Positions 1-64,000 of a stretch of DNA of 64,000 nt are shown here, one piece after another. This DNA is from Spirochaetia bacterium. Its GTDB lineage: Bacteria > Spirochaetota > Leptospiria > Leptospirales > Leptonemataceae. Position 1 is the first letter of the stretch. Each line of letters begins with the position of its first letter. The stretch covers positions 1-64,000 of the forward strand of contig VFLI01000063.1 of assembly GCA_009885105.1 (NCBI GenBank). The letters run 5' to 3'. The notes under the pieces are model-generated. The model saw only the letters and a program-made list of their open reading frames with translations. It ran no database searches and was not told the DNA's origin. The translations under genes were made by a program, and so were the position numbers.

Positions 1-119
1 GAACCAAAATCAAGATCACTGCCGCCGGAGGAGGTCACCGGCGCGGCGGCCTGTGCTTCCTCTCCCATGCTCAATAATGCATCAATGTCTTCTTGTGATA
101 AACTGCTGTCTTCTGCCAT
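1..119 (-). CDS. fliN: Flagellar motor switch protein FliN/FliY, N-terminal fragment
   Basis: Only the first 39 codons lie in the window; the gene runs off the left edge. The product begins MAEDSSLSQEDIDALLSMGE. The LSQEDIDALL stretch is the N-terminal signature shared by FliN, FliY and FliM (in FliM and FliY it is the CheC/CheY-interaction peptide). It is followed by an Ala/Gly/Ser-rich linker. FliN or FliY fits better than FliM because the peptide is preceded by several acidic and polar residues and followed by a low-complexity linker, but the C-terminal domain that would decide is not visible. The product is expected to sit in the cytoplasmic C-ring that sets flagellar rotation direction. 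Start ATG is at 117-119. Confidence 0.7.
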   Translation of the reverse strand, partial: MAEDSSLSQEDIDALLSMGEEAQAAAPVTSSGGSDLDFG

Positions 120-167
120 ACAACCATTATCGACCGGTTTCCCCGAGGTCGATATTAATAGAAGTCT

Positions 168-183
168 GACCGGATATCCGGTC
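168..183. promoter_or_regulatory. Perfect 16-bp palindrome, candidate operator
   Basis: GACCGGATATCCGGTC is a perfect inverted repeat with no spacer. It lies in the 127-bp gap between the divergently transcribed fliN/fliY and the unknown gene starting at 247. Placement between two divergent genes suits a dimeric regulator site. No regulator is identified. Confidence 0.35.
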
Positions 184-246
184 TGCGGATTACAATGATG
201 GGAATCAAACCAGGAGCAAGCATTTATTTTAAAGGAAAAGCCCGGT

Positions 247-1629
247 ATGATAAATAAGTTTAAATCAGCGGCAACTTTTCTTACCGGGAAAATATCAGCC
301 GTATTCCGCCCGTTCTTACCGGGGAGCTCTTCGGTCCGATTTCCGAACAGTCTGCGGCAGCTGGCAGGACAAATCCGATATCTGCTGTTTCGACGGTTTG
401 CGGATTTGTTCCGAGGCAGAGAAAATGCGGCGCTTTTTGAGATCGATCTTGGACTGGAAAAGAAAATCTGTGAAAATCTTTACCGAGACGCTTTTATGCC
501 TGTGATTCTATTTCCATTTCGTTTCGAGTTTATTGCTTCGGTCTCTTCTCCCCGGCCTGTTACCACAAGACTGTCGGTCCGTGCCTTCTGGCGTCCCCGA
601 CTGCCGGGCGACCGGCTTACGGGATTGATCAAAGAAGAAGTGCTTCTATATATAAAGAATCGAATTGCCGGGATCTATTTCAGAGAAATTTCAAAATCCA
701 GGTTCGATTCATATCCATCGCTCACTCCCGAATATTTTCGAGAGCCCTGGACGGACAGACTGCGCCGGCCCCGGATCCATGCTCAGTTCATGGAAGAAAA
801 ACACAGAAGGACTCTGTGCATACCTGTGCAGCTGAAGTCTGACGATCTGCGTTCCCTGCTGCCGCCGCCTTTTATTCTGCTGCCCTCTTCCCCCGGCGAA
901 ATCTACTTTATAATCTATCTGGAGGCCGGCTTTATTTCCCCGGGCCGGCCGCCCGTCCGAACCGGGCTTGAAAACAGAATCCGGTTCGCCCTGTACGCTC
1001 CCGCATCATTGACGACTGATGGAAACATGATATCAGGATTCATTCCCATTTTTTCATCCTGGACTCCGCTGAACAGACCGCGGTTTCCTGGAGATCCATT
1101 CACAGCAAGCTATCGTTCCATCAGTTCGAGTCTGCGATTCTCTCTGGGACAGAAAAACAGATCCGTGATCTTTCAAACGGAAATGCGGCCGGTTCGCGGA
1201 CTGCGAAGAGGCGACAGAGTGCCTTCGATCCTGAATTTTGAAAGAAATATTTTTCATCAGAATCTTCATGATTTCTCTGTGCGGTGCGTGAAAGAGAACC
1301 TGAACTGGGCCGTGAACCGAATGTATCTTTGCGCTCCCCCCCTTTACGATGAAGTTGATTTTTCGATTCGGCCGCCGACTCTCATTGAATTTTTATCAGA
1401 TAACTTCCAATTCCAGGGAACAATTCAAAACGGTTTTTATGTAAACGCTCTGGAGAAAAAGGAGATCGATTCGCGGATTGTTCCGGTATTTTCCGCCGAC
1501 TATCCGCGTCGAACGAACGTAGAATGGCCGCCGCCGCTCAAACCCCTGAAGAAAAAAGCCAGATATCTGCCGCGTAAAACTCCCAACCCGGAGTTTACTA
1601 ACTTCCCCCGAACATTTTTTCCGAAGTGA
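247..1629 (+). CDS. Hypothetical protein, 460 aa
   Basis: I do not recognise this protein. ATG at 247 is preceded by an AAAGGAAAA ribosome-binding site, which supports the start. The sequence is rich in Arg, Pro, Phe and Ser, with many short beta-like stretches and no transmembrane segment or lipobox. The N-terminus (MINKFKSAATFLTGKISAVF) is basic and amphipathic rather than a classical signal peptide. The C-terminus is rich in Pro and Lys. It is divergent from fliN/fliY and followed by the ABC1 kinase after 30 bp, so the two are likely co-transcribed. Function unknown. Confidence 0.7.
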   Translation: MINKFKSAATFLTGKISAVFRPFLPGSSSVRFPNSLRQLAGQIRYLLFRRFADLFRGRENAALFEIDLGLEKKICENLYRDAFMPVILFPFRFEFIASVSSPRPVTTRLSVRAFWRPRLPGDRLTGLIKEEVLLYIKNRIAGIYFREISKSRFDSYPSLTPEYFREPWTDRLRRPRIHAQFMEEKHRRTLCIPVQLKSDDLRSLLPPPFILLPSSPGEIYFIIYLEAGFISPGRPPVRTGLENRIRFALYAPASLTTDGNMISGFIPIFSSWTPLNRPRFPGDPFTASYRSISSSLRFSLGQKNRSVIFQTEMRPVRGLRRGDRVPSILNFERNIFHQNLHDFSVRCVKENLNWAVNRMYLCAPPLYDEVDFSIRPPTLIEFLSDNFQFQGTIQNGFYVNALEKKEIDSRIVPVFSADYPRRTNVEWPPPLKPLKKKARYLPRKTPNPEFTNFPRTFFPK

Positions 1630-1659
1630 CAGCACAGCCTCTTTGAAAATTTTGGTACT

Positions 1660-2943
1660 GTGGCCGGAATCATCGAACAGGTCAGCAGCACTTTCAAAGG
1701 AATACTGAGAGTCGCAGACACAACGGGCACACTGGCCCGCGTTGGTCTGGAATGGATTTTCGGAGAAAAACTGCCGGCGCCCCGTCTTTTACGAAAAACT
1801 TTCGAAAAACTGGGCGCCACCTATATCAAACTTGGCCAGTTTATTGCCAGCACACCCACTCTTTTTCCCCAGGATTATGTGGAAGAATTTCAACATTGTC
1901 TGGATAAAACAGAACCGCTGCCGTATTCGATAATGCTGCATGTCTTGAAAGGCGAATTGAAGAGGCCCCTGAACGAGATTTTTGCAGGTATTGAGGAAAC
2001 ACCTCTCGCTTCCGCATCCATCGCGCAGGTCCATGCCGCCCGCCTCATCACCGGAGAATCTGTCGTTATTAAAATCCAGAAACCTGGAGTTTCAGACGTC
2101 CTTCTGACCGATTTGAATTTTCTGTACGCAGGCGCGCGCATTCTGGAATTTCTCGCGCCGGGAATTAAAGGAGCGAGCATTTCCGCCATCATCGATGAAA
2201 TCCAGAAAACCATGATGGAAGAATGCGATTTTCTGAAAGAATCTCTGAATATGAAAGAATTTGCACGATTTCTAGCAGATCGCGGCATTGATGAAGCAGT
2301 TGTTCCCATCGTCTATGAGCATGCGACAACAACAAAAGTGCTGACCATGGAGCGGTTCTACGGCGTGCCGCTCACGGACCTTGAGTCTATTAGAAAATAT
2401 ACAAGAAATCCTGAAAAAGTTCTGATCAGCGCAATGAACACCTGGTTTGCCAGTCTCATGTTCTGCGATCTGTTCCATGCGGACGTTCATGCCGGCAATC
2501 TTATGGTGCTCGAAGACGGAAGAATCGGATTTATTGATTTTGGCATCGTCGGACGCATTTCAAAAAAAACCTGGCGGGCGATGACCGACCTCATGCAGTG
2601 CATCGCTTTCAAAGATTTCGAGGGTATTGCACGGGCCATGACACAGATCGGCGCGGCGGACGCTGAGACGGATATCAAATCTTTTGCCTCGGATCTGAAA
2701 AACCTGTTCACCAGCATGGAGAAAATTGAGATTTCCGCTCTGGAATCCGGCGACATTATAGACGGGGATATCAACCGGATGCTGATCGATATGATTCATC
2801 TTGGAGAGAACAACGGCCTCAGGTTTCCGAAAGAATTCGCCTTGCTGGTCAAGCAGATGCTGTATTTTGACCGCTATGTGAGAATTCTTTCGCCGGGATT
2901 GAATGTGCTGGCGGACAGCCGGCTGAAAAGACTGGCCGATTGA
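1660..2943 (+). CDS. ABC1/AarF/UbiB-family atypical kinase
   Basis: The 427-aa protein has the UbiB/ABC1 atypical kinase layout: KLGQ motif at 57-60, Ala-rich loop ASASIAQVH near 117-126, ATP-binding Lys in VVIKIQKPG near 138, catalytic loop ADVHAGNL and metal-binding DFG in IGFIDFGIVGR. Family members support quinone/isoprenoid lipid metabolism through ATPase or kinase activity at the membrane. No C-terminal transmembrane pair is obvious, unlike E. coli UbiB. The start is GTG at 1660, immediately before MAGIIEQ, with a weak ribosome site. It follows the unknown 460-aa gene by 30 bp. No ubiquinone or menaquinone gene is nearby, so the exact pathway is open. Confidence 0.85.
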   Translation: MAGIIEQVSSTFKGILRVADTTGTLARVGLEWIFGEKLPAPRLLRKTFEKLGATYIKLGQFIASTPTLFPQDYVEEFQHCLDKTEPLPYSIMLHVLKGELKRPLNEIFAGIEETPLASASIAQVHAARLITGESVVIKIQKPGVSDVLLTDLNFLYAGARILEFLAPGIKGASISAIIDEIQKTMMEECDFLKESLNMKEFARFLADRGIDEAVVPIVYEHATTTKVLTMERFYGVPLTDLESIRKYTRNPEKVLISAMNTWFASLMFCDLFHADVHAGNLMVLEDGRIGFIDFGIVGRISKKTWRAMTDLMQCIAFKDFEGIARAMTQIGAADAETDIKSFASDLKNLFTSMEKIEISALESGDIIDGDINRMLIDMIHLGENNGLRFPKEFALLVKQMLYFDRYVRILSPGLNVLADSRLKRLAD

Positions 2944-2993
2944 AGTATCAGCACGAAGAATTTCAGTTCTCTCGTGAGACTCCGCAGAATTAT

Positions 2994-3623
2994 CTATTTT
3001 TCTTCCAGAAACTCAATAAATTTTCGCAGAGCGGCTCCGCGATGGCTTCTTGCGTCTTTTTCAGCCGCGGTCAATTCCGCAAAAGTTCTGCCAGTTTCCG
3101 GATCCAGAAAAACAGGATCGTAACCGAATCCGCCGGATCCGGATTCAAAAAATGCAATCGACCCCTCCGCAGCGCCTCTGAAATAATACTCGCAGTCCTC
3201 ATGACCGCTCAGCGAAAGAGCCAGCACGCAGACGAAGTGCGCCCTGCGTTTGTCGGCGGGAACATCGCGCATTTTTTCCAGGAGCAGCATCCGGCGGTCC
3301 GCGTCGTTCAGTCCTTCACCGCCGAACCGGGCGCTATTCACGCCGGGCTCTCCGCCAAGCGCTTCCACTTCCAGACCGGAATCATCGGCAATGGCAGGCA
3401 TTCCTGAGGCCGCAGACCAGGCCGCCGCTTTGAGCGCGGCATTTCCCGAAAAGCTGCCGGCAGTTTCTTCGATTTCAAGATGGAGATTCACATCATCCGG
3501 CGAAAGAAGCCGGATGTTACGAACTTCCAGGATGCGGCGGAATTCGGCCAACTTGCCCTTATTGGTTGATGCGAACAGCAGACCTTTTTCGGTGAGGAGC
3601 GCCGCGAGCGAATCTGGCATCAC
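2994..3623 (-). CDS. rdgB: XTP/dITP diphosphatase (RdgB/HAM1)
   Basis: The 209-aa protein hydrolyses non-canonical purine nucleoside triphosphates (dITP, XTP) to monophosphates, keeping deaminated bases out of DNA. The family signature ASTNKGKLAEFRRIL is near the N-terminus, followed by ADDSGLEVEALGGEPGVNSAR and FGYDPVFLDPETGRTFAEL, which form the nucleotide and Mg pocket. The length matches the family (about 200 aa). Its start overlaps the stop of the upstream STAS gene by 4 bp, implying translational coupling in a comF-STAS-rdgB transcript. It converges with the ABC1 kinase gene. Confidence 0.93.
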   Translation of the reverse strand: MMPDSLAALLTEKGLLFASTNKGKLAEFRRILEVRNIRLLSPDDVNLHLEIEETAGSFSGNAALKAAAWSAASGMPAIADDSGLEVEALGGEPGVNSARFGGEGLNDADRRMLLLEKMRDVPADKRRAHFVCVLALSLSGHEDCEYYFRGAAEGSIAFFESGSGGFGYDPVFLDPETGRTFAELTAAEKDARSHRGAALRKFIEFLEEK

Positions 3624-3985
3624 TCTGCGCCGGTCAGGGCCTCTTCAAGATTGTCGTATATCTGAAATACACGATCGAGCATCGTAACCTGGATCAAGGT
3701 CCGAACCTCTCCGTCCCGGATGATCAATTTAATGTCGCCGTCTCTTTTTCGAATCCGACGTTTCATTGAGATCAGGACTCCGAGAGCGGAGGAGCAGATG
3801 TGACTTACAGCAGACAGGTCCACAACGATGATTTTGATCGAATCATTCAGGTAGGATTCCTGGAGCGAATTCTCAACAGATTGAGCGTCATCCTGCAGGA
3901 TTCTGCCCCGGATCTTGATGATTTCAATATTTCCCTGATTCTTCTTTTCCAGTGAGTCCATAACCGCTGTCATACCCGATTCCAT
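3620..3985 (-). CDS. STAS-domain protein (anti-sigma factor antagonist-like)
   Basis: The product is a single STAS domain of about 110 residues: a first strand GNIEIIKIRGRI, then KIIVVDLSAVSHICSSALGVLISMKR with the Ser pair where SpoIIAA-type antagonists are phosphorylated (DxSxxxxxSSxLG). Such proteins act in partner-switching with anti-sigma kinases. The frame is open well upstream (to about 4060), but residues there look like the out-of-frame comF 3' end, so the start is placed at ATG 3985; ATGs at 3973 and 3961 are alternatives. The gene overlaps the 3' end of comF by at least 38 bp and rdgB by 4 bp. No anti-sigma kinase is in the window, and a second STAS gene lies at 7521. Confidence 0.8.
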   Translation of the reverse strand: MESGMTAVMDSLEKKNQGNIEIIKIRGRILQDDAQSVENSLQESYLNDSIKIIVVDLSAVSHICSSALGVLISMKRRIRKRDGDIKLIIRDGEVRTLIQVTMLDRVFQIYDNLEEALTGAE

Positions 3986-4694
3986 CTCCGGGGCGTACCC
4001 GGCAAGAATCCAAATCCTCTCTGTGGAGCATGCTCCAAACAGTAACAGAAAACACGCCACTTTTTTTTAATATGCGGGCCGCTTCATTTGCCGTCGCTCC
4101 CGTGGTAAAGACATCCTCAATCAGCAGATAGGACTTTGCGGGGAGGATCGAACCGGCAGCCTCCAGCGAATCATGAATATCCAGAAACCGGTCTGAATAG
4201 GATTTCTGGCTCTGTTTTGTGTTTTTCTTCTTCCTTAAGTCCGCAGTGCATGGCAAACCCTGTTTTTCCGCAAAAATCCTGCCAATATCACGACAGGGCT
4301 GGTACGGTCTGTTTTTCCAGCCGGATTTGCCGGAAGCAATATATCCAATCCGGTCAAAGGATTTTTTTTCCCGGGCGGCCAGCCTGAATAGAGCCGGAAG
4401 AAACAATTGATGCAGATACCGATCATTCTCAAATTTCCATCGGTTCAGGACAGAATGCCAGGATCTGTTCAGAGGATAAAGGCTCCTGTGAGAATCGAAA
4501 AAAATATTCCGTGATGCGCAATAACCGCACCCTTTCCCGATTCGAGGAAAAAAACAGACCTCACAGCGATTCTCGCGGGACAGACGAGAGATTCTGATCT
4601 TCTTCTTGCAAGAATGACAGACCCGTCCCCGATGGAGCAGTTGAACATCACAGATCGGACACCTTTTTGGGGAGTAAATAAATGAAAAACGCAC
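3924..4694 (-). CDS. ComF-like double zinc-finger phosphoribosyltransferase
   Basis: The 256-aa protein has a ComF/GntX architecture: an N-terminal zinc-ribbon (CPIC...CHSC), a second Cys set (CEVC...CGYC), and a C-terminal PRTase domain with PRPP-binding loop LLIEDVFTTGATANEAA. The family includes ComFC of natural competence, but homologues occur widely in non-competent bacteria and the substrate is unsettled. The start appears to be GTG at 4694 (MRFSFIYSPKRCPIC) with no strong ribosome site. The 3' end overlaps the STAS gene. Confidence 0.85.
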   Translation of the reverse strand: MRFSFIYSPKRCPICDVQLLHRGRVCHSCKKKIRISRLSRENRCEVCFFPRIGKGCGYCASRNIFFDSHRSLYPLNRSWHSVLNRWKFENDRYLHQLFLPALFRLAAREKKSFDRIGYIASGKSGWKNRPYQPCRDIGRIFAEKQGLPCTADLRKKKNTKQSQKSYSDRFLDIHDSLEAAGSILPAKSYLLIEDVFTTGATANEAARILKKSGVFSVTVWSMLHREDLDSCRVRPGDGIGYDSGYGLTGKEESGKY

Positions 4695-4731
4695 AGTACA
4701 TCATGGTAAATGATGTTCCGTGCGTTGCGTA

Positions 4732-4768
4732 AATATTTTCCAGGAAGATGCGCTTCCTGGAAAATATT
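4732..4768 (-). terminator. 16-bp perfect hairpin, likely terminator of the OmpL47-type gene
   Basis: Positions 4732-4747 and 4753-4768 are perfect inverted repeats of 16 bp around a 5-nt loop. The hairpin starts 5 bp after the stop codon of the minus-strand OmpL47-type gene. The outer stem is A/T-rich, giving a short U-rich 3' side in the minus transcript. It may instead stabilise the mRNA 3' end. Confidence 0.6.
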
Positions 4769-4773
4769 CTCAA

Positions 4774-5769
4774 TTATTCAGCTGTCGTTTTCAACTCTGT
4801 GGTAGGCGGATTGTCATCCACAGTGAATGAAAGGGTTTTTTCTTCGCTCTGATTTCCAACAAAATCAACAGCCTTGGCTGTTATTGTGTGAGGATTCGAG
4901 TCAAAATAAAGAACGTCTGTGTAAGACTGCCATTCCGTGGCGCCGTCGATTTTAACCATGATCGACTGAATACCTGAACCGTTATCCACAGCTTTCAGAC
5001 GGAATCCGGTGTGACGTTTTGCATAGGATTTTTCTCCGGATGCAGTCGTAACCTGGGTCAGAGCAATGGTCGGAATGATTTCAATTGTTGGTTTCTCATC
5101 ATCGACTTCAACCAGCAGGTTTCCTTCGATAGTTTTATTGCCCACATTGTCTTCAGCGCGGAATTGAATCAGCTGCGTGCCCGCTTCCTGAAATTTGACT
5201 ACATCGTTGTTGTAAGCTTTCATTTCTGTGCTGTTCACGCCGAACTGGATGGATTTCACTCCGGAAAGATTGTCCACAACTCGGATCGAAAAGGAATTCC
5301 CTTTTGCGCTGTAATTCTTCCCGTTGCTGACATAAAAACCTGTTGCCGGGATCACACGAACTTCTGGAGCCGTATTGTCCACGGTAATATTGTACACATG
5401 GTCAATTTCCCGGTTTCCGGCTTTGTCGACCGCGCGGTACTGAATCAGATGATTTCCTTCATCCGCAATTGTAAAAGGTCCCTGATATTTCTGGAACTGG
5501 CTGTCATCCTGCTTGTATTCAATAAAATCCACTTCTGACAGATTGTCCGTTGCAGATAATGCGAAATGGACTTTGGAAGTTGCATACAGCTCTCCGTTGG
5601 GAGCTTTCCATATGACTTCAGCCGCGGCCGCAGGCTGCTGCTGTTCCGTTGTTGCTGGCTTTGGTTGATCTGTTGCGCTGGCTTTTTTATCATCTGCGGC
5701 CGCCTGCGGAAATGCAGACTGCAGACCTGCCAGAGATAGAATCGCTGCTAAAACTATAAATCGTTTCAT
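4774..5769 (-). CDS. OmpL47-type repeat protein, exported
   Basis: The 331-aa protein begins with a signal peptide (MKRFIVLAAILSLAGLQSAFPQAAA), then a low-complexity Ala/Gln/Pro/Lys linker. Three repeats of about 85-95 residues follow. Each has a DNLSxV/DNGSGI core, a FRAEDNVGN- or YRAVDKAGN-like segment and a following Asp-rich strand (VDNTAPEVRV, VDDEKPTIEI, VDDNPPTTEL). This is the OmpL47-type repeat of leptospiral surface proteins, an Ig-like beta fold often annotated as beta-barrel. Family members are surface-exposed or matrix-binding. Start ATG 5769 has a strong GGAGG site. A hairpin follows the stop. It is divergent from the FlaA-like gene. Confidence 0.75.
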   Translation of the reverse strand: MKRFIVLAAILSLAGLQSAFPQAAADDKKASATDQPKPATTEQQQPAAAAEVIWKAPNGELYATSKVHFALSATDNLSEVDFIEYKQDDSQFQKYQGPFTIADEGNHLIQYRAVDKAGNREIDHVYNITVDNTAPEVRVIPATGFYVSNGKNYSAKGNSFSIRVVDNLSGVKSIQFGVNSTEMKAYNNDVVKFQEAGTQLIQFRAEDNVGNKTIEGNLLVEVDDEKPTIEIIPTIALTQVTTASGEKSYAKRHTGFRLKAVDNGSGIQSIMVKIDGATEWQSYTDVLYFDSNPHTITAKAVDFVGNQSEEKTLSFTVDDNPPTTELKTTAE

Positions 5770-5882
5770 TCAATCCTCCTGAAATTAAAAGAACTTGTCC
5801 TGATTAACCGGCAAAGTAAAAATAGAGAAATTCCGGCTCGAATTGTCTGCCGGAATCATCCATAATCTACGTTTTTTTCCTG

Positions 5883-6536
5883 ATGTCAACTCTGATTAGA
5901 AATATTTTTCCGGTATGTTTCTTGCTAACGATTTTAAAAGTGTCCCTTGATCCGCCTGTTCTGCGGGCACAGACGGCGGGCAATAATGCAGTCAAAATTG
6001 AGGAAATCTCCACTTTGGCCGATTTTGAGACTGCCGGGATCTGGACATTGAAATATCGGCCCGTTCCAGGAATAAGCGGAACAGCTCGAATTTCTGATCT
6101 TGTCGCCTCCCCCATTCCGCTCAGCCGCCATTACCTGAGCATTTCCTTCACCGGCAGTCGAGTTGGCGGAAGCGCTATTCTTCCGAAAGAGCCTCTGTCG
6201 ATTCGAAGCGGACTCAGAACTCTTCGATTCTGGATCTACGGATTCGGACAGCCGGACGAGCTCTATGTGGATCTGCTTGATACAATCAAGGTTCGCCACA
6301 GACTGTCTGCGGGCCGGCTGAACTTCACAGGCTGGAAAATGATTATGGTGAGCATTCCGCCGGAAGTTTGCAGAAGACCTCCGTCGGTTCGTTGGGAGGG
6401 CAAGATTGAATTTCTGGGATTCTATTTAATCCCGCATTTCCAGGAAAAACCCGGCCTGAGCCGATTGTTTCTGGATCAGCTAGAAGCGGTTGTTCGACCC
6501 TCGTTTCTCGCGCCGGAGATCGACTGGAATCAATGA
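5883..6536 (+). CDS. FlaA-like flagellar filament sheath protein
   Basis: The 217-aa protein has an N-terminal export signal (MSTLIRNIFPVCFLLTILKV) and the spirochaete FlaA pattern: RTLRFWIYGFGQPDELYVDL followed by a GRLNFTGWKMIMVSIPP-like segment and a C-terminal FLDQLEAVVR. FlaA forms part of the sheath of the periplasmic flagellum. The size is closer to the shorter FlaA2-type proteins of Leptospira than to FlaA1 (about 300 aa). No FlaA1/FlaA2 tandem partner is next to it. No clear ribosome site precedes ATG 5883. The stop overlaps the 3' end of the convergent lipoprotein gene by 7 bp. Confidence 0.75.
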   Translation: MSTLIRNIFPVCFLLTILKVSLDPPVLRAQTAGNNAVKIEEISTLADFETAGIWTLKYRPVPGISGTARISDLVASPIPLSRHYLSISFTGSRVGGSAILPKEPLSIRSGLRTLRFWIYGFGQPDELYVDLLDTIKVRHRLSAGRLNFTGWKMIMVSIPPEVCRRPPSVRWEGKIEFLGFYLIPHFQEKPGLSRLFLDQLEAVVRPSFLAPEIDWNQ

Positions 6537-7363
6537 CTTTTTAGAATTTCAGACCGTTTGGTTTCGTACTCTTCGTCGGAAATAAGATGGGCGTCCCTGG
6601 CGCTCTGCAGATCTTTCAATCTTTCTGTTAAAGATTTTTTGGCGCCTGCATCCTGCGAAGCAGCTGTTTTATCCTGAGCCGCACTGCCCGATTCCGGAAC
6701 ATATCTGTACCGATCCAGGTCCTCAAGGCTGAAAACTGCCCAGGTTTTATGGGTGTAACCCAGAATTGATTTGAATTGAAAATCCTGAGAAGGAACAAGC
6801 CCCAGATCCGGATAGGCTTGTTTCAGGCTGATTGGCAGAATGCTGGTCCAGTCCTCTCGCTCAAGAAAATCGTTGTGAGGGATTTCTTCGCGAATTTCAC
6901 CCAGAACGATGTTGAGACCGTCTTTATCAGCCCAGAGCAGAGCCGTCACCCGCTCCATCCGGCTCAAGACCGACCTGTCTGGATCAAAACGAGATATTAT
7001 TACCAGTCTTTGAGTCACATCCAGCTTGGGCAGAACCTCAGCGAGCATGGGCGCCAGATCCTTCAGCTCTTTTTCATAGAAAACACGGCGCTCCAGTGTG
7101 CTCCAGATGGTTTCTTTTCTATATTTCAGGTTTCCCAGAATATCCAGAATCTTCTCCGGAGTCAGGCGGGGAAACTCGATTGCCTGAGGAAGCGCTTCTT
7201 TTACCTCTTGCGGCGCGGGATAGTCAACGGCCAGTATTTTGAAAAAAGCAACACTGTTGTTGGAGAGCACGGGATCCATTTTTGTAAACGGAGTTGAACA
7301 GCCGCAAATCCAAAACAAACCCAATGTGATAATAACTGTAATGCGTGTCAGGGAAGCTGTCAT
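6530..7363 (-). CDS. Lipoprotein with C-terminal SHOCT-like helical segment
   Basis: The 277-aa protein starts with a lipoprotein signal peptide ending in ICGC, so Cys about 22 would be lipidated. The middle is a helical domain that I do not recognise. The C-terminus (LTERLKDLQSARDAHLISDE...YETKRSEIL) resembles the SHOCT short helical motif often found at protein ends, and is preceded by an Ala/Gln-rich linker. Function unknown; an envelope location is inferred from the lipobox. It converges with the FlaA-like gene with 7 bp overlap. Confidence 0.7.
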   Translation of the reverse strand: MTASLTRITVIITLGLFWICGCSTPFTKMDPVLSNNSVAFFKILAVDYPAPQEVKEALPQAIEFPRLTPEKILDILGNLKYRKETIWSTLERRVFYEKELKDLAPMLAEVLPKLDVTQRLVIISRFDPDRSVLSRMERVTALLWADKDGLNIVLGEIREEIPHNDFLEREDWTSILPISLKQAYPDLGLVPSQDFQFKSILGYTHKTWAVFSLEDLDRYRYVPESGSAAQDKTAASQDAGAKKSLTERLKDLQSARDAHLISDEEYETKRSEILKSH

Positions 7364-7520
7364 ATTGCTTCTGTTACCTCAATGATATTGGCCGACAGAC
7401 GGCTCTTATCATAAAGTCGGAATATTTTGGCCGCCGGAAGATATGAAAAAGCCGCCGAGACAAGGGGGATGAGAAAAAAAAGTGATTCATTCGGGGCCCC
7501 GCTGCGCTTGTTCAACCGAG

Positions 7521-7883
7521 TCAGGCGCCAAACAATTCTGGAAAAGAGGCCCGTGCCTCCGATTCCTCTATGATCTCGAAAATCTTCAGCAGACCGGAAA
7601 GCTTGAAAACGGTGGCGATGGAGCGGTTGAGACCGAATATCAGAAATCTGCCGGATTTCTGCTTTATACCATTGGCTATGCGCAAAAGCACTCCCACGCC
7701 CGAACTGTCCACAAAACGAATTTGAGTGAAATCCAGAAGAACAACGGCCGTGCTGTCCGATAAAACCTGATTGATCTCATCCCAGAATATAGGAGCATTC
7801 TCCATCTTCAGATCTGTTTCCAGCTGCAAAACAACGCGCTCATCACTTCTGGATAAAATTTTTATCATCGTTTTGCCGCTCAC
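7521..7883 (-). CDS. STAS-domain anti-sigma factor antagonist
   Basis: The 120-aa single STAS domain has strand VVLLDFTQIRFVDSSGVGVLLRIANG, with Ser in the DSSGVG motif as the expected phosphorylation site of SpoIIAA/RsbV-type antagonists. It would release an anti-sigma kinase or partner-switching target in its dephosphorylated state. The start is GTG 7883 (two bp past the preceding stop) or ATG 7868. It is the last gene of the run guaB, IscU-fusion, 61-aa protein, STAS. Confidence 0.88.
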   Translation of the reverse strand: MSGKTMIKILSRSDERVVLQLETDLKMENAPIFWDEINQVLSDSTAVVLLDFTQIRFVDSSGVGVLLRIANGIKQKSGRFLIFGLNRSIATVFKLSGLLKIFEIIEESEARASFPELFGA

Positions 7884-7885
7884 CG

Positions 7886-8071
7886 TCAGATGAGCTCTTC
7901 TTCCCGGACACCCTTCAGAATATGCGATATGCCTTCTTTATCGAGAAATTGCACAATAACGCCTTCGGAGTCTATTTCCATAACAACAACCCGGGTGCCC
8001 GAATTTACAAATATCCCTTTGTGCAGAAACGTTGGACGGTTCAAGATTTTTTCTTCTCCCGGTTTTACCAC
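7886..8071 (-). CDS. Conserved-looking small protein, 61 aa
   Basis: A GTG start at 8071, with a GGAAG element 7 nt upstream, gives a 61-aa protein (MVKPGEEKILNRPTF...). It is predicted all-beta: alternating hydrophobics in GTRVVVMEIDSEGVIVQFLD suggest a small SH3-like barrel. I do not recognise the family. It is 2 bp downstream of the IscU-fusion stop and 2 bp upstream of the STAS gene, so its placement supports expression as part of that operon. Confidence 0.6.
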   Translation of the reverse strand: MVKPGEEKILNRPTFLHKGIFVNSGTRVVVMEIDSEGVIVQFLDKEGISHILKGVREEELI

Positions 8072-8073
8072 AA

Positions 8074-8865
8074 TTAACTTCCGGCCGACGGCATGTAAAT
8101 GTCTTTCCCTTCTTTTTTCATCACTGAAAAAAGACTGATATAGGCCGGATCAAGCCTGGTTCCAATATCAAACAATGCGCCGTCGAACCTGGCTCCCTGA
8201 AGGTCCGCTCCACTCAGTTTTGCCCAGCGTAAATCCGCTTCCGTCAGATCCGCATTTCGCAGGCAGGCGCCGTTTAGAAAAGCGCCTCTAAGTTTTACAC
8301 CTTTCAGGATCGCTCCCTCCAGATTGCTTTTCTGTAAAAAGGCGTTCTGCAGATTTGCGCCGGTAAAATCGACTCCCTGCAGGTCCTGGCCTTCCAGAAT
8401 CACCTGGGATAAATTCTCGCCGCGAAGATGTCCCTGTTTGTGGAGTTTCTCAAGCGTGGCCGTTCCGGAAATTCTGTCTTCCGGCTTAATCCCCGTGCCG
8501 TTTCTGTAATCGTACAGGGCTTTCTGCACCGCCTCCACAGCCGATTGCGGATAATTTTTTCTGCGCTCGGGAAATTCAAAAAGATTTTCAATATCCTGAG
8601 TTGTAATGTTTTCAGCATCCGCCAGAGTTTTTCCGCGAATCCATTCGCAGGCCATTGCAAGGGCAGTCAGACCGAATCCGCATCCCGTGGTCGTGTATGA
8701 TGCATCCAGGACTCGATGGTCCCCTGCCTCCTCAATTTTCAGATACAGCCGGTATCCGTCTCCGCATCCTGTGTTACGGTACGACGACACAACGTCTGCG
8801 TCTTCCATTTCACGGTAATGCAGCCGGACATCGTTGATTTCTTTGTATTTTGTAAAATCCATCAT
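8074..8865 (-). CDS. IscU/NifU-N-like domain fused to pentapeptide repeats
   Basis: The 263-aa protein is a fusion. Residues about 1-145 match the IscU/NifU N-terminal Fe-S scaffold: [16 protein letters not shown] (first Cys and the Asp after it), [19 protein letters not shown] (second Cys) and a [10 protein letters not shown] helix. Where IscU has His-Cys-Ser for the third ligand, this protein has YPQS, so the third cluster Cys is missing. Residues about 148-235 are about 17 pentapeptide repeats of A(D/N)LxX type ([25 protein letters not shown]), forming a right-handed beta-helix. The start overlaps the guaB stop (ATGATG). A function in Fe-S assembly is doubtful given the lost Cys; a protein-binding role is possible. 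Confidence 0.8.
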
Positions 8866-10457
8866 CTTCGTATGCTCGTATCCGTCGTCATGGACGGTGA
8901 AGAATAGCTGTAGAGGCCGTGAACGGATCCCTGCTGCTGTGCGGAGACTGTTCTTTTTTCAAACCGCAGTCTGCCGGAATTCATTCTTTCATGCAGTTCG
9001 CGGACATTTTTTACGCCCATATCCTGAAAACTCTGTTTCAGGCCCTGTATAAGGTACGGTACGAAATTGAACATGGAGCCCTTATCAAGCACAGACCCGG
9101 AAACGCCCTGGGCCACCTTTATCTCCTGGTTTTCTGAAAAATAGCGCTTATCTCCCCCGGCTTCCATCGCTTCCAGCGAGGCCATTCCTCTGTATTTTTT
9201 CAAACGTATGCCGTTTTCATAAAAGTATTCACCGGGAGCTTCGTGTGTTCCGGCAAACATGGAACCCATCATTGTCGTCGAGGCGCCGATTGCCAGAGCG
9301 TTGGCGATGTCTCCTATGTTGGAAATCCCTCCGTCTGCCATAACCGGTATATCGAACTGTCGCGCATAACGGGCCGTGTAGTATACGGCTGTCGCCTGCG
9401 CCCGGCCAACTGCCATTGTGTCCTGTGTGATACAGATCGATCCGGGACCCATGCCGATTCGCAGCGCGTCCGCGCCGGCCTGGATAAGATTCTTACACTG
9501 ATCCGTGGTGACCACATTGCCTGCGATCACATCGATTTCCGGATAATGCTTCTTGATATGTCGTATCAGTTCAATCTGGTAATGAGAATTTCCCTGCGCG
9601 GAATCTATCGCAACCACATCCACTCCCGCTTTCGCCAGACAGTCCAACCGCTCTGAAGCCTCAAGTTTTGTGGAGATGGCCGCGCCGACCATGAGCCTTT
9701 TGTTGGAATCCTTTGATGCGGAAGGATACTCCTGATGTTTTTTTAAATCGGACCGGCACATCAGAGCCACAAGATGACCTTTCTCGTTCACGATAGGCAG
9801 CTTGCCTTTTTTTGACTGCTTTAGAATCAAGTTGGCATCCTCCAGTGTTATACCGTCCGGAGCCGTGATCAGTCTTTCCTGAGTTGTCATCACCGTGCGA
9901 AGAGGAAGGCTGCGTTCTTTTTCAAAATCGACATCGCGGTTGGTAACAATTCCGATCAGCCTGGAGTTTCGCGTTCCATCCTCCGTGATCGGGATGCCGG
10001 AAAAATTGTATTTGCTTTTGATCACATCCAGATCGCGTATTGTGTTGTCCGGTCCCAGTGTGATCGGCTCAGTGATAAAACCGTTCTTGAATCGTTTCAC
10101 CCTGGAAACCAGTTCCACCTGCTGGTCGATTGTGTTGTTGTAATGAACAATTCCGATGCCGCCCATAAGAGCCATGGCGATTGCCATTTTGTCTTCTGTT
10201 ACGGTGTCCATCGGAGAAGAGACAATCGGCCTTTTCAGTATAATGTTTCTTGTGAGATTGGTTTCAAGTGAAACCGCGCTGGGATGGAAATCAATAAATC
10301 CTGGTAGAACAAGGTAATCCCTGTAAGTGATCCCCATTCCGCCGCCAAAAAGTTCCTCACCGGTGCATCCATCCAGGGGCATCCCGTCTGTGGGATCTTC
10401 AGACCACTCAGAGAACTGCCTCTCACGGTATCTGCTTTCTTTCGCCAGTATTTCCAT
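8862..10457 (-). CDS. guaB: IMP dehydrogenase
   Basis: The 531-aa enzyme converts IMP to XMP with NAD+, the committed step of GMP synthesis. It has an N-terminal barrel half ([32 protein letters not shown]), two CBS domains (residues about 120-240, ending [17 protein letters not shown]), the catalytic loop [12 protein letters not shown] with active-site Cys, [15 protein letters not shown] for phosphate binding, GGSMF-type [15 protein letters not shown] and the flap with [10 protein letters not shown]. The length is slightly above the usual 480-500 because of an N-terminal extension of about 35 residues. The stop overlaps the start of the IscU-fusion gene. Confidence 0.96.
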
Positions 10458-10512
10458 GGTATAAAAAAATGGTATCCCTGTATTATGGAAAGTACTTTCC
10501 CCGGAATTATTA

Positions 10513-11763
10513 TCAAACGGCTCTTTTTTTACGCAATTCGGAAATTTCAGGTGCTGTGTAGCCCAGTGTTTGCAGCACTTCTTCTGTATGCTCCCCGTGA
10601 GAGGGAGGATGAAGCCGGTATGTGCACGGTGTGTCTGAAAACTTGAAAGGTGCCCCGATAGTCAGGATATCACCCAGAACAGGGTGTTTTATCGTCACAA
10701 CCATCCCCCTTTCCCGAAGCTGCGGGTCGTCAAAAGCTTCCCTCAGATTGTTTACCGGCGACAGGCAGGCATCCGGATTCGAGAATAGCTCTTCCCATTC
10801 CTTTCTGGTTCTGGACAGAAAAATATCGGTGAGCGTCGATTTCAGCTTCTCCAGACTTTCCGGTTTCATCTCAACTCCGTCCAGAAGATTTTCCTTTCCA
10901 ATCTGTCTGAGAAAATTCCGGAAAAACCGCTCTTCAAGCGCGCCGAGCATTACATATTTACCGTCTTTGCATCTGTACACGTTATAATTAGGCAGCTCAC
11001 CGCTCAGCGTCATAGCCCCTCTTTCCGGAATTTTACCGGAAGCAAACATTTCCCCGGCATGCAGCACCAGAAACGGAAAAACGCCGTCCATCATGCTGAT
11101 ATCAAGAAACTGGCCTTTCCCGGTTTTCTCCCTGCAATAAAGCGCGGCAAGAATCGCGGACAGCGCCGTCAGAGTTCCTCCGCCGATATCGGCAGTCTGG
11201 AATCCGGGCAGCACAGGAGGCCCGTTTTTTTCGCCGGTAATATCAAGAATACCGGAATACGATATATAGTTGCCGTCATGTCCTGCGAGATTGATGTACG
11301 GCCCGGATGCTCCATAACCGGAAATGGCGCAGTAAATCAGTTTCGGAAATTTTTCTTTCAGCTGAGAATAACCAATGCCCATCTCCTCCAGTGTGCCTGG
11401 CCGGAAACCTTCCAGCAGAATGTCTGCTTTTTCCAGAAGGCGCATCAGAACATCTCGTCCTTCCTGTCTTTTGAGATTCAGTGTGATTGCTTTTTTATTC
11501 CGATTCAAGGCAAGATACATACCGCTTTCGCCCGGGCGCTGCGCATCCTGGGTTTCGCTCGCTGCTGCTTTTTCTTCTGCGCCGGCCGTGTCGACGCCTT
11601 TGGGAAGAATCCGGCTGCCCATCAGGCGTGTCAAATCGGGCATGCGGGGATTTTCAACTTTGATAACTTCAGCTCCCATATCGCCGAGATACATGGAGCA
11701 AAGAGGACCCGGCAGAAGCAGCGACAGGTCCACAACACGGACTGACTCTAAAGGCCCTTTCAT
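10513..11763 (-). CDS. CaiB/BaiF-family CoA transferase or alpha-methylacyl-CoA racemase
   Basis: The product of about 416 aa is a family III CoA-transferase fold protein. It has [32 protein letters not shown] at the N-terminus, [12 protein letters not shown], and the segment [14 protein letters not shown] with the conserved catalytic Asp. That segment resembles alpha-methylacyl-CoA racemase more than carnitine CoA-transferase. The frame is open to 11838, but ATG 11763 ([14 protein letters not shown]) matches the family N-terminus and lies 5 bp after the upstream SMR gene stop. It could act in branched-chain or fatty acyl-CoA metabolism; substrate unknown. Confidence 0.85.
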
Positions 11764-11768
11764 ATCTA

Positions 11769-12146
11769 TCAACCCGGCGAAGTGACCTGAGAAGCAATCA
11801 GCCAGATGCCCGCGACCAGGAGAGCGATTCCGATCCACTGAACCGTATTCAGTTCTTCATGGAAGAAAATGCGCGAAGCGAAAATCACAATAGCAAATCC
11901 GCAGGTCGTCATGATCGGATAGGCGACGCTGAGCTTCATGCCTTTGCCCAGAACAAACCGGTAGGCGATCAGGGCAAAACCGAAACTCGTAAGACCGCCG
12001 ATGAACCAGGGATTCAGAAGCACTCCCCGTATCAGGCCCTCGATACCGGCCGCTTCTTTATTCATAGAAGATGCCTTCATCAGAATATTGGCCACAGCGT
12101 TGAGAACGATCGCCAGTATCAGCACCAGAACTGTTATCGTGCTCAT
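11769..12146 (-). CDS. Small multidrug resistance (SMR/EamA-like) transporter
   Basis: The 125-aa protein has four predicted membrane helices, with ITVLVLILAIVLNAVANILMKAS, a second helix after WFIGGLTSFGFALIAY, LGKGMKLSVAYPIMTTCGFAIVIFA and a fourth helix IGIALLVAGIWLIAS. This is the SMR layout (105-120 aa). It lacks the exact Glu14 pattern of EmrE in helix 1, so it may belong to the SMR branch that transports guanidinium-like compounds or lipid-linked substrates (ArnE-like). Translation starts with a 4-bp ATGA overlap with the fba stop. Confidence 0.78.
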   Translation of the reverse strand: MSTITVLVLILAIVLNAVANILMKASSMNKEAAGIEGLIRGVLLNPWFIGGLTSFGFALIAYRFVLGKGMKLSVAYPIMTTCGFAIVIFASRIFFHEELNTVQWIGIALLVAGIWLIASQVTSPG

Positions 12147-13327
12147 GAGGCGCCGCCGACAGCATCTGCCAGTGATTTGCTCAGATCGAACTTGAACTTT
12201 TTTATATCGATTTTTGGATCATGCCAGACTCCGTAGTTTCCAGCCATGATGAGTTTCTGAATATAACTCTGGGTCAGAGCTTCCGTCGTTGCTGTATCAT
12301 AGTATCGTATGTCAATTTTCGCGGCTTCCTGGGCGACAGTTCCCAGAAGTTTCGCCAAAAATGTCTGACGGTTCTCCGTGTCCGTGTTGATTTTGCAGAA
12401 GCCGGCCTCAATCAAACCTTCAATCTGATCCCAGTCCGTGCCGACAAAATCCTTCCATTTCTGCAGGCTGCCGTTCGAGAAATTGCCCTTTTCCAGAGTG
12501 CGGATTGCATATTCGGTAACTTGCGAATACAGGGTGGAGGCGCCATGAGCGACAAAACAAATTCGCGGGTCGATGGAATCGGCCAATTTGAGAAGTTCAT
12601 GCGCAAGCTGCACATTGAGTTTCACTTTCTGACCCGGCTTGCCTTTGTTCGGTCCGTGCATGGTGCCGATTGTCGGCGCGAGCATGAGAACACCGGTTTC
12701 TCTCAGGAATCGTTCCAGTTCAACGGGATTTGTGTATGTGGAAAAATCAGATTTGGTGTCCTCATCCTCTTCTCCGGCCAGCACTCCGAGTTCGCCCTCC
12801 ACGGACACGCCCTGCGGATGCGCCATATTCACAACCTCGCGGGTAAGACCGACATTGGCCTCAAGAGGGGTAGGACGTTTTGCTTTCTCATCTGTGGAGC
12901 AGTCCGCCATAACGGAAGTGAGCGTGCGAACGGCCTCCTGCACGACTTTTCTGCCGCTGTCGTGAATGTAATCTCCGTGATCCAGATGCGTGGCGATTTT
13001 AACCGACGATCTTTTAGCCAGTTTGGCAACATAATCATGGACAACTTCCAGACCGAAAACAGCATCCCCTCTGCCCAGGAACTTCAGAGCTGAATTCGAA
13101 AATGCCAGAAGGCCGCTTGAACCGAGCATTTCATATGCTGTGAAGGCCGCATTAATAGATGCAATGGTGGTCACATTAAAGGCGGGAACAGCGTATCGTT
13201 TCTCTTTTTTACTGCCTTTCTCTCCGTTCTTTGCTCTGGAAAGCAGCGCGTGCGCGCTGAGCATATTATCAGGAAATTTACGATCTGTATTCAGCTGCGG
13301 AGGTCTGATGTATGAATCCAGCGCCAT
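12143..13327 (-). CDS. fba: Class II fructose-bisphosphate aldolase
   Basis: The 394-aa protein shows zinc aldolase motifs: VPAFNVTTIASINAAFTA, ATHLDHGD (metal-binding His and catalytic Asp), GVSVEGELGVLAGEEDED with Glu ligand, APTIGTMHG and ICFVAHGAST (His ligand). It interconverts fructose-1,6-bisphosphate with GAP and DHAP in glycolysis/gluconeogenesis, and is slightly longer than typical (about 345-360). ATG 13327 has a GAGGAG site 5-6 nt upstream. Its stop codon overlaps the start codon of the SMR gene. Confidence 0.93.
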   Translation of the reverse strand: MALDSYIRPPQLNTDRKFPDNMLSAHALLSRAKNGEKGSKKEKRYAVPAFNVTTIASINAAFTAYEMLGSSGLLAFSNSALKFLGRGDAVFGLEVVHDYVAKLAKRSSVKIATHLDHGDYIHDSGRKVVQEAVRTLTSVMADCSTDEKAKRPTPLEANVGLTREVVNMAHPQGVSVEGELGVLAGEEDEDTKSDFSTYTNPVELERFLRETGVLMLAPTIGTMHGPNKGKPGQKVKLNVQLAHELLKLADSIDPRICFVAHGASTLYSQVTEYAIRTLEKGNFSNGSLQKWKDFVGTDWDQIEGLIEAGFCKINTDTENRQTFLAKLLGTVAQEAAKIDIRYYDTATTEALTQSYIQKLIMAGNYGVWHDPKIDIKKFKFDLSKSLADAVGGAS

Positions 13328-13387
13328 ATTTAACTCCTCGTCCCGGTTTTTTGGTATTTGCTGACATAATATCGGCGGGGATGATTG

Positions 13388-14422
13388 TCAATCAGAAGAC
13401 ACCCGGTCCACAAATTTGTTTTCGCGGCCGTTCAGAATCTTAAGCTGGATGCGAAGAACATGAATTCTATCAAGAATTTCCGGCGGTATTCCCGGAATTT
13501 CCAGGATTCGAACGTAATCCTTTTCCGTGGTTGTGTATCTGAAATTTTCAGGCATATTTGAGAAAAGATTTTGAATTTCATTAAGCAAGAAGGCATGATG
13601 ATCGGGGAAAACCGCTTTCCTTGAAATGATGTATCCCGCACTTTCCAGACTTTTAAAAAAGGATTCCGGATTTCCGATGCCGCAGAATGCTCCGCATTCG
13701 CTCAGGGCGGAAAGCGGAGGATAGATATCGCGCACTTCATGAATCGACTCAAATTGTTCGGCCGAAGTATGCTGTGAAACCGCATCCCTGAGCTCCCTGT
13801 ACTGATCAATGCGCGCCTGGTCGACCCTTGTGAATAGAACCGTATCCGCCCTGGAAAGCGCATTCAGATTTTCCCGGAATCTGCCTGCCGGGAAAACGCG
13901 GATTTTCTCGAGAGGAACGGTGGCATCCAACAGCACAAGTTCATGGTTGCGAAACACGGACGGATTCTGGAATGCATCGTCCAGAATTACAATGTCTTTT
14001 CCATCGCCGAATTGCTCAATGAGCGATGCTCTGTCTGAGCCGGCGGCAACAGAAAAACCTCCCTGCCGGGCCAGGAGCACGGCTTCATCGCCGGCCTGCG
14101 CCGCAGTCGCCAGGATTTTTTTTCCATCTGTAACGAGAATTCCCTTCCCGGTCTTTCCCCGGTATCCTCTCAGAATCAGAAGCGGTCTCTTTTTATGGAG
14201 ATGCGCCGCGAGAAAAGCAGACACCGGTGTTTTCCCGGTTCCTCCCGCTGATAGATTGCCCACTGAAATGACAAATGCGTTAAATCTACGCTGGGATTTC
14301 AGACGGGAAGCATAAACACGCCGGTGCAGAAACAGGTATAATTTCTCAAGTATTGACATGGGAGTATCAATCCAATATTTTTTCTTATACTTCTTCGGGT
14401 ACGCTCTGGCCCAGCGGTTCAT
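13388..14422 (-). CDS. lpxK: Tetraacyldisaccharide 4'-kinase
   Basis: The 344-aa protein phosphorylates the 4' position of the lipid A disaccharide precursor at the inner face of the cytoplasmic membrane. Family signatures: SVGNLSAGGTGKTPV with P-loop near residues 59-66, LILRGYRGK, GDEAVLLA and ILDDAFQNPSVFRNHELVLLD. The N-terminus carries a membrane-associating helix. ATG 14422 is preceded by AAGAGAC; ATG 14359 is an alternative. It starts 9 bp after the msbA stop, as in the conserved msbA-lpxK operon, so lipid A flipping and phosphorylation are co-expressed. Confidence 0.95.
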   Translation of the reverse strand: MNRWARAYPKKYKKKYWIDTPMSILEKLYLFLHRRVYASRLKSQRRFNAFVISVGNLSAGGTGKTPVSAFLAAHLHKKRPLLILRGYRGKTGKGILVTDGKKILATAAQAGDEAVLLARQGGFSVAAGSDRASLIEQFGDGKDIVILDDAFQNPSVFRNHELVLLDATVPLEKIRVFPAGRFRENLNALSRADTVLFTRVDQARIDQYRELRDAVSQHTSAEQFESIHEVRDIYPPLSALSECGAFCGIGNPESFFKSLESAGYIISRKAVFPDHHAFLLNEIQNLFSNMPENFRYTTTEKDYVRILEIPGIPPEILDRIHVLRIQLKILNGRENKFVDRVSSD

Positions 14423-14431
14423 TGTCTCTTT

Positions 14432-16321
14432 TCAATTCGAAAACTGCATATCGTACAGCTTTTTATAAATCTTTCCTTCGTCCAGAAGCTCCTGATGGGT
14501 GCCTCGTTCCACTATACGGCCTTTATCCAGAACGATGATTTCGTCTGATCTGTAGACGGTTGACAGTCGGTGAGCGATGATGAATACAGTTCTGCCTGTC
14601 AGAAGCCGGTCCATTGCCTGCTGCACAAGCCTTTCACTTTCATTATCCAGACTGGAAGTCGCCTCGTCAAAAATGAGAACCGGCGGATCCAGCAAAAGAG
14701 CCCGGGCAATGGCAATTCTCTGACGCTGGCCTCCCGAAAGCATCACACCGCGTTCCCCGATCCGGGTTTCATAACCTTCCGGAAGAGCCATGATGAATTC
14801 ATGCGCATTTGCCGCCTCCGCCACTTCCCGAACGCGTTCCTGCGAGCAGTCAAGCATGCCGTACGCGATATTTTCGCGGACAGTCGCGTTGAACAGGAAT
14901 ACATTCTGCGACACAATTCCTGTAGAACGGCGAAGCTCTTTCAGATTGTATTTTTTAATATCGACTCCGTCGATTTCTATGCTCCCTTCCGTAACATCGT
15001 AGAACCGCGCAAGAAGATCCATCAGAGTAGATTTGCCGGCGCCCGACGATCCGACCAGCGATACAGTTTTTCCGCATGAAACCGTCAGTTCTATGTCTTT
15101 GATTGCATAGGAATCGGCTTCCGGATAGCGGTAGCCGACGCCTTTATATTTAATTTCTTTTTTTAATTTTTTGAACGATACAGGATTCTTTTCCTCTCGC
15201 ACGCCTTCCTCTGAATCCAGAACTCCGAACACGCGCACTGCCGCCGCCGCGGCCGTTGTCAGCAAATTGACCATGATCGAAAGCTGTTTCAGAGGCCGCA
15301 TGATAAAAATTAGAAGGAAAAAAAACAGAAAGAAAAGACCCCGGTCGAGATTCATCTTAGAAATGCTGAAGGCTCCCCAGGCGATAAATCCCAGAATGGC
15401 AACCGTTCCGACAAATTCCGTAATCGCGGGACCCACCTGGTGAAAATAGTGCCCACGAAAAGTATTCTGGAATAGAGTATGATTGATAACATCAAATCGC
15501 TGTTTTTCAAATCTTTCCATTGAGAAGGCCCGGATCACGCGGATTCCGCTGATAATTTCCTGAATATGACCGCCCATTTCGGCCAGACGCTCCTGTTGAC
15601 CCGCTGCCGCCTTTCGCACCCGGGCCGCAAATTTACTGACGGGCGAAAGCAGAAGAGGCACGCCGAACAGCACCGTAACCAGAAGTTTCCAGTCAATGAC
15701 CGCCATCAGAGTCAGATGTGTGATAACATAAAAAAGATTGTTGATTCCGTCCGTAAACTCAAGCGAGAGCGACCGGCCTATAAATTCCACGTCGTTGATT
15801 ATCCGGCTCATAATAAATCCGCTGCGCTGGCGGCTGAAGTAATCCAGATCCAGATAATTCAGTTTGGCGTAGAGCTGCAGCCGGATATCCCGGATAGCCA
15901 TGAGGCCGGCGGTTCCGATGCAGTAAATAGTGCCGGTGACCGCAAAAAGTTTAAGCAGGTACACAGGCATGGCTATCATGCAAAGAAGCAGTATCGCTTC
16001 GCTGGATGTTTTGTTCTCGACTTTGGAATTGGCCCAGATCTTAAAACTCGTCCACCGGGCCTGCATGGCATCGCCAGCCGACAGAGACTGGCCGCTCTCC
16101 AGCCGCCTGTACCGGGACAGATCGCCTATATCGAAGATTTTCACCGGCCCGGTCTCTCCCATAGCGTTGAAAATGGGAACAAACGCCGACAGAGAGAAAA
16201 GATTTGTAAATGACACCAGAAGAGAAAGGCCGACTCCGGCGCCGATTCGGACTCGATACCGAAGAAGATATTTCATCAATCTTCCAATGGTTCTTATTCT
16301 GGAATCGGGCTTATCAGTCAT
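14432..16321 (-). CDS. msbA: Lipid A export ABC transporter, MsbA-like
   Basis: The 629-aa half-transporter has an N-terminal six-helix exporter domain (about 1-365) and a C-terminal nucleotide-binding domain: Walker A GSSGAGKS (424-431), Q-loop SQNVFLF, signature LSGGQRQRIAIARALL, Walker B VLIFDEATSSLD and switch His in IIAHRLST. Adjacency to lpxK points to lipid A flipping. Between the first two helices there is a periplasmic loop of about 60 residues (55-115), longer than in E. coli MsbA. It sits 18 bp after the bamA stop. Confidence 0.92.
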   Translation of the reverse strand: MTDKPDSRIRTIGRLMKYLLRYRVRIGAGVGLSLLVSFTNLFSLSAFVPIFNAMGETGPVKIFDIGDLSRYRRLESGQSLSAGDAMQARWTSFKIWANSKVENKTSSEAILLLCMIAMPVYLLKLFAVTGTIYCIGTAGLMAIRDIRLQLYAKLNYLDLDYFSRQRSGFIMSRIINDVEFIGRSLSLEFTDGINNLFYVITHLTLMAVIDWKLLVTVLFGVPLLLSPVSKFAARVRKAAAGQQERLAEMGGHIQEIISGIRVIRAFSMERFEKQRFDVINHTLFQNTFRGHYFHQVGPAITEFVGTVAILGFIAWGAFSISKMNLDRGLFFLFFFLLIFIMRPLKQLSIMVNLLTTAAAAAVRVFGVLDSEEGVREEKNPVSFKKLKKEIKYKGVGYRYPEADSYAIKDIELTVSCGKTVSLVGSSGAGKSTLMDLLARFYDVTEGSIEIDGVDIKKYNLKELRRSTGIVSQNVFLFNATVRENIAYGMLDCSQERVREVAEAANAHEFIMALPEGYETRIGERGVMLSGGQRQRIAIARALLLDPPVLIFDEATSSLDNESERLVQQAMDRLLTGRTVFIIAHRLSTVYRSDEIIVLDKGRIVERGTHQELLDEGKIYKKLYDMQFSN

Positions 16322-16339
16322 GATGATGATGCGCTGTTT

Positions 16340-19300
16340 TTAATATCGAAAATCTCCGATCCCAAATACAAACTCAAATTTTTCATTTCCCGGAATCGGC
16401 TTAAAACTGCCGGCGCCGGCGTAATACAGTTTTTGAGCCAGAAACAACCGCAGAGGCAGCACGGGGATTTGAACTCTCAACCCGAATCCCCACGAATACA
16501 GAGTCCTGTCCAGCGCCACGTTTCGTTCACTGAATACTGCGCGATTGGGATCATTCCAGTCCGTATAAGATTTAAAATAATACTTATTGTTTGTGTATGG
16601 ATCACGCGCGTCGTAGTAAGCATTATTGAATGTGTCTCCGCGTGCCCGATTGATGCTGACCGATTCCCGATAAGACTGGGAGAAAGATTTTTGGTCGCCC
16701 TGGAATTCACCCACGTTATCGTAAGCAGATCCGGAGTCAAAAAACATAGCCAGCCATAGAATCGACGGTTCGATCGGAAAACGCAGTTCTGTGCTGGCCA
16801 GCACCATATGAGATGCTCCGTCTCGCCAGGGCTGTGGGAACAGTGGATCGAAATAGGTGTATCCGCGGAGACTTTCATAGCCGCCCAGATAGAGCTTCTG
16901 CTCCGGTTCAATATACGGATTTCTTTCTTTATTCTGGGAGCTCTGAAATGGCGCCGTTTCGTGCGTAAAAATTCCCGTCATGCTGAATTCCTGCACAACT
17001 CTCCAGCGCCTCAGAGCATTCTTTCGTATCAGGCCGCCAAAAGTATAATCGAACCACCAGTGGTAGTAGCGAACGGAAGCATTGTAGCGGTTGTAATGAT
17101 CCTGCCCGCCCAGAGCCTGACCAACGATTTCGAGGGAAAGATCGGAGCGCAGTCCCGAAGTAGGGCTGAACACATTGTCCCGGTTGTCATAGACAAGGCC
17201 GTGTGTCATGCTGGACTTGAACTGCCAGCCCAGATCGACCTCTCTGAGAATATTGCTGTTCACAAGAGCGGTCGGCCGGGACGCTATCGACCATGAGGGC
17301 GAATACCGGTGGTAGTGCGCCCAGTTCAGCATGAATGTGTGCGAGGTGCCGACGCCGACTCCCACACGATTTTTATCATACTGAGAGTTCTCTATAATAT
17401 CATTCGCGTCATTGCTTATAGTGATGGTATTTGCTCGAATCTTGCTCGAAGTAAAAAAAGCCGACAGCGACAGTGCCCAGGGCCTTGGAATATTCCGGAA
17501 GCATTCTTCTTCCTTCTGAACATACCGATCGAAAAGCCGGCGAATTCTGACTTTTAACAGGTCCAGCGTTTCAATACTGTTGTCTTTGCCCGCGTCCTTC
17601 ACCCACTCTTCAATGTTTTTTCCATAATTTCTGTACACATTCTGCAGTGAATCGGCTGTGCGGAGCAGAGTCTCCAGGTCAGGAGCCGAATCGAATTCCT
17701 TCTGCTTTTTTCTCCAGAATGAGCCGGTCGTGTCCTCGCACTTTTCGTAAATCCATGGATCTGTCCACGAGAGACTTACAGTTCTCCTGAGCGGACCGTA
17801 TTCCAGCCGGCCGGAAACTCTCTGTCCCGTTCCATTGAGATTGTTTTCTCCGACTTCTGTAAAAATTGAAAATCCCGATACTGTTCCGTATCCTCCGCCC
17901 ATGGAAATGGTTCCCGTCGGCTGTTCTTTCACGTCGATGATCAGATTCATTTTCTGATCATCCGAACCGGGCCTCATCTGAATATTCACTTCTTTAAAAT
18001 ATCCAAGGTTGTACACTTTCTCGCGGCTGCGATTCACAAGAGCTGAATTGAACAACTGTCCTTCTTTGATGAGAAGTTCGCGGCGGATTACCCGTTCCTG
18101 GGTTTTTACCATTCCTTTTATTATAATGTTTTCTATATACGCCAGACCGTTTTCACGGACAACAAAATGCGCATGACGCATTACAACGCCTTTCTTTAAC
18201 GGAGCCTGCTCCAGAAGTTTTTGCGCCGCCTCCAGATCAATCCAGCTGGCTTCTTTTTTACATTTCTCTTCTTCTTCGTTGCGGGGCTTTTCAATTTTCG
18301 AGCAGTTCTGATATTTCTGTAGAATATCGGTGTCCAGTTTGTAATTCACAAACATCGGCTGCACCTGGGCAAAAACATATCCGCGCTGCGAATACAATTC
18401 CTGAATCAGACCGCGGTCTCTGAAATATTTTCCTTCGTCGAAGACCTCGCCGAGATTCACCTTAGAATATTCCATGATGTCCAGAAGATCCGCGGCTTTG
18501 AAAATTGGTTTGAGATCTCCAGGCCCCTGGATCCGTCTTTCCGGTGGATTGAGTTCCCTGTTAATCCCGGCGGATTCATGCTCCAGAGAGTAGCCGCCGT
18601 AAAATCGAATTTCACCTTCGATCAGCTTGTATGTGACTATTACAACTCGGCCCAGTTCCGGTTTTCGCGGATTCTTCCAGCGGATTTCGTATCCGGTACC
18701 CGTCGGATCGATTTCGGCGTCCAGAAAACCGTAGGTTTTTGCGAAGGCCAGAATTTTGAATTTGTCTTCTTCATATTTGCTTTCTTGAAAAACACCGTCC
18801 TCCAGAACGCTCGCTTCTTTTTCGTCCAGAACTCCCAGAATGTCCTGCATATCCAGATGATTCGCGCCTATGATATTGATTTTTGCAATGGGGATACTTT
18901 CGCCTTCGTCTACGATATAAACGATTTCTACAAGATTGGTCTTTGGATTCGGCACGGGAGGTTTTGACCAGACCTCCGCCAGGAAATATCCTTCCTCTCT
19001 GTATTTGTCTTTCAGACGGCGAACACTTTCTATTACCTTCTGCTGCGAGTAAACATCGCCCTCTTTGAAACTGAGCACGGCTTTGAGATCGGTAGGGTAG
19101 AGTTCCTCCACACCGAGAAACTGGATTTCGCTGATTCTGGGAAGTTCCTTGAATTCAAAGAAAATTGTTACTGTGCCGTCAGAATTCTTATCCCCGCGTA
19201 TGATGACATTGGAGAAGAAACCGGTCAAAAAGAGGGCTTTGATATCCAGATTCAGAGAGGCTTCCTCAAGAAAATCTCCCGGTTTGATCTTGAGAACCTG

Positions 19301-19501
19301 AATGACATCTTCTACGGGCACATTCTGCAGCCCGATGTATTGGATGTCTTTTATCTTTTTACCAATGTAGCTGCCCCTTTCCGAGAATACCGGCAAAAGG
19401 AAGACAAACAGCAAAAAAAGAGCAAAAATCCCGCAATATTTAATGAAACGGGAGGACAATGGCAGAATTTGAGGCCGGAATGTATGTATTTTTTTCTTCA
19501 A
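16340..19501 (-). CDS. bamA: Outer membrane protein assembly factor BamA (Omp85), with insertions
   Basis: The 1053-aa protein has an N-terminal hydrophobic export segment (residues about 20-38), POTRA repeats (IKDIQYIGLQNVPVEDV; ISEIQFLGVEELYPTDL; IAKINIIGANHLDMQDI; a last one near IENIIIKGMVKTQERVI), then a barrel with the SWTDPW strand and the diagnostic loop-6 motif GGYESLRGYTYF. It ends in FVFGIGDFRY, a typical terminal-aromatic beta signal. It inserts outer-membrane beta-barrel proteins. It is about 240 aa longer than E. coli BamA because of insertions before the last POTRA, after TDPWIY, and near the barrel C-terminus. The start seems to be TTG 19501 without a strong ribosome site. Confidence 0.93.
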   Translation of the reverse strand: MKKKIHTFRPQILPLSSRFIKYCGIFALFLLFVFLLPVFSERGSYIGKKIKDIQYIGLQNVPVEDVIQVLKIKPGDFLEEASLNLDIKALFLTGFFSNVIIRGDKNSDGTVTIFFEFKELPRISEIQFLGVEELYPTDLKAVLSFKEGDVYSQQKVIESVRRLKDKYREEGYFLAEVWSKPPVPNPKTNLVEIVYIVDEGESIPIAKINIIGANHLDMQDILGVLDEKEASVLEDGVFQESKYEEDKFKILAFAKTYGFLDAEIDPTGTGYEIRWKNPRKPELGRVVIVTYKLIEGEIRFYGGYSLEHESAGINRELNPPERRIQGPGDLKPIFKAADLLDIMEYSKVNLGEVFDEGKYFRDRGLIQELYSQRGYVFAQVQPMFVNYKLDTDILQKYQNCSKIEKPRNEEEEKCKKEASWIDLEAAQKLLEQAPLKKGVVMRHAHFVVRENGLAYIENIIIKGMVKTQERVIRRELLIKEGQLFNSALVNRSREKVYNLGYFKEVNIQMRPGSDDQKMNLIIDVKEQPTGTISMGGGYGTVSGFSIFTEVGENNLNGTGQRVSGRLEYGPLRRTVSLSWTDPWIYEKCEDTTGSFWRKKQKEFDSAPDLETLLRTADSLQNVYRNYGKNIEEWVKDAGKDNSIETLDLLKVRIRRLFDRYVQKEEECFRNIPRPWALSLSAFFTSSKIRANTITISNDANDIIENSQYDKNRVGVGVGTSHTFMLNWAHYHRYSPSWSIASRPTALVNSNILREVDLGWQFKSSMTHGLVYDNRDNVFSPTSGLRSDLSLEIVGQALGGQDHYNRYNASVRYYHWWFDYTFGGLIRKNALRRWRVVQEFSMTGIFTHETAPFQSSQNKERNPYIEPEQKLYLGGYESLRGYTYFDPLFPQPWRDGASHMVLASTELRFPIEPSILWLAMFFDSGSAYDNVGEFQGDQKSFSQSYRESVSINRARGDTFNNAYYDARDPYTNNKYYFKSYTDWNDPNRAVFSERNVALDRTLYSWGFGLRVQIPVLPLRLFLAQKLYYAGAGSFKPIPGNEKFEFVFGIGDFRY

Positions 19502-19636
19502 ATCTGGACGGCCGCACTATTTTATCCACCGCCCACTCACGTGAACGGTTCTCATGGCCAGAAAAAAAATTAAAAAGTCGGCGTCACCTGTTTATTCCGT
19601 GAAAAATCCCTCTTCTTTACCGGGTACAGACCTGTA

Positions 19637-21391
19637 TCAACCCGTTCTCGAAAGCAATTCCCTGGCATGTTCCAGAACAATTCTCCCAGGATTTTCACCG
19701 CCCAGCATTCTGGCCATTTCCATGATTCTGGTGTCCCCCGCCAGCCGAGCTGCCGAAGTAACGGTCCGTCCGTCTTTCATGATCTTCTGGATTCGAAAAT
19801 GATGTTCCGCCATTCCCGCCACCTGGTGCAGATGAGTGACCACAAGAACCTGCCCCTCCTTCGAAAGTTTTCTCAATCGGCCTCCAATGCTGTGCGCCAC
19901 TTCCCCGCCCACACCGGCATCTATCTCATCAAAGAGCACGGTGACGGCTGAACGTGATTCCACAAAAATTGATTTCAATGCCAGGACGATCCGGGACATT
20001 TCTCCGCCGCTTGCGATTTTACGCAGAGGATAAAAAGCCTCTCCCGCATTCGATCGCAGATAGAATTCAACGCGATCCAGACCCTTTTCATTGATCAGAT
20101 ATTTTCCACTCCCCTGCGTCGAATCGGAAGAGCCCGCCGGCACATCCCGGCCTGAATCAGATTGCGTTTCTCCAATGTCGTCGTTATTCAGCTCCCTTTT
20201 TACGGATATTGATACGGCAGCTCCCGGCATCCCCAGCTCCGCCAGTTCCTCGCCGATTTTCTTCTCCAGTTCAGGCAGAACGCCCCTGCGTTTCCTGGAC
20301 AGATCCTCTGAGAGTTCTTTCAATGCGGCGTAGTTTTTTTTCAATTCCGCGCGCAACATATCTGTTTCTTCATCGCTCATTTCGATGGAAGTCATTTCTT
20401 TTAAAAATTCTTCCTGCATGCTCAGTACAGCTTCCGTGTTGCCTCCGTATTTTTTGTGCAGTTTGCGGTATCCTGCCAGTCTATCCTCGATATCTTCCAG
20501 CTGCTCTGGAGAAAACTGCATCTTTTCCTTCTCAGTCCGCAGAAAGTCACTGAAGTTTTCAAGATGAATGGCAGCTTCTTTTAGAAATGACAGCTGTGAT
20601 TCCAGACCGGGATGAATGCTGCCGTGCAAATCCAGCGATGTTTCCAGAGTCACAAGACGATCGAGAACGGATCCTTCTTCTTCACGCAGGATCGAATATG
20701 CCAGAGACAGATCACGGAATAGTTTTCCGGAATTCTGTATCAGAGCCTTTTTCTGTTCCAGTTCTTCAAATTCTCCCTGCAGCGGTTCGAAATTTTCTAT
20801 TTCATCCAGGGAATACTTCAAGAAATCCAGCCGTCTTTCACGATCTCCCGCCTCAAGCGCAACCGCTTTGATGCGCTTTTTTACCGCAGAGTATTTATGG
20901 AAGAGTTCCGCAACCTGTTCCCGGACTGAAAGGGTTTTTGCAAAAATATCGACACAATCGAGATGATTGTCCGGATCCAGTATGCGCTGGTGTTCATTCT
21001 GTCCGTGTATCTCCAGAAGCTGCCCGGAAATGGACCTGAGAGAAGAAAGTGCGGCAGGAATCCCGTTGATAGATGCTTTTGTCTTGCCGTCGGCGGAGAT
21101 ATCACGGTGCAAAACGAGAAAATGATCTTCTGATGGAAAGCCCTGGGCAGCCAACCATTCCCGAAGCGCCTTCAGATTCCCTGTATCGAAGAGACCTTCT
21201 ATGGAAGCTTTCACAGCTCCGCTGCGGACAATACCCGGACCGGTGCGCCCGCCCAGCAGAGCATCCAGAGCCTGCAGAATCAGAGACTTACCGGAACCGG
21301 TTTCTCCTGTAATCGCGTTGAGCCCCGGCCCGAGGCGCAGCCGGAGATCGTCAATAATTCCAAAATTTTCGATTTTTAGTTCTAGCAGCAT
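19637..21391 (-). CDS. recN: DNA repair protein RecN
   Basis: The 584-aa SMC-like ATPase has N-terminal LLELKIENFGIIDD and Walker A GETGSGKS near residue 30, a long coiled-coil-rich centre, and the C-terminal half with IASGGEMSRIVLALKSIF (ABC signature) and Walker B VTVLFDEIDAGVGG followed by VVTHLHQVAGMA. RecN tethers broken DNA ends in recombination repair. The length is standard (550-580). Start ATG 21391. It heads the long minus-strand run and is separated from bamA by 135 bp. Confidence 0.96.
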   Translation of the reverse strand: MLLELKIENFGIIDDLRLRLGPGLNAITGETGSGKSLILQALDALLGGRTGPGIVRSGAVKASIEGLFDTGNLKALREWLAAQGFPSEDHFLVLHRDISADGKTKASINGIPAALSSLRSISGQLLEIHGQNEHQRILDPDNHLDCVDIFAKTLSVREQVAELFHKYSAVKKRIKAVALEAGDRERRLDFLKYSLDEIENFEPLQGEFEELEQKKALIQNSGKLFRDLSLAYSILREEEGSVLDRLVTLETSLDLHGSIHPGLESQLSFLKEAAIHLENFSDFLRTEKEKMQFSPEQLEDIEDRLAGYRKLHKKYGGNTEAVLSMQEEFLKEMTSIEMSDEETDMLRAELKKNYAALKELSEDLSRKRRGVLPELEKKIGEELAELGMPGAAVSISVKRELNNDDIGETQSDSGRDVPAGSSDSTQGSGKYLINEKGLDRVEFYLRSNAGEAFYPLRKIASGGEMSRIVLALKSIFVESRSAVTVLFDEIDAGVGGEVAHSIGGRLRKLSKEGQVLVVTHLHQVAGMAEHHFRIQKIMKDGRTVTSAARLAGDTRIMEMARMLGGENPGRIVLEHARELLSRTG

Positions 21392-21557
21392 ACCGTCATG
21401 ATAATACTATACATATTTTTGCCAATCATTTTTTTGCTATATTTATGTTTTTTCCAAATAGCCTTCTGCTCGACACTAAATCTTCACTGGGCTTTTTGAG
21501 CGGCGGCCAAAAATGCAATACACTTGACAGCGGAGATAAACAGGACCGTTTGGGCCG

Positions 21558-22001
21558 ATGGCTGAACGCAAGGCTGACCCTAGATTGAAGCGCTTCTGGC
21601 AGTGGTTTGACTCAGAGCTGGGCACAGATGCGGATTTCGAACCTTTTAGAAAGGAGGTGCTGTCTTCACAGGAAGCATACCCGGATGATATCCAGACCCG
21701 GCTTGAAAAGAATGACCCGGGTCTTGTTCTGATCGATTCGAGGAGCACGGAAGAGTTTGCCGAATTTGAGCATATCGCCGGCGCAAAAAATATCCCGCTG
21801 GACAGCTTACTGGAAAATCCCGGTCAGCTGGAAAACTGGCGGGACAGGACCATTGTGCTGGTCTGCAACACAGGCTCCACCACCTCTCTGTACGGAACTT
21901 TCTTCCTCCGCCGGATCGGTTTTCCGGAAGTCTACAGTCTCAGCCAGGGAATCGACGGCTGGATTGCTGCCGGCGGCGAAGTTGTGAACGGCGCAGTTTA
22001 G
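21558..22001 (+). CDS. Rhodanese-like domain protein
   Basis: The 147-aa protein is one rhodanese domain preceded by about 50 residues. It has LVLIDSRSTEEFAEFEHIAGAKNIPL, the active-site loop VCNTGSTTS with catalytic Cys, and GIDGWIAAGGEV at the end. Such domains transfer sulfane sulfur, or bind persulfide-carrying partners. The start at ATG 21558 lacks a strong ribosome site. It converges with the acyl ligase gene, overlapping by 4 bp. Confidence 0.88.
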   Translation: MAERKADPRLKRFWQWFDSELGTDADFEPFRKEVLSSQEAYPDDIQTRLEKNDPGLVLIDSRSTEEFAEFEHIAGAKNIPLDSLLENPGQLENWRDRTIVLVCNTGSTTSLYGTFFLRRIGFPEVYSLSQGIDGWIAAGGEVVNGAV

Positions 22002-23527
22002 TTAATATTCCTTGGCACGTCCTGCCAGTACGGCTTGCTCAGATCCCTTCGGAGCACCTTTCCCGATGCATTGCGGGGCAGCTGTTCGAGAAATACAACA
22101 CGGCGCGGGAGCTTGTACGGGGCTATCCGTGTTCGAGCCCAGGAATTGATTTCTTCCATAGTAATGACCGTTCCCGGCAAGGCAACGACAGCGGCGCAGA
22201 CGGCCTCGCCGAACTCGTCGTCCGGGATTCCAAACACTGCGGCGTCTTTTATTCCCGGGCATGCCGAGAGAATTCGTTCCACTTCAATCGGATAAATCTT
22301 TTCGCCCTTGGAAATTATAAGATCATTCAGCCGGTCCAGCAGGAACAGATAGCCGTCCGTATCGATGCGGCCTATATCTCCCGTGCGAAGAAATCCATTC
22401 TGACTGAAATATTTTTCCGACGATACGTTCCAGTATCCGGAAAAAACCGTGTCGCCACGCACACAGACCTCTCCGATTTCTCCCGGCTCCGCAGTCGATC
22501 CATCGTCCCGCAGAACAGTCACCGCCATGCCGAAAGCCGGCCGGCCCGCGGACGAGAGAATCTCATCGGCAGTCTCGCTGGAAAAAATGGCGGCCCGATG
22601 GTCGTCGCAGCGAAGAAGAGTCGCCACGCCCGTTGTTTCTGTCAGACCGTAGGCCTGAGTGAAATCGCAGGAAAACTTTTCTTTTGCCTGTCGCAGGAGC
22701 GTGCCCGAAATCGGAGAGGCTCCGTACAGAATATGACGAAGGGGTCCGTAATCGGCATGGCCGCCGGCCGCGATGAGCGCCTGCATCATGGCCGGCACCA
22801 GGAGCGCATGCGTGATCCGCTGCGAATCGACCGCGTTTTCGACGGCGGAGGATTCGAACTTTCGCAAAAGAAAGTTTTCTGCGCCGGCAAAGTATCCTGT
22901 CAGAAAATAACCCAGTCCGGAAATATGAAAATTGGGCGCGCAGACCAGATTTCGCGCCTCCGCGCCGAACCCCGGAATATCCAGAATCAGCTGCAGGGCC
23001 AGAGCGCTCACATTGGCGTGCGACACAATCACTCCGCGGGGACTGCCCGTTGTGCCGGATGTGTACAGAAGTCCGAATGCATCCGCCGGCCTGACTGCCG
23101 AAGGTTCTGCGCTCTCCGCGAAATCCGGCAGAATTATTTCTTCAAAAGATCGTGCCTTTTTTTCCGCGAAAATTTTCAGGTTTTTCGCGGTCGACAGAAA
23201 TTCTTTTCCGTAAAATAGAGCCTTCGCTCCGCAGTCACTCAGGATCAATTCAATTTCTCCCGCCGACAGCCGCCAGTTCAGCACCACCGGAATGATGCCT
23301 TTTAAAGAAGCGCCCAGTATCAGAAAATAAAGTTCCGGAGTATTCTGCTCAAGAATGGCGAACCGGTCGCCGGCAGAAAGTCCGGATGCGAGTAGAAACG
23401 AAGCAGCACGCCGGGAAAATTCCCGCATCTGGAGATACGTGTATTCTCTTTCTTCAAAATGAAGAGCGATGCGGTGCGGATGCGAATCGGCGCGAAAGTC
23501 GATCCACTGCGGACAGGTTTTATACAT
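21998..23527 (-). CDS. Acyl-CoA synthetase / AMP-dependent ligase (ANL superfamily)
   Basis: The 509-aa adenylating enzyme has core motifs LLYTSGTTGSPRGVIVSH (P-loop), YGASPISGTLL, QAYGLTETTGVATL, LRTGDIGRIDTDGYLFLLDR and the C-terminal Lys motif NASGKVLRRDL. It activates a carboxylic acid as acyl-AMP and likely transfers it to CoA. The length fits medium or long-chain fatty acyl-CoA ligases or aryl-CoA ligases. It is the last gene in an operon with two KASIII enzymes and an SDR (8-bp overlap with the SDR), which suggests it supplies or finishes an acyl substrate in that pathway. The acid is unknown. Confidence 0.88.
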   Translation of the reverse strand: MYKTCPQWIDFRADSHPHRIALHFEEREYTYLQMREFSRRAASFLLASGLSAGDRFAILEQNTPELYFLILGASLKGIIPVVLNWRLSAGEIELILSDCGAKALFYGKEFLSTAKNLKIFAEKKARSFEEIILPDFAESAEPSAVRPADAFGLLYTSGTTGSPRGVIVSHANVSALALQLILDIPGFGAEARNLVCAPNFHISGLGYFLTGYFAGAENFLLRKFESSAVENAVDSQRITHALLVPAMMQALIAAGGHADYGPLRHILYGASPISGTLLRQAKEKFSCDFTQAYGLTETTGVATLLRCDDHRAAIFSSETADEILSSAGRPAFGMAVTVLRDDGSTAEPGEIGEVCVRGDTVFSGYWNVSSEKYFSQNGFLRTGDIGRIDTDGYLFLLDRLNDLIISKGEKIYPIEVERILSACPGIKDAAVFGIPDDEFGEAVCAAVVALPGTVITMEEINSWARTRIAPYKLPRRVVFLEQLPRNASGKVLRRDLSKPYWQDVPRNIN

Positions 23528-24299
23528 GATTTTTTACCATATCCTTGAGCGGCCAGGCCAGGTCATATCCTCCGCAGACAGGCAGAACGACGCCCGTGAT
23601 GTAGGAGGCGTCCGGATGAGCCAGCATGACAGCGGCATGCGCGATTTCACGCACCTCCGCAGCCCGGCCGATAAGATTCATGCGCGAAAGCTGCTCGATC
23701 GTCGCTGTATCATAACGTTCTCTGACGCCCTGAGTATCTACAAGTCCGGCGGCAATTCCGTTGGCTGTGATTCCCAGATGCGATTCTTCCACTGCCAGCG
23801 TTTTTACAAGACCCGTCAGAGCATTCTTCACAGCGCTGTAGGCGCCCTGCCCCGGGCCTCCGGTAAAAACTATTGTTGAAAGAATCACAATCCAGCGTCC
23901 GAATTTTTCTTTTCTCTGAAAGGCAAGAATGTCCGGAAGCAGCGTTTCATATACTATTATATTTTTATTAATATTTTCAGATATATCTCCCTGTCCCACA
24001 GACGCCAGGCGTTGATTGGGCCGGTAGGAATGAAAATTTCCTATGACAATGTGCGGCAGTCCATTCTGCTTTATGAAAGCCAGCAGATGATCGCAGCCTT
24101 CGCGCGTTGAAAGATCGGCGGGGACGATGCTGTGCTGATCCCCCGGCAGAAGTTTTTGAGCGGCAAGTAGATCGTTATTATTCCTTGCGGCAAGACAGAC
24201 AGACGCGCCCATTTGAGCCAGAGAAACGGCGCATGCCAGTCCGATGCCCCGGCTTCCTCCTGTAACAAGCGCCCTTTTTCCTTTCAACGGCTGGTTCAT
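23520..24299 (-). CDS. Short-chain dehydrogenase/reductase (FabG-like)
   Basis: The 259-aa classical SDR has the Rossmann motif VTGGSRGIG near residue 13, the catalytic Ser in VILSTIVF, YxxxK in GAYSAVKNAL, and C-terminal ITGVVLPVCGGYDLAW. The usual NNAG motif reads GNFHSY, a departure from typical FabG that may change substrate or cofactor handling. It probably reduces a 3-oxoacyl intermediate made by the neighbouring KASIII enzymes. It overlaps the acyl ligase by 8 bp and follows the second KASIII after 67 bp. Confidence 0.85.
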   Translation of the reverse strand: MNQPLKGKRALVTGGSRGIGLACAVSLAQMGASVCLAARNNNDLLAAQKLLPGDQHSIVPADLSTREGCDHLLAFIKQNGLPHIVIGNFHSYRPNQRLASVGQGDISENINKNIIVYETLLPDILAFQRKEKFGRWIVILSTIVFTGGPGQGAYSAVKNALTGLVKTLAVEESHLGITANGIAAGLVDTQGVRERYDTATIEQLSRMNLIGRAAEVREIAHAAVMLAHPDASYITGVVLPVCGGYDLAWPLKDMVKNHV

Positions 24300-24366
24300 T
24301 GCTGTCGCTTTTCAATCCTGATATCCGGTCCATTATGAGGGTAAGACTTAAAATTGCCAGTGTTTT

Positions 24367-25359
24367 TTACGGCATTCTGTATAACGCCGCGCCGCCCGCA
24401 TATCCCGCGCCGGCCGTCGTCATCAGAATCAGCGAACCCGGTTTCATGCCTTTGCGAAAGGCTGCGTCGAAAGAGTATGGTATCGTTCCCGAAATTGTGT
24501 TGCCCGTCCGGTTTATGGTCACGACGACGCGATTTTCCTGTATGCCCAGATTAGCTGCGACTGTTTTCATGATCGCAAGATTGGCCTGATGCGGAATAAA
24601 ATAATTGATCTCTTTCGTTTCAACACCCGACCTTTCGCAGACCAGCCGCGAAAGACGCGTCATAATTTCAACGGCGTCATCAAAAATAATTTTCCCGTCG
24701 ACCATCAGACGGGCCGTGTGCAGATTTTTCTCAACAGTTTCACGGCTGGCCGGCATAGCGCTGCCGCCTGCGGGCGTATAAAAATTCAGAGCCCTGGATC
24801 CGTCAGACCAGAGTTCGCAGTCCAGGAGGCCCCCCGGGCCGTCATGAGCGGAGAGAACAAAAGCGCCGGCGCCGTCCGCAAAAAGAGGGGCCAGCCTTCT
24901 GTCGGCAAGGTCCACAAAGCGCGACTTGATATCCGCGCCGATCACCAGCACATGCCGAAGCCCTGTCCGGATCAGACGCCCCCCGTGATCCAGTCCGAAT
25001 AGAAAACTGGCGCAGGCCGACTGCTTGTCCTCAGCCGGGCAGTCCGCGCCGATCAGATTCTGGACTTTGCAGGCGGCAGCCGGCGAAGTCCAGTCTCCTG
25101 TCGTCGTGCACAGAATGATGCGATCCAGATCCTTCGCATGGATCTCCGCACTTTCCAGAGCGAGTTTTGCGGCCTCAGCGGAAATATGGCTGACCGCTTC
25201 TCCTTCCCCGGCCCAGTGCCTCTCTTCAATTCCGAGATGAGCGCGGATCCAGGCATCCGTTGTGTTCAGATGCAGACGATCGATCAATTCCTGATTGGAG
25301 ATTGCCGGTCCCGGAAGAAAACCGCCCGTCCCTGCAATTTTTACATTCCACTGTTTCAT
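24367..25359 (-). CDS. KASIII-type 3-oxoacyl synthase (FabH-like) 1
   Basis: The 330-aa protein has the FabH fold and complete catalytic triad: Cys in KQSACASFLFGLD, His in YFIPHQANLAIM and Asn in NRTGNTISGTIP. The thiolase-fold N-terminus is VKIAGTGGFLPG. It would condense an acyl-CoA (or acyl-ACP) with a malonyl thioester. It lies 18 bp after the other KASIII and upstream of an SDR and an AMP ligase. No acyl carrier protein, fabD or fabF is nearby, so it is unlikely to be the housekeeping initiation enzyme. Confidence 0.9.
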   Translation of the reverse strand: MKQWNVKIAGTGGFLPGPAISNQELIDRLHLNTTDAWIRAHLGIEERHWAGEGEAVSHISAEAAKLALESAEIHAKDLDRIILCTTTGDWTSPAAACKVQNLIGADCPAEDKQSACASFLFGLDHGGRLIRTGLRHVLVIGADIKSRFVDLADRRLAPLFADGAGAFVLSAHDGPGGLLDCELWSDGSRALNFYTPAGGSAMPASRETVEKNLHTARLMVDGKIIFDDAVEIMTRLSRLVCERSGVETKEINYFIPHQANLAIMKTVAANLGIQENRVVVTINRTGNTISGTIPYSFDAAFRKGMKPGSLILMTTAGAGYAGGAALYRMP

Positions 25360-25377
25360 AAGTATCCAGATATCCGA

Positions 25378-26424
25378 TTAAACCGTGATCAGCAGTCCGC
25401 CCCAGGAAATGCCGCCCCCCACGGCATTGAGCATCACCCGGGATTCCGGCCTTATTTTTCCGCTGTTGAGCGCATCCTGCATCGCCAGCAGAATCGAAAT
25501 GCAGCCGCAGTTGCCGTACTTCGATACGCGATCCACCAGCTTTTCACGCGTGAAGCCGGATTCAACGGCGCTGTATTCAATCATGGGTCGGTTTACCTGG
25601 TGCGGTATGTAAGCGTCAATTTGATCCGGGCGCAGACTGGAAATTTCCAGAAGTTGTTTCGGCGCGTCCGTCCATTTTGCGCGCGTGAAATCTTCGATTT
25701 CTCCGGACTGTTTGAGCTCATAGGCGCCGCTGTCCATATCTTCCAGAACGGGCGGCAGATAACCCGGCACACCGATCAGCGAAGAAAGGGAACCGTCCGT
25801 ATTCAAAACGGACGCTGTCAGTCCGCGTGAGTTGTTGTCGACTCTGCCGATCACAACGGCCGCGCCGCCGTCAGAGGCGGCATACACAAGCGGGCTTTTT
25901 CTGGGAGTGACCTTTGTGAGAGTTTCGCCGCATGCAATCAAAACGCGGTCGGCTCCGCCGTCAATGAACCGGTACGCGGCGGCAAGGGCAAAAACAGAAG
26001 ATGCGCAGCCTGATTTCATTTCGAAAGCAGCGCAGCGAAGACCGAGCCTGCCCCCGACAACCGCTGCAGTCGATGAAGTATAAAAAGGCGAAGTTGTTGT
26101 TGCCGTGATAAAGAGGTCGATATCGCCCGCTTCGCAGTGAGAATTGTGCAGAGCCTCTTTCGCGGCCGCCTCCATCAGATCGGCGGAGGTCGTCTCATTT
26201 CTGGAGATTTTATCGCCCGGCGTATGTGTCCAGAACCTGGTTTGAAAACCGTGCGCTGTGTGCGGATGATCGGGATCCAATCCCTTTCCGCGCATTTTTG
26301 CAGGCCAGTCGTCTCCGTACAGTAGAGAATGAATTTCTTCATTCTCTACAAATCGCCCCAGATCAGGACTGAGAGAGCGGCCCATTCCCAGAATTGCAGC
26401 GCCGGAAACGCCTTTTGTGATCAA
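25378..26424 (-). CDS. KASIII-type 3-oxoacyl synthase (FabH-like) 2
   Basis: The 348-aa protein is a second, divergent KASIII. Catalytic residues are present: Cys in MKSGCASSVFALA, His in YIPHQVNRPM and Asn in YGNCGCISI. It has an extra segment near residues 30-60 (LLYGDDWPAKMRGKG...TRFW) absent from the other copy. The start is TTG 26424 with a GAGG site about 6 nt upstream; a later ATG would cut the first strand. It is the first gene of the KASIII-KASIII-SDR-ligase operon. Paired non-identical KASIII enzymes can work as heterodimers or in sequence. Confidence 0.88.
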   Translation of the reverse strand: MITKGVSGAAILGMGRSLSPDLGRFVENEEIHSLLYGDDWPAKMRGKGLDPDHPHTAHGFQTRFWTHTPGDKISRNETTSADLMEAAAKEALHNSHCEAGDIDLFITATTTSPFYTSSTAAVVGGRLGLRCAAFEMKSGCASSVFALAAAYRFIDGGADRVLIACGETLTKVTPRKSPLVYAASDGGAAVVIGRVDNNSRGLTASVLNTDGSLSSLIGVPGYLPPVLEDMDSGAYELKQSGEIEDFTRAKWTDAPKQLLEISSLRPDQIDAYIPHQVNRPMIEYSAVESGFTREKLVDRVSKYGNCGCISILLAMQDALNSGKIRPESRVMLNAVGGGISWGGLLITV

Positions 26425-26453
26425 AGAAACCTCGTTTTATTTTCAAAAAAAGT

Positions 26454-27122
26454 TCAGTATACTTTGCCGTCTGTCTGCTGGCAGAGTACCAGGTGGCTGG
26501 CGGTTTTCAGATCGTAGGTTTCTACAGCTCCGTATTTGTTCACACGGCCCTGCGTGTCCGAGTAGTAATAATTGGCCCAGATGAGATTTGTTCCGAGTTC
26601 CGGAAAAGCGCTGTTGAGGCTTGAATTTTTCAGTATTGCTTCCAGCACGCTGGAATATGCAACGCGCCAGGTTTTGCCGGCCGTGTTGTCCACATTGCAG
26701 GAATCGTACGCGGCAGAAACACCGAGGTTGTTCAATCGTCCGTATGTATCATTGCAGGAATTGTTGTTGACGCTGCAGTACTGCAGAGCCGTGGCGCCGT
26801 ACTGATTCTCCGCCGTGGTCCCCGCATTTCCGCGGCAGTTGTTCGATGCACCCGCATATGTCTGACCCTGCAGACATTTTTTCACCAGAGTGTCAATGTA
26901 GGAATAGCCACCGGAAGTTTTCAGCACCCGCACCGTTCCGTTGCCCATATCCGTGAGAGTGATTGTGATGGCGTACGTATTCTGAGTTCCAGGATTGATG
27001 CTGGACCACCAGGGGAAAGATCCTTCGCTGCTGTCATACTCTGTCCTATGACATTTGAATATCAATAGGAAGGATGCGGTCAGCATCAGATAGGCCAGCG
27101 CAAATTTATTGATCTTCTTCAT
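26454..27122 (-). CDS. Lipoprotein with DUF1566/Lcl-like domain
   Basis: The 222-aa protein has an N-terminal export helix ending LLIFKCHRTE, a spirochaete-type lipobox with Cys about 24. The C-terminal half is Cys-rich and follows the DUF1566 (Lcl C-terminal) pattern of leptospiral proteins: KKCLQGQTYAGASNNCRG, LQYCSVNNNSCN, YDSCNVDNTAGKTWRVAYSSVLEAI and a WANYYYSDTQG segment. Such proteins are extracellular and sometimes collagen- or matrix-binding, but this is not shown here. It is followed after 29 bp by the KASIII operon; whether it shares that transcript is unclear. Confidence 0.7.
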   Translation of the reverse strand: MKKINKFALAYLMLTASFLLIFKCHRTEYDSSEGSFPWWSSINPGTQNTYAITITLTDMGNGTVRVLKTSGGYSYIDTLVKKCLQGQTYAGASNNCRGNAGTTAENQYGATALQYCSVNNNSCNDTYGRLNNLGVSAAYDSCNVDNTAGKTWRVAYSSVLEAILKNSSLNSAFPELGTNLIWANYYYSDTQGRVNKYGAVETYDLKTASHLVLCQQTDGKVY

Positions 27123-27190
27123 AATTCGATTTCTGCATTCGCCCGATTTATGTTGATACTATTCCTTACTATGATTTAAAGATATCCGGA

Positions 27191-27252
27191 TTTTTGATTT
27201 TTTTCTATTTTTTTGCCAAAACACGCATTTTTGCATTATTTTTGTGCATTTT
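27191..27252. promoter_or_regulatory. Phased A/T tracts, probable curved DNA
   Basis: In the 245-bp gap upstream of the AAA+ gene, T or A tracts centred near 27201, 27211, 27219, 27230, 27241 and 27250 recur about every 10 bp, one helical turn. Such phasing gives intrinsic curvature. It lies 115-175 bp upstream of the AAA+ start and just upstream of the divergent lipoprotein. Confidence 0.4.
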
Positions 27253-27367
27253 CCTTGTCGAAAGTTTTTCAATTGCCATCAATTCCTGGAGAGTTCTTAT
27301 TAAAAAGGTAAGTATTTATTAATAATTCGGGAGCAGCGGCGCAGAATCAAAGCCCGAAAGGATTCCC

Positions 27368-28996
27368 ATGCAGATCAAGATACCCCGCGAAGCCATAGAC
27401 GAGATCAAAAGCAAATTCAACTGCGAAGAAGACGATGCGGTTCGAGCCTACAGTCTGGCATCCGGACGCGCGGCCACCGCTTTCACAGAAACTCTCGACG
27501 AGGAACTCGGCAAAAAATCGGCCGAAACTCCGGTTCTGAAACTTTTCACGCCCAGAGAAATCAAACAGCATCTGGACAAATTCGTAATCGGGCAGGAAGA
27601 ATACAAAAAGCGATTCTGCATTTCCACGGCCTATCATTTCGCCACGGTGAGGTACCTGAGAGAAAAAAAAGATATGGACGAAAAACTGGTCCGCCGGTTC
27701 CGCAAAAAAAATACAATCATCGCGGGACCGACAGGCAGCGGCAAAACATACTGCGCGGAAGTGCTCGGCGATCTGCTGTCCGTGCCCACTCTGATCATTG
27801 ACTCCACAGACTACACGGAAGCCGGTTATGTCGGCAAGAGCGCGGACGACATGATACGTGAACTCATCGACATGGCGCCCGGCGCCGACCGGCGCGCCCA
27901 GGCGAGGTTCATCTCGGAAAACGGCGGCATCATATTCATCGACGAGATCGACAAGAAATCAAAAGACGGCGCCGGAATGGTCGGGCACGACATATCGCGG
28001 GAAGGTTTCCAGCGCAGCCTTTTAAAATTAATGGAGCGAAAACTGGTGCCGATAGAAAATCCATACTCGGCCGCGGCGCAGATACAGGAGGCGATGGAGA
28101 AACAGCAGGGACATAAACCGGGCAAAGAGGATTCGCGGATGCTGGCCACGGACAATATTCTTTTTGTTCTGGGAGGCTCGTTTGAACGCGCCGCTGAAAG
28201 TCTGATCAAGCTGATCCGCAAGCGGGTGGAACACCACGGTCAGCTCACAGAAGAAGGCGACATCATCGTCCGCGGTTTTGAGGAATTGGCGGGCGGGAAA
28301 TCTTCCGCTCAGAGTGAAAAACAGGATCTCCGGAATTATCTGGCTGAGGCAAATGCGGACGATTATATCCGGTTCGGTCTTCTGCCGGAGCTTGTCGGGC
28401 GCGCGCCGATTCGCACATACGTCAATGCTCTGTCAAAAAAAGATCTCGTTCGAATCATGAGCGACACGGAGGATTCCATTCTCAATCAGTACCGGCTCGA
28501 ATTCTCTCTGTTCGGAATCACCGCCGATTTTTCGGAAGACGCCGTGGAATACGCCGCGGAGCTCGCCGAAAAAGAGCGGACGGGGGCCCGGGCGCTTGTC
28601 AGTGTCTGGGAAACGATCCTCACCGATTTCCAGTTTGAACTTCCGGGATCGGCTCTGAAATCACTGAATGTGACCCGCGAATTGTGCGAAAGACCCCGTG
28701 ATGCTCTGCTGGACCTTCTCGAACGCAGCCCGTTTTCGGAATTCATTGAAAAATTCCAGCGCGAGCACGGCATCGAACTCATCATAGACAAAGATGTTCA
28801 GCAGCACATCCGCGATATCGCCCGTGAAAGTAAGAAAGAACTGGCGGCAACTCTGGATGAATTGCTGGCTGGAACAGCCGCCCTGAATTATATGGATCAT
28901 CGCGGGCAGTTCCGGATCACCAACGAAATGGTGGACGATCCAAAATATTTTGACAGACTTTTTTCCGAATGGTATCTGCAGAGAAAACGAAGCTGA
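27368..28996 (+). CDS. ClpX-like AAA+ ATPase without zinc-binding domain
   Basis: The 542-aa protein resembles the ClpX/HslU class: Walker A GPTGSGKT (120-127), DSTDYTEAGYVGKSADDM, Walker B GGIIFIDEIDKKS (187-198) and the sensor region LLPELVGRAPIRTYVNALSKKDLVRIM. It lacks the four-Cys ClpX zinc domain; its first 55 residues are different. In the segment where ClpX carries the IGF loop for ClpP docking (after the GGxF motif, here VLGGSF) there is a Lys/Arg-rich stretch without IGF. It also has about 110 extra C-terminal residues. It is probably a protein remodeller that does not pair with ClpP. AAAGGA precedes ATG 27368. Confidence 0.85.
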   Translation: MQIKIPREAIDEIKSKFNCEEDDAVRAYSLASGRAATAFTETLDEELGKKSAETPVLKLFTPREIKQHLDKFVIGQEEYKKRFCISTAYHFATVRYLREKKDMDEKLVRRFRKKNTIIAGPTGSGKTYCAEVLGDLLSVPTLIIDSTDYTEAGYVGKSADDMIRELIDMAPGADRRAQARFISENGGIIFIDEIDKKSKDGAGMVGHDISREGFQRSLLKLMERKLVPIENPYSAAAQIQEAMEKQQGHKPGKEDSRMLATDNILFVLGGSFERAAESLIKLIRKRVEHHGQLTEEGDIIVRGFEELAGGKSSAQSEKQDLRNYLAEANADDYIRFGLLPELVGRAPIRTYVNALSKKDLVRIMSDTEDSILNQYRLEFSLFGITADFSEDAVEYAAELAEKERTGARALVSVWETILTDFQFELPGSALKSLNVTRELCERPRDALLDLLERSPFSEFIEKFQREHGIELIIDKDVQQHIRDIARESKKELAATLDELLAGTAALNYMDHRGQFRITNEMVDDPKYFDRLFSEWYLQRKRS

Positions 28997-29008
28997 GACC
29001 AAGAACCG

Positions 29009-29812
29009 ATGCGCCCGCATAAAATACCGCGATGGATCTGTTTGAGTGCGACTGTTGTATTCAGTCTTCTGTTTCTGACTGCGAACTGCGCTGCCGGACC
29101 GTCCAGGCGAGATGCGGTCTTCAACATCCGGACAGACAACAGCATTCCCGTCGATGTGTATCTTCCGGACAGGCCGCCTTCCGGCGCTTCGATTCTGCTG
29201 ATTCACGGCTTCATGCATTACAAAGAAGGGCACAGAGAAAATGCGCGATGGTTTGCCGCCCGGGGCTGGATCGTTTATGTTCCGGATCTGAATTACACAC
29301 TTCTTTCGCCGAATACGGAGGAACGTGTTTCTGATGTGAGCGCTCTGCTTGCCTGGATTCGATCCCGGCCGAATACAGATCCGAACCGGATCGTCCTTGT
29401 GGGACACTCGGCGGGCGGTCTGACGGCCCTCCTGGCTGCCTCAAAAGAGAAAGTGGCCGGAGTGGTCGGCTGGGACCAGGTTGTTTCTGCAGGAAGGCCC
29501 GGCACGCAATCTCGCGCGATTGCTCCCTCCGATCTTGCGCAGATCCGCTGTCCGGCGCTTCTGATTGAGTCGCCCCCGCAGAGCTGCAACAATGAACGAG
29601 ATCAGGGTTATGATATTTTTCCGCTGCTCGCCTCAACTATGAAGAAAAGAATCACAATCCCCGGCAGCAGCCACTGCGATTTTCCGGATGACAGTTTTGC
29701 CTGCGGACTTGTCTGCGGACCGGCAAACGAAGAAAATCATCGTCTTATTCTGGAAACTACGGCCGCCTGGCTGGAGATGGAAATACTCGGGCAGAGTGCA
29801 GAAAAAAAATAG
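29009..29812 (+). CDS. Alpha/beta hydrolase, probable lipoprotein
   Basis: The 267-aa protein has a signal peptide ending LLFLTANCAAG, compatible with a lipobox at Cys about 27, then an alpha/beta hydrolase fold: oxyanion strand ILLIHGFMHYKEG, nucleophile elbow LVGHSAGG, acid near LLIESPPQ, and catalytic His in GSSHCDF. The C-terminus is Cys-rich. Dienelactone hydrolase or PHB depolymerase-like esterases are the closest classes; substrate unknown. It lies 12 bp after the AAA+ gene on the same strand, so co-transcription is likely. Confidence 0.8.
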   Translation: MRPHKIPRWICLSATVVFSLLFLTANCAAGPSRRDAVFNIRTDNSIPVDVYLPDRPPSGASILLIHGFMHYKEGHRENARWFAARGWIVYVPDLNYTLLSPNTEERVSDVSALLAWIRSRPNTDPNRIVLVGHSAGGLTALLAASKEKVAGVVGWDQVVSAGRPGTQSRAIAPSDLAQIRCPALLIESPPQSCNNERDQGYDIFPLLASTMKKRITIPGSSHCDFPDDSFACGLVCGPANEENHRLILETTAAWLEMEILGQSAEKK

Positions 29813-29816
29813 TATC

Positions 29817-30953
29817 CTACTGAGTCTGAGTTCGCCGGCTCCTCCAGAGCTTCAGGAGATTCTCTGCCAGAGCATGGGTGAATTTTTCCGCCCCCTCTCT
29901 ATTCAGATGCACCGTATCAGCAAAATAGATATCGGGATCTTTTTCGCCGGAAAATAAATTTCTCATATCAATACGGCGCCCGGCGCTCACATGCCGCGTC
30001 CAGAGTTCCGCCATCTTGCGCGAATTCTCATCTCGAAACAGCGTTGAAAGAGGCGGAATCACAGTAACAGAATGCAGGCCGTCGCGCTCCATTTCCCTGT
30101 AGAATATTTCGAGCTGTCGAAAAAATAACTCCGACCGCGCGGCGGCATCGGGCGAATCCGCTGCAGGCAGCATGCCGTAAAGACGACAGCCTTCATTGAC
30201 AGCCTCCCTGTGAGCCTCGTCAGTTACACGAATTCCTTTTGCATCGAACTCCGGCATTCTGTGAGAACTGACTTCCAGACACTCCGACAGGTCCCGGGCG
30301 CGGTAAATGGTGAGCCGGTAATTGACCGAGTTATCCGGCTGCAGAGGCCCTTCGCGCGAAAGTTGGTTCAGGCGCCGGATGCGTTCCCCTGGATTTAAAA
30401 AAAGATCCCGAACATCGTTCTGATAGGATGCCAGCCTGACGTTGAAATAAAAAAAATCGCTCAAAGACGGAGAGATCCGATATTCAACCATCAGTCCCAG
30501 AACCTGAGAAGCGGAAAACCGAGACAGCATGGCCCTGGCGGGCTTTTCGAGAGGGCGGCGGGCAGTCATGGGAAAGCTATTTTCGGAAACGTGAATTGTG
30601 TATTTTATAGAAGGAAATTTATTTTTCATTCTCCGGTACAGAAGATTCTGCACAATCAGCGGCGCGCCGTCACAGGCTGCCGATATCGCGGAAATATTTT
30701 CCTTTCTCAATGCCTCATTCAGCCGGCCAAGAAGAATCCCCTGCCTTGCCACGGATGTTCCCAGAATTAAGATCTCCGGGCGATCGTTCGACTTTTCCGA
30801 CCAGTCCAGAATTCTCTGCACAGAACGGGCGGCGGAGCGCGGCTGCATCCACCTGTCGTACATGCCCGAGCGCAGGAACAGCTCCAGAAGCAAAAACAGC
30901 GAAAGCGGAATCCAGAACCGGATATCTTTAATATATTTAATAAATTCTTTCAT
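29817..30953 (-). CDS. SGNH/AlgX-like acyltransferase partner of MBOAT
   Basis: The 378-aa protein has one N-terminal membrane anchor (FWIPLSLFLLLELFL) and a periplasmic domain with SGNH features: block I ILILGTSVARQG (the expected nucleophile is Ser of GTS) and the C-terminal DxxH motif FADTVHLNREG. Such proteins (AlgX/AlgJ/DltD-like) take acyl groups delivered by an MBOAT protein and transfer them to a glycan. It starts 9 bp after the MBOAT stop, so the two are one operon. The acceptor (LPS, peptidoglycan or secreted polysaccharide) cannot be told from the window. Confidence 0.82.
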   Translation of the reverse strand: MKEFIKYIKDIRFWIPLSLFLLLELFLRSGMYDRWMQPRSAARSVQRILDWSEKSNDRPEILILGTSVARQGILLGRLNEALRKENISAISAACDGAPLIVQNLLYRRMKNKFPSIKYTIHVSENSFPMTARRPLEKPARAMLSRFSASQVLGLMVEYRISPSLSDFFYFNVRLASYQNDVRDLFLNPGERIRRLNQLSREGPLQPDNSVNYRLTIYRARDLSECLEVSSHRMPEFDAKGIRVTDEAHREAVNEGCRLYGMLPAADSPDAAARSELFFRQLEIFYREMERDGLHSVTVIPPLSTLFRDENSRKMAELWTRHVSAGRRIDMRNLFSGEKDPDIYFADTVHLNREGAEKFTHALAENLLKLWRSRRTQTQ

Positions 30954-30962
30954 ATATTATTT

Positions 30963-32531
30963 TCAGAACTGAAAGTAAATAAACACAGCGCCGTCCGGGA
31001 CTGCGAAAACAAGGATTGCCAGAAGCAGAGCAGAGAGCAGAATCGCAAGTTTGATCCGGCTGCTGTCTCCATAGAATTTTTCAATGGGATAGTACCGGAA
31101 CGCATAATCATAGACAAAACAGACTGCCAGAATCGGCAGATACAGAACATAGACCGGCGCGGGGTAAGCAAAACCCGGCCCTCCGGAAAAAGCAAAACTG
31201 ACCGCGCTCCAGTCTCCGGCATAAATCGGTGAAAATCCCGCGCCGAGCAGATACCAGAGATCGTAAATCCCGAAAAGACGCCCCTGCATCTGCGTCGCGG
31301 CTGAGAGCGTTTCGCTGCGAAAATAGATCCAGCCGAACATCAGAAAAAAAATCGTCAGGAATCGCGCAAAAATATTGTACGGAATCCCTCCCTTTGCATT
31401 CAGCCAGACGCTGAGCGATGTGCGAGAATAGAGATTGTGCGAAGTGAGCATGACCCACTGCCAGATGCCGCTCAGCACAAAGGTATAACCGGCGCCGTGC
31501 CATAGACCGGCAAGAAACCAGACGATGAAAGAATTGAAGTAAGTCCGGTACAGGCCCAGACGCGAGCCGCCCAGCGGGATGTAGACGTAGTCGCGAAACC
31601 AGGTTATCAGAGAAATGTGCCACCTGGCCCAGTGTTCCTGAATATTTTTGGCCGCCATGGGATGATCAAAATTCGTTTCGAATTCAAAACCGAACAGACG
31701 TCCGACTCCGCGCGCAATATCCGTGTAACCCGCGAAATCGAAATATATCTGAAAACCCCAGCCGACAGCGCCGATCCATATATCCAGAGGATGCAGAGAA
31801 GACTGCGATGCGAAAACTTGATTTACCATCGGGGCGATATTGTCCGACAGGACGAGCTTCTGAAAATAACCGGTCAAAATCCGCGTCATTCCGACAATCA
31901 TATCGTCGCGCTTAACAGAACGTCCCTCATCCATCTGCGAAAGGAATGTCGTGGAGCGCACGATCGGTCCGGCGACAAGCTGCGGATAGAACGCGACAAA
32001 CAGAGCAAATTCAACGGGATTTTTTCGCGGCTTCTGCACGCGACGGTAGACATCGATCGTGTAGGAAATCGACTGAAACGTGTAAAATGAAATTCCGGCT
32101 GGAAGCAGAATCTGCAGCGAAACACCCGTCAGGCCGGACACGCCGAGGTCCCGGAATACATCCAGGGCGAAATTCGTGTATTTAAAAAAACCAAGCACGC
32201 CCAGATTCGCAGCCAGCGAGGCAATCAGCCAGCCCCGCCTTCCGAGCATCGTCAGAAACCATTTCGCGCGCGGCCGGCCTTTACCCGTATCAGCCCCGCC
32301 CGCGTCTGACATCTCAGCCGTCAGTTCATCCGATGCGCCCATTCCCAGAGCGGCGATATAATCGACCAGCGTCGTTACGATCAGGAGGGAAAGATAGAAG
32401 AGACTGAATACGCCGTAGAAGTAGTAAGAGGCGAGAAGCAGAAAGATTTTTTTTCGGCTGTCCTTTAATATACAGGCTCCGGCCAGAGTCACGATGAAAA
32501 AAAGAATAAAATGATACGAAGTGAAATTCAT
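30963..32531 (-). CDS. MBOAT family membrane O-acyltransferase
   Basis: The 522-aa polytopic protein has about 10-12 membrane helices and MBOAT signatures: LPAGISFYTFQSISYTIDVYR, VAGPIVR, FDFAGYTDIARGVGRLFGFEF, ARWHISLITWFRDYVYIPLGGSR and the catalytic His in FLAGLWHGAGYTF. It belongs to the AlgI/DltB/PatA-like group that moves acyl groups from the cytoplasm across the membrane. A hydrophilic insert near residues 66-85 (Ala/Asp/Gly-rich) is unusual. The SGNH gene follows directly. ATG 32531 has only a weak ribosome site. Confidence 0.93.
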   Translation of the reverse strand: MNFTSYHFILFFIVTLAGACILKDSRKKIFLLLASYYFYGVFSLFYLSLLIVTTLVDYIAALGMGASDELTAEMSDAGGADTGKGRPRAKWFLTMLGRRGWLIASLAANLGVLGFFKYTNFALDVFRDLGVSGLTGVSLQILLPAGISFYTFQSISYTIDVYRRVQKPRKNPVEFALFVAFYPQLVAGPIVRSTTFLSQMDEGRSVKRDDMIVGMTRILTGYFQKLVLSDNIAPMVNQVFASQSSLHPLDIWIGAVGWGFQIYFDFAGYTDIARGVGRLFGFEFETNFDHPMAAKNIQEHWARWHISLITWFRDYVYIPLGGSRLGLYRTYFNSFIVWFLAGLWHGAGYTFVLSGIWQWVMLTSHNLYSRTSLSVWLNAKGGIPYNIFARFLTIFFLMFGWIYFRSETLSAATQMQGRLFGIYDLWYLLGAGFSPIYAGDWSAVSFAFSGGPGFAYPAPVYVLYLPILAVCFVYDYAFRYYPIEKFYGDSSRIKLAILLSALLLAILVFAVPDGAVFIYFQF

Positions 32532-32590
32532 TTGTTATATTTAATAATATACTGAATCATATACTCAATACTGTGTTCCATTATATTCGG

Positions 32591-32640
32591 CAGGATATTC
32601 ACAACTGCCGGATCAATCTTCAGGCATAATGAATATCCTG
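32591..32640. repeat. Inverted repeat upstream of the MBOAT and SH3 genes
   Basis: CAGGATATTC at 32591-32600 and GAATATCCTG at 32631-32640 are perfect 10-bp arms around 30 nt, in the 170-bp region between divergent genes. It could be an operator or a hairpin in a leader RNA; a T-rich stretch follows on the plus side. Confidence 0.4.
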
Positions 32641-32701
32641 TCCATTCTGTTATTTTTTCCTCGACAATGAAACATGCCGGCCGGAGTTATTTCAATCGAT
32701 C

Positions 32702-33508
32702 ATGCCGCATCACAAAAACTCTTCCCGTTATAGTTTTTCCATTATTCTTTTTCTCGCCGTCTGCTTTTTTACATGTATGTCCGCTCCCCGCTGGACGCTT
32801 GCCGCGGCCAAAACTCCCTATTATTCTTCGCCGCTGGATCAGCCTGTGACGGACAGAAAACCGGTCGGCGAGCTCAATCTCGGAGACGAAGTCGAAGCGC
32901 TGGAGTTTCGCCGCGAAAACGGCGGATGGCTGCATTTCAGAAAAAACGGCCTGTCCGGCTGGATTGCTTCTTCGCAGGCTGTGCTGTCGGATGAGTTTCG
33001 AAAAAAAATCACAGGCGGCCTGCCCTGGAAAGAGAGCTGCCTTCTTCTCAAACCGGAAAATTTTCCCAGAAACCTGGATTATTTCCCGGCTGATTTTCGA
33101 TCCGGTTTTATCGGCATGCCCGGTGGCGATTTCAGGCTTGAATTTCACCGAGACGGCAGTTTTATTCTGCGGACAGGACAGACCGGCAACCGGCAAAGCT
33201 GGGAAGGACACTGGGAAATTCAGCAGAGCCGTCTTATGATCGATCTTGTGGAAACCGTGGATTTCTGTCCGCCAAATTCCCCGGCATCCTGTCACAGAGC
33301 TGCCCTGCAGGCATATGGCAAAACATCGGCAACGTTCGAAATTGAAATGGAACTTGTTCTCAACGCTCAAAATACCTTCAACGGTCAGCTGCAGGTCCGG
33401 GATCTGCTGGTGATGCCAGGAAAACGAGCCTGGGACCCGGCCGCCGGGCTCGATCTGACAGAGAAATTTTCTCGAGACATGGGCTGTATGCACCCGTTGG
33501 TGGAGTGA
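32702..33508 (+). CDS. Exported SH3-like domain protein
   Basis: The 268-aa protein has an N-terminal signal (IILFLAVCFFTCMSAPRW; a Cys near residue 25 could be lipidated). Residues about 38-95 form a bacterial SH3-like fold (TPYYSSPLDQPV, VGELNLGDEVEALE, WLHFRKNGLSGWI), typical of envelope proteins that bind peptidoglycan or partners. The second half, with FHRDGSFILRTGQTGNRQSW and WEIQQSRLMIDLVE, looks like a small beta barrel of DUF/lipocalin-like kind; I do not recognise it. No strong ribosome site precedes ATG 32702. Confidence 0.65.
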   Translation: MPHHKNSSRYSFSIILFLAVCFFTCMSAPRWTLAAAKTPYYSSPLDQPVTDRKPVGELNLGDEVEALEFRRENGGWLHFRKNGLSGWIASSQAVLSDEFRKKITGGLPWKESCLLLKPENFPRNLDYFPADFRSGFIGMPGGDFRLEFHRDGSFILRTGQTGNRQSWEGHWEIQQSRLMIDLVETVDFCPPNSPASCHRAALQAYGKTSATFEIEMELVLNAQNTFNGQLQVRDLLVMPGKRAWDPAAGLDLTEKFSRDMGCMHPLVE

Positions 33509-33904
33509 TGGCGGGAGCTCGATTGGGAAACGTGAATGACATTCTGAGACACCGTTTTTCCAGATATTTGGATTCGTATGCACCATTCATGTGCTTATAA
33601 GCAAGAAATACATGCCTAACTTTAGTCCGACACGAAATAATTACAAAACAGTGCATGAAATAAGTTGACTTAAATCCCTAACGCTGTTAAGTTTTTCCTG
33701 TTATTTCAGCGAAAAAAGGTGATTGTTGTATGTTTATTTCAATATTTCTAAGCCAACAAGCGAATTTTTTTCATTTTTCACCCATTTCAACTCTTTCTCT
33801 TTCATACTGGCATGAATTATGCAATAAACACTGTTAAGACAATCGCAATAGGGCGAACTCAAATAGAATTTGTTCTATATAAGAATCAAAAGAGGAACAG
33901 CGAA
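33509..33904. other. Long A/T-rich intergenic region upstream of the lipase
   Basis: This 396-bp region contains no convincing gene. It holds the sigma-54 promoter match at 33808-33823, an A/T-rich stretch upstream of it, and two copies of CTGTTAAG (near 33684 and 33831). An in-frame extension of the lipase to ATG 33812 exists but falls in the promoter and lacks a ribosome site. Confidence 0.6.
33808..33823 (+). promoter_or_regulatory. Sigma-54 (RpoN) -24/-12 promoter
   Basis: TGGCATGAATTATGCA matches the consensus TGGCACG-N4-TTGCA, with the GG and GC dinucleotides at the required spacing and two mismatches. Transcription would start near 33834, giving a leader of about 70 nt before the lipase ATG at 33905. 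The A/T-rich region upstream could host an enhancer-binding protein or IHF site. Confidence 0.65.
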
Positions 33905-35005
33905 ATGAAAAAACTACTTATAGCAAGCTGCATGGCAGCTTCCTTACTGATCAGCTCTTCAGTTTTTGCCGGCGCGGCAAAGACCACCTACCCAATCGTG
34001 TATGCGCACGGCATGGGCGGTTTTGACAATCTTCTCGGACTCAACTACTGGGGAGACGATTACGGTGTATTCGTCGGAGATGCATGCGACGAATTTCTTG
34101 AAATCACCTGCAACAGCAATATAAGCTCAAGTCAGAAGTCGTATGCGGCTCAGGTTCAGGCCTTCCAGTCTTCGGAAGTGCGCGGACTCGACCTTGCCAA
34201 CGACACGGAAAGCTTCATGGCTCTCACGGGCGCAACCCGGGTGAATCTAGTCGGTCATTCTCAGGGAACGATCGATGTGAGAAAAGCAGCTTATGTCCTC
34301 AAGCAGAGAAAAGGCTACGCAGTGGTTCGTGTTCTTGTTTCGATTTCCGGACCGCACCGCGGATCGCCAATCGCCAAGTACATGCTCGATCTGAGCCCGG
34401 GCATCATCAGCGTGATCGACGCTCTGGCCCGTATGTATGGAAATATCATCTATCAGGCCGGCAATGACGGCTATGCGGCTGCAAAGCAGTTCGTCTATAA
34501 CGACTGGAGCGCCACAGACGGAAAAACAACAGGTATGAAAGCTTTCAATGTTCTGTATCCAAACAGCTCGGCGGTGGTATACAGATATGTTTCTCTCATC
34601 ACTGCGCAGGAAGGCCTCTCGGTGAATCCGGCCATGTGGATCACAAAGTCTCTCTACAACATTGACGGAGACGGATACTGCGTCGACGATTGCGACAATG
34701 ACGGCGCCGGCGGCAAGGGCGATGGAAATCGTTCCAACACCGATGACGACGGTCTGGTCGGCATCAACTCGCAGCAGCTGGGATGGAGACTTCAGTACAA
34801 CGAATGCTTCCTCTGCTTCGATTCCATCACAACAAACACATCGCTCGGCGAAGCTTCGGCCAACAATCCGACTTCGGCGCAGATGACTTCAAAAGCTTCT
34901 GTTATCCAGCAGGACCATTTCGACGTGGTGGGCGCTCCGCCTGATACTTTCAACGAAATGGAATTCTACGGAGCCCTTACGGATTATATAGCCTATTACG
35001 ATTGA
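33905..35005 (+). CDS. Secreted triacylglycerol lipase
   Basis: The 366-aa protein has a Sec signal peptide (MKKLLIASCMAASLLISSSV, cleaved near FAGAA). The mature enzyme follows the bacterial family I lipase pattern: oxyanion motif YPIVYAHGMGGFDN, nucleophile Ser119 in VGHSQG, SGPHRGSP, an Asp/Gly-rich probable calcium site (NIDGDGYCVDDCDNDG), DDDGLVGINS with the probable acid, and His338 in QQDHFDVVG. ATG 33905 is preceded by AGAGGAACAG, which fixes the start. It is transcribed alone from a sigma-54-type promoter and ends at a strong terminator. No lipase foldase (Lif) is adjacent. Confidence 0.9.
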   Translation: MKKLLIASCMAASLLISSSVFAGAAKTTYPIVYAHGMGGFDNLLGLNYWGDDYGVFVGDACDEFLEITCNSNISSSQKSYAAQVQAFQSSEVRGLDLANDTESFMALTGATRVNLVGHSQGTIDVRKAAYVLKQRKGYAVVRVLVSISGPHRGSPIAKYMLDLSPGIISVIDALARMYGNIIYQAGNDGYAAAKQFVYNDWSATDGKTTGMKAFNVLYPNSSAVVYRYVSLITAQEGLSVNPAMWITKSLYNIDGDGYCVDDCDNDGAGGKGDGNRSNTDDDGLVGINSQQLGWRLQYNECFLCFDSITTNTSLGEASANNPTSAQMTSKASVIQQDHFDVVGAPPDTFNEMEFYGALTDYIAYYD

Positions 35006-35041
35006 TCGAACCCATGGATTGAAAGGATCGGGGGATCCGCG

Positions 35042-35071
35042 GAGCCGGCCGAAACGCCGGCTCTTTTTTTT
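35042..35071 (+). terminator. Rho-independent terminator of the lipase gene
   Basis: GAGCCGGC (35042-35049), loop CGAAAC, and GCCGGCTC (35056-35063), followed by a run of eight T. It lies 37 bp after the lipase stop codon. Confidence 0.9.
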
Positions 35072-35090
35072 GCGAAGATGAAGAAAAGAA

Positions 35091-35210
35091 TTTCTCACGC
35101 AGAGACGCAGAGAAAGAGAAGAAGGCATCAACCTGGTGAATCATCGTTCCGGGACGCTTTTCCGCGGCCTGAAATATTTTCCCCCTTTGCGCCTTTGCGG
35201 CTCTGTGCAG
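35091..35210. repeat. Dispersed palindromic repeat, copy A
   Basis: The left side TTTCTCACGCAGAGACGC and right side CTTTGCGCCTTTGCGGCTCT form imperfect inverted arms around a centre containing CGTTCCGGGACGCTT (35145-35159). The same centre and arms occur at copy F (62798-62937). It fills the gap between the lipase terminator and the SDR 3' end. It has no coding sequence. Confidence 0.7.
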
Positions 35211-35227
35211 CGTCGCCATTTTGGCTC

Positions 35228-36010
35228 TCACCGCTTTCGGCGCGGCATGCTTTTCTGTATCAATCGGGCCATCAGTCGGGAGCGAAACGAGCGGGTGAGA
35301 AACAGCCGGCCCGCGTGATAGTAAATTTTATTGACAATGCCCGTCGTATGAAAAAGCTTTTTGCCCAGTTTGTGCAGTCCCTGCCTTGCGATGATATCCG
35401 GGTCCAGCGCGCCCGTGCCGTCTTTTTTCCCCGGCCTGTTGATGAATCCAGGAGTCAGGCTCAGAACATCGATGCCCAGGGGAGATAGTTCAATGCGCAG
35501 CCCCTCGGCCAGCTCCATATCATACGCTTTTGTGGCTGAGTAGTTCGACATAAAAGGCACCGCGCCGAATGCCTGCATGGAAGAAACAAAGATTATGCCG
35601 GATTTCTTGCGCTTCTGAAAACGGCCTGTAAAGCGATGCGTGAGTTCAAGAGGCGCTAAACAGTTCAGCCGGACAGTCTGCAGGAGTTCCGAAAGTTCCA
35701 GTTTTTCAAAATAACCTTTGGGAAAAATTCCGGCATTGTTGATCAGAAGACCCACATCGATATCAGCGCAGGCCTGGAACAGCTTTTCGGCCGAATCGGG
35801 CAGAGCCAGGTCCAGCGCTTCCGTCCGAATCTGCACGGGCGACTTATCTGACAGTTCCTGTTTCAATTCCTGAAGTTTCTCCGCGCTGCGAGAAACCATG
35901 ACTATGTTGAAGCCCAGCTGTGAAAGCTCCAGGCAGAATGCCCGGCCCAGACCGCGGCTGGCGCCGGTCACGAGCGCCCAGGGACCATATTTCTCAATCA
36001 TATTATTCAT
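35228..36010 (-). CDS. Short-chain dehydrogenase/reductase
   Basis: The product of about 260 aa is a classical SDR: VTGASRGLGRAF nucleotide motif, NNAG in LLINNAGIFPKG, catalytic Ser in IIFVSSMQAF and YSATK. The C-terminus is basic (RLIQKSMPRRKR) after a hydrophobic stretch, similar to membrane-associated SDRs acting on acyl or lipid substrates (DltE/HSD17-like). The frame is open to 36076, but the start is placed at ATG 36010 (MNNMIEKYG), which precedes the first Rossmann strand closely; ATG 36001 is an alternative. It is divergent from nnrS across a 65-bp gap with inverted repeats. Confidence 0.85.
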   Translation of the reverse strand: MNNMIEKYGPWALVTGASRGLGRAFCLELSQLGFNIVMVSRSAEKLQELKQELSDKSPVQIRTEALDLALPDSAEKLFQACADIDVGLLINNAGIFPKGYFEKLELSELLQTVRLNCLAPLELTHRFTGRFQKRKKSGIIFVSSMQAFGAVPFMSNYSATKAYDMELAEGLRIELSPLGIDVLSLTPGFINRPGKKDGTGALDPDIIARQGLHKLGKKLFHTTGIVNKIYYHAGRLFLTRSFRSRLMARLIQKSMPRRKR

Positions 36011-36014
36011 GCCT

Positions 36015-36051
36015 GGACAGACCAGCCTGTCCTCGTACCTTCCTTGACAGG
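36015..36051. promoter_or_regulatory. Repeated GGACAG/CTGTCC boxes between divergent genes
   Basis: GGACAG (36015-36020) and CTGTCC (36027-36032) are a perfect inverted repeat with a 6-nt spacer. GACAGG (36046-36051) adds a third copy, preceded by TTGACA (36044-36049). The 65-bp gap between the SDR and nnrS starts is thus mostly candidate operator. No regulator is identified. Confidence 0.4.
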
Positions 36052-36075
36052 TCAGCCCTATGCGAAAATTCGTCA

Positions 36076-37266
36076 ATGAACTTTATGCAGAACAACCAAC
36101 AGCCCGTCGAGGCCTACCGTCTATTTTTTCCTCTGGGATTGATCGGCGGGTGCCTGTCCACCGCCCTCTGGATTTTTGCCCTGTTTGTGCAGAAGGGCTG
36201 GATGCAGAGCGGAAGTGTGCTCAATGGATACCCGGCAGCAATCCATTCGGAACAGATTGTTTCTCTCTTCTTTCTGCCGATCATCACCGGTTTTCTATTC
36301 ACCGGGCTTCCCCGCTTCACGGGCACTCCTCTTCCTTCTCTGCAGTTTCTGTCCGCTTTTTTTGCGGCAGCTGTTTTGATATTTCCCCTGTCGTATCTTC
36401 ACAACAGGCTGCCCCTGCGCGCACTGTGCATGGCTTTCACTCTGGCTCTGACCGCATTCTCCATCATCCGAATTCGAACCGCGAACTGGCAGCCGCGGCA
36501 TCTGTGGCTGGTTATTGTGGGACTGGCCCTTGGCAGCACGGGTTACCTGTTCATGCTGATTTCTGATATGACGAATCAAACAGGCTACTTCCGGGCCGGC
36601 AGGTTGATGTTGTATTACGGCATGATGCCGGGACTGATATTTGGAATTGGAAGCCGTCTGATCGTGCCGCTGGTGGCGGAAGACAATACCAGGATGCTGT
36701 GGAAGCAGAAGGCCGAATCCATTCCATCGACAAAGATGCAGATTCTTTCTGCGCTGTTTTTGAGCTCCTTTCTGCTGGATACGGTGAAAGAACTTATTCC
36801 GGGCTCTCTGCACGGTCTGCCGATTCCGGCGGTTCTACGATTTATATTTTTCGCTTTCTGGCTGATATCCTATTTTCACATTATGGAATTCAAGAAATTC
36901 GGCGGTCCGCTGCGCACAGGGATTCTGGTGTCCTGCTGGTTTTTTCTGGCGGGCAGTCTCTTGACTGCAGCTTTCCCGGCAGCCGCGCCGCATTTCGGGC
37001 ATGTCTATTTTGTGGGCGGAATCAGTCTTCTGGTAATTCTTGTGATGGTGCGGGTGACTCTTTCGCATTCCGGGCAGGAACTGCTTCCGGAAAGAAAATC
37101 AATCGCCCTCTGGATCATACTGATTTGTTTTATTGGCGCCGCGCTGACCCGCGCCACAGCCCATCTGATGCCGACGATTTTCTACACGCATCTGGCCTAC
37201 GCTTCGTTTCTTTATATTACAGCGCTGTGCCTATGGTTTGGCCGGTTCGGCAGATTCTTTTTGTAA
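36076..37266 (+). CDS. nnrS: NnrS family membrane protein
   Basis: The protein of about 396 aa has some 12 predicted membrane helices and NnrS features: RLFFPLGLIGGCLSTALWI at the start, HSEQIVSLFFLPIITGFLFTGLPRFTGTP, YYGMMPGLIFGIGSRLIVPL and conserved His in HFGHVYFVGG. NnrS proteins are haem- and copper-containing membrane proteins linked to nitric oxide stress or nitrate/nitrite respiration. The frame is open upstream to 35920, but that part is antisense to the SDR; ATG 36076 (MNFMQNNQ) is the sensible start. ctaA follows after 19 bp, so haem metabolism is a common theme. Confidence 0.85.
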   Translation: MNFMQNNQQPVEAYRLFFPLGLIGGCLSTALWIFALFVQKGWMQSGSVLNGYPAAIHSEQIVSLFFLPIITGFLFTGLPRFTGTPLPSLQFLSAFFAAAVLIFPLSYLHNRLPLRALCMAFTLALTAFSIIRIRTANWQPRHLWLVIVGLALGSTGYLFMLISDMTNQTGYFRAGRLMLYYGMMPGLIFGIGSRLIVPLVAEDNTRMLWKQKAESIPSTKMQILSALFLSSFLLDTVKELIPGSLHGLPIPAVLRFIFFAFWLISYFHIMEFKKFGGPLRTGILVSCWFFLAGSLLTAAFPAAAPHFGHVYFVGGISLLVILVMVRVTLSHSGQELLPERKSIALWIILICFIGAALTRATAHLMPTIFYTHLAYASFLYITALCLWFGRFGRFFL

Positions 37267-37285
37267 AACTCCCAGGCTAAAAAAA

Positions 37286-38263
37286 ATGAATTCACATATT
37301 TCAGAAAACGAAGCCAGCCTGCTAAAAAAATTCGCTCTTTACTCGCTGTTACTGTGCCTCTACACGTATGGAATCATGGTGATCGGTCCTCTGGTTCGCG
37401 CCGAGAATGCGGGACTGGCCTGCCCGGACTGGCCGCTCTGTCAGGGGCATGTGATCCCTCCCCTGGAATACAGAGTTTATCTTGAATTCATTCACAGAGT
37501 CGTCGCCGGAATTGGAGGCCTTCTGTTCCTGGGCTGGGCCGCTGCCGTTCTGTATTATCCGGCGCTGCGAAAACGGTTTGTCGTCTCAGCGGGAGCCGCC
37601 GTCCTGCTTCTGACAACGCAGATACTTCTGGGAATGTTCACAATTACAAAACTGCTGGACCCTTACATCGTAAAATCGCACCTGCTCACCGCGGTTCTCT
37701 ATCTCTCTGTTCTTGTGTCTGTCTGGATACGATCTTCCCGGATGTCAGATGAAAACGAGCCGGACGCTCGCGGAGCATCTTCAAGAGCGGGTGTTTCATC
37801 CGTGCTTGGATTTACAATTCTGGTATTCATTCAGCTGTTTCTGGGCGGCCGGGTCAGCACAACATATTCCGGGCTGGCCTGCAGTGAATTTCCTTCCTGT
37901 TATTCGGAAACAGTGTACTCGCCGGACGGAACTAAGGAGTTCGTGCATGTCTATTTTCCAGCGCTGGAAGGTCCGATCGAAAGGCATATGACTCACCGTT
38001 ACATGGCTTATTCCCTGGCTGTATTTGCGTTTCTTCTGATATTTCTGGCAGAAAAGAATTCCTGGCCGCCCAGGCAGACCAAAAGAATCCGGTTCATACT
38101 GATTCTGGTTCTGATCCAGATACTTCTGGGCGGAGCCAATGTGCTGTTCCGGATACCGGTGATCGTGACTGTCCTGCACTCGGCCTTTGCCATCGCTCTG
38201 TACATCACCGCCTTCACAACCTGGTTTGAACTGCGCAGCCTGCAGAGCAGGACAACGGAATAA
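37286..38263 (+). CDS. ctaA: Haem A synthase (COX15/CtaA family)
   Basis: The 325-aa integral membrane protein has eight helices in two related halves, each with conserved His: FIHRVVAGIGG and KSHLLTAVLY in the first half, MTHRYMAYSLAVF and LHSAFAIALY in the second. The short loop after helix 1 has RAENAGLACPDWPLCQG, and the second half has YSGLACSEFPSC, the paired Cys motif of CtaA. It oxidises the methyl group of haem O to the formyl group of haem A for aa3-type oxidases. ATG 37286 is preceded by AGG at suitable spacing. Oxidase subunit genes are not in the window. Confidence 0.93.
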   Translation: MNSHISENEASLLKKFALYSLLLCLYTYGIMVIGPLVRAENAGLACPDWPLCQGHVIPPLEYRVYLEFIHRVVAGIGGLLFLGWAAAVLYYPALRKRFVVSAGAAVLLLTTQILLGMFTITKLLDPYIVKSHLLTAVLYLSVLVSVWIRSSRMSDENEPDARGASSRAGVSSVLGFTILVFIQLFLGGRVSTTYSGLACSEFPSCYSETVYSPDGTKEFVHVYFPALEGPIERHMTHRYMAYSLAVFAFLLIFLAEKNSWPPRQTKRIRFILILVLIQILLGGANVLFRIPVIVTVLHSAFAIALYITAFTTWFELRSLQSRTTE

Positions 38264-38384
38264 ACCGGCTGCCCCGAATTATTCACGAGGAAATTTATCC
38301 CGGCTTTTCTTATGGACGATTCCCCCTGGGATTGATATTCTGGCTTCAAGAGTACAAGCATCTACGCAGAGAATTGGATCAGAT

Positions 38385-40280
38385 ATGCCGGATGGGCCAG
38401 ACCAAAAAGCCGCTTCAGTTGAACAAAAAAACATCCCGTCCAGGGTCCTTGAAGAAAAACGAGTTCGAGAGGCCATAATTCGATTCTGCGGCGATTCCGG
38501 GGACGGCATGCAGCTCACCGGAACACAATTCACAACAACAACGGGCGTGGCCGGAAATGATCTGATGACCTTCCCTGACTACCCGGCGGAAATCAGGGCG
38601 CCGCAGGGCACTCTGAGCGGCGTATCCGGATTTCAGGTGCATTTTGCAGCGGCGGACATATACACACCAGGAGACCAGGTGGATGTTCTTGTCGCCATGA
38701 ATCCGGCGGCGCTGAAGACAAATCTTAAGGATCTGAAGGCAGGCGGCATTCTCATTCTCAATACGGATGCCTTCGATGAAAAAAATCTAGCAAGAGTCCA
38801 CTACGACAAGAATCCTCTCGATGACAGCGGTCTCAAAGAAAAATACAATGTAATACCGGTTCAGATCACAAAGCTCACACGGCTGACCGTGGAGGGACTG
38901 GATCTTCCGCAGAATGTCGTGGATCGATCCAAAAACTTTTTTGCCCTGGGAATCGCCTACTGGCTCTTTCATCGAGATCCTGCCACAACGCTGCGCTGGC
39001 TGGAAGACAAGTTTTCCGGCAAAGAAAAGCTGATGCAGGCCAACCAGCGGGCCTTAAAAGCGGGGTTCAATTTTGCAGAAACATGCGAGCTTTTCGCCGA
39101 GCGTTATGAAATAGATTCGGCAAAATTCAAATCCGGCACATACCGCAACATCACGGGCAATTCCGCCATGGCGATAGGACTGGTCACAGCCTCAAAACTG
39201 GCGGATCTTCCGATGATGCTGGGCAGTTACCCCATCACGCCTGCCTCTGATATTCTTCACGAACTTGCTCGCTATAAAAATTACGGCGTTAAAACCTTCC
39301 AGGCGGAAGATGAAATTGCCGCCATCGGCTCAGCGCTGGGCGCCTCTTACGGAGGCAGCATCGGCGTGACGACGTCTTCCGGTCCGGGCATCGCGCTGAA
39401 GTCGGAAATGATGAATCTTGCCGTATCCGTGGAACTGCCTCTTGTGATTGTGAATGTCCAGCGAGGCGGTCCTTCCACAGGTCTTCCAACCAAGACAGAA
39501 CAGGCAGATCTCTTACAGGTAATGTTCGGCAGAAACGGCGAAAGCCCGATTCCGATCATATCGGCCAGCAATCCTGCAGACTGTTTTGATGTGGCCGTGG
39601 AAGCGGTGCGGATCGCTTTGAAATTTATGACGCCGGTGGTGGTGCTGTCTGACGGATATATCGCCAACGGCTCAGAACCCTGGCTTCTGCCGAAAATTGA
39701 AGAGCTGCCAAAAATCGAGAATAATATCGTCAAAGACTCGGATTTGCCGGATTTTCAGGTATTTCGGCGCAAACCGGACACTCTCGGAAGACTCTGGCCC
39801 ATTCCCGGCAAACCGGGCTTTGAACATCGAATCGGCGGGCTGGAAAAAGACGCGCTGACCGGGCATATCAGCTACGATCCCGAGAATCACGAAATCATGA
39901 CCCACACCAGAGCAAAAAAGATAGCCAATATTGCTAACTTTGTTCCGGAGCAGAGCGTTTTTGGAGATGAAAAGGGAGAACTGCTGATTCTCAGCTGGGG
40001 GTCCACATTCGGTTCTGTGCGATCCGCCGTGGAGCAGCTCCACGCTGAGGGAAAAAAAGTTTCTCACGCTCACCTTCGATATCTCAATCCTTTCCCCCGG
40101 AATCTGGAAAAACTGCTGACCAATTTCAAGAAAGTTCTGATCCCGGAAATCAATCTGGGACAGCTGGCTCTGTTGATCCAGGGTCGGTTTTTGAAGCCTG
40201 TGATCTCTCTGAATAAGGTTCAGGGAAAACCGTTCCTGATTTCAGAAATAAGAAGCAAGATACTGGAATGCTTGAACTAG
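38385..40280 (+). CDS. korA: 2-oxoacid:ferredoxin oxidoreductase, fused gamma-alpha subunit (KorA-type)
   Basis: The product of about 631 aa combines a gamma domain (residues about 20-210, IRFCGDSGDGMQLTGTQF) and an alpha pyrimidine-binding domain (GNSAMAIGLVTASKLADL, SYPITPASDILHELARYK, FQAEDEIAAIGSALGASYGG, TTSSGPGIALKSEMM, LPTKTEQADLLQVMFGRNGE). With the beta subunit it oxidatively decarboxylates 2-oxoglutarate or a related 2-oxoacid to acyl-CoA, reducing ferredoxin. The frame is open to 38187, but ATG 38385 (MPDGPDQKAAS) is the likely start, with GGATCAG upstream. An N-terminal tail of about 25 residues precedes the gamma domain. Confidence 0.93.
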   Translation: MPDGPDQKAASVEQKNIPSRVLEEKRVREAIIRFCGDSGDGMQLTGTQFTTTTGVAGNDLMTFPDYPAEIRAPQGTLSGVSGFQVHFAAADIYTPGDQVDVLVAMNPAALKTNLKDLKAGGILILNTDAFDEKNLARVHYDKNPLDDSGLKEKYNVIPVQITKLTRLTVEGLDLPQNVVDRSKNFFALGIAYWLFHRDPATTLRWLEDKFSGKEKLMQANQRALKAGFNFAETCELFAERYEIDSAKFKSGTYRNITGNSAMAIGLVTASKLADLPMMLGSYPITPASDILHELARYKNYGVKTFQAEDEIAAIGSALGASYGGSIGVTTSSGPGIALKSEMMNLAVSVELPLVIVNVQRGGPSTGLPTKTEQADLLQVMFGRNGESPIPIISASNPADCFDVAVEAVRIALKFMTPVVVLSDGYIANGSEPWLLPKIEELPKIENNIVKDSDLPDFQVFRRKPDTLGRLWPIPGKPGFEHRIGGLEKDALTGHISYDPENHEIMTHTRAKKIANIANFVPEQSVFGDEKGELLILSWGSTFGSVRSAVEQLHAEGKKVSHAHLRYLNPFPRNLEKLLTNFKKVLIPEINLGQLALLIQGRFLKPVISLNKVQGKPFLISEIRSKILECLN

Positions 40281-40288
40281 CCAAGAAA

Positions 40289-40323
40289 ATGAACCGCTAA
40301 TGAACGCCAATGGACGCGAATCA
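40289..40323. repeat. Short dispersed repeat of ACCGCTAATGAACGC type
   Basis: The 70-bp gap between korA and korB contains GAACCGCTAATGAACGCCAA followed by TGGACGCGAAT. This imperfect tandem of AACGC-type units resembles intergenic repeats known from many genomes. It is a different type from the CACGCAGAG repeats. Confidence 0.4.
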
Positions 40324-40350
40324 GGAAAAAATATCAGCATTGATTGACTT

Positions 40351-41358
40351 ATGACAAATCCAACTCTAACAAAAAAAGACTTCGTTTCCGACCAGGAAGT
40401 GCGCTGGTGTCCGGGCTGCGGAGATTACGCAATTCTTGCCGCCATACAGAAAACAATGCCGGAGCTTGGAATTCCCCGTGAAAATATCGTATTTGTTTCC
40501 GGAATCGGCTGCTCATCACGCTTTCCGTATTACATGAACACCTTCGGCTTTCATACGATTCACGGCAGAGCCCCCACAATCGCCACCGGTCTGAAAATTG
40601 CCCGGCCGGAGCTTTCCGTCTGGGTCGTGACGGGAGACGGCGACGGTTTGAGCATCGGCGGCAATCATCTGATCCATGCCATGAGGCGAAATATCGACCT
40701 GAATATTCTTCTGTTCAACAATGAAATCTACGGTCTGACCAAGGGACAGTATTCTCCAACCAGTGCGCGGGGAACCATATCTAAATCGACTCCATACGGC
40801 TCTCTGGAAACTCCGTTCCGGCCTCTCTCCGTGGCGATTGCCAGCGAGGCCACCTTTGTGGCCCGGGCGAACGATAAAAATATGAAGCTCATGTCCGATG
40901 TGCTCAGGCGAGCCGCCGAGCACCGGGGAATATCTTTTGTTGAAATTTTCCAGAACTGCGTCATTTTCAATGATGACGTGTTCGAATCGACGATCGGCAA
41001 AGACGTTAAAGACGACAACACTCTTGTCCTGGAGCACGGAAAACCTCTGCTTTTCGGCAAAAATCAGGAAAAAGGCATACGCATTCTGGGCATGAAACCG
41101 GAAGTCGTCAACGTCGCCGATGTAGGCCTTGAGAATATTTACGTGCACGATGAAACGCTCGACAATCCCGCCGCCGCATATCTGCTCAGCCGATTCGACA
41201 ATCCTGAATTTCCAGTGCCGATGGGCGTATTCCGATCCATTTCCAGGCCGGTGTACGAAGAAGAAATCGAAAGACAGAACAAAGAAATAACCGAGAAAAA
41301 ATCTCCTGGAACTCTGGAGAAGCTTCTGCACTCCGGAGACATCTGGGAAATCCGATAA
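40351..41358 (+). CDS. korB: 2-oxoacid:ferredoxin oxidoreductase beta subunit (KorB-type)
   Basis: The 335-aa protein carries the thiamine diphosphate site: RWCPGCGDYAILAAIQK with Cys pair, GIGCSSRFPYYMNTFGFHTIHGRAP, and VVTGDGDGLSIGGNHLIHAMRRNIDLNILLFNNEIYGLTKGQYSP (GDGD...N motif). This beta-subunit type lacks a separate ferredoxin domain. The gene follows korA after 70 bp. It supplies acyl-CoA and reduced ferredoxin for central metabolism, in parallel or in place of 2-oxoglutarate dehydrogenase. Confidence 0.94.
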   Translation: MTNPTLTKKDFVSDQEVRWCPGCGDYAILAAIQKTMPELGIPRENIVFVSGIGCSSRFPYYMNTFGFHTIHGRAPTIATGLKIARPELSVWVVTGDGDGLSIGGNHLIHAMRRNIDLNILLFNNEIYGLTKGQYSPTSARGTISKSTPYGSLETPFRPLSVAIASEATFVARANDKNMKLMSDVLRRAAEHRGISFVEIFQNCVIFNDDVFESTIGKDVKDDNTLVLEHGKPLLFGKNQEKGIRILGMKPEVVNVADVGLENIYVHDETLDNPAAAYLLSRFDNPEFPVPMGVFRSISRPVYEEEIERQNKEITEKKSPGTLEKLLHSGDIWEIR

Positions 41359-41393
41359 GGATATTTGGCGCCGAAGGCGCTGTGGGAAGATTT

Positions 41394-41427
41394 GCCACGA
41401 AATTTCACAAAAGATCACGAAAAGGGA
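41394..41427. repeat. Short repeat of GCCACGAAA-TTCAC-AAAG type
   Basis: GCCACGAAATTTCACAAAAG followed by ATCACGAAAAGGGA resembles the reverse complement of 54950-54988 inside copy E (GCCACGAAACTTCACGAAAG). It lies in the gap between korB and speH. Confidence 0.45.
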
Positions 41428-41569
41428 ATTCAATCACGCGGACGCCAGCAACCCTCACTCAGTGACTCCGCGGCCAAAATTTTTTAGCTTGCCAGCTCCG
41501 CAAAAAAATACCCGGGAAAAAATTTTTTTGTATACAGATGTGAAGCCGCCTGGTAAATGGGGGGCAATC

Positions 41570-41595
41570 ATTTGTTTCGTACTGATGAAACAAAT
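41570..41595 (+). promoter_or_regulatory. Hairpin in the speH leader
   Basis: ATTTGTTTC (41570-41578), 8-nt loop, GAAACAAAT (41587-41595): perfect 9-bp arms, ending 10 bp before the GGAGG ribosome site (41607-41611) of speH. It could control translation or be a protein-binding palindrome. Confidence 0.5.
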
Positions 41596-41619
41596 TTTAA
41601 GATTGCGGAGGGACAATTG

Positions 41620-42060
41620 ATGGAAGATCCACTCGGTGAACATTACATAATCGAGTTATATAACTGCAAGAATGCTATTCTTGACAATCTGACGAAGATA
41701 AAAGCGACTTTGCTGGAAGCAGCCAGACAGGCTGGAGCAACTATTATTGATGAAAGGTTTCATCAATTCAGCCCGCAGGGAGTTTCTGGAGTCATCGTCA
41801 TAGCGGAATCCCACCTCAGTATTCACACCTGGCCTGAACTTGGATATGCGGCTCTGGACCTTTTTACCTGCAGCCACGATATGCAAATACACAAAGCAAT
41901 AGACTTGCTTCGTGAAGTATTTGAACCCGAGGACTTAGATGTTCGATATGTCGCACGCGGCATACTGGACCCGGCGAGACGAAAAAAGCAGGCTTTTCCA
42001 GGAGTTCGTAAGATCAAAACCCGGAAAGCTGTAACGAATCGCTGGCAGGTAGCAATATAA
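41620..42060 (+). CDS. speH: S-adenosylmethionine decarboxylase proenzyme
   Basis: The 146-aa proenzyme belongs to the bacterial type (SpeH). It has AESHLSIHTWPELGYAALDLFTC, in which Ser64 becomes the pyruvoyl cofactor after self-cleavage, and His69 and Cys84 are the processing and catalytic residues. It makes decarboxylated AdoMet, the aminopropyl donor for spermidine. The frame is open to 41557, but ATG 41620 sits 8 nt after a strong GGAGG site. The basic C-terminal tail (RKIKTRKAVTNRW) is longer than in Thermotoga. No spermidine synthase is adjacent; a SET-domain gene follows after 111 bp. Confidence 0.93.
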   Translation: MEDPLGEHYIIELYNCKNAILDNLTKIKATLLEAARQAGATIIDERFHQFSPQGVSGVIVIAESHLSIHTWPELGYAALDLFTCSHDMQIHKAIDLLREVFEPEDLDVRYVARGILDPARRKKQAFPGVRKIKTRKAVTNRWQVAI

Positions 42061-42171
42061 TGTGACATGAGTTGACATGATGAAAAAAAAGACACAAAAA
42101 TTCTTGCCGGTGCGGCCGTATTCAATGAGACATAATACGGCGGCCGGCGTTCATCACAGCTTCTGAATGCT

Positions 42172-42678
42172 ATGAGAGGCACGAAACAGTCATATCTCGA
42201 CCCGCGGGTGGAGTTGCGCGTCAAAAGTCTGGCCGGGAAAGGCATATTCGCCTCCGCGCCGATAAAAAAGGACGACCTCGTCTGCCTCTGGGGAGGAAAA
42301 ATCTATCACAAGAAGGAACTGGACTCGCTGCCGGAGGGACTCAGGCATTATATTTTACAGGTAGACGAATACTTGTATATCGGGCCGCCTGATCTGGCAT
42401 CTGTTGACGCCGCGGAATATTTCAATCACTGTTGTGATGCCAACTGTGGATTTTCCGGACAGACGGCGCTGGTTGCTCTGCGCGATATCGCAGCCGGAGA
42501 AGAGCTGACATTCGACTACTCCACCGCGGAAACCTACAATCAGGATTGGACATGCGCCTGCGGCTCGCCCCTTTGCCGGAAGAATATTCTGGGCACGGAT
42601 CACAACCTGCCTGAGCTTCGCAAACAATACCGCGGATACTTCAGCATCTGGCTGGAAAAAAAACACGCTAAAGATTAG
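42172..42678 (+). CDS. SET-domain protein-lysine methyltransferase
   Basis: The 168-aa protein is a minimal SET domain: AGKGIFASAPIKKDDLVCLWGG at the start, AAEYFNHCCDANCGF (the NHxxxxN AdoMet-binding motif), ALRDIAAGEELTFDYS with the catalytic Tyr, and post-SET CACGSPLCRKNI, the Cys cluster that binds zinc. The family transfers methyl groups from AdoMet to lysine; bacterial targets are largely unknown. The length is close to other compact bacterial SET proteins. It follows speH on the same strand, so both use AdoMet, but the functional link is not shown. A palindromic repeat follows the stop. Confidence 0.88.
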   Translation: MRGTKQSYLDPRVELRVKSLAGKGIFASAPIKKDDLVCLWGGKIYHKKELDSLPEGLRHYILQVDEYLYIGPPDLASVDAAEYFNHCCDANCGFSGQTALVALRDIAAGEELTFDYSTAETYNQDWTCACGSPLCRKNILGTDHNLPELRKQYRGYFSIWLEKKHAKD

Positions 42679-42680
42679 TG

Positions 42681-42764
42681 TCACGCAGAGAGCGCGGAGA
42701 TCTCAGAGTTGGCTTTTTCGTATTTGCCCTTCCTCGCTCTGCGTCCTTTGCGCCCTCTGCGTGA
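42681..42764. repeat. Dispersed palindromic repeat, copy B
   Basis: Terminal TCACGCAGAG (42681-42690) and CTCTGCGTGA (42755-42764) are perfect 10-bp inverted repeats, with further GCGCGGAG/CTCTGCGTCC pairing inside. It lies between the convergent SET and helicase genes and may act as a bidirectional hairpin. Confidence 0.75.
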
Positions 42765-42775
42765 TACAATACAGA

Positions 42776-44104
42776 TTAAAATTCCTCTCGAAACTTAGCC
42801 GCGGCTGAAAGATATTTTTTCAGACCCGCCGCATTGACTTCCCGGGTTCTTTCGCAGAGAGATTCCCACAATTCTTTTTCCGGATCCTCTTCCGAATACA
42901 CAGCCCTGTGAAGGACGACCAGAAGATCCATCGCGCGCGAAAGACCCACGTACAGGATGCGGATCTCTTCATCCAGGTTTTCCCTTGTTCGATTTTTTTC
43001 AGGACTGCTCCATCCGCCCGTCAGATCCAGAAATACGGCCGGGAACTCCAGACCTTTGGCTTTGTGAATCGTAGATAGACTGGCTTCTTCAAATCCTGCC
43101 TGCCGCCACATTGCCAGCCGAAAATTGCTGCGCGCCAGTATTTTTATGTCTCTGCAATTGCCTCCGGCGGCCTCGTACAGACTGAATTCGCGGCCGGGTT
43201 CAACGGTGAACGACAGAACGGGAAATCCGGGGCCCTTCCCGCGCGTCGAACGAACACTTTTTGAAATCTGGCGGCTCGATCGCGAAATGGCATGCCTGCC
43301 AATTTTCACGATGCTGCTCAGACTCCGGTAGTTTTCCGAAAGACGAAAGATCCGGGCCTTGAAAATATCCTTAAAACTGAAAAAAGGCCCCAGCGAGGCT
43401 CCACGAAACGAGTAAATGGCCTGCCAGTCGTCTCCAACCGCCAGTATGCTTTTCGGGCTCATAAGACGCAGAAATTCCAGCTGGAGATTGTCCGTGTCCT
43501 GAAACTCGTCGACGATAATCAGACTGTACCGGTTCTTGAGCTCCTGGATTTGAGGCGCGCTTTCGTGGAGCGCATTGACAAGGTGCCGGATCAGATCTTG
43601 AAATTCGACAAGATCGTTATCCCTCTTATATTTATGGAAACTTCGAAATACAGACATGGCAGTGTCAGGAAACCGGCGCCGAAACTGATGGGGATTGGCT
43701 GCCAGAAGTTTGTAAGGGACCCCGCCGATTTCATCCCTTTTTTCAGAGAGCGCCGCCTGAAAGAATTTATTTTTCGCGACTTCGTCCAGTAACTGGATTT
43801 TTTTTCCTTTATAGGCGGGATGATTTCTCTTTAATTCTTTAAGACAGAAAGCATGGAATGTGGCGACAGTCACCCTGGACCTGAAAGCTTCCGGAATTCT
43901 TTCCCGCAGTTCATGGACTGCCTTACGGCTGAAACTGAGCAGGAGCACAGATTCTTCAGGGCTCTGAAGAAGTCTGTAAAGAACATATCCCACGACGGTT
44001 CTGGTTTTGCCGCTGCCGGCGCCGGCGATTACCTGCTTATTCCTGGATGTATCCTCTATGATACGCCTCTGCTGAGCTGAAAACGACATCAGTATTTCTT
44101 CCAT
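42776..44104 (-). CDS. UvrD/Rep-like superfamily 1 helicase, compact form
   Basis: The product of about 442 aa carries all helicase motifs: Q motif FSAQQRRIIED, motif I GAGSGKTRTV, Ia LLLSFSRKAV, II LIIVDEFQDTD, III VGDDWQAIYSFRGA, IV LSENYRS, V STIHKAKGLEF and VI LYVGLSRAMD. It is much shorter than UvrD/PcrA (650-750) because the 2B insertion domain is largely missing, as in small ATP-dependent helicases of unknown role. The frame runs to a TTG at 44125, but ATG 44104 follows GGGAGG at 5-6 nt and is preferred. It is divergent from ssb. Confidence 0.88.
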   Translation of the reverse strand: MEEILMSFSAQQRRIIEDTSRNKQVIAGAGSGKTRTVVGYVLYRLLQSPEESVLLLSFSRKAVHELRERIPEAFRSRVTVATFHAFCLKELKRNHPAYKGKKIQLLDEVAKNKFFQAALSEKRDEIGGVPYKLLAANPHQFRRRFPDTAMSVFRSFHKYKRDNDLVEFQDLIRHLVNALHESAPQIQELKNRYSLIIVDEFQDTDNLQLEFLRLMSPKSILAVGDDWQAIYSFRGASLGPFFSFKDIFKARIFRLSENYRSLSSIVKIGRHAISRSSRQISKSVRSTRGKGPGFPVLSFTVEPGREFSLYEAAGGNCRDIKILARSNFRLAMWRQAGFEEASLSTIHKAKGLEFPAVFLDLTGGWSSPEKNRTRENLDEEIRILYVGLSRAMDLLVVLHRAVYSEEDPEKELWESLCERTREVNAAGLKKYLSAAAKFREEF

Positions 44105-44224
44105 ACACGCCTCCCTTTCACTCAAAGGGTAAAAAAAATTCTATTGTTTCACATTTTTTTCGCAACGATCGATCTTTTTTTACCCTTTAAAAGCAGACGG
44201 GCAGCTAGCCCGAGGAGAAAAACA

Positions 44225-44584
44225 ATGAATAATCTGGCTGTGGTAATTCTGGACGGCAATCTGACGCAGGATCCGGAGACAAAAAAAACACCTACCGAAA
44301 AGAATGTGACGACATTCACGATCGCTCTGAATCATGAATGGGGAAGCAAAGATGGAAACAAAACTGTTTCCTTCATTCCGGTGGAAACCTGGGAGAAACT
44401 GGCTGAAAACTGCTCGGCGTATCTCAAGAAAGGCAGCCGTGTGACTATCAGCGGTGATCTCAGACAGGACCGCTGGAAAGACTCGGAAGGAAAAACTCAC
44501 AGCCGCGTAAAAGTGATTGCGCGGACTGTGCGGTTTGACTCCACAAAAAACAAAAAAAGCGCCGAAGCGGAAGCTGCGGCATAA
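44225..44584 (+). CDS. ssb: Single-stranded DNA-binding protein
   Basis: The 119-aa protein is one OB fold: NNLAVVILDGNLTQDPETKK, TTFTIALNHEW, VSFIPVETWEKLAENCSAYLKKGSRVTISGDLRQDRW and VKVIARTVRF. The ending SAEAEAAA lacks the acidic DDDIPF-like tip used by standard SSB to recruit partners, so it may be an accessory or short spirochaetal form. ATG 44225 follows GAGGAGAAAAACA, a strong ribosome site; the open frame to 44144 is ignored. It is divergent from the helicase and ends with a perfect terminator hairpin. Confidence 0.9.
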   Translation: MNNLAVVILDGNLTQDPETKKTPTEKNVTTFTIALNHEWGSKDGNKTVSFIPVETWEKLAENCSAYLKKGSRVTISGDLRQDRWKDSEGKTHSRVKVIARTVRFDSTKNKKSAEAEAAA

Positions 44585-44622
44585 CCGGGGAAAATAAATT
44601 TACCGATTTTGATATCCCGAAT

Positions 44623-47202
44623 TTAAGACCGCGGCTCTGCCGCGGTCTTTTTCATTTTTGTGATTCTCACCCGGGAATTCCAGACTTCCACAGGAAGATT
44701 CAGAATCCTTGTCATAAGTTCCGCCATAGAAAGAGCTCCGGTTTCCGGATCGTCAATTGAAAAGTATACATTTTTTCCGTTGAGCGACAAATCTAACAGA
44801 GCCGAGCGGACTTTTTTCTGCACTTCACGGATATTTTCCGCTCCTCTGTGCCGGTTCTTTTTCTTTCTGTCTTTCTTTATGAATGATATTGTTTCAGGAG
44901 ATTTATCCAGGTTCCGGAATGCTTCTTCAGCATCGGCCTCATCCGTGAAATTCAGGCAGTAGTTTTTCGACTCATCCTGAATTTTGCGGGGCACGGAAGG
45001 CAGCAGTTTCAGATTTTTCAGCATGAGGCCGTCCGGAAGATTTTCCGATAGCGATTGCGCAGAAACATCGGTGTCAATATCCTGATAGAGCTCTACATAA
45101 AGAGTTTCTGACTCCGAGTGAAAAAAAAGCGGAAGTGAATCGGTAAAATGAAAAATTTCATGTTTGTTAAAACCGCGCGAAAAAGTCATCGGCAGACCGG
45201 CGCGGCGGGAGGCTTTGCGGATTACATTCGCCGTGTCCAGATGGCTGACATAAATGAAGGACCCGGATTTTGAGTATTCAATCAGAAGAACGCATTTTCT
45301 TTCAAATTTTTCCGGGGGGATGAGAACCGGTTTGAGCAGCTCTGCGGGGAAATTGGATTCAACCAGCGCCTGTTTGTGAGGGGGATGCATGTTTTCTTCT
45401 GTTACGGCTTCGTATCGTCTGTAATCCTTCTCAAGTTTTTCTCTGGAGAAGCCCTCAACAATGTGCTCCCAGGGAGTGTCGGACAGGCCTTCCCGTTTAT
45501 CCATCCACTGATGCAGAAGATTTTCCGGTATCCGGGCGATGATATCCTGCCAGATATCTTTGCGAAACTGGTCGTCCCATGAGTCAAACCTGGCGCCGGC
45601 CTCGAAAGCCTGGAGAATGTAAGGCGAAATCCTGGTGTCGCTACGGGAGAGGAGCCCTTCCACATAACCCATCCAGGGATCCGGCGACTTGATATGAACT
45701 CTTCTGGTGTGAAGACTGCTCTTGATTCGCCGAAGCGCATCGAGAAAATATTCCGGAGTCTGCTGTTTCTCCCACTGAAAAGTGGTGAACGGCTTTGGAA
45801 CAAAGAGAGAGACCGTCACATTGATATTTTTTCTCTGACCGCTCTGCCGGGCAAGTTCGCCCAGAGCGTTCAGGGCCCGGATGAGATCGTCCACCTCACG
45901 GCCCTCCGGATCGGGCAGGCCGGTCATAAAATAAACTTTTACGAGGTCCCAGCCTCGGGAGAATATTTCTTTTATCAGATAATGCAGATTTTCCTCGGAC
46001 GATTTCTTGAAAATCCGCTCTCTCATTATTTCGCTGCCCGCTTCAAGCGCAAACGTCACGCTGCTCCGCCGGATTCCGGATGTCATTTCCAGAACGGGAA
46101 TTGTTTTCACCTGTACGCGCAGACTCGGCAACGAAAGCGATATCCCCTGAGGTCCGTATTTATTTGCCATTTCAACGACCAGCTCTTCCAGCCAGGGGTA
46201 ATCCGCGATTGACAGGGAATGCAGGGAAATCGAGTCGCTTCCTGTTTTCCTCAGCATCTTTTCCGCAGCCTGGACCAGAGTGTCAACTTCCGCATGACGA
46301 AGCGGCCTTTTCCAAAAACCCGCATGACAGAACCGGCAGCTCTGCGCGCAGCCGCGGTTTACCTCAACAACAAGCCTGTCCTGTGTGATGTCGATGCTCG
46401 GCAGGACGATATTGTCAAGAACGGCAAAAGCGCCCGCTCTGTAAGTTCTCTTCTGGACGGTGCGGCCGCTGTACTGCATGACGCCGGAGCTCGTCTCATG
46501 AACTTTATAAAACTCCGGCAGAACCAGCCCTTCGACTTTCTGCAATTCGCATAAAATTTCCAGCCGTGTCCGGCCTGACTCTTTTCCGGCGGCGATTGTC
46601 TCCAGAATCTCAAGGATTGCGTCTTCGCCGTCGCCCATAAAAATGGCGTCCATAAAATCAAAAAGCGGCAATGGATTGGAGACAGCTGTCCCGCCGGTAA
46701 TAATGAATGGATCGCAGGCCCTTCTCTCTTTACGCAGGAGAGGAATGCCGGCAAGCTGCAGAGCATACAGAAGATTCGTGTAGTGAAGTTCGTGCGCGGT
46801 GTTGAATCCCCATAGATCAAAAGATCCAGCGGGAAGAAATCGGTCCAGTGAGTACAGCGGAATCCCGGCGCCCCTCAATGCCTGGGCGAAATCAGGCCAG
46901 GGCAGAAAAGCGCGGTCCGCAAGAAAATCTTCCCGGCGGTTCACGCAGTCGTATAGAATTTTCAGACCCTGATTGGACATGCCCAGTTCATATGTATCCG
47001 GATAACTGAAGAGCGCCCGGGCCCGCACCGATTCTGGATTTTTTTTTGCCGCAATGCCAAATTCACCGCCGACATACCGCCCCGGTTTCTCCACTTTCTG
47101 AAGAAGAGGGACGATTGCTTCGCGATCGACGAGGCGCAAAACTGGCGAAAATGGGATTCTAAGGCCTGTTTCTTTTTTTGAAATGACATTGGATAAATTC
47201 AT
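44623..47202 (-). CDS. Radical SAM protein with B12-binding-like N-terminus and DUF2344 domain
   Basis: The 859-aa protein fuses two modules: the radical SAM part of TIGR03960-type proteins (residues about 1-610) and a C-terminal TIGR03936/DUF2344 part (about 635-850, starting LLIEYSKSGSFIYVSHLDTANV). The first part has a cobalamin-binding-like N-terminal domain (FSYPDTYELGMSNQGLKIL) and the cluster motif RGCAQSCRFCHAGFW, with CxxxCxxC. The family is widespread but its substrate is unknown; a link to ribosome or tRNA modification has been proposed from gene neighbourhoods. The last ten codons lie over the ssb terminator hairpin. Confidence 0.85.
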   Translation of the reverse strand: MNLSNVISKKETGLRIPFSPVLRLVDREAIVPLLQKVEKPGRYVGGEFGIAAKKNPESVRARALFSYPDTYELGMSNQGLKILYDCVNRREDFLADRAFLPWPDFAQALRGAGIPLYSLDRFLPAGSFDLWGFNTAHELHYTNLLYALQLAGIPLLRKERRACDPFIITGGTAVSNPLPLFDFMDAIFMGDGEDAILEILETIAAGKESGRTRLEILCELQKVEGLVLPEFYKVHETSSGVMQYSGRTVQKRTYRAGAFAVLDNIVLPSIDITQDRLVVEVNRGCAQSCRFCHAGFWKRPLRHAEVDTLVQAAEKMLRKTGSDSISLHSLSIADYPWLEELVVEMANKYGPQGISLSLPSLRVQVKTIPVLEMTSGIRRSSVTFALEAGSEIMRERIFKKSSEENLHYLIKEIFSRGWDLVKVYFMTGLPDPEGREVDDLIRALNALGELARQSGQRKNINVTVSLFVPKPFTTFQWEKQQTPEYFLDALRRIKSSLHTRRVHIKSPDPWMGYVEGLLSRSDTRISPYILQAFEAGARFDSWDDQFRKDIWQDIIARIPENLLHQWMDKREGLSDTPWEHIVEGFSREKLEKDYRRYEAVTEENMHPPHKQALVESNFPAELLKPVLIPPEKFERKCVLLIEYSKSGSFIYVSHLDTANVIRKASRRAGLPMTFSRGFNKHEIFHFTDSLPLFFHSESETLYVELYQDIDTDVSAQSLSENLPDGLMLKNLKLLPSVPRKIQDESKNYCLNFTDEADAEEAFRNLDKSPETISFIKKDRKKKNRHRGAENIREVQKKVRSALLDLSLNGKNVYFSIDDPETGALSMAELMTRILNLPVEVWNSRVRITKMKKTAAEPRS
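44625..44652 (+). terminator. Perfect terminator hairpin after ssb
   Basis: AAGACCGCGGC (44625-44635), loop TCT, GCCGCGGTCTT (44639-44649), then T-rich sequence. The 11-bp stem is perfect. On the other strand it codes for the last residues of the radical SAM protein (TAAEPRS). Confidence 0.88.
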
Positions 47203-47238
47203 ATTTGTTTTAAACGCTTTAGTGAGTCCTCCTGGGAT

Positions 47239-47892
47239 TCACTTTGTCCCGAACATCCTGTCTCCCGCATCGCCGAGCCCCGGAAGAATATATCCGTCCT
47301 TATTCAATTCCCTGTCCAGACTGGCTGAGAAAATTTTTATATCAGGATGCGCCTGCGAAAGACGGGTAACGCCCTCCGGTGATGATATTATAGACACATA
47401 CATTATTTTATTTATATTTATTTCCTTAAGTTTCTGCACTGCGGCGACGGCAGATCCCCCCGTCGCAAGCATGGGATCCAGCAGAAAAACGGTCCGTGAC
47501 TGGCAGTTCCCTGGAATCTTAAAAAAATAACTTTTTGGCTCCAGAGTTTCCTCATCTCTGTACATTCCGATATGACCGACTCTGGCCCCCGGCAGAAGAC
47601 ACAGAAAGGCGTCCACCATGCCGAGACCGGCGCGCAGGATAGGCAGAATCGCCGGTTTTTTTCCTGTGATTACCGGAGCCATGAACTCTTCCAGCGGCGT
47701 TCTGACCATTTCAACGCCGAGTGGAAGATCGCTGGTCGCCTCATACGCCATCAGAAGCGTGATTTCATGCACCAGTTCCTTGAATTTTTTTTTGCTCGTC
47801 GAAACATCCCGAAGCTTTGTCAGCTTGTGCTTGATCAAGGGATGATCCATTTCAAAGAAGTTGCGAAATACAGCATGCTGTTTTACAGGCAT
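47239..47892 (-). CDS. upp: Uracil phosphoribosyltransferase
   Basis: The 217-aa enzyme makes UMP from uracil and PRPP. Motifs: HPLIKHKLTKLRD at the N-terminus, PVITGKKPAILPILRAGLGMVD, PRPP loop LLDPMLATGGSAVAAV, and the uracil-binding GLGDAGDRMFGT at the C-terminus. ATG 47892 follows AAAGGATAC; the alternative ATG 47850 would match E. coli Upp length better, so the first 14 residues may be an extension. The radical SAM gene follows after 36 bp. With cdd and punA at 60-61 kb it is part of nucleoside and base salvage. Confidence 0.95.
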   Translation of the reverse strand: MPVKQHAVFRNFFEMDHPLIKHKLTKLRDVSTSKKKFKELVHEITLLMAYEATSDLPLGVEMVRTPLEEFMAPVITGKKPAILPILRAGLGMVDAFLCLLPGARVGHIGMYRDEETLEPKSYFFKIPGNCQSRTVFLLDPMLATGGSAVAAVQKLKEININKIMYVSIISSPEGVTRLSQAHPDIKIFSASLDRELNKDGYILPGLGDAGDRMFGTK

Positions 47893-48030
47893 GTATCCTT
47901 TATTTCAATAGGGGTTGGAGAACACTACAAAAAAATACAGCTCTATACAAGAGATTAGCCCGGAGTCACAGAGAGCACGGAGGGAAGAAAGAAAAAAAGC
48001 CGCGGCAATCCGCAGCTTCGCTTCTTTGAG

Positions 48031-48100
48031 CGAATGGGCGCCCGTTGAGAACTCAAGCGGTCCGCCGCCGCCGCCAGTTCGAAAACGGCGTGCCCATTCG
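48031..48100. repeat. Large near-perfect inverted repeat
   Basis: CGAATGGGCGCCCGTT (48031-48046) and AACGGCGTGCCCATTCG (48084-48100) pair with one mismatch region, around a 37-nt centre that contains TTGAGAACTCAA and a run of CCG triplets. It begins 5 bp beyond the PLD gene stop on that gene's downstream side, so it may be an elaborate terminator or a recombination-like site. Confidence 0.5.
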
Positions 48101-48105
48101 TGAAA

Positions 48106-50970
48106 CTAGGGACAGCCCACGCAGGTAAAATCGGAGCCGTTGTTCGAGTCGGTATTTCTTTGCAAATAGTTACCGGTGGTACCGCCGACATAGCTCGAAC
48201 AGGCATTCTGTATATCGCCATCGTTGAAGCTGTCCACAGGGAAAATACCGTTCAGATTGTATGCTGACGTCATTGTGGCCAGGTCACGAAAACCGCCGGT
48301 TACAAGATCCGCGGGAATGTCGCCGTCGCGGTTGGAATAACACATGATATCCATTGGAGTGGAAGTTAAGTCATAGGAAGCAAAAACAATCAGATCTGTT
48401 CCTGCGACGCCTGGAACGGGGGAGAAAACCTGCCATGTACTGTTGGCGGCCAGTCCGCTGACAATGGCGCCGGGATTTGCTGTTATGCTGTATGTTTGTA
48501 TCGCCGACAAACGTTGGTCTTCAGGAGTCACAGACGGCGCCAGGCACGGTGCATCGCATGACTGGTTCAAAGTTACCTGAATATACTGGCCCGCTGTGAT
48601 CAGAACATCGCCCATCCTGTAAATCAGAAGCGGTGATGGATTGGTATAATCATAATAATATATACCGAGTTTGTTTAGAGTTCCTGTACTAAGAGCGTAA
48701 AGGACAATTATGTCCTGGCTTCCCGACTGCGAGGGATACACTCTTTCGATTCTGACTGTGGCATTTGCATTCCCATGACCCTCAATGCTTACACTGCCCC
48801 CGGCAGCGAATCCTCCTGTAACATCATTTCCATTTGATTGTACAGTTAGTGTATGGATGGAGTTCTGTGTTTGCGCATTCGTAGTGACAAGCAGCCGCGA
48901 AGAATCGGTGGGATCGATCACTGAGGCACAGGGTGCAGTACAAAACCCCCCGCAGACAAAGGATTCTGTGCCCGGACAGTTAGAATTTACGGTAGGAACA
49001 GTCAGCATGGCCCAGCGCATCTGTATTGTTGCAGTTGTGGATGATGTAGAAAAGGCATACAGAGGTATATTAGTAAAATTATTAATTCCATTGTAAGATT
49101 TTGAAGCTGCCGTCGGGAATGTGGAATTGCCGCTGTAGTTCGGCGTTCCGATAGTACACTGAGTCCAGATATTGCTGCCGCCATACAGGCATTGGCGATA
49201 GAGATCACCGATCTGACCGGTGCCATTCAAATAGTACAGACCGGAATTGTCACAGAACGGGGCCACTGCGTCATTGTTGCAGTTGTTTCCATTGGAGGTG
49301 AACCAGCTGCCCGGACTGGTGCCGAGCATGGCCGTGCCGGTGGTCGGATGGAAAAATCTTTCCATCGAATGCACGCGTTTATTGAAAGAATCCAGTTTGC
49401 CGGCCACAGGAGGATCGCCATTTCCCGCCTGGTCAATGAGGTTCATGGCAACATCATACAGCCTGATATTCATAGCGGAGCTGTTCAGACTGAAGTTTTT
49501 CGCGCCGGAAATTTTATTGTCCATACTGTCGATGGCGCCATTGGCGACTTTGAGCAGGAAATAACCGTTTGCCGGAATGATCAGCCGGCCCGGGCCCAGA
49601 TGTCGTGTCGCCACACCGGGCTCATACCAGTTGAATTCATCCGGAATCGGGTAATGGCCTGTTTCTCTAGTATCCCAGGTGATGGTCCAGTGACTCATGT
49701 CGATATCGCGGTTTGTCATGTTCCGGAACTCAATCCAGTCATCGTTTGCGTCGAGTGACGTTCCTGTGTAAGAGCCTGCATACATCACTTCGGATATTAC
49801 AATATCGCCCGAAAACGCCACATCGCCCGATGGATGCCTCAACTGATTTTGAATTGGTTTTGAGACATCCCAGATACCCTGCCACTGTTTCTGAAGTTCC
49901 TGGGCGACCCAGGGCGAGTGAATGACCATCATGTTTTCGTCATTGTTCTCCACCGCGTTGTTGGACCAGTTGAAAGATCCTGTGCTCACTATGGCGCCGT
50001 CGATAATTAATGTCTTTGTGTGCAGTTTCCCGCCATGCGATTTAAGACCTGGAATCGCCGTATTCTCATTTCCGTCCTCGCGGTTGAATGGTCCTGCTGC
50101 CATGTAGCGGCCTGCATTGTACAGACGTGGCGCCTCTTCGGACGTGCCGGCGATGAATGTTGAATCGTGTATACCGCGGACGAGAACTCCTCTTTTGGCG
50201 GCCCGGATCAGCGCGGATGTCATTTCATCATGGGTGAAAGCGAATATCATGAACTGGATTTCCCGCTGCGCGCCGTTGATCAGCTGGATAATTCTGTTCA
50301 TTGCGTCTTTTCCGTCATAAGGACTGAAATAAAGCTCCACAGGAGTAAAATTCACCATATGCGAATGGTTTGTTGTAAAAGGAACCTTCTGGGCGCCGTA
50401 TCTTCCATAGTACATCTGTTCAAATTCGCGCGTGTAGTCGCGGCTGAGCGATGTCGATTCGATTATCATAAAATTATTATTATTTTTTCTCAGATCCGTG
50501 TCCGTGAAGTTTGCCGTCCCCATAAAGAGGTATTTTGAATCGATCACGGCGAATTTATTGTGATGAATGGCGGTTGAGTTCCCGATTGAGAATGGGATCG
50601 TGGTGCGGAGAATCTGCCGATACCCTTCCGTGACGGCTTCGTCCACATCCCCCACCAGACGGATCGGTATATTTCTTTCGTCAGCAGCCATGACGGCATC
50701 GATGATAGACTGTCTTCCCAGATTGTACACCGCCATATCAATCCTGTACTGAGCCTGATCCAGAAGTTCAACGAGTTTCAAATCGACTTTCTTGTCGACC
50801 ATGGTCTGTTCGGATGTTCCCGGCTCGTTGTAAAACACCTGAAACCGTTCATTCCCCAGAAGCCAGTAGCCTGGATCGCTCCAGATATCATTGCCCAGAT
50901 GATTTGTGCATGCAAAGGACGCGAAGGATAAAATCAACAATGTTGAGATTTTTTCTATTGTCGTTTTCAT
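48106..50970 (-). CDS. Phospholipase D-like lipoprotein with lamin-tail domain
   Basis: The 954-aa protein has a lipoprotein signal ending SFASFAC (Cys21). It has two intact HKD motifs, HHNKFAVID (His137, Lys139, Asp144) and LHTKTLIID (His317, Lys319, Asp324), so the PLD fold (about 45-370) is probably active, on phospholipid or nucleic acid. A lamin-tail domain follows at about 390-540 (VISEVMYAGS...WIEFRNMTNRDIDMSHW). The remaining 400 residues are Cys-containing, Asn/Thr/Gly-rich beta repeats. The frame is open to 51129, but ATG 50970 has a TAGGAAA site. It sits 8 bp downstream of the beta-barrel gene in a three-gene operon. Confidence 0.82.
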   Translation of the reverse strand: MKTTIEKISTLLILSFASFACTNHLGNDIWSDPGYWLLGNERFQVFYNEPGTSEQTMVDKKVDLKLVELLDQAQYRIDMAVYNLGRQSIIDAVMAADERNIPIRLVGDVDEAVTEGYRQILRTTIPFSIGNSTAIHHNKFAVIDSKYLFMGTANFTDTDLRKNNNNFMIIESTSLSRDYTREFEQMYYGRYGAQKVPFTTNHSHMVNFTPVELYFSPYDGKDAMNRIIQLINGAQREIQFMIFAFTHDEMTSALIRAAKRGVLVRGIHDSTFIAGTSEEAPRLYNAGRYMAAGPFNREDGNENTAIPGLKSHGGKLHTKTLIIDGAIVSTGSFNWSNNAVENNDENMMVIHSPWVAQELQKQWQGIWDVSKPIQNQLRHPSGDVAFSGDIVISEVMYAGSYTGTSLDANDDWIEFRNMTNRDIDMSHWTITWDTRETGHYPIPDEFNWYEPGVATRHLGPGRLIIPANGYFLLKVANGAIDSMDNKISGAKNFSLNSSAMNIRLYDVAMNLIDQAGNGDPPVAGKLDSFNKRVHSMERFFHPTTGTAMLGTSPGSWFTSNGNNCNNDAVAPFCDNSGLYYLNGTGQIGDLYRQCLYGGSNIWTQCTIGTPNYSGNSTFPTAASKSYNGINNFTNIPLYAFSTSSTTATIQMRWAMLTVPTVNSNCPGTESFVCGGFCTAPCASVIDPTDSSRLLVTTNAQTQNSIHTLTVQSNGNDVTGGFAAGGSVSIEGHGNANATVRIERVYPSQSGSQDIIVLYALSTGTLNKLGIYYYDYTNPSPLLIYRMGDVLITAGQYIQVTLNQSCDAPCLAPSVTPEDQRLSAIQTYSITANPGAIVSGLAANSTWQVFSPVPGVAGTDLIVFASYDLTSTPMDIMCYSNRDGDIPADLVTGGFRDLATMTSAYNLNGIFPVDSFNDGDIQNACSSYVGGTTGNYLQRNTDSNNGSDFTCVGCP

Positions 50971-50978
50971 ATGGTTTC

Positions 50979-52823
50979 CTAAAATATCAGCTTTGTGCCC
51001 AGCTGAAAACCGACAAACCGCGTGCTGCCCTGCGGTGTTCCCTGAACAAGGCCCGGCGTGCTGTAATAGCGCATGGGAACAAAAACGCCGTACGTCATCC
51101 AGATTTTCCAGTTTGGGATGGCCTCCCATTCCGCGCCAAAATCGTATTCTTCTCCCATGGGCGCGCCAAATCTTCTGGCCGCCTGCATGACTGTGTTTTG
51201 ATTGGGATAGATCGGCGCGGCTACCATCAGCAAAATGTTCTGAGATATTGTATTGCCGCGGTCTTTATTGTTGAATATTCCACCCAGGCCGGGACTGCCG
51301 GTGTCGTACAGTACAACTCTATTTGTGTCAACAAGCCGCCACCAGTCAAATTTCAGATAGAAATTCCGGAGAATTCCCAGGGCCACTCCCACATGTTTTA
51401 CTTCCGTGCCCGATTTTCTGTCCCTGTCGTACGGAGTGTCATAGATGCCGGATGACGATGTATACGCGGTTGGATGAATTCCGTAATACAGGTCGGTCAA
51501 GAGCCCCCCGGCATGCGCTGCTTTGAATCCTACAAAACCGTGAGAAAATTGCGAACCATCAGCATAATACCTTCCGCCCTGGGCGTAAAAATATGATCCA
51601 AGAAGGAGGATTCGCCTGTTGAAAAACGACAGTTCCACTTCGCCCATGTACGCCTTGCCGTTATTATCCACATCCTGGGGAAGATAGGTCACTGATAGTT
51701 TTTTTCGATCGATACCGTAGCTCTGCGACACAGTCAGGGCCGTGCGCAGCCAGGATCGGTATCCCGCGTTTACTTTTACACCGCGCATGCCGGAGAAATC
51801 GTTGTCCGTAAAATTTCCCGATGTGCCATTGTTGGTTCTGTCCGCTCCGCCGTTGGAAACCCCGGCCACATTCACGCCGCCGAATTTCGCAACATAAGCA
51901 AAAGCACGGGCTTCCAGGTGCGTGCCTCCCAGATCCGCATCGCCAATGATTGGAAATCTGTATAGCAAACCGGACCGCGCCGTATTGACATCGCCGTTAA
52001 AATGCTTCACTTTCTCGGCATCATAACTGATATACTGAACAAAATTTGCGTTCTGCGTATTGGTTGCATTATTGTAAACATCAATGATGATCGCGTCCAT
52101 TCGGCCGAATTTTCCGTACCATCGAAACACAACTGCGTCCAGAATATCATCCAGAAGAAAATCCTTGTCGATACGGCCTCCGATAGTATAGTACTGTCTT
52201 CCAAAACGAATATCCGCGCGCGATGCCCTGGTGGGCTCTTTTTTCAGGTGAATGTCCAGATGCATCAGTCCAAAGTTCACAGTGTTCGCGCCATTTCGCG
52301 TCAATTTCAGGTCGTTGTTGGTATCGCGTCCTCCCAGCTGATCATGCCCCCAGAAACCGGTGCGCCAGACATCCACGCGAAAATCGAGCCTGGGATGAAT
52401 CGGGAAAAAAGCATCCAGTTCAACGCCGGAGACTCCGAACATCGTGCGATCATCCGTATTGTCGACGCTTGTTTCGTTGGAATTGTCCAGCTTTCGCAGA
52501 TCGGCGTTGTTAAAGTAGTTCATCGAAGTCCAGAACAGAAGCCGCCACTGGATTCTCTTAATCAGACTTTTCTTGGCCTCCGGATCAAGATCAAAAACAT
52601 TTTCATCGTAGGCAAAATCGTAGCTTTCACCGTCGGCTCCGGTACCGGGAGCTGCGACATCCTCGGCTTTTTTTTCCTGGGCAGCGGATCGTCTGTCCAG
52701 AGTTTCTGCTGCTTCTCCGGTTTCAGATCGGCCAAACTCATCCGCGAAGACGGTAGTGGCGAAAAAAGAAATTAGAACAACTGCCGGGATCGTAAAAATT
52801 GCCCGAATATAAAGTATTTTCAT
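50979..52823 (-). CDS. Predicted outer membrane beta-barrel protein, 614 aa
   Basis: The protein has a signal peptide (MKILYIRAIFTIPAVVLISF, cleaved near VFADEF), a charged Glu/Ala/Asp-rich linker (about 28-85), then alternating amphipathic strands with many Tyr, Phe, Trp and Asn (FWTSMNYFNNADLRKLDN, LDFRVDVWRTGFWGHDQ). It ends in VGFQLGTKLIF, the terminal-Phe signature of BamA substrates. The fold resembles alginate-export-type or long-chain transport barrels; I cannot name it. It is likely a partner of the flanking PLD/lamin-tail lipoproteins, which it separates by 39 and 8 bp. The ribosome site is weak (AGGA about 12 nt before ATG). Confidence 0.75.
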   Translation of the reverse strand: MKILYIRAIFTIPAVVLISFFATTVFADEFGRSETGEAAETLDRRSAAQEKKAEDVAAPGTGADGESYDFAYDENVFDLDPEAKKSLIKRIQWRLLFWTSMNYFNNADLRKLDNSNETSVDNTDDRTMFGVSGVELDAFFPIHPRLDFRVDVWRTGFWGHDQLGGRDTNNDLKLTRNGANTVNFGLMHLDIHLKKEPTRASRADIRFGRQYYTIGGRIDKDFLLDDILDAVVFRWYGKFGRMDAIIIDVYNNATNTQNANFVQYISYDAEKVKHFNGDVNTARSGLLYRFPIIGDADLGGTHLEARAFAYVAKFGGVNVAGVSNGGADRTNNGTSGNFTDNDFSGMRGVKVNAGYRSWLRTALTVSQSYGIDRKKLSVTYLPQDVDNNGKAYMGEVELSFFNRRILLLGSYFYAQGGRYYADGSQFSHGFVGFKAAHAGGLLTDLYYGIHPTAYTSSSGIYDTPYDRDRKSGTEVKHVGVALGILRNFYLKFDWWRLVDTNRVVLYDTGSPGLGGIFNNKDRGNTISQNILLMVAAPIYPNQNTVMQAARRFGAPMGEEYDFGAEWEAIPNWKIWMTYGVFVPMRYYSTPGLVQGTPQGSTRFVGFQLGTKLIF

Positions 52824-52862
52824 TTCTATATATATCCTAAATATTTATTCTTTTTAACGATT

Positions 52863-54329
52863 TCAAGAATTGGGTCCGCCCAGGGTGAAGGTCGCCGTTT
52901 GTTGAAAATCCGTCGGTTGATTGGTGTCAGTGCCGTTGGGAATGCGTTTGATGCCGACTGGATTGCCGGTGATATTTGTTATACAGCTTCCTTTTTGCCA
53001 GATTCCGGCATACTGGGCCGGACTGGCGCCGGACTGGCCTCCGCAATTTACGTTGGTCGCGTTCGTCGTCCATTCTATATAATCTATGATGGTCTGCCCA
53101 TCGTCCTGATAGAGCCGCGCGGAACTTGTGTCAGAGATACCCCCGGTTGAAACGATCCGCACCAGAGCTTTGCCGTCAGAAAAATCCTGATCATCCGCGT
53201 ACTGTACTGGCGCTGCATCTCGGTTTGCTTCAGAGTTGAAGCGGGCGATAGTCAAATACCCGCCAGGCGGCAGCGTCGTCAGCGAAGTTGTGCCAGGCGT
53301 ATATCCGATTATGACGCTGGAGTTGGCTGTAAAAGGAGAGGGATTATTGGAAACAGAAATACTGGCGCTGGAAATCTGCCAGCCTCGGATATCAATGGTC
53401 TCAGCAGTTGTGTTGTAAATTTCAATGAGTTCCGGGCTGTTGGCACCGCCATCGGTGCCTGTCGGATCAAAGAAAACTTCATTCAACAGAACTTTGTTCC
53501 GGTAATCGCCAAAACGAGGCGCGCCGTTCATGTGAGTCCATGTCAGCATGTGCGGAACGGGAAACCAGGAACCGGCCGGATCCTGCGGAGATTCGGGATA
53601 GAACCGGGATTCGATACGTATTGGCGGCGACAGCCAGTCCGGATCCACCGCTCTGTAGAACGTGTTGCCTGCTTTGGAAGCGGTGCTGCTGATCACACGA
53701 TTGTCATTGTATCGTGGATCGTAAAAACTATAAAAAACGCCCACGTACAGATCGAACATCTGCCTGTCGCCCACGGCATTGGTGGTGCTGGAAAAGGTCT
53801 GGTATTCCCCCTGGTAATTCTGCGGAGTGCCGGTGCTGTCGGCGACGTACACTTTCATATAATACTTGTCGGCCAATTTATTGAAGGGACGCGGCGGGTG
53901 CCGTTCCAGGTAATAAGTGCCGGCAAATCCCAGATCGTGTGAAAAACCAAAACCCTGAATACAGGACTTAGATTCAACAGTCGAACAGGTGGAACCGGAA
54001 CAGCATCGGGCAAAAGGATCGGCGCCGACATTGAAGACCCATACAGCAATAAAAGAAGCTTCTGTATACATGGGATTTGATTTGAATTCAAGATTGTTGA
54101 TTGTGACTTTTATATTGCCCGTGTCGTCGAAGTCGACATATCCCTGATCCATCAGCAGACCCTCTCCGGGGAACGCTTTGTCTGCAAGCAGGTCGAGGTT
54201 GTTGCTGCAGGAGATGGAGAGGAGAAGAAGGCAGAGCCACAGAGTCACGGAGAACACAGATAGGATGCGGAAGGATTCACCGCGGAGACGCTGAGGGCGA
54301 ACCTGCAGATTTTTCCCGGATTTATTCAT
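52863..54329 (-). CDS. Lamin-tail-domain lipoprotein
   Basis: The 488-aa protein has a long signal sequence ending SISC (Cys41). A unique domain of about 230 residues follows, including a Cys-rich patch (CCSGSTC...CIQG). A lamin-tail domain runs at about 279-440 (VLLNEVFFDPTG, ELIEIYNTTAETIDIRGWQISS) and a C-terminal RIPNGTDTNQPTDF-type motif. Residues about 11-36, including most of the hydrophobic core of the signal, are encoded by a copy of the dispersed repeat (54221-54300). Internal GTG codons at 54257 and 54248 would give a shorter signal without basic residues, so ATG 54329 is kept. It is the first gene of the lamin-tail/barrel/PLD operon. Confidence 0.75.
   Translation of the reverse strand: MNKSGKNLQVRPQRLRGESFRILSVFSVTLWLCLLLLSISCSNNLDLLADKAFPGEGLLMDQGYVDFDDTGNIKVTINNLEFKSNPMYTEASFIAVWVFNVGADPFARCCSGSTCSTVESKSCIQGFGFSHDLGFAGTYYLERHPPRPFNKLADKYYMKVYVADSTGTPQNYQGEYQTFSSTTNAVGDRQMFDLYVGVFYSFYDPRYNDNRVISSTASKAGNTFYRAVDPDWLSPPIRIESRFYPESPQDPAGSWFPVPHMLTWTHMNGAPRFGDYRNKVLLNEVFFDPTGTDGGANSPELIEIYNTTAETIDIRGWQISSASISVSNNPSPFTANSSVIIGYTPGTTSLTTLPPGGYLTIARFNSEANRDAAPVQYADDQDFSDGKALVRIVSTGGISDTSSARLYQDDGQTIIDYIEWTTNATNVNCGGQSGASPAQYAGIWQKGSCITNITGNPVGIKRIPNGTDTNQPTDFQQTATFTLGGPNS
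54221..54300. repeat. Repeat-derived segment inside the lipoprotein 5' end (copy C)
   Basis: On the minus strand the segment contains GTCTCCGCGGTGAATCCTTC, then TCTGTGTTCTCCGTGACTCT. The first part matches the right arm of copy E (GTCTCTGCGGTGAATCTTC). It is read in frame as RLRGESFRILSVFSVTLWLC. Confidence 0.65.
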
Positions 54330-54425
54330 TATAACCCACCAATTGCTGTTTTTTGCCTGCGCCGACAGGAAATTCCAGTCGATTTTTCCATTGACACATC
54401 TGGAATACCAGAGGATACGTCATTC

Positions 54426-54849
54426 ATGGCGATTATCACGATTTCCCGCGCCTTGCGTGAAAAGCTTGGCGACCAGGGCGCTGATGGCCTGGCAGATACG
54501 CTTTCCAAGCTCGAAGGTGAATTCAAAGAAAACGTCATAGAGGTAGTTCTCCCTGCGTTTTGAAAACAAACTGTCCCAGGAACTGGGGCTTTTTCGCGCG
54601 GAACTTCAAAAGAAATTCTCAGAACATGATCATCAGTTTTCTGAGATACAGAAACAGTTTTTAGAGATACAAAAGCAATTTTCAGAAATCCACAGGCTGT
54701 TTTCGGAGGTTCATAAGGAATTTTCCGGTGTTCACAAAGCCATTGCCGCCCAGACCAAGTGGATTGTTGTAATCTTTCTCGGCGCCGCCACTTTAATTTC
54801 ATTGGTCCTACCGTTCGTCTGGCGTATCGCTGCAAGAGTGATTCCCTGA
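54426..54849 (+). pseudogene. Coiled-coil tail-anchored protein, split by a +1 frameshift
   Basis: ATG 54426 opens MAIITISRALREKLGDQGAD..., which reads to a stop at 54561-54563. The following frame from about 54553 continues RFENKLSQELGLFRAELQKK with heptad-like repeats (FSEIQKQFLEIQKQF..., FSEVHKEF) and ends with a C-terminal membrane segment (WIVVIFLGAATLISLVLPFV) at a stop at 54847. One extra C in CCC at 54551-54553 would explain the break; without it the product is about 140 aa. It resembles the leptospiral LA_3696-like / Bdr-like coiled-coil proteins anchored by a C-terminal helix. It is either a true pseudogene, a sequencing error or slippage. It is transcribed against the surrounding lipoprotein genes. 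Confidence 0.7.
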
Positions 54850-54855
54850 AAAGAA

Positions 54856-55026
54856 TTTCACGCAGAGAAATTTGAGGGCGCGCAGCGTTCATTGGCAAAC
54901 ATTGTTGCCATGAAAAAACGCGAAAAAACGCGAAAAAAAATGCTCCTTCCTGCCCATTTCGTGCCCTTTCGTGAAGTTTCGTGGCTCTGGTTTCTTCCTC
55001 AGCTCTCTTTGCGTCTCTGCGGTGAA
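54856..55026. repeat. Dispersed palindromic repeat, copy E, composite
   Basis: TTTCACGCAGAGAAA starts the left arm and GCGTCTCTGCGGTGAA (55011-55026) ends the right arm. Between them lies a second repeat type: GCGAAAAAACGCG tandem units and TTTCGTGCCCTTTCGTGAAG, which recurs in reverse at 41394. It begins 7 bp after the coiled-coil pseudogene stop. Confidence 0.7.
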
Positions 55027-55283
55027 TCTTCATATTATTTATCAGGGTTCCGTGCCGTTTGTTTGAATTGGGACTCTCATTTTTTCCGCCAGTTCCTCCG
55101 GCGTCTCAGATACTACATATTCTATTTCGATTTTATCAATTACTTTCATTATTATTAATTCTTCGTATTCTCAAGGTTGCGCCGCATCGACTGTTCCGCG
55201 GGGTGTTGTTGTGGCACTCTGTGCATTGAAATCAGATGAATATACATTCGTATCGATATCTCTCATTTTTATCATTTCCCTGT
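55027..55283. other. Remaining intergenic sequence before the 1549-aa gene stop
   Basis: A/T-rich sequence of 257 bp between copy E and the 3' end of the 1549-aa lipoprotein gene. It holds one possible small ORF (55042-55149) and no recognised RNA gene or terminator. Confidence 0.5.
55042..55149 (-). CDS. Possible small protein, 35 aa
   Basis: ATG 55149 opens MKVIDKIEIEYVVSETPEEL and continues for 15 more residues to a TGA at 55042-55044. GAAGAA about 11 nt upstream could act as a ribosome site. The sequence has protein-like composition (alternating strand, acidic helix), not repeat-like composition. It could be a small regulator or the remnant of a larger gene. Evidence is limited to the reading frame. 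Confidence 0.25.
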   Translation of the reverse strand: MKVIDKIEIEYVVSETPEELAEKMRVPIQTNGTEP

Positions 55284-58200
55284 CTAAGGACACGCTGCTG
55301 TACCACTATTGTTTGGCGCTGCGGGCGCGACATTGGTAGAAAAGTTAACATTATTTGCATCAGTATCCGTTCCTTTGCAGGCTCCCCCTCTCTGGGTGGA
55401 TTGACCCGCCGCAAACGTAGCCGCTGCCACGCCATTCTCAGTATCCGTCACAGTGCCAAATCCAACAAAATCAATGACATTGTTTGCCGCGGCAGTAGTT
55501 GGCTGCGTTGAAGAAAATGCCAGCGCCACACAGGCGTTCGTTGCCATTGCCGTCAAAATCGTAGAATCCGCTGAGATAGTATTGCTCGCCCGAGATACCA
55601 GAAAATATCCATGTGAAGCTACGGAGGAGGCAGGGAGAGCTGTAAACTGTGTCCAGCCGCCGCTGAGACCGCAACTGGAATCGCGACCCAGATAATATCC
55701 ACTCATACTGACGCTGGCTGCCGTAGGATTGTATATCTCGACATAGTCATTGTTTGCATTTGCTCCATAAGTATCACCGACTTCGGTAATCAACAAACCC
55801 GCAACCGGAATAAATTTCACGGTACTTGTGGCATTTGTGCCGGATGGATTCGTGATCTGAACATCCCAGCCGGTCGCGCCATTGGTCCGAATACCGGCAG
55901 GGAATGTGGCTGTGATCGTTGTGCCTGAGTCCACGGTGAAGGTGGTCGCATTTGTAGCCGTAAGGTTGTTTACTTTTACGACAGTAGCTCCCGTAAAATT
56001 CGTTCCCGTGATCGTAACGGTCGCCGTCCCGGTATTGTACGGTGTGGTGCCGTTGTTGGGGCTGGTTCCCGTCACAACGACATTGGTAACGGTGGGCGCT
56101 GTCGCTGCGTTCACCACAGTGAATGAAAAAGAATTCGTGCTGGGAGCAATACCCAGAGTGCTTATAAAGCTGTTCAAGGTGACGCCCACACTTTCTCCAT
56201 TGTCAGTAAAATCCGCAGGATTGATTGTGCATCGATCATTTGCAAACGTAACCGTGTCCCAGACACAGGTGAGGCCGTTTTGCGCGCCCGAAGAAGTTCC
56301 CACGACATTGACTGTACCAAAACCGGTGTTCATGGATTCCGTAAAGGTCAGCACAACATTCGCTGTTTTTACAACGCTGGTCGCGCCGTCAACCGGGCTT
56401 GAAGAAAAGCCCGGCAGTCCGTTCAAGAGACCCACTGTGGCGGTTTTTGTCTGGAAGTCGGCGGCGTTGCTGTTCGTATCCGTTCCATCGGGTATCCGCG
56501 AAACAGCCGTGTTGCTAGCCGCAATAGTCGGAGCCACGAGTCCGTTTTCCGTATCTGTAGCGCCGACGGTGGCGACCCAGTCGATGACGTGAGAGTCGCC
56601 CGCCGCTGTGACAGATGTATTGCCCTGAGTCAGAACCACGCAATCCCCGCCGCCCAGAGAGCCCAGATCGGTCTGGTTCACATTAGAAAGAGTGTTGCCG
56701 ATGCGCGAAATGATATAGTATCCGTTTGCAGGGATTGTTCCGGTCAGAGCGATTTTTTCCGAGACGCCATTGCTCAGATTGCAGCTCGAGTCCCGCTGGA
56801 TGTAATAATCGGCCGCCAGAAGATCTACGGGACTGGAAGTCATATTCACCAGTTCAATGAAGTCGTTTGCCACGGTACCCCCCATCTGGTTTCCTATCTC
56901 GTTGATTTTCAAATTGATCGATGGAACAGTTGTGAATTCGTACACAGCATCGGTTAACAAAGGTGTGCCTGTTCCGGCTATACCCTTCACTCCCGTGGTG
57001 ACTCGCACACAGAAGGTTTCAGATACGTCGAGAGTCGTCGATGGAGTAAATGAAACTGTATCATTCGTTATTGTTTTGGTTGAGAATGTGGCATTGGTAA
57101 GAGAGATCTCTCCGTTTGCGCAGATATCCGCGGTATCCTGAAAAAGTTTGATATTCGTGTTGGTTAACGTTGAAGTGTCCATGCCGACAGAAAACTGGAT
57201 CTTGATGCTTGTTCCGGGAAAGGATGTTCCCTGGTTTTTGGGACTTGTAGCCGAGCCTGAATACTGGTACACAAACGGAACCATTGCCCCCGGCGCCCGA
57301 CCCGGCGAAGCGCGTTCGCTGGCGAATAGAGTGTCGTGGAAGGCAAAAGCGCCCGTCTCCGATGCCCGAGCGTACGAATTTCTGTTCGTATCCGAATCGG
57401 GGTCGGCCAATGGAGGATAGGAAGCACAGTCAATTTCCGGAGCAGCGCCGGAACATGTTGTTGAAGCGCAACCGGCAGAGGTCGTGCAGAGTTTCACAGC
57501 GTCTGTGGCTCCGTTGCTCAATCCCAAATTTCCAGAGCTGGAAACATCGAACACAGATCCCGATATCGTTGGCGCTGTCCCGCCTCCGTAGATCACCATT
57601 CTCTGATTTGTGTTGAGAACAGTTCCGGCGGGGAAGGTATGCCGTACACTTGTGCTGTCTGTAATTACCTGACCCGAAAGATCGCAAACAGCCCCGGTGT
57701 TCTTTATTTCCACAAATTCGTCCTGGGTCGTATTCAATGTTCCGTCAAAATTCGGATCGGACAGTGTTGTAGACGGCGCTGCATGGAATTCAGTTATTTT
57801 CACATTGGGGAAGGCGCAAGGTATGGCAAAACCGTAGAAATTCGCAGTGGAAATAACCATGGGCGAGTTCTGGGCCGCGCTTCTGACATTGGACACGCAC
57901 ACCTTGTACTGGATACCGGCAGTTTGTGGATCGGTGGTGATTGTTGCCACATTCCCGGCCAGTGTGACTCCTCCTGTGACATTTAGAACGGGAGCTGAAC
58001 AACTTCCAGCAGCTGTGGTTATCTGATAATTCCCGGTGGTCGATGCAGCGCTATCCGGCGGCTCGGAAAAAGTCACCTCTACTGTGGTTGCTACAGTCGC
58101 TCTGGCAAAGATAACATTGAATTCTCGCACACCGGCAGCGCTGTTGGGCAGTCCCGGAGTGCCAAAGGTGCGGTCTGCGAAATCCTTACCGATATTATAA

Positions 58201-59933
58201 TTTGTCAAGAAATAGGAATTCGAATTTGTATGCCAGTTTGTGCCGGTTGCGCCAGATGTACGCAGATCGATTCTTTCCATGGAGCGAATGATTTTCGCAG
58301 TTGAGTCTGACAATCCAAAGAATGCATTGTTGCTTGAGAAGTTCTGCGATATTGCTCCGGCATAGTCTACAACAGTGCCGTTGATGTCCATCAGCCGACA
58401 TTGGTCCGTGCTCGTATTATTGATTACATTTGAACCGGTTCCTCCCCAGGTAAATTTCAAATGAGGCTGACCCACAACGGTTGCAGATGCGGAATTGTGC
58501 GTGAAAACCATGTACTGGCCGGGGCCGATCATCGTCTTTGTGGGAAGCGTAAAAATTGTTCCGTAAGAGCCGCTCGTGCGGCATTCGAATTTCCATCCGG
58601 AAAGATTCAATGCCTGACCGGAATTGTTGTACAGTTCGACATATTCATAAGGCGATGTGCTGAGATCATTTTTATACCCGCCCATCCAGTTTATTTCTGA
58701 GATCACAACTTCCATACCGTTGTCGGCCGGCATATCGTCGCCGCCTGTACTTGCCGAAACGAAAGACCTGGCCAGAAGCGCATCGTAAAATTGCGTGAAC
58801 TGAGAAACAAGTCCTGGATGATCGACAATCATCATAATACCGTCATGCGAGCTGTCCGCTTTTGCATTGTAAGGATGCGAAGAAACCAGAACAGTCGGCC
58901 GGGCGTTGTTGCTGTCTATGATCATAAAATTGAGTCCATTGGCCGACCAATCGCCGGGCATTACAGGAGAGGCAATGCCACGATTTCGAAGCCACAGACC
59001 GGACGTGACTGTGGGATCAGTGGTTGACGGGCAGTTCGCATCAGGATCTTTCCCTATCACACTCGAAGAAGCCCCCACCTCCGAAGACCATCCGGTGATT
59101 GACTGTTTGAATGTGGCTCTGCTGTTCAGTATTTCGTACGCAAGATCCGTCGCAATCCTGCATTTATTCGAATCCACTTTATTTGAAAAAAATTCAGAGG
59201 AGAAAAGACGGATCTTCCGCGCTTCTGCAATGCGTGGAATGATATAACTTTTTAGCGGATCTTCTTCCGGCGCGAAAAAAACTCCAACACTGGCGTCGCC
59301 AACCAGATAAAAATTCCTACGATTCAATCGCTGCTTGGCTGCGCCAAAGGAACCGTGCGTGATCAAATCCATCTCCACTGTGAACTTTCGCGCAATTCCG
59401 TCACGATCGCTCTGTATATAAGCCGAGTAGGCAGTCTGGGAATATATGCCCTGCATTGTCGGAGCGGCTGTTGAAATCCAGGCGGTTGTTTCATCCGCAA
59501 CGCAGAGGTTCAGATAATCCACTCCGGCGCCGGCATTGCCCGACCAGAGTTTCCTGTTTTCACCGGTGGCCGGCAGATACTGGCCGAGTATTCTGTATCC
59601 GCCCAACCCTCTGTTGTCATCGTCCAGCCCGACGCGAACATCGACACCACGAAGACGAGCCAGAAAAAGGGCGTCCAGTACGGGCTGCAGATTGATATCC
59701 TGGAAAGAACAGAAAAGTGTGGTCGAGGCTGTGCCGATTGTCAGTATCAGCGAATTCTCTATGGCCCGGCCGTTGGTGCCGGAGATGGAAAATGTGTTGG
59801 TCAGAACGGGCGAGCCGCCGTCAAAAAGCATGCTGAACAGATTCTGTGGATCGGCATGACTGCACCTGGAAAATGCAATCCCCGTGACCGCTAAAAGCAG
59901 AAAAACAACCGCTTTCCTAAAATTTTGCCTCAA
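55284..59933 (-). CDS. Giant lipoprotein: degenerate PLD module, four lamin-tail domains, Ig-like and TIG domains
   Basis: The 1549-aa protein has a lipobox at GIAFSRC (Cys24). Residues about 50-390 have PLD-like layout, but both HKD motifs are broken: His/Lys positions read Tyr140/Asn142 with Asp147, and Gly333/Asn335 with Asp340. Lamin-tail domains start at about 409 (VVISEINWMGG), 710 (VKITEFHAAP), 1007 (LKINEIGNQMG) and 1352 (LLITEVGDTYG). Big_5-like Ig domains lie at about 605-700, 890-1003 and 1165-1260, and a TIG/IPT domain at about 1265-1345. The start is TTG 59933 after GGGGGA. It is likely a surface adhesin or structural partner of the active PLD lipoprotein at 48.1 kb. Confidence 0.8.
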   Translation of the reverse strand: MRQNFRKAVVFLLLAVTGIAFSRCSHADPQNLFSMLFDGGSPVLTNTFSISGTNGRAIENSLILTIGTASTTLFCSFQDINLQPVLDALFLARLRGVDVRVGLDDDNRGLGGYRILGQYLPATGENRKLWSGNAGAGVDYLNLCVADETTAWISTAAPTMQGIYSQTAYSAYIQSDRDGIARKFTVEMDLITHGSFGAAKQRLNRRNFYLVGDASVGVFFAPEEDPLKSYIIPRIAEARKIRLFSSEFFSNKVDSNKCRIATDLAYEILNSRATFKQSITGWSSEVGASSSVIGKDPDANCPSTTDPTVTSGLWLRNRGIASPVMPGDWSANGLNFMIIDSNNARPTVLVSSHPYNAKADSSHDGIMMIVDHPGLVSQFTQFYDALLARSFVSASTGGDDMPADNGMEVVISEINWMGGYKNDLSTSPYEYVELYNNSGQALNLSGWKFECRTSGSYGTIFTLPTKTMIGPGQYMVFTHNSASATVVGQPHLKFTWGGTGSNVINNTSTDQCRLMDINGTVVDYAGAISQNFSSNNAFFGLSDSTAKIIRSMERIDLRTSGATGTNWHTNSNSYFLTNYNIGKDFADRTFGTPGLPNSAAGVREFNVIFARATVATTVEVTFSEPPDSAASTTGNYQITTAAGSCSAPVLNVTGGVTLAGNVATITTDPQTAGIQYKVCVSNVRSAAQNSPMVISTANFYGFAIPCAFPNVKITEFHAAPSTTLSDPNFDGTLNTTQDEFVEIKNTGAVCDLSGQVITDSTSVRHTFPAGTVLNTNQRMVIYGGGTAPTISGSVFDVSSSGNLGLSNGATDAVKLCTTSAGCASTTCSGAAPEIDCASYPPLADPDSDTNRNSYARASETGAFAFHDTLFASERASPGRAPGAMVPFVYQYSGSATSPKNQGTSFPGTSIKIQFSVGMDTSTLTNTNIKLFQDTADICANGEISLTNATFSTKTITNDTVSFTPSTTLDVSETFCVRVTTGVKGIAGTGTPLLTDAVYEFTTVPSINLKINEIGNQMGGTVANDFIELVNMTSSPVDLLAADYYIQRDSSCNLSNGVSEKIALTGTIPANGYYIISRIGNTLSNVNQTDLGSLGGGDCVVLTQGNTSVTAAGDSHVIDWVATVGATDTENGLVAPTIAASNTAVSRIPDGTDTNSNAADFQTKTATVGLLNGLPGFSSSPVDGATSVVKTANVVLTFTESMNTGFGTVNVVGTSSGAQNGLTCVWDTVTFANDRCTINPADFTDNGESVGVTLNSFISTLGIAPSTNSFSFTVVNAATAPTVTNVVVTGTSPNNGTTPYNTGTATVTITGTNFTGATVVKVNNLTATNATTFTVDSGTTITATFPAGIRTNGATGWDVQITNPSGTNATSTVKFIPVAGLLITEVGDTYGANANNDYVEIYNPTAASVSMSGYYLGRDSSCGLSGGWTQFTALPASSVASHGYFLVSRASNTISADSTILTAMATNACVALAFSSTQPTTAAANNVIDFVGFGTVTDTENGVAAATFAAGQSTQRGGACKGTDTDANNVNFSTNVAPAAPNNSGTAACP

Positions 59934-60083
59934 ACTGATTATCCCCCATCAGCCGTCAGTGCTTACTCTTCCACAGGGCTTTGTAGAAAGCCATTAATAA
60001 TAACAGTTAACCTTCATTTTTTTTTCAGCCGCGCATCGAAAGGCCTGTAAAGAGCATCGACCTTTTGATGTTGCAATGTCCCT

Positions 60084-60089
60084 ATTATA
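60084..60089 (-). promoter_or_regulatory. Candidate -10 box upstream of the giant lipoprotein
   Basis: The minus strand reads TATAAT here, with transcription expected to start near 60077 and a leader of about 145 nt before TTG 59933. The -35 region is weak (A/T-rich), so this is a candidate only. Confidence 0.3.
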
Positions 60090-60119
60090 GGACGAAAAAG
60101 TCATTCTTTTTATTTAGAT

Positions 60120-60542
60120 TCAGGGGACTAAAAAAGGCTTGCTGAAAGGCATGATTTCCGTCATGGATTTTTTTTCCGCATCGACCGGACCGCCATTTAC
60201 TGTAGTTAAATAGACTACTGCCTGGCGCCCGAATTCCAGAATACTCTGGCGGCAGATACCGCAGGGATGGACCGCTTCAGGTGTGTCCGTAACGATCAAT
60301 ATTTCAGTAATCTCTCTTTCTCCGGCCGTGACAGCGCTTCCAATGGCCGTGCGTTCTGCGCATATTGTGCCGCCGTAACTGATATTTTCTACATTGCAGC
60401 CCGAATAGATGCGTCCGCTGGAGCATCGAAGCGCAGCGCCGACCAGGAATCGAGAGTAAGGAGCATACGCATTCAGCCGGGCCGCGGATGCCTGTTGATA
60501 GAGTTCTTCCACCAGCGACTTTTCATCATTGTTGAATTTCAT
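60120..60542 (-). CDS. cdd: Cytidine deaminase
   Basis: The 140-aa zinc enzyme converts cytidine and deoxycytidine to uridine forms. Motifs: YAPYSRFLVGAALRCSSG, NVENISYGGTICAERTAI with Cys61 and catalytic Glu63, and PCGICRQ with Cys94 and Cys97. The frame is open to 60575, overlapping punA, but ATG 60542 (MKFNNDEKSLV) follows AGGG at about 7 nt and matches the family N-terminus. It follows punA after 19 bp, forming a nucleoside salvage unit. Confidence 0.95.
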   Translation of the reverse strand: MKFNNDEKSLVEELYQQASAARLNAYAPYSRFLVGAALRCSSGRIYSGCNVENISYGGTICAERTAIGSAVTAGEREITEILIVTDTPEAVHPCGICRQSILEFGRQAVVYLTTVNGGPVDAEKKSMTEIMPFSKPFLVP

Positions 60543-60561
60543 TAGAATACCCTGCAAATAC

Positions 60562-61380
60562 CTACATTTGGGCAATGGCTCGATGCATCAGCCGAACAAA
60601 AGCATCCATGACATTTCCGGCCGTATGTGTGACTTCATCGTGGGAAAGATTCCCGGTAAGTATACCGGCGCCCATATTTGTGATGCAGGACAGTCCGGCC
60701 GTTTCCAAACCGATATGCCGCGCGGCGATGGCTTCCGGCACGGTGGACATGCCGCAGGCATCCGCGCCGAGGATTCTGTACATTTTTATTTCTGCCGGAG
60801 TTTCGTACGCGGGCCCCGGCACGGCAATATACACACCCTGCCGCAGAGGAATCTTTTCCGCCGACGCAGCATCCACAAAAATCTTACGGATACGGGCGCT
60901 GTAAACTTCCGTCAGATCCGGAAACCGGGAACCCAGTCTTTCATCATTGGCGCCTGTCAGCGGATTCTGACCCGTGCAGTTCAGATGATCTGTTATCAGC
61001 ATCAGGTCTCCCGGCGCATATGCGGTGTTCACGGCGCCGGCCGCATTTGTCAGAAGAAGTTTTTTTATGCCGAGAGCGCGAAGAACCCGGATGGGAAACA
61101 CAACCTGCTTTGCGGAGTATCCTTCATATAAATGGAAACGACCCTGCATGACGAGGATCGGCTTGCCTGAAAAATTCCCGGTCACCAGCCGGCCGCGGTG
61201 ACCTTCCACCGTCGATACGGGAAAGTTGGGAATCTCAGAATATTCCAGAGCTTTTGTTTCTGTAAGACGATCCGCAAACGGGCTCAGTCCCGATCCCAGA
61301 ACAACAGCCAGGTCACCGGTAACCGGGAGAATTTTCTGAATGCGTTTCGCGGATTCTTCTATTTCGTAATAACCAGGCAC
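60562..61380 (-). CDS. punA: Purine nucleoside phosphorylase (trimeric PNP)
   Basis: The 272-aa enzyme splits purine nucleosides with phosphate. Family motifs: LAVVLGSGLSPFAD, VEGHRGRLVTG, GRFHLYEGYSAKQV, LTNAAGAVN, GPAYETPAEI, GADACGMSTVPEAIAARH and NMGAGI. The length and motifs fit the trimeric PNP-II class, not hexameric DeoD. It sits between cdd and the phosphohexomutase; phosphorolysis of nucleosides gives ribose-1-phosphate. Confidence 0.94.
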   Translation of the reverse strand: MPGYYEIEESAKRIQKILPVTGDLAVVLGSGLSPFADRLTETKALEYSEIPNFPVSTVEGHRGRLVTGNFSGKPILVMQGRFHLYEGYSAKQVVFPIRVLRALGIKKLLLTNAAGAVNTAYAPGDLMLITDHLNCTGQNPLTGANDERLGSRFPDLTEVYSARIRKIFVDAASAEKIPLRQGVYIAVPGPAYETPAEIKMYRILGADACGMSTVPEAIAARHIGLETAGLSCITNMGAGILTGNLSHDEVTHTAGNVMDAFVRLMHRAIAQM

Positions 61381-61423
61381 AGCGAACAGATTTTTTTAAG
61401 AGAGGTTAAAGGGAAACTAAAAT

Positions 61424-62779
61424 TTATTTCAATCCGAATTCCCGCAGTTTGCCAAGAACAAGTTCCTGTATTTCAGACAGCCTGGCGTCTGTTGAGGCTT
61501 CGAACCGGCAGACGATTTCAGGCTGCGTGTTGGAGGCGCGAACCAGTCCCCAACCGTCGCCGAACTGAATGCGCACTCCGTCCACATCGATGCATTTGTA
61601 TGCTTTCTTAAAGTATTCCGACGCCCCTTTTGATATGCGGAATTTTATCTCGTCGTTCTCACACTCAAAACGCAGCTCCGGCGATGATTTGTAGGAAGGC
61701 AGTTCGTCAAACAGGTCTGACAGTTTCTTTGTGGAATTGGATAGCAGACGCAGAACGCGCGCGGCCACATAAATCGCGTCATCAAAGCCAAAAAACTCGT
61801 CTGCCAGGAAAATATGCCCGCTGAGCTCGCCGCCGAGTTTGCAGCTCATTTCCTTCATTTTCTTTTTCAGAATCGAATGTCCTGTCGCGGACATTACGGG
61901 AATGCCTCCCAGTTTGACCAGGACGTCTTCCAGAGCCTGAGAACACTTCACATCGTAGACAACTTTGTCGTTTTTCCCGATGATTTCTTTCGCAAGGATG
62001 GCCATGAGAAGGTCGGCCCAGATGATGCGTCCTTTATCATCCACAACTCCAACCCGGTCCGCATCGCCGTCAAAAGCGATTCCGGCATCGTACGATCCTT
62101 TCTTCATTTCCGCAATCAGATCTTTGAGATTCTTTTCCACTGTGGGGTCGGGATGATGGTTCGGGAATCGTCCGTCGACATCGCAGTACAGCTCTTTCAC
62201 ATCCACGCCGAGTTTCTTGAATATTTCAGGGGCCAGAAGCGCTCCGGCCGCGTTTCCGCAGTCCATCACGATTTTCATTTTTTTGCTGAGCTTGATCTTC
62301 TCCAGAATCATGGCCACATACTGTTTTCTTATATCAAGGCTGCTGTCTGTGCCGGCGCCGGATGTAAAATCGTTTTCTTCTATATATTTGCGGATTGTCT
62401 GTATGTCCGGACCGAATACGGCCGCTCTGCGAAGCGAAAGCTTGAAACCGTTGAATTCCGGCGGATTGTGACTGCCCGTGATCTGCACGGCCCCGTCTAT
62501 ATCGACAACGTACATGCTGTAGTAGTTGACCGGCGTCGGAAGAATGCCCAGATCTACCGTATCAACGCCCGCGGCATGAAGTCCTTTCTTGAATGCATTT
62601 ACAAGCGAAGGCGTGCTCAATCGAACATCGCCGCTGACGCCTATTTTTTTCGCGTTGTTGCGGATAAGAAAGGTCCCGAATCCCCGGCCCAGAAGCTCGG
62701 TCACATCAAGGCCCAGATCGTCATCGACCTTCCCCCGGATATCGTATTCTCTAAATATGTGGGTGTTCACTTTTATCAT
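61424..62779 (-). CDS. Phosphomannomutase/phosphoglucomutase
   Basis: The 451-aa protein belongs to the alpha-D-phosphohexomutase family: REYDIRG near the N-terminus, catalytic phosphoserine loop TGSHNPPEFNGFK, metal loop FDGDADRVGVVD, sugar-binding GELSGHIF, and phosphate-binding RASNTQPEIVCRFEA. It interconverts hexose-1-phosphate and hexose-6-phosphate, feeding cell-surface glycans; the PMM/PGM AlgC-type is the closest. The open frame to 62824 runs into repeat copy F, so the start is ATG 62779 (MIKVNTHIF). The punA and cdd genes follow. Confidence 0.92.
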   Translation of the reverse strand: MIKVNTHIFREYDIRGKVDDDLGLDVTELLGRGFGTFLIRNNAKKIGVSGDVRLSTPSLVNAFKKGLHAAGVDTVDLGILPTPVNYYSMYVVDIDGAVQITGSHNPPEFNGFKLSLRRAAVFGPDIQTIRKYIEENDFTSGAGTDSSLDIRKQYVAMILEKIKLSKKMKIVMDCGNAAGALLAPEIFKKLGVDVKELYCDVDGRFPNHHPDPTVEKNLKDLIAEMKKGSYDAGIAFDGDADRVGVVDDKGRIIWADLLMAILAKEIIGKNDKVVYDVKCSQALEDVLVKLGGIPVMSATGHSILKKKMKEMSCKLGGELSGHIFLADEFFGFDDAIYVAARVLRLLSNSTKKLSDLFDELPSYKSSPELRFECENDEIKFRISKGASEYFKKAYKCIDVDGVRIQFGDGWGLVRASNTQPEIVCRFEASTDARLSEIQELVLGKLREFGLK

Positions 62780-62797
62780 ATGTTTTCGGAAGAAGAA

Positions 62798-62937
62798 TTT
62801 CACGCGGAGGCGCGGAGGACGCAAAGAAGAGGAAATATTAAAAAAAAATCGGGACGTTGGGTATTCGTTCCGGGACGCTTATCCGCCAGTTTACTTTCTC
62901 CTTTCTTCCCCTGCGATCTTTGCGTCTCTGCGTGAAA
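62798..62937. repeat. Dispersed palindromic repeat, copy F
   Basis: The left end TTTCACGCGGAGGCGCGGAG (62798-) and right end CTTTGCGTCTCTGCGTGAAA (62918-62937) are inverted. The centre has CGTTCCGGGACGCTT (62866-62880), identical to copy A. It fills the gap between the BMC gene stop and the phosphohexomutase start. Confidence 0.75.
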
Positions 62938-62950
62938 CCTCTTTATTAAT

Positions 62951-63559
62951 TTATTTAATCTCATTCGCTGCGTCGAGAGCTGCCTGCGCGCTGGCGTCGA
63001 TATCGGCTTCCGATCCGCCGAGAATCATCCGTCCGGTCTGTCCCCATGTCGTCACCAGGTTCAGACGTGTGTTGGCCGCCTTCAGGGCCTGGTTGCAGAT
63101 GAATGCCATGTATCCCGCCGGTTCGCACTCGATGATCAGAACAGAATCGCCGGCCAGAATTTGATTTCCGCCCGACATATTCGTCAGAGCGATTGCATGA
63201 TCGCCTTCGATCCCGCGGATCACCTTGTTTGTGAGAATCTTACAGGGAGCCCTGTTGGCTTCTGTAAGACCCGTCGCTTCCAGGATCGCCTTTCCTGCGG
63301 CAAGGACCTCGCCCTGGTCGCCGTGATGGATTTCAAGCTGTCCGAACTGGCGTTCTGTGATGACAACGCCCAGCCGGACCCTGGTATTTTTCAATGCCAG
63401 GTCGATCATCACGTGAATTTCCATCGCCGGGGCGATTTCTATATACATGCCCGCGTCATACTCGCTTGGATCAAATGCTTTATTATCTTTAGCAACATAG
63501 GAAGCGAGCTGGGGTTGCATAGAATCGAGAAAGGAATAGGTTCTGAGTTGGTATGCCAT
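62951..63559 (-). CDS. Tandem BMC-domain (BMC-T) microcompartment shell-like protein
   Basis: The 202-aa protein matches two tandem bacterial microcompartment shell domains: first domain about 37-98 (MYIEIAPAMEIHVMIDLALKN..., HHGDQGEVLAAGKAIL), second about 136-200 (LIIECEPAGYMAFICNQALKAAN..., GRMILGGSEADIDASAQAAL). The N-terminus RTYSFLDSMQPQLASYVA is shared by a BMC-T group found in diverse bacteria. Such proteins form trimeric pseudohexagonal shell tiles with a gated pore. No other shell gene, aldehyde dehydrogenase, carboxysome or diol-type enzyme is in the window, so the partner and function are unknown. The right edge is too close to exclude further genes. Confidence 0.75.
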   Translation of the reverse strand: MAYQLRTYSFLDSMQPQLASYVAKDNKAFDPSEYDAGMYIEIAPAMEIHVMIDLALKNTRVRLGVVITERQFGQLEIHHGDQGEVLAAGKAILEATGLTEANRAPCKILTNKVIRGIEGDHAIALTNMSGGNQILAGDSVLIIECEPAGYMAFICNQALKAANTRLNLVTTWGQTGRMILGGSEADIDASAQAALDAANEIK

Positions 63560-63636
63560 AATGGATATTATCGGGGCGGGAAATGCCGAAATTTAAAGGC
63601 TCTGCTCCTATTTTTGGCCTTTTTTACAGGGTTTTC

Positions 63637-64000
63637 TTATTGCGCTTCCAGCGAGGCCCTGGCGCTGTTCTGAACTTCCGAATCTGTGTCGGTCAGAGCT
63701 TTTTTCAGCAGTTCTTCCGCCTCCGGAGGACGCGGACTCATCCTTCCCAGCCCATAGACGGCTCTCTGCCGAACATGAACGCGTGTATCGGACATGGCCT
63801 GCTTGAAAAATGGCATGCTGTCCGCACCCAGCCGCGCCAGTGCTTCCGCCGCCGCATAGGTCACCTCCGGCGCCCGGTCCCATAGCAGCGGATAGAGCGA
63901 TGACGCAGCCCTGGTTTTAGATCCCAGAAGACCCAGCGATCTGGCTGCCTGCAGGCGAACATGGGAATCTGAGTCCATGAGCGCCAATTTGAGTTCCGGT
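63637..64000 (-). CDS. HEAT-repeat protein, 5' end beyond the window
   Basis: At least 121 residues of alpha-solenoid are visible: PELKLALMDSDSHVRLQAAR, SLYPLLWDRAPEVTYAAAEALARLG and ALTDTDSEVQNSARASLEAQ are HEAT/PBS-lyase-type repeats of about 31 residues. The frame stays open through the right edge, so the gene starts outside. An in-frame TTG at 63987 is only an internal codon. It lies 77 bp upstream of the BMC gene on the same strand. It probably mediates protein-protein contacts. Confidence 0.75.
   Translation of the reverse strand, partial: PELKLALMDSDSHVRLQAARSLGLLGSKTRAASSLYPLLWDRAPEVTYAAAEALARLGADSMPFFKQAMSDTRVHVRQRAVYGLGRMSPRPPEAEELLKKALTDTDSEVQNSARASLEAQ

Follow-up and report, generated by a model that had tools for sequence, protein, structure and literature searches.

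A candidate surface cassette for nucleic-acid utilization in Spirochaetota that joins phospholipase D and lamin-tail lipoproteins to an outer-membrane-type barrel

Four genes in the stretch of spirochaetal DNA analyzed here (64,000 nucleotides of contig VFLI01000063.1, hereafter the window) belong to a real gene system that recurs in multiple lineages and is undescribed in the open literature searched; the kind of function is known, and the machinery is new. From genomic inference, we consider that the cluster is probably a cell-surface cassette for nucleic-acid utilization, one that would combine degradation with uptake across the outer membrane. DNA and RNA outside cells make up major nutrient pools and, to our knowledge, the outer-membrane passage of nucleic-acid fragments larger than nucleosides is poorly known. 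The computed results cover which genes are present, whether their motifs are intact or dead, the lipoboxes, linkage and co-occurrence, the agreement of the trees, and the nucleic-acid genes linked to the cassette in relatives.

Table 1. The cluster and its neighbors in the window (PLD, phospholipase D; LTD, lamin-tail domain)
Feature	Coordinates	Strand	Remarks
Phosphoglucomutase/phosphomannomutase-type phosphohexomutase, substrate uncertain	61424..62824	-	below equivalog cut-offs
Purine-nucleoside phosphorylase (PNP), overlaps cytidine deaminase gene	60562..61380	-	NF006054 and TIGR01700 above cut-off
Cytidine deaminase, upstream neighbor	60120..60575	-	NF004064 and TIGR01354 above cut-off
1549-aa lipoprotein, pseudo-PLD subunit	55284..59933	-	lipobox ...FSRC, Cys24
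488-aa LTD lipoprotein	52863..54329	-	beta-rich N-terminal domain and C-terminal LTD
614-aa predicted outer-membrane barrel, signal peptide	50979..52823	-	18 predicted long strands
954-aa PLD-LTD lipoprotein, predicted surface nuclease	48106..50970	-	Cys21, two PLD domains, one LTD
Terminator-like hairpin (10 bp) and T-rich tail	47996..48019	-	~90 bp past PLD-LTD stop
Uracil phosphoribosyltransferase (UPRTase), downstream neighbor	47239..47892	-	TIGR01091 above cut-off

All four cluster genes lie on the minus strand, with coordinates unchanged from the earlier note (Table 1). That note described the last three as an operon with gaps of 39 and 8 bp, which holds for a PLD gene start at 50970 (MKTTIEK, with Cys21 in the lipobox); an open reading frame extended to 51129 would overlap the barrel gene. 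As read from the N-termini, the three LTD proteins carry lipoprotein signals and the barrel a cleavable signal. The LTDs attributed to all three lipoproteins are borne out by Pfam matches above cut-off in each, with one copy in the 488-aa, one in the 954-aa, and four in the 1549-aa protein; these are the only six LTD matches in the window's genome, a MAG that is ~78% complete. The hairpin past the PLD-LTD gene is probably the end of the cluster transcript, in a scan that was overall modestly above shuffles (24 hairpins found, shuffle mean 17.5).

In the window, 954 bp (54330-55283) separate the 1549-aa gene from the LTD lipoprotein gene. This gap is missing in relatives, in which the 1549-aa-type gene abuts or overlaps the LTD lipoprotein gene, and we therefore assign the 1549-aa gene to the same cassette. 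The plus strand of the gap contains an apparent frameshifted small coiled-coil/TM gene, so the gap is probably an insertion into the operon. A 234-aa open reading frame at 54329-55033 is probably not a gene; it has no family match, and the opposite strand is the apparent frameshifted coiled-coil remnant.

The catalytic candidate is the 954-aa PLD-LTD protein. It has two PLDc_2 domains in Pfam (E 2.9e-47; 160 bits against a cut-off of 27), and its two motifs, HxKx4Dx6GTxN and HxKx4Dx6GSxN, are both intact, as in members of the PLD superfamily, which also includes phospholipases and cardiolipin synthases. Both HKD motifs and the lipobox Cys are invariant across 21 aligned PLD-LTD homologues, and the motifs are intact in 41/41 high-scoring PLD-LTD rows, some genes being counted under two locus identifiers. 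By sequence, the nearest solved relatives of the PLD domain are NucT, Nuc, and mitochondrial PLD/Zucchini-type proteins. The best NCBIfam models for the domain are likewise NucT, all below cut-off: the best of four NucT models scored 98 bits against an equivalog threshold of 297. NucT is an HKD nuclease that prefers single-stranded nucleic acids and has been implicated in purine salvage (PMC5714352). We predict that the PLD-LTD protein is a nuclease anchored at the cell surface. A defense system was considered and rejected; PADLOC matched only the generic PLD domain, plus one marginal LTD match, and the DISARM protein DrmC model scored 69.7 bits against a threshold of 133, with no DISARM partners seen. 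The C-terminal region of PLD-LTD (~residues 560-954; window 48109-49300) aligns only in Leptospirales homologues and has no Pfam match.

The 1549-aa protein had been described as a relative with a broken PLD module. Its N-terminal PLD module is indeed degenerate and lacks HKD catalytic residues (PLDc_2 is sub-threshold in Pfam, E 0.014), and two Big_5 stretches accompany its LTDs; what did not stand is the picture of a damaged neighbor, since the protein is a conserved dead paralogue within the system. The catalytic columns read YND... in place of HKD..., as they do in relatives' orthologues. Decay of the module was rejected because the orthologues share these substitutions and dead paralogues are also found in other lineages. 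Nearly every cassette has a second, divergent PLD beside the active one, whose first motif is missing the catalytic His, the catalytic Lys, or both in almost all aligned rows; the C-terminal motif is unaligned in most rows. Most Leptospirales and Turneriella-type genomes have Y-N-D in the first motif, Myxococcota have S-T-D or H-T-D, and Brevinematales have D-N-D. Judged by these motifs, the window's module is the Leptospirales version of a conserved dead PLD. Conserved dead hydrolase paralogues often bind substrate or regulate, and by analogy the dead PLD may have a substrate-binding or regulatory role.

The 488-aa LTD lipoprotein has four conserved Cys (C109, C110, C115, and C123) in a conserved beta-rich N-terminal domain; its fold had no match, with a low-confidence model (pLDDT 57). 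LTDs occur in extracellular nucleases such as ExeM, which loses part of its activity without the domain (PMC6085458).

The 614-aa protein had been called an outer-membrane-type barrel, and structure prediction agrees: its AlphaFold model (pLDDT 76, pTM 0.76, built from 31 sequences) has 18 long strands, and Foldseek matched it to porins. The best match was AlgE (4azl, E 8e-15), followed by chitoporin, MOMP, and OprD/Occ. AlgE, the alginate exporter, has the 18-strand fold in common with the barrel (TM-score ~0.6 by target and ~0.45 by query), but the two share only ~10% identity, alginate genes are absent nearby, and a profile search of PDB with the barrel did not find AlgE. The barrel has no Pfam or NCBIfam match, nor any in Pfam even at E<1. 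TonB-dependent/SusC channels have 22 strands and a plug, whereas the barrel has 18 strands and no plug match. AlgE is a passive channel that conducts a linear polyanion; the modeled AlgE-like fold is compatible with oligonucleotide passage, which is not proof of it.

We searched 198 Spirochaetota genomes and found barrel homologues in 30. High-scoring (full-length) PLD-LTD homologues, defined as E below 1e-135, occurred in 27, and all 27 also had the barrel (Fisher 2.8e-30). Three weaker or contig-truncated PLD/LTD matches (G087, G067, and G052) came from genomes in which no barrel was detected. In the window's family together with its sister family, 8 genomes had both genes and 16 had neither (p 1.4e-6), so their presence is patchy and joint. 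The gene set recurs in many genomes and is not a product of chance.

The barrel and PLD-LTD genes are adjacent in four lineages, Myxococcota-like MAGs among them; the linkage evidence comes from few independent lineages. In Leptospirales relatives the order is pseudo-PLD/LTD, LTD lipoprotein, barrel, and PLD-LTD, all on the same strand, with junctions that are short or overlap. Turneriella-type genomes and Myxococcales/Lujinxingiaceae MAGs have barrel, LTD lipoprotein, dead PLD, and PLD-LTD. Longer gene runs contain the barrel and PLD-LTD genes in Brevinematales and other Spirochaetota. The scattered, unlinked homologues that would have spoken against a system were not seen in most lineages; in families f3-f5 one pair is unlinked yet co-inherited.

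The barrel and PLD-LTD trees have the same main groups, and the distances are correlated (r=0.935, 35 pairs; permutation maximum 0.21). As a control for shared species history, we swapped paralogues within genomes. For the seven genomes with two barrels and two PLD-LTDs, the true pairing was the best of 128, all 127 swaps lowering the correlation, and this signal holds even with one pair per genome unlinked. The barrel and PLD-LTD belong together and evolve as a pair. The unlinked second PLD-LTD genes of f3-f5 (L138-L148) are closer to the window's PLD-LTD than are the linked copies of the same genomes, and their clade is matched by an unlinked barrel clade.

The genes near the cassette in relatives point to nucleic acids. 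In Brevinematales and GWF1 spirochaete MAGs (L073, L096, L097, L134, and L135), a single run has PLD-LTD, two 5'-nucleotidase-family proteins, and the barrel; most of these runs continue with a dead PLD-LTD, Endonuclease I in one or two copies, a nucleoside transporter of the NupC/CNT type, and uridine kinase. A 5'-nucleotidase adjoins the barrel in L095 (G059), and the neighbor of an unlinked PLD-LTD gene (G048, L141) is a 5'-nucleotidase C-terminal-domain gene. Turneriella-type cassettes are followed by Endonuclease I (L126, L128, L129, L131, and L133). Thirteen genomes have some Endonuclease I together with a PLD-linked barrel, and in 9 of them the two lie within ~8 kb (binomial tail 7e-16 at an assumed 1% chance per genome, from only two or three independent lineages). 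The combination of nuclease, nucleotidase, and transporter known from Izemoplasma is present in Brevinematales relatives, partial in the Turneriella type, and represented in the window by salvage neighbors only.

Those neighbors are PNP and cytidine deaminase upstream of the cluster and UPRTase downstream, on the same strand. Across the 21 genomes of the window's family, PNP is found in 4 and UPRTase in 4. Salvage genes are absent beside the cassette in relatives, which gives no support to their being part of a conserved operon; because these flanks are local and not conserved, and because the hairpin separates UPRTase from the cassette, we give them modest weight. Leptospirales cassettes have no linked nuclease or nucleotidase except PLD itself, and no linked Endonuclease I or transporter. 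In the window's genome, at its ~78% completeness, neither Endonuclease I nor a UshA-type 5'-nucleotidase was detected; a CNT transporter is encoded on another contig. Across the phylum, CNT and the barrel are associated (p 3e-8). The association is absent when the window's family and its sister family are taken by themselves (5/8 versus 12/16, p 0.65), so it is most likely a matter of ancestry, and we dropped it as evidence.

We favor a nucleic-acid role because relatives' operons carry nucleic-acid genes and the PLD relatives are nucleases. From these data we infer the surface location, the nuclease activity, the physical complex, and the direction and identity of the cargo. The PLD-LTD lipoprotein would be an endonuclease anchored at the cell surface and cleaving extracellular DNA, RNA, or both. 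The dead paralogue and the LTD lipoprotein may hold substrate or scaffold an outer-membrane complex. The products, as oligonucleotides, nucleotides, or nucleosides, would reach the periplasm through the 18-strand barrel; there, in some lineages, digestion could be completed by Endonuclease I and 5'-nucleotidases, and the CNT transporter could import nucleosides for salvage. It is possible, and we stop short of calling it probable, that active PLD, dead PLD paralogue, and LTD lipoprotein are complexed on the channel and form an outer-membrane machine dedicated to the uptake of nucleic-acid fragments, in function a "Sus system" for DNA/RNA in Spirochaetota and Myxococcota relatives. The points against the nucleic-acid reading are the Leptospirales cassettes with no linked nuclease or nucleotidase beyond PLD, the missing Endonuclease I and UshA-type 5'-nucleotidase in the window's genome, the unshared salvage neighbors and the hairpin before UPRTase, the CNT distribution, the phospholipases and cardiolipin synthases of the PLD superfamily, the few independent lineages behind the linkage, a nearest barrel fold that exports an anionic polysaccharide, and, in f3-f5, one barrel clade and one PLD-LTD clade that are unlinked.

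An alternative hypothesis is that the surface nuclease complex clears DNA around the cell (biofilm dispersal, detachment, or protection from DNA traps) and does not serve nutrition, with the barrel anchoring or exporting the lipoproteins. This predicts the same surface nuclease, accords with the biofilm and NET roles discussed for the LTD nuclease ExeM (PMC6085458), and suits the Leptospirales cassettes, which have no linked uptake genes. We regard it as improbable; the Brevinematales run of nucleotidases, CNT transporter, and uridine kinase argues for use of the products.

The earlier note had suggested surface processing of DNA or phospholipid with the barrel as transporter or anchor. Its DNA option is favored by the genes linked in relatives (those for Endonuclease I, 5'-nucleotidases, a nucleoside transporter, and uridine kinase) and by the nuclease-type PLD relatives; nothing was found for phospholipid. 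In a further explanation, the substrate of PLD is phospholipid or some other phosphodiester polymer of the envelope, the AlgE-like barrel serves to export an anionic polymer or to move lipid, and the LTD proteins are envelope scaffolds; this would draw on PLD superfamily membership and on the best fold match being an alginate exporter. It appears quite unlikely, given that the nearest PLD relatives are nucleases and the recurring linked genes are nucleic-acid genes, whereas genes for lipid or polysaccharide synthesis did not recur next to the cassette. DNA uptake for natural transformation, with the nuclease cutting DNA at the surface and the barrel passing a strand inward, is very unlikely: NucT is linked to transformation besides purine salvage (PMC5714352), but no competence or pilus genes were recognized within cassettes, and the 5'-nucleotidases and nucleoside transporter point to DNA breakdown, not preservation.

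Several known systems resemble the proposed utilization cassette in part. Sus-type systems place polymer-degrading lipoproteins on the cell surface next to a channel through the outer membrane; the analogy is one of how they work. The barrel lacks a match to the TonB plug domain, and the cassette's lipoproteins are not related to SusD. NucT of Helicobacter pylori is likewise an envelope-associated PLD-family HKD nuclease, tied to purine salvage from extracellular DNA (PMC5714352). NucT is small, with one HKD motif per chain, whereas PLD-LTD has two HKD domains per chain, an LTD fusion, and a lipid anchor, and the cassette, unlike NucT, includes a dead paralogue and a dedicated barrel. ExeM of Shewanella (LTD, OB, and EEP) places an LTD in a membrane-associated, sugar-non-specific nuclease, but its catalytic domain is EEP and that of the cluster is PLD, and no barrel partner has been described for it (PMC6085458); in Pfam, the cluster proteins have LTDs and no EEP domain. 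In the extracellular-DNA degradation loci of "Ca. Izemoplasma," nucleases are clustered with phosphohydrolases and transporters of DNA parts, and LTD proteins appear in the scheme; these loci have different nucleases and no outer-membrane barrel, and the text of that study contains neither "Spirochaet" nor "phospholipase D" (PMC8289736). The remark that no system of this composition has been described holds for the open literature searched, subscription journals and preprints being mostly outside our coverage. The conserved nuclease-channel pair with its dead-enzyme partner is a concrete candidate for nucleic-acid fragment uptake, offers a likely function for barrel and LTD lipoprotein families previously without one, and points to spirochaetes as nucleic-acid scavengers.

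Turneriella-type loci have further genes around the cassette. An ECF-type sigma factor gene, possibly a regulator, lies a few kilobases upstream in two genomes (L071:11390-11971 and L078:11139-11720); in L071 the gene after it has an AMPK1_CBM domain. A ~330-aa lipoprotein is encoded between PLD-LTD and Endonuclease I (L071:1316-2311, L131:16736-17746, and L128:6864-7847), with no Pfam match for the L071 copy. Two loci from records titled Caldithrix sp. (L128 and L115) are nearly identical in the trees to Turneriella parva MAG sequences and were placed in the window's class as G095, so the organism name of the record is probably wrong.
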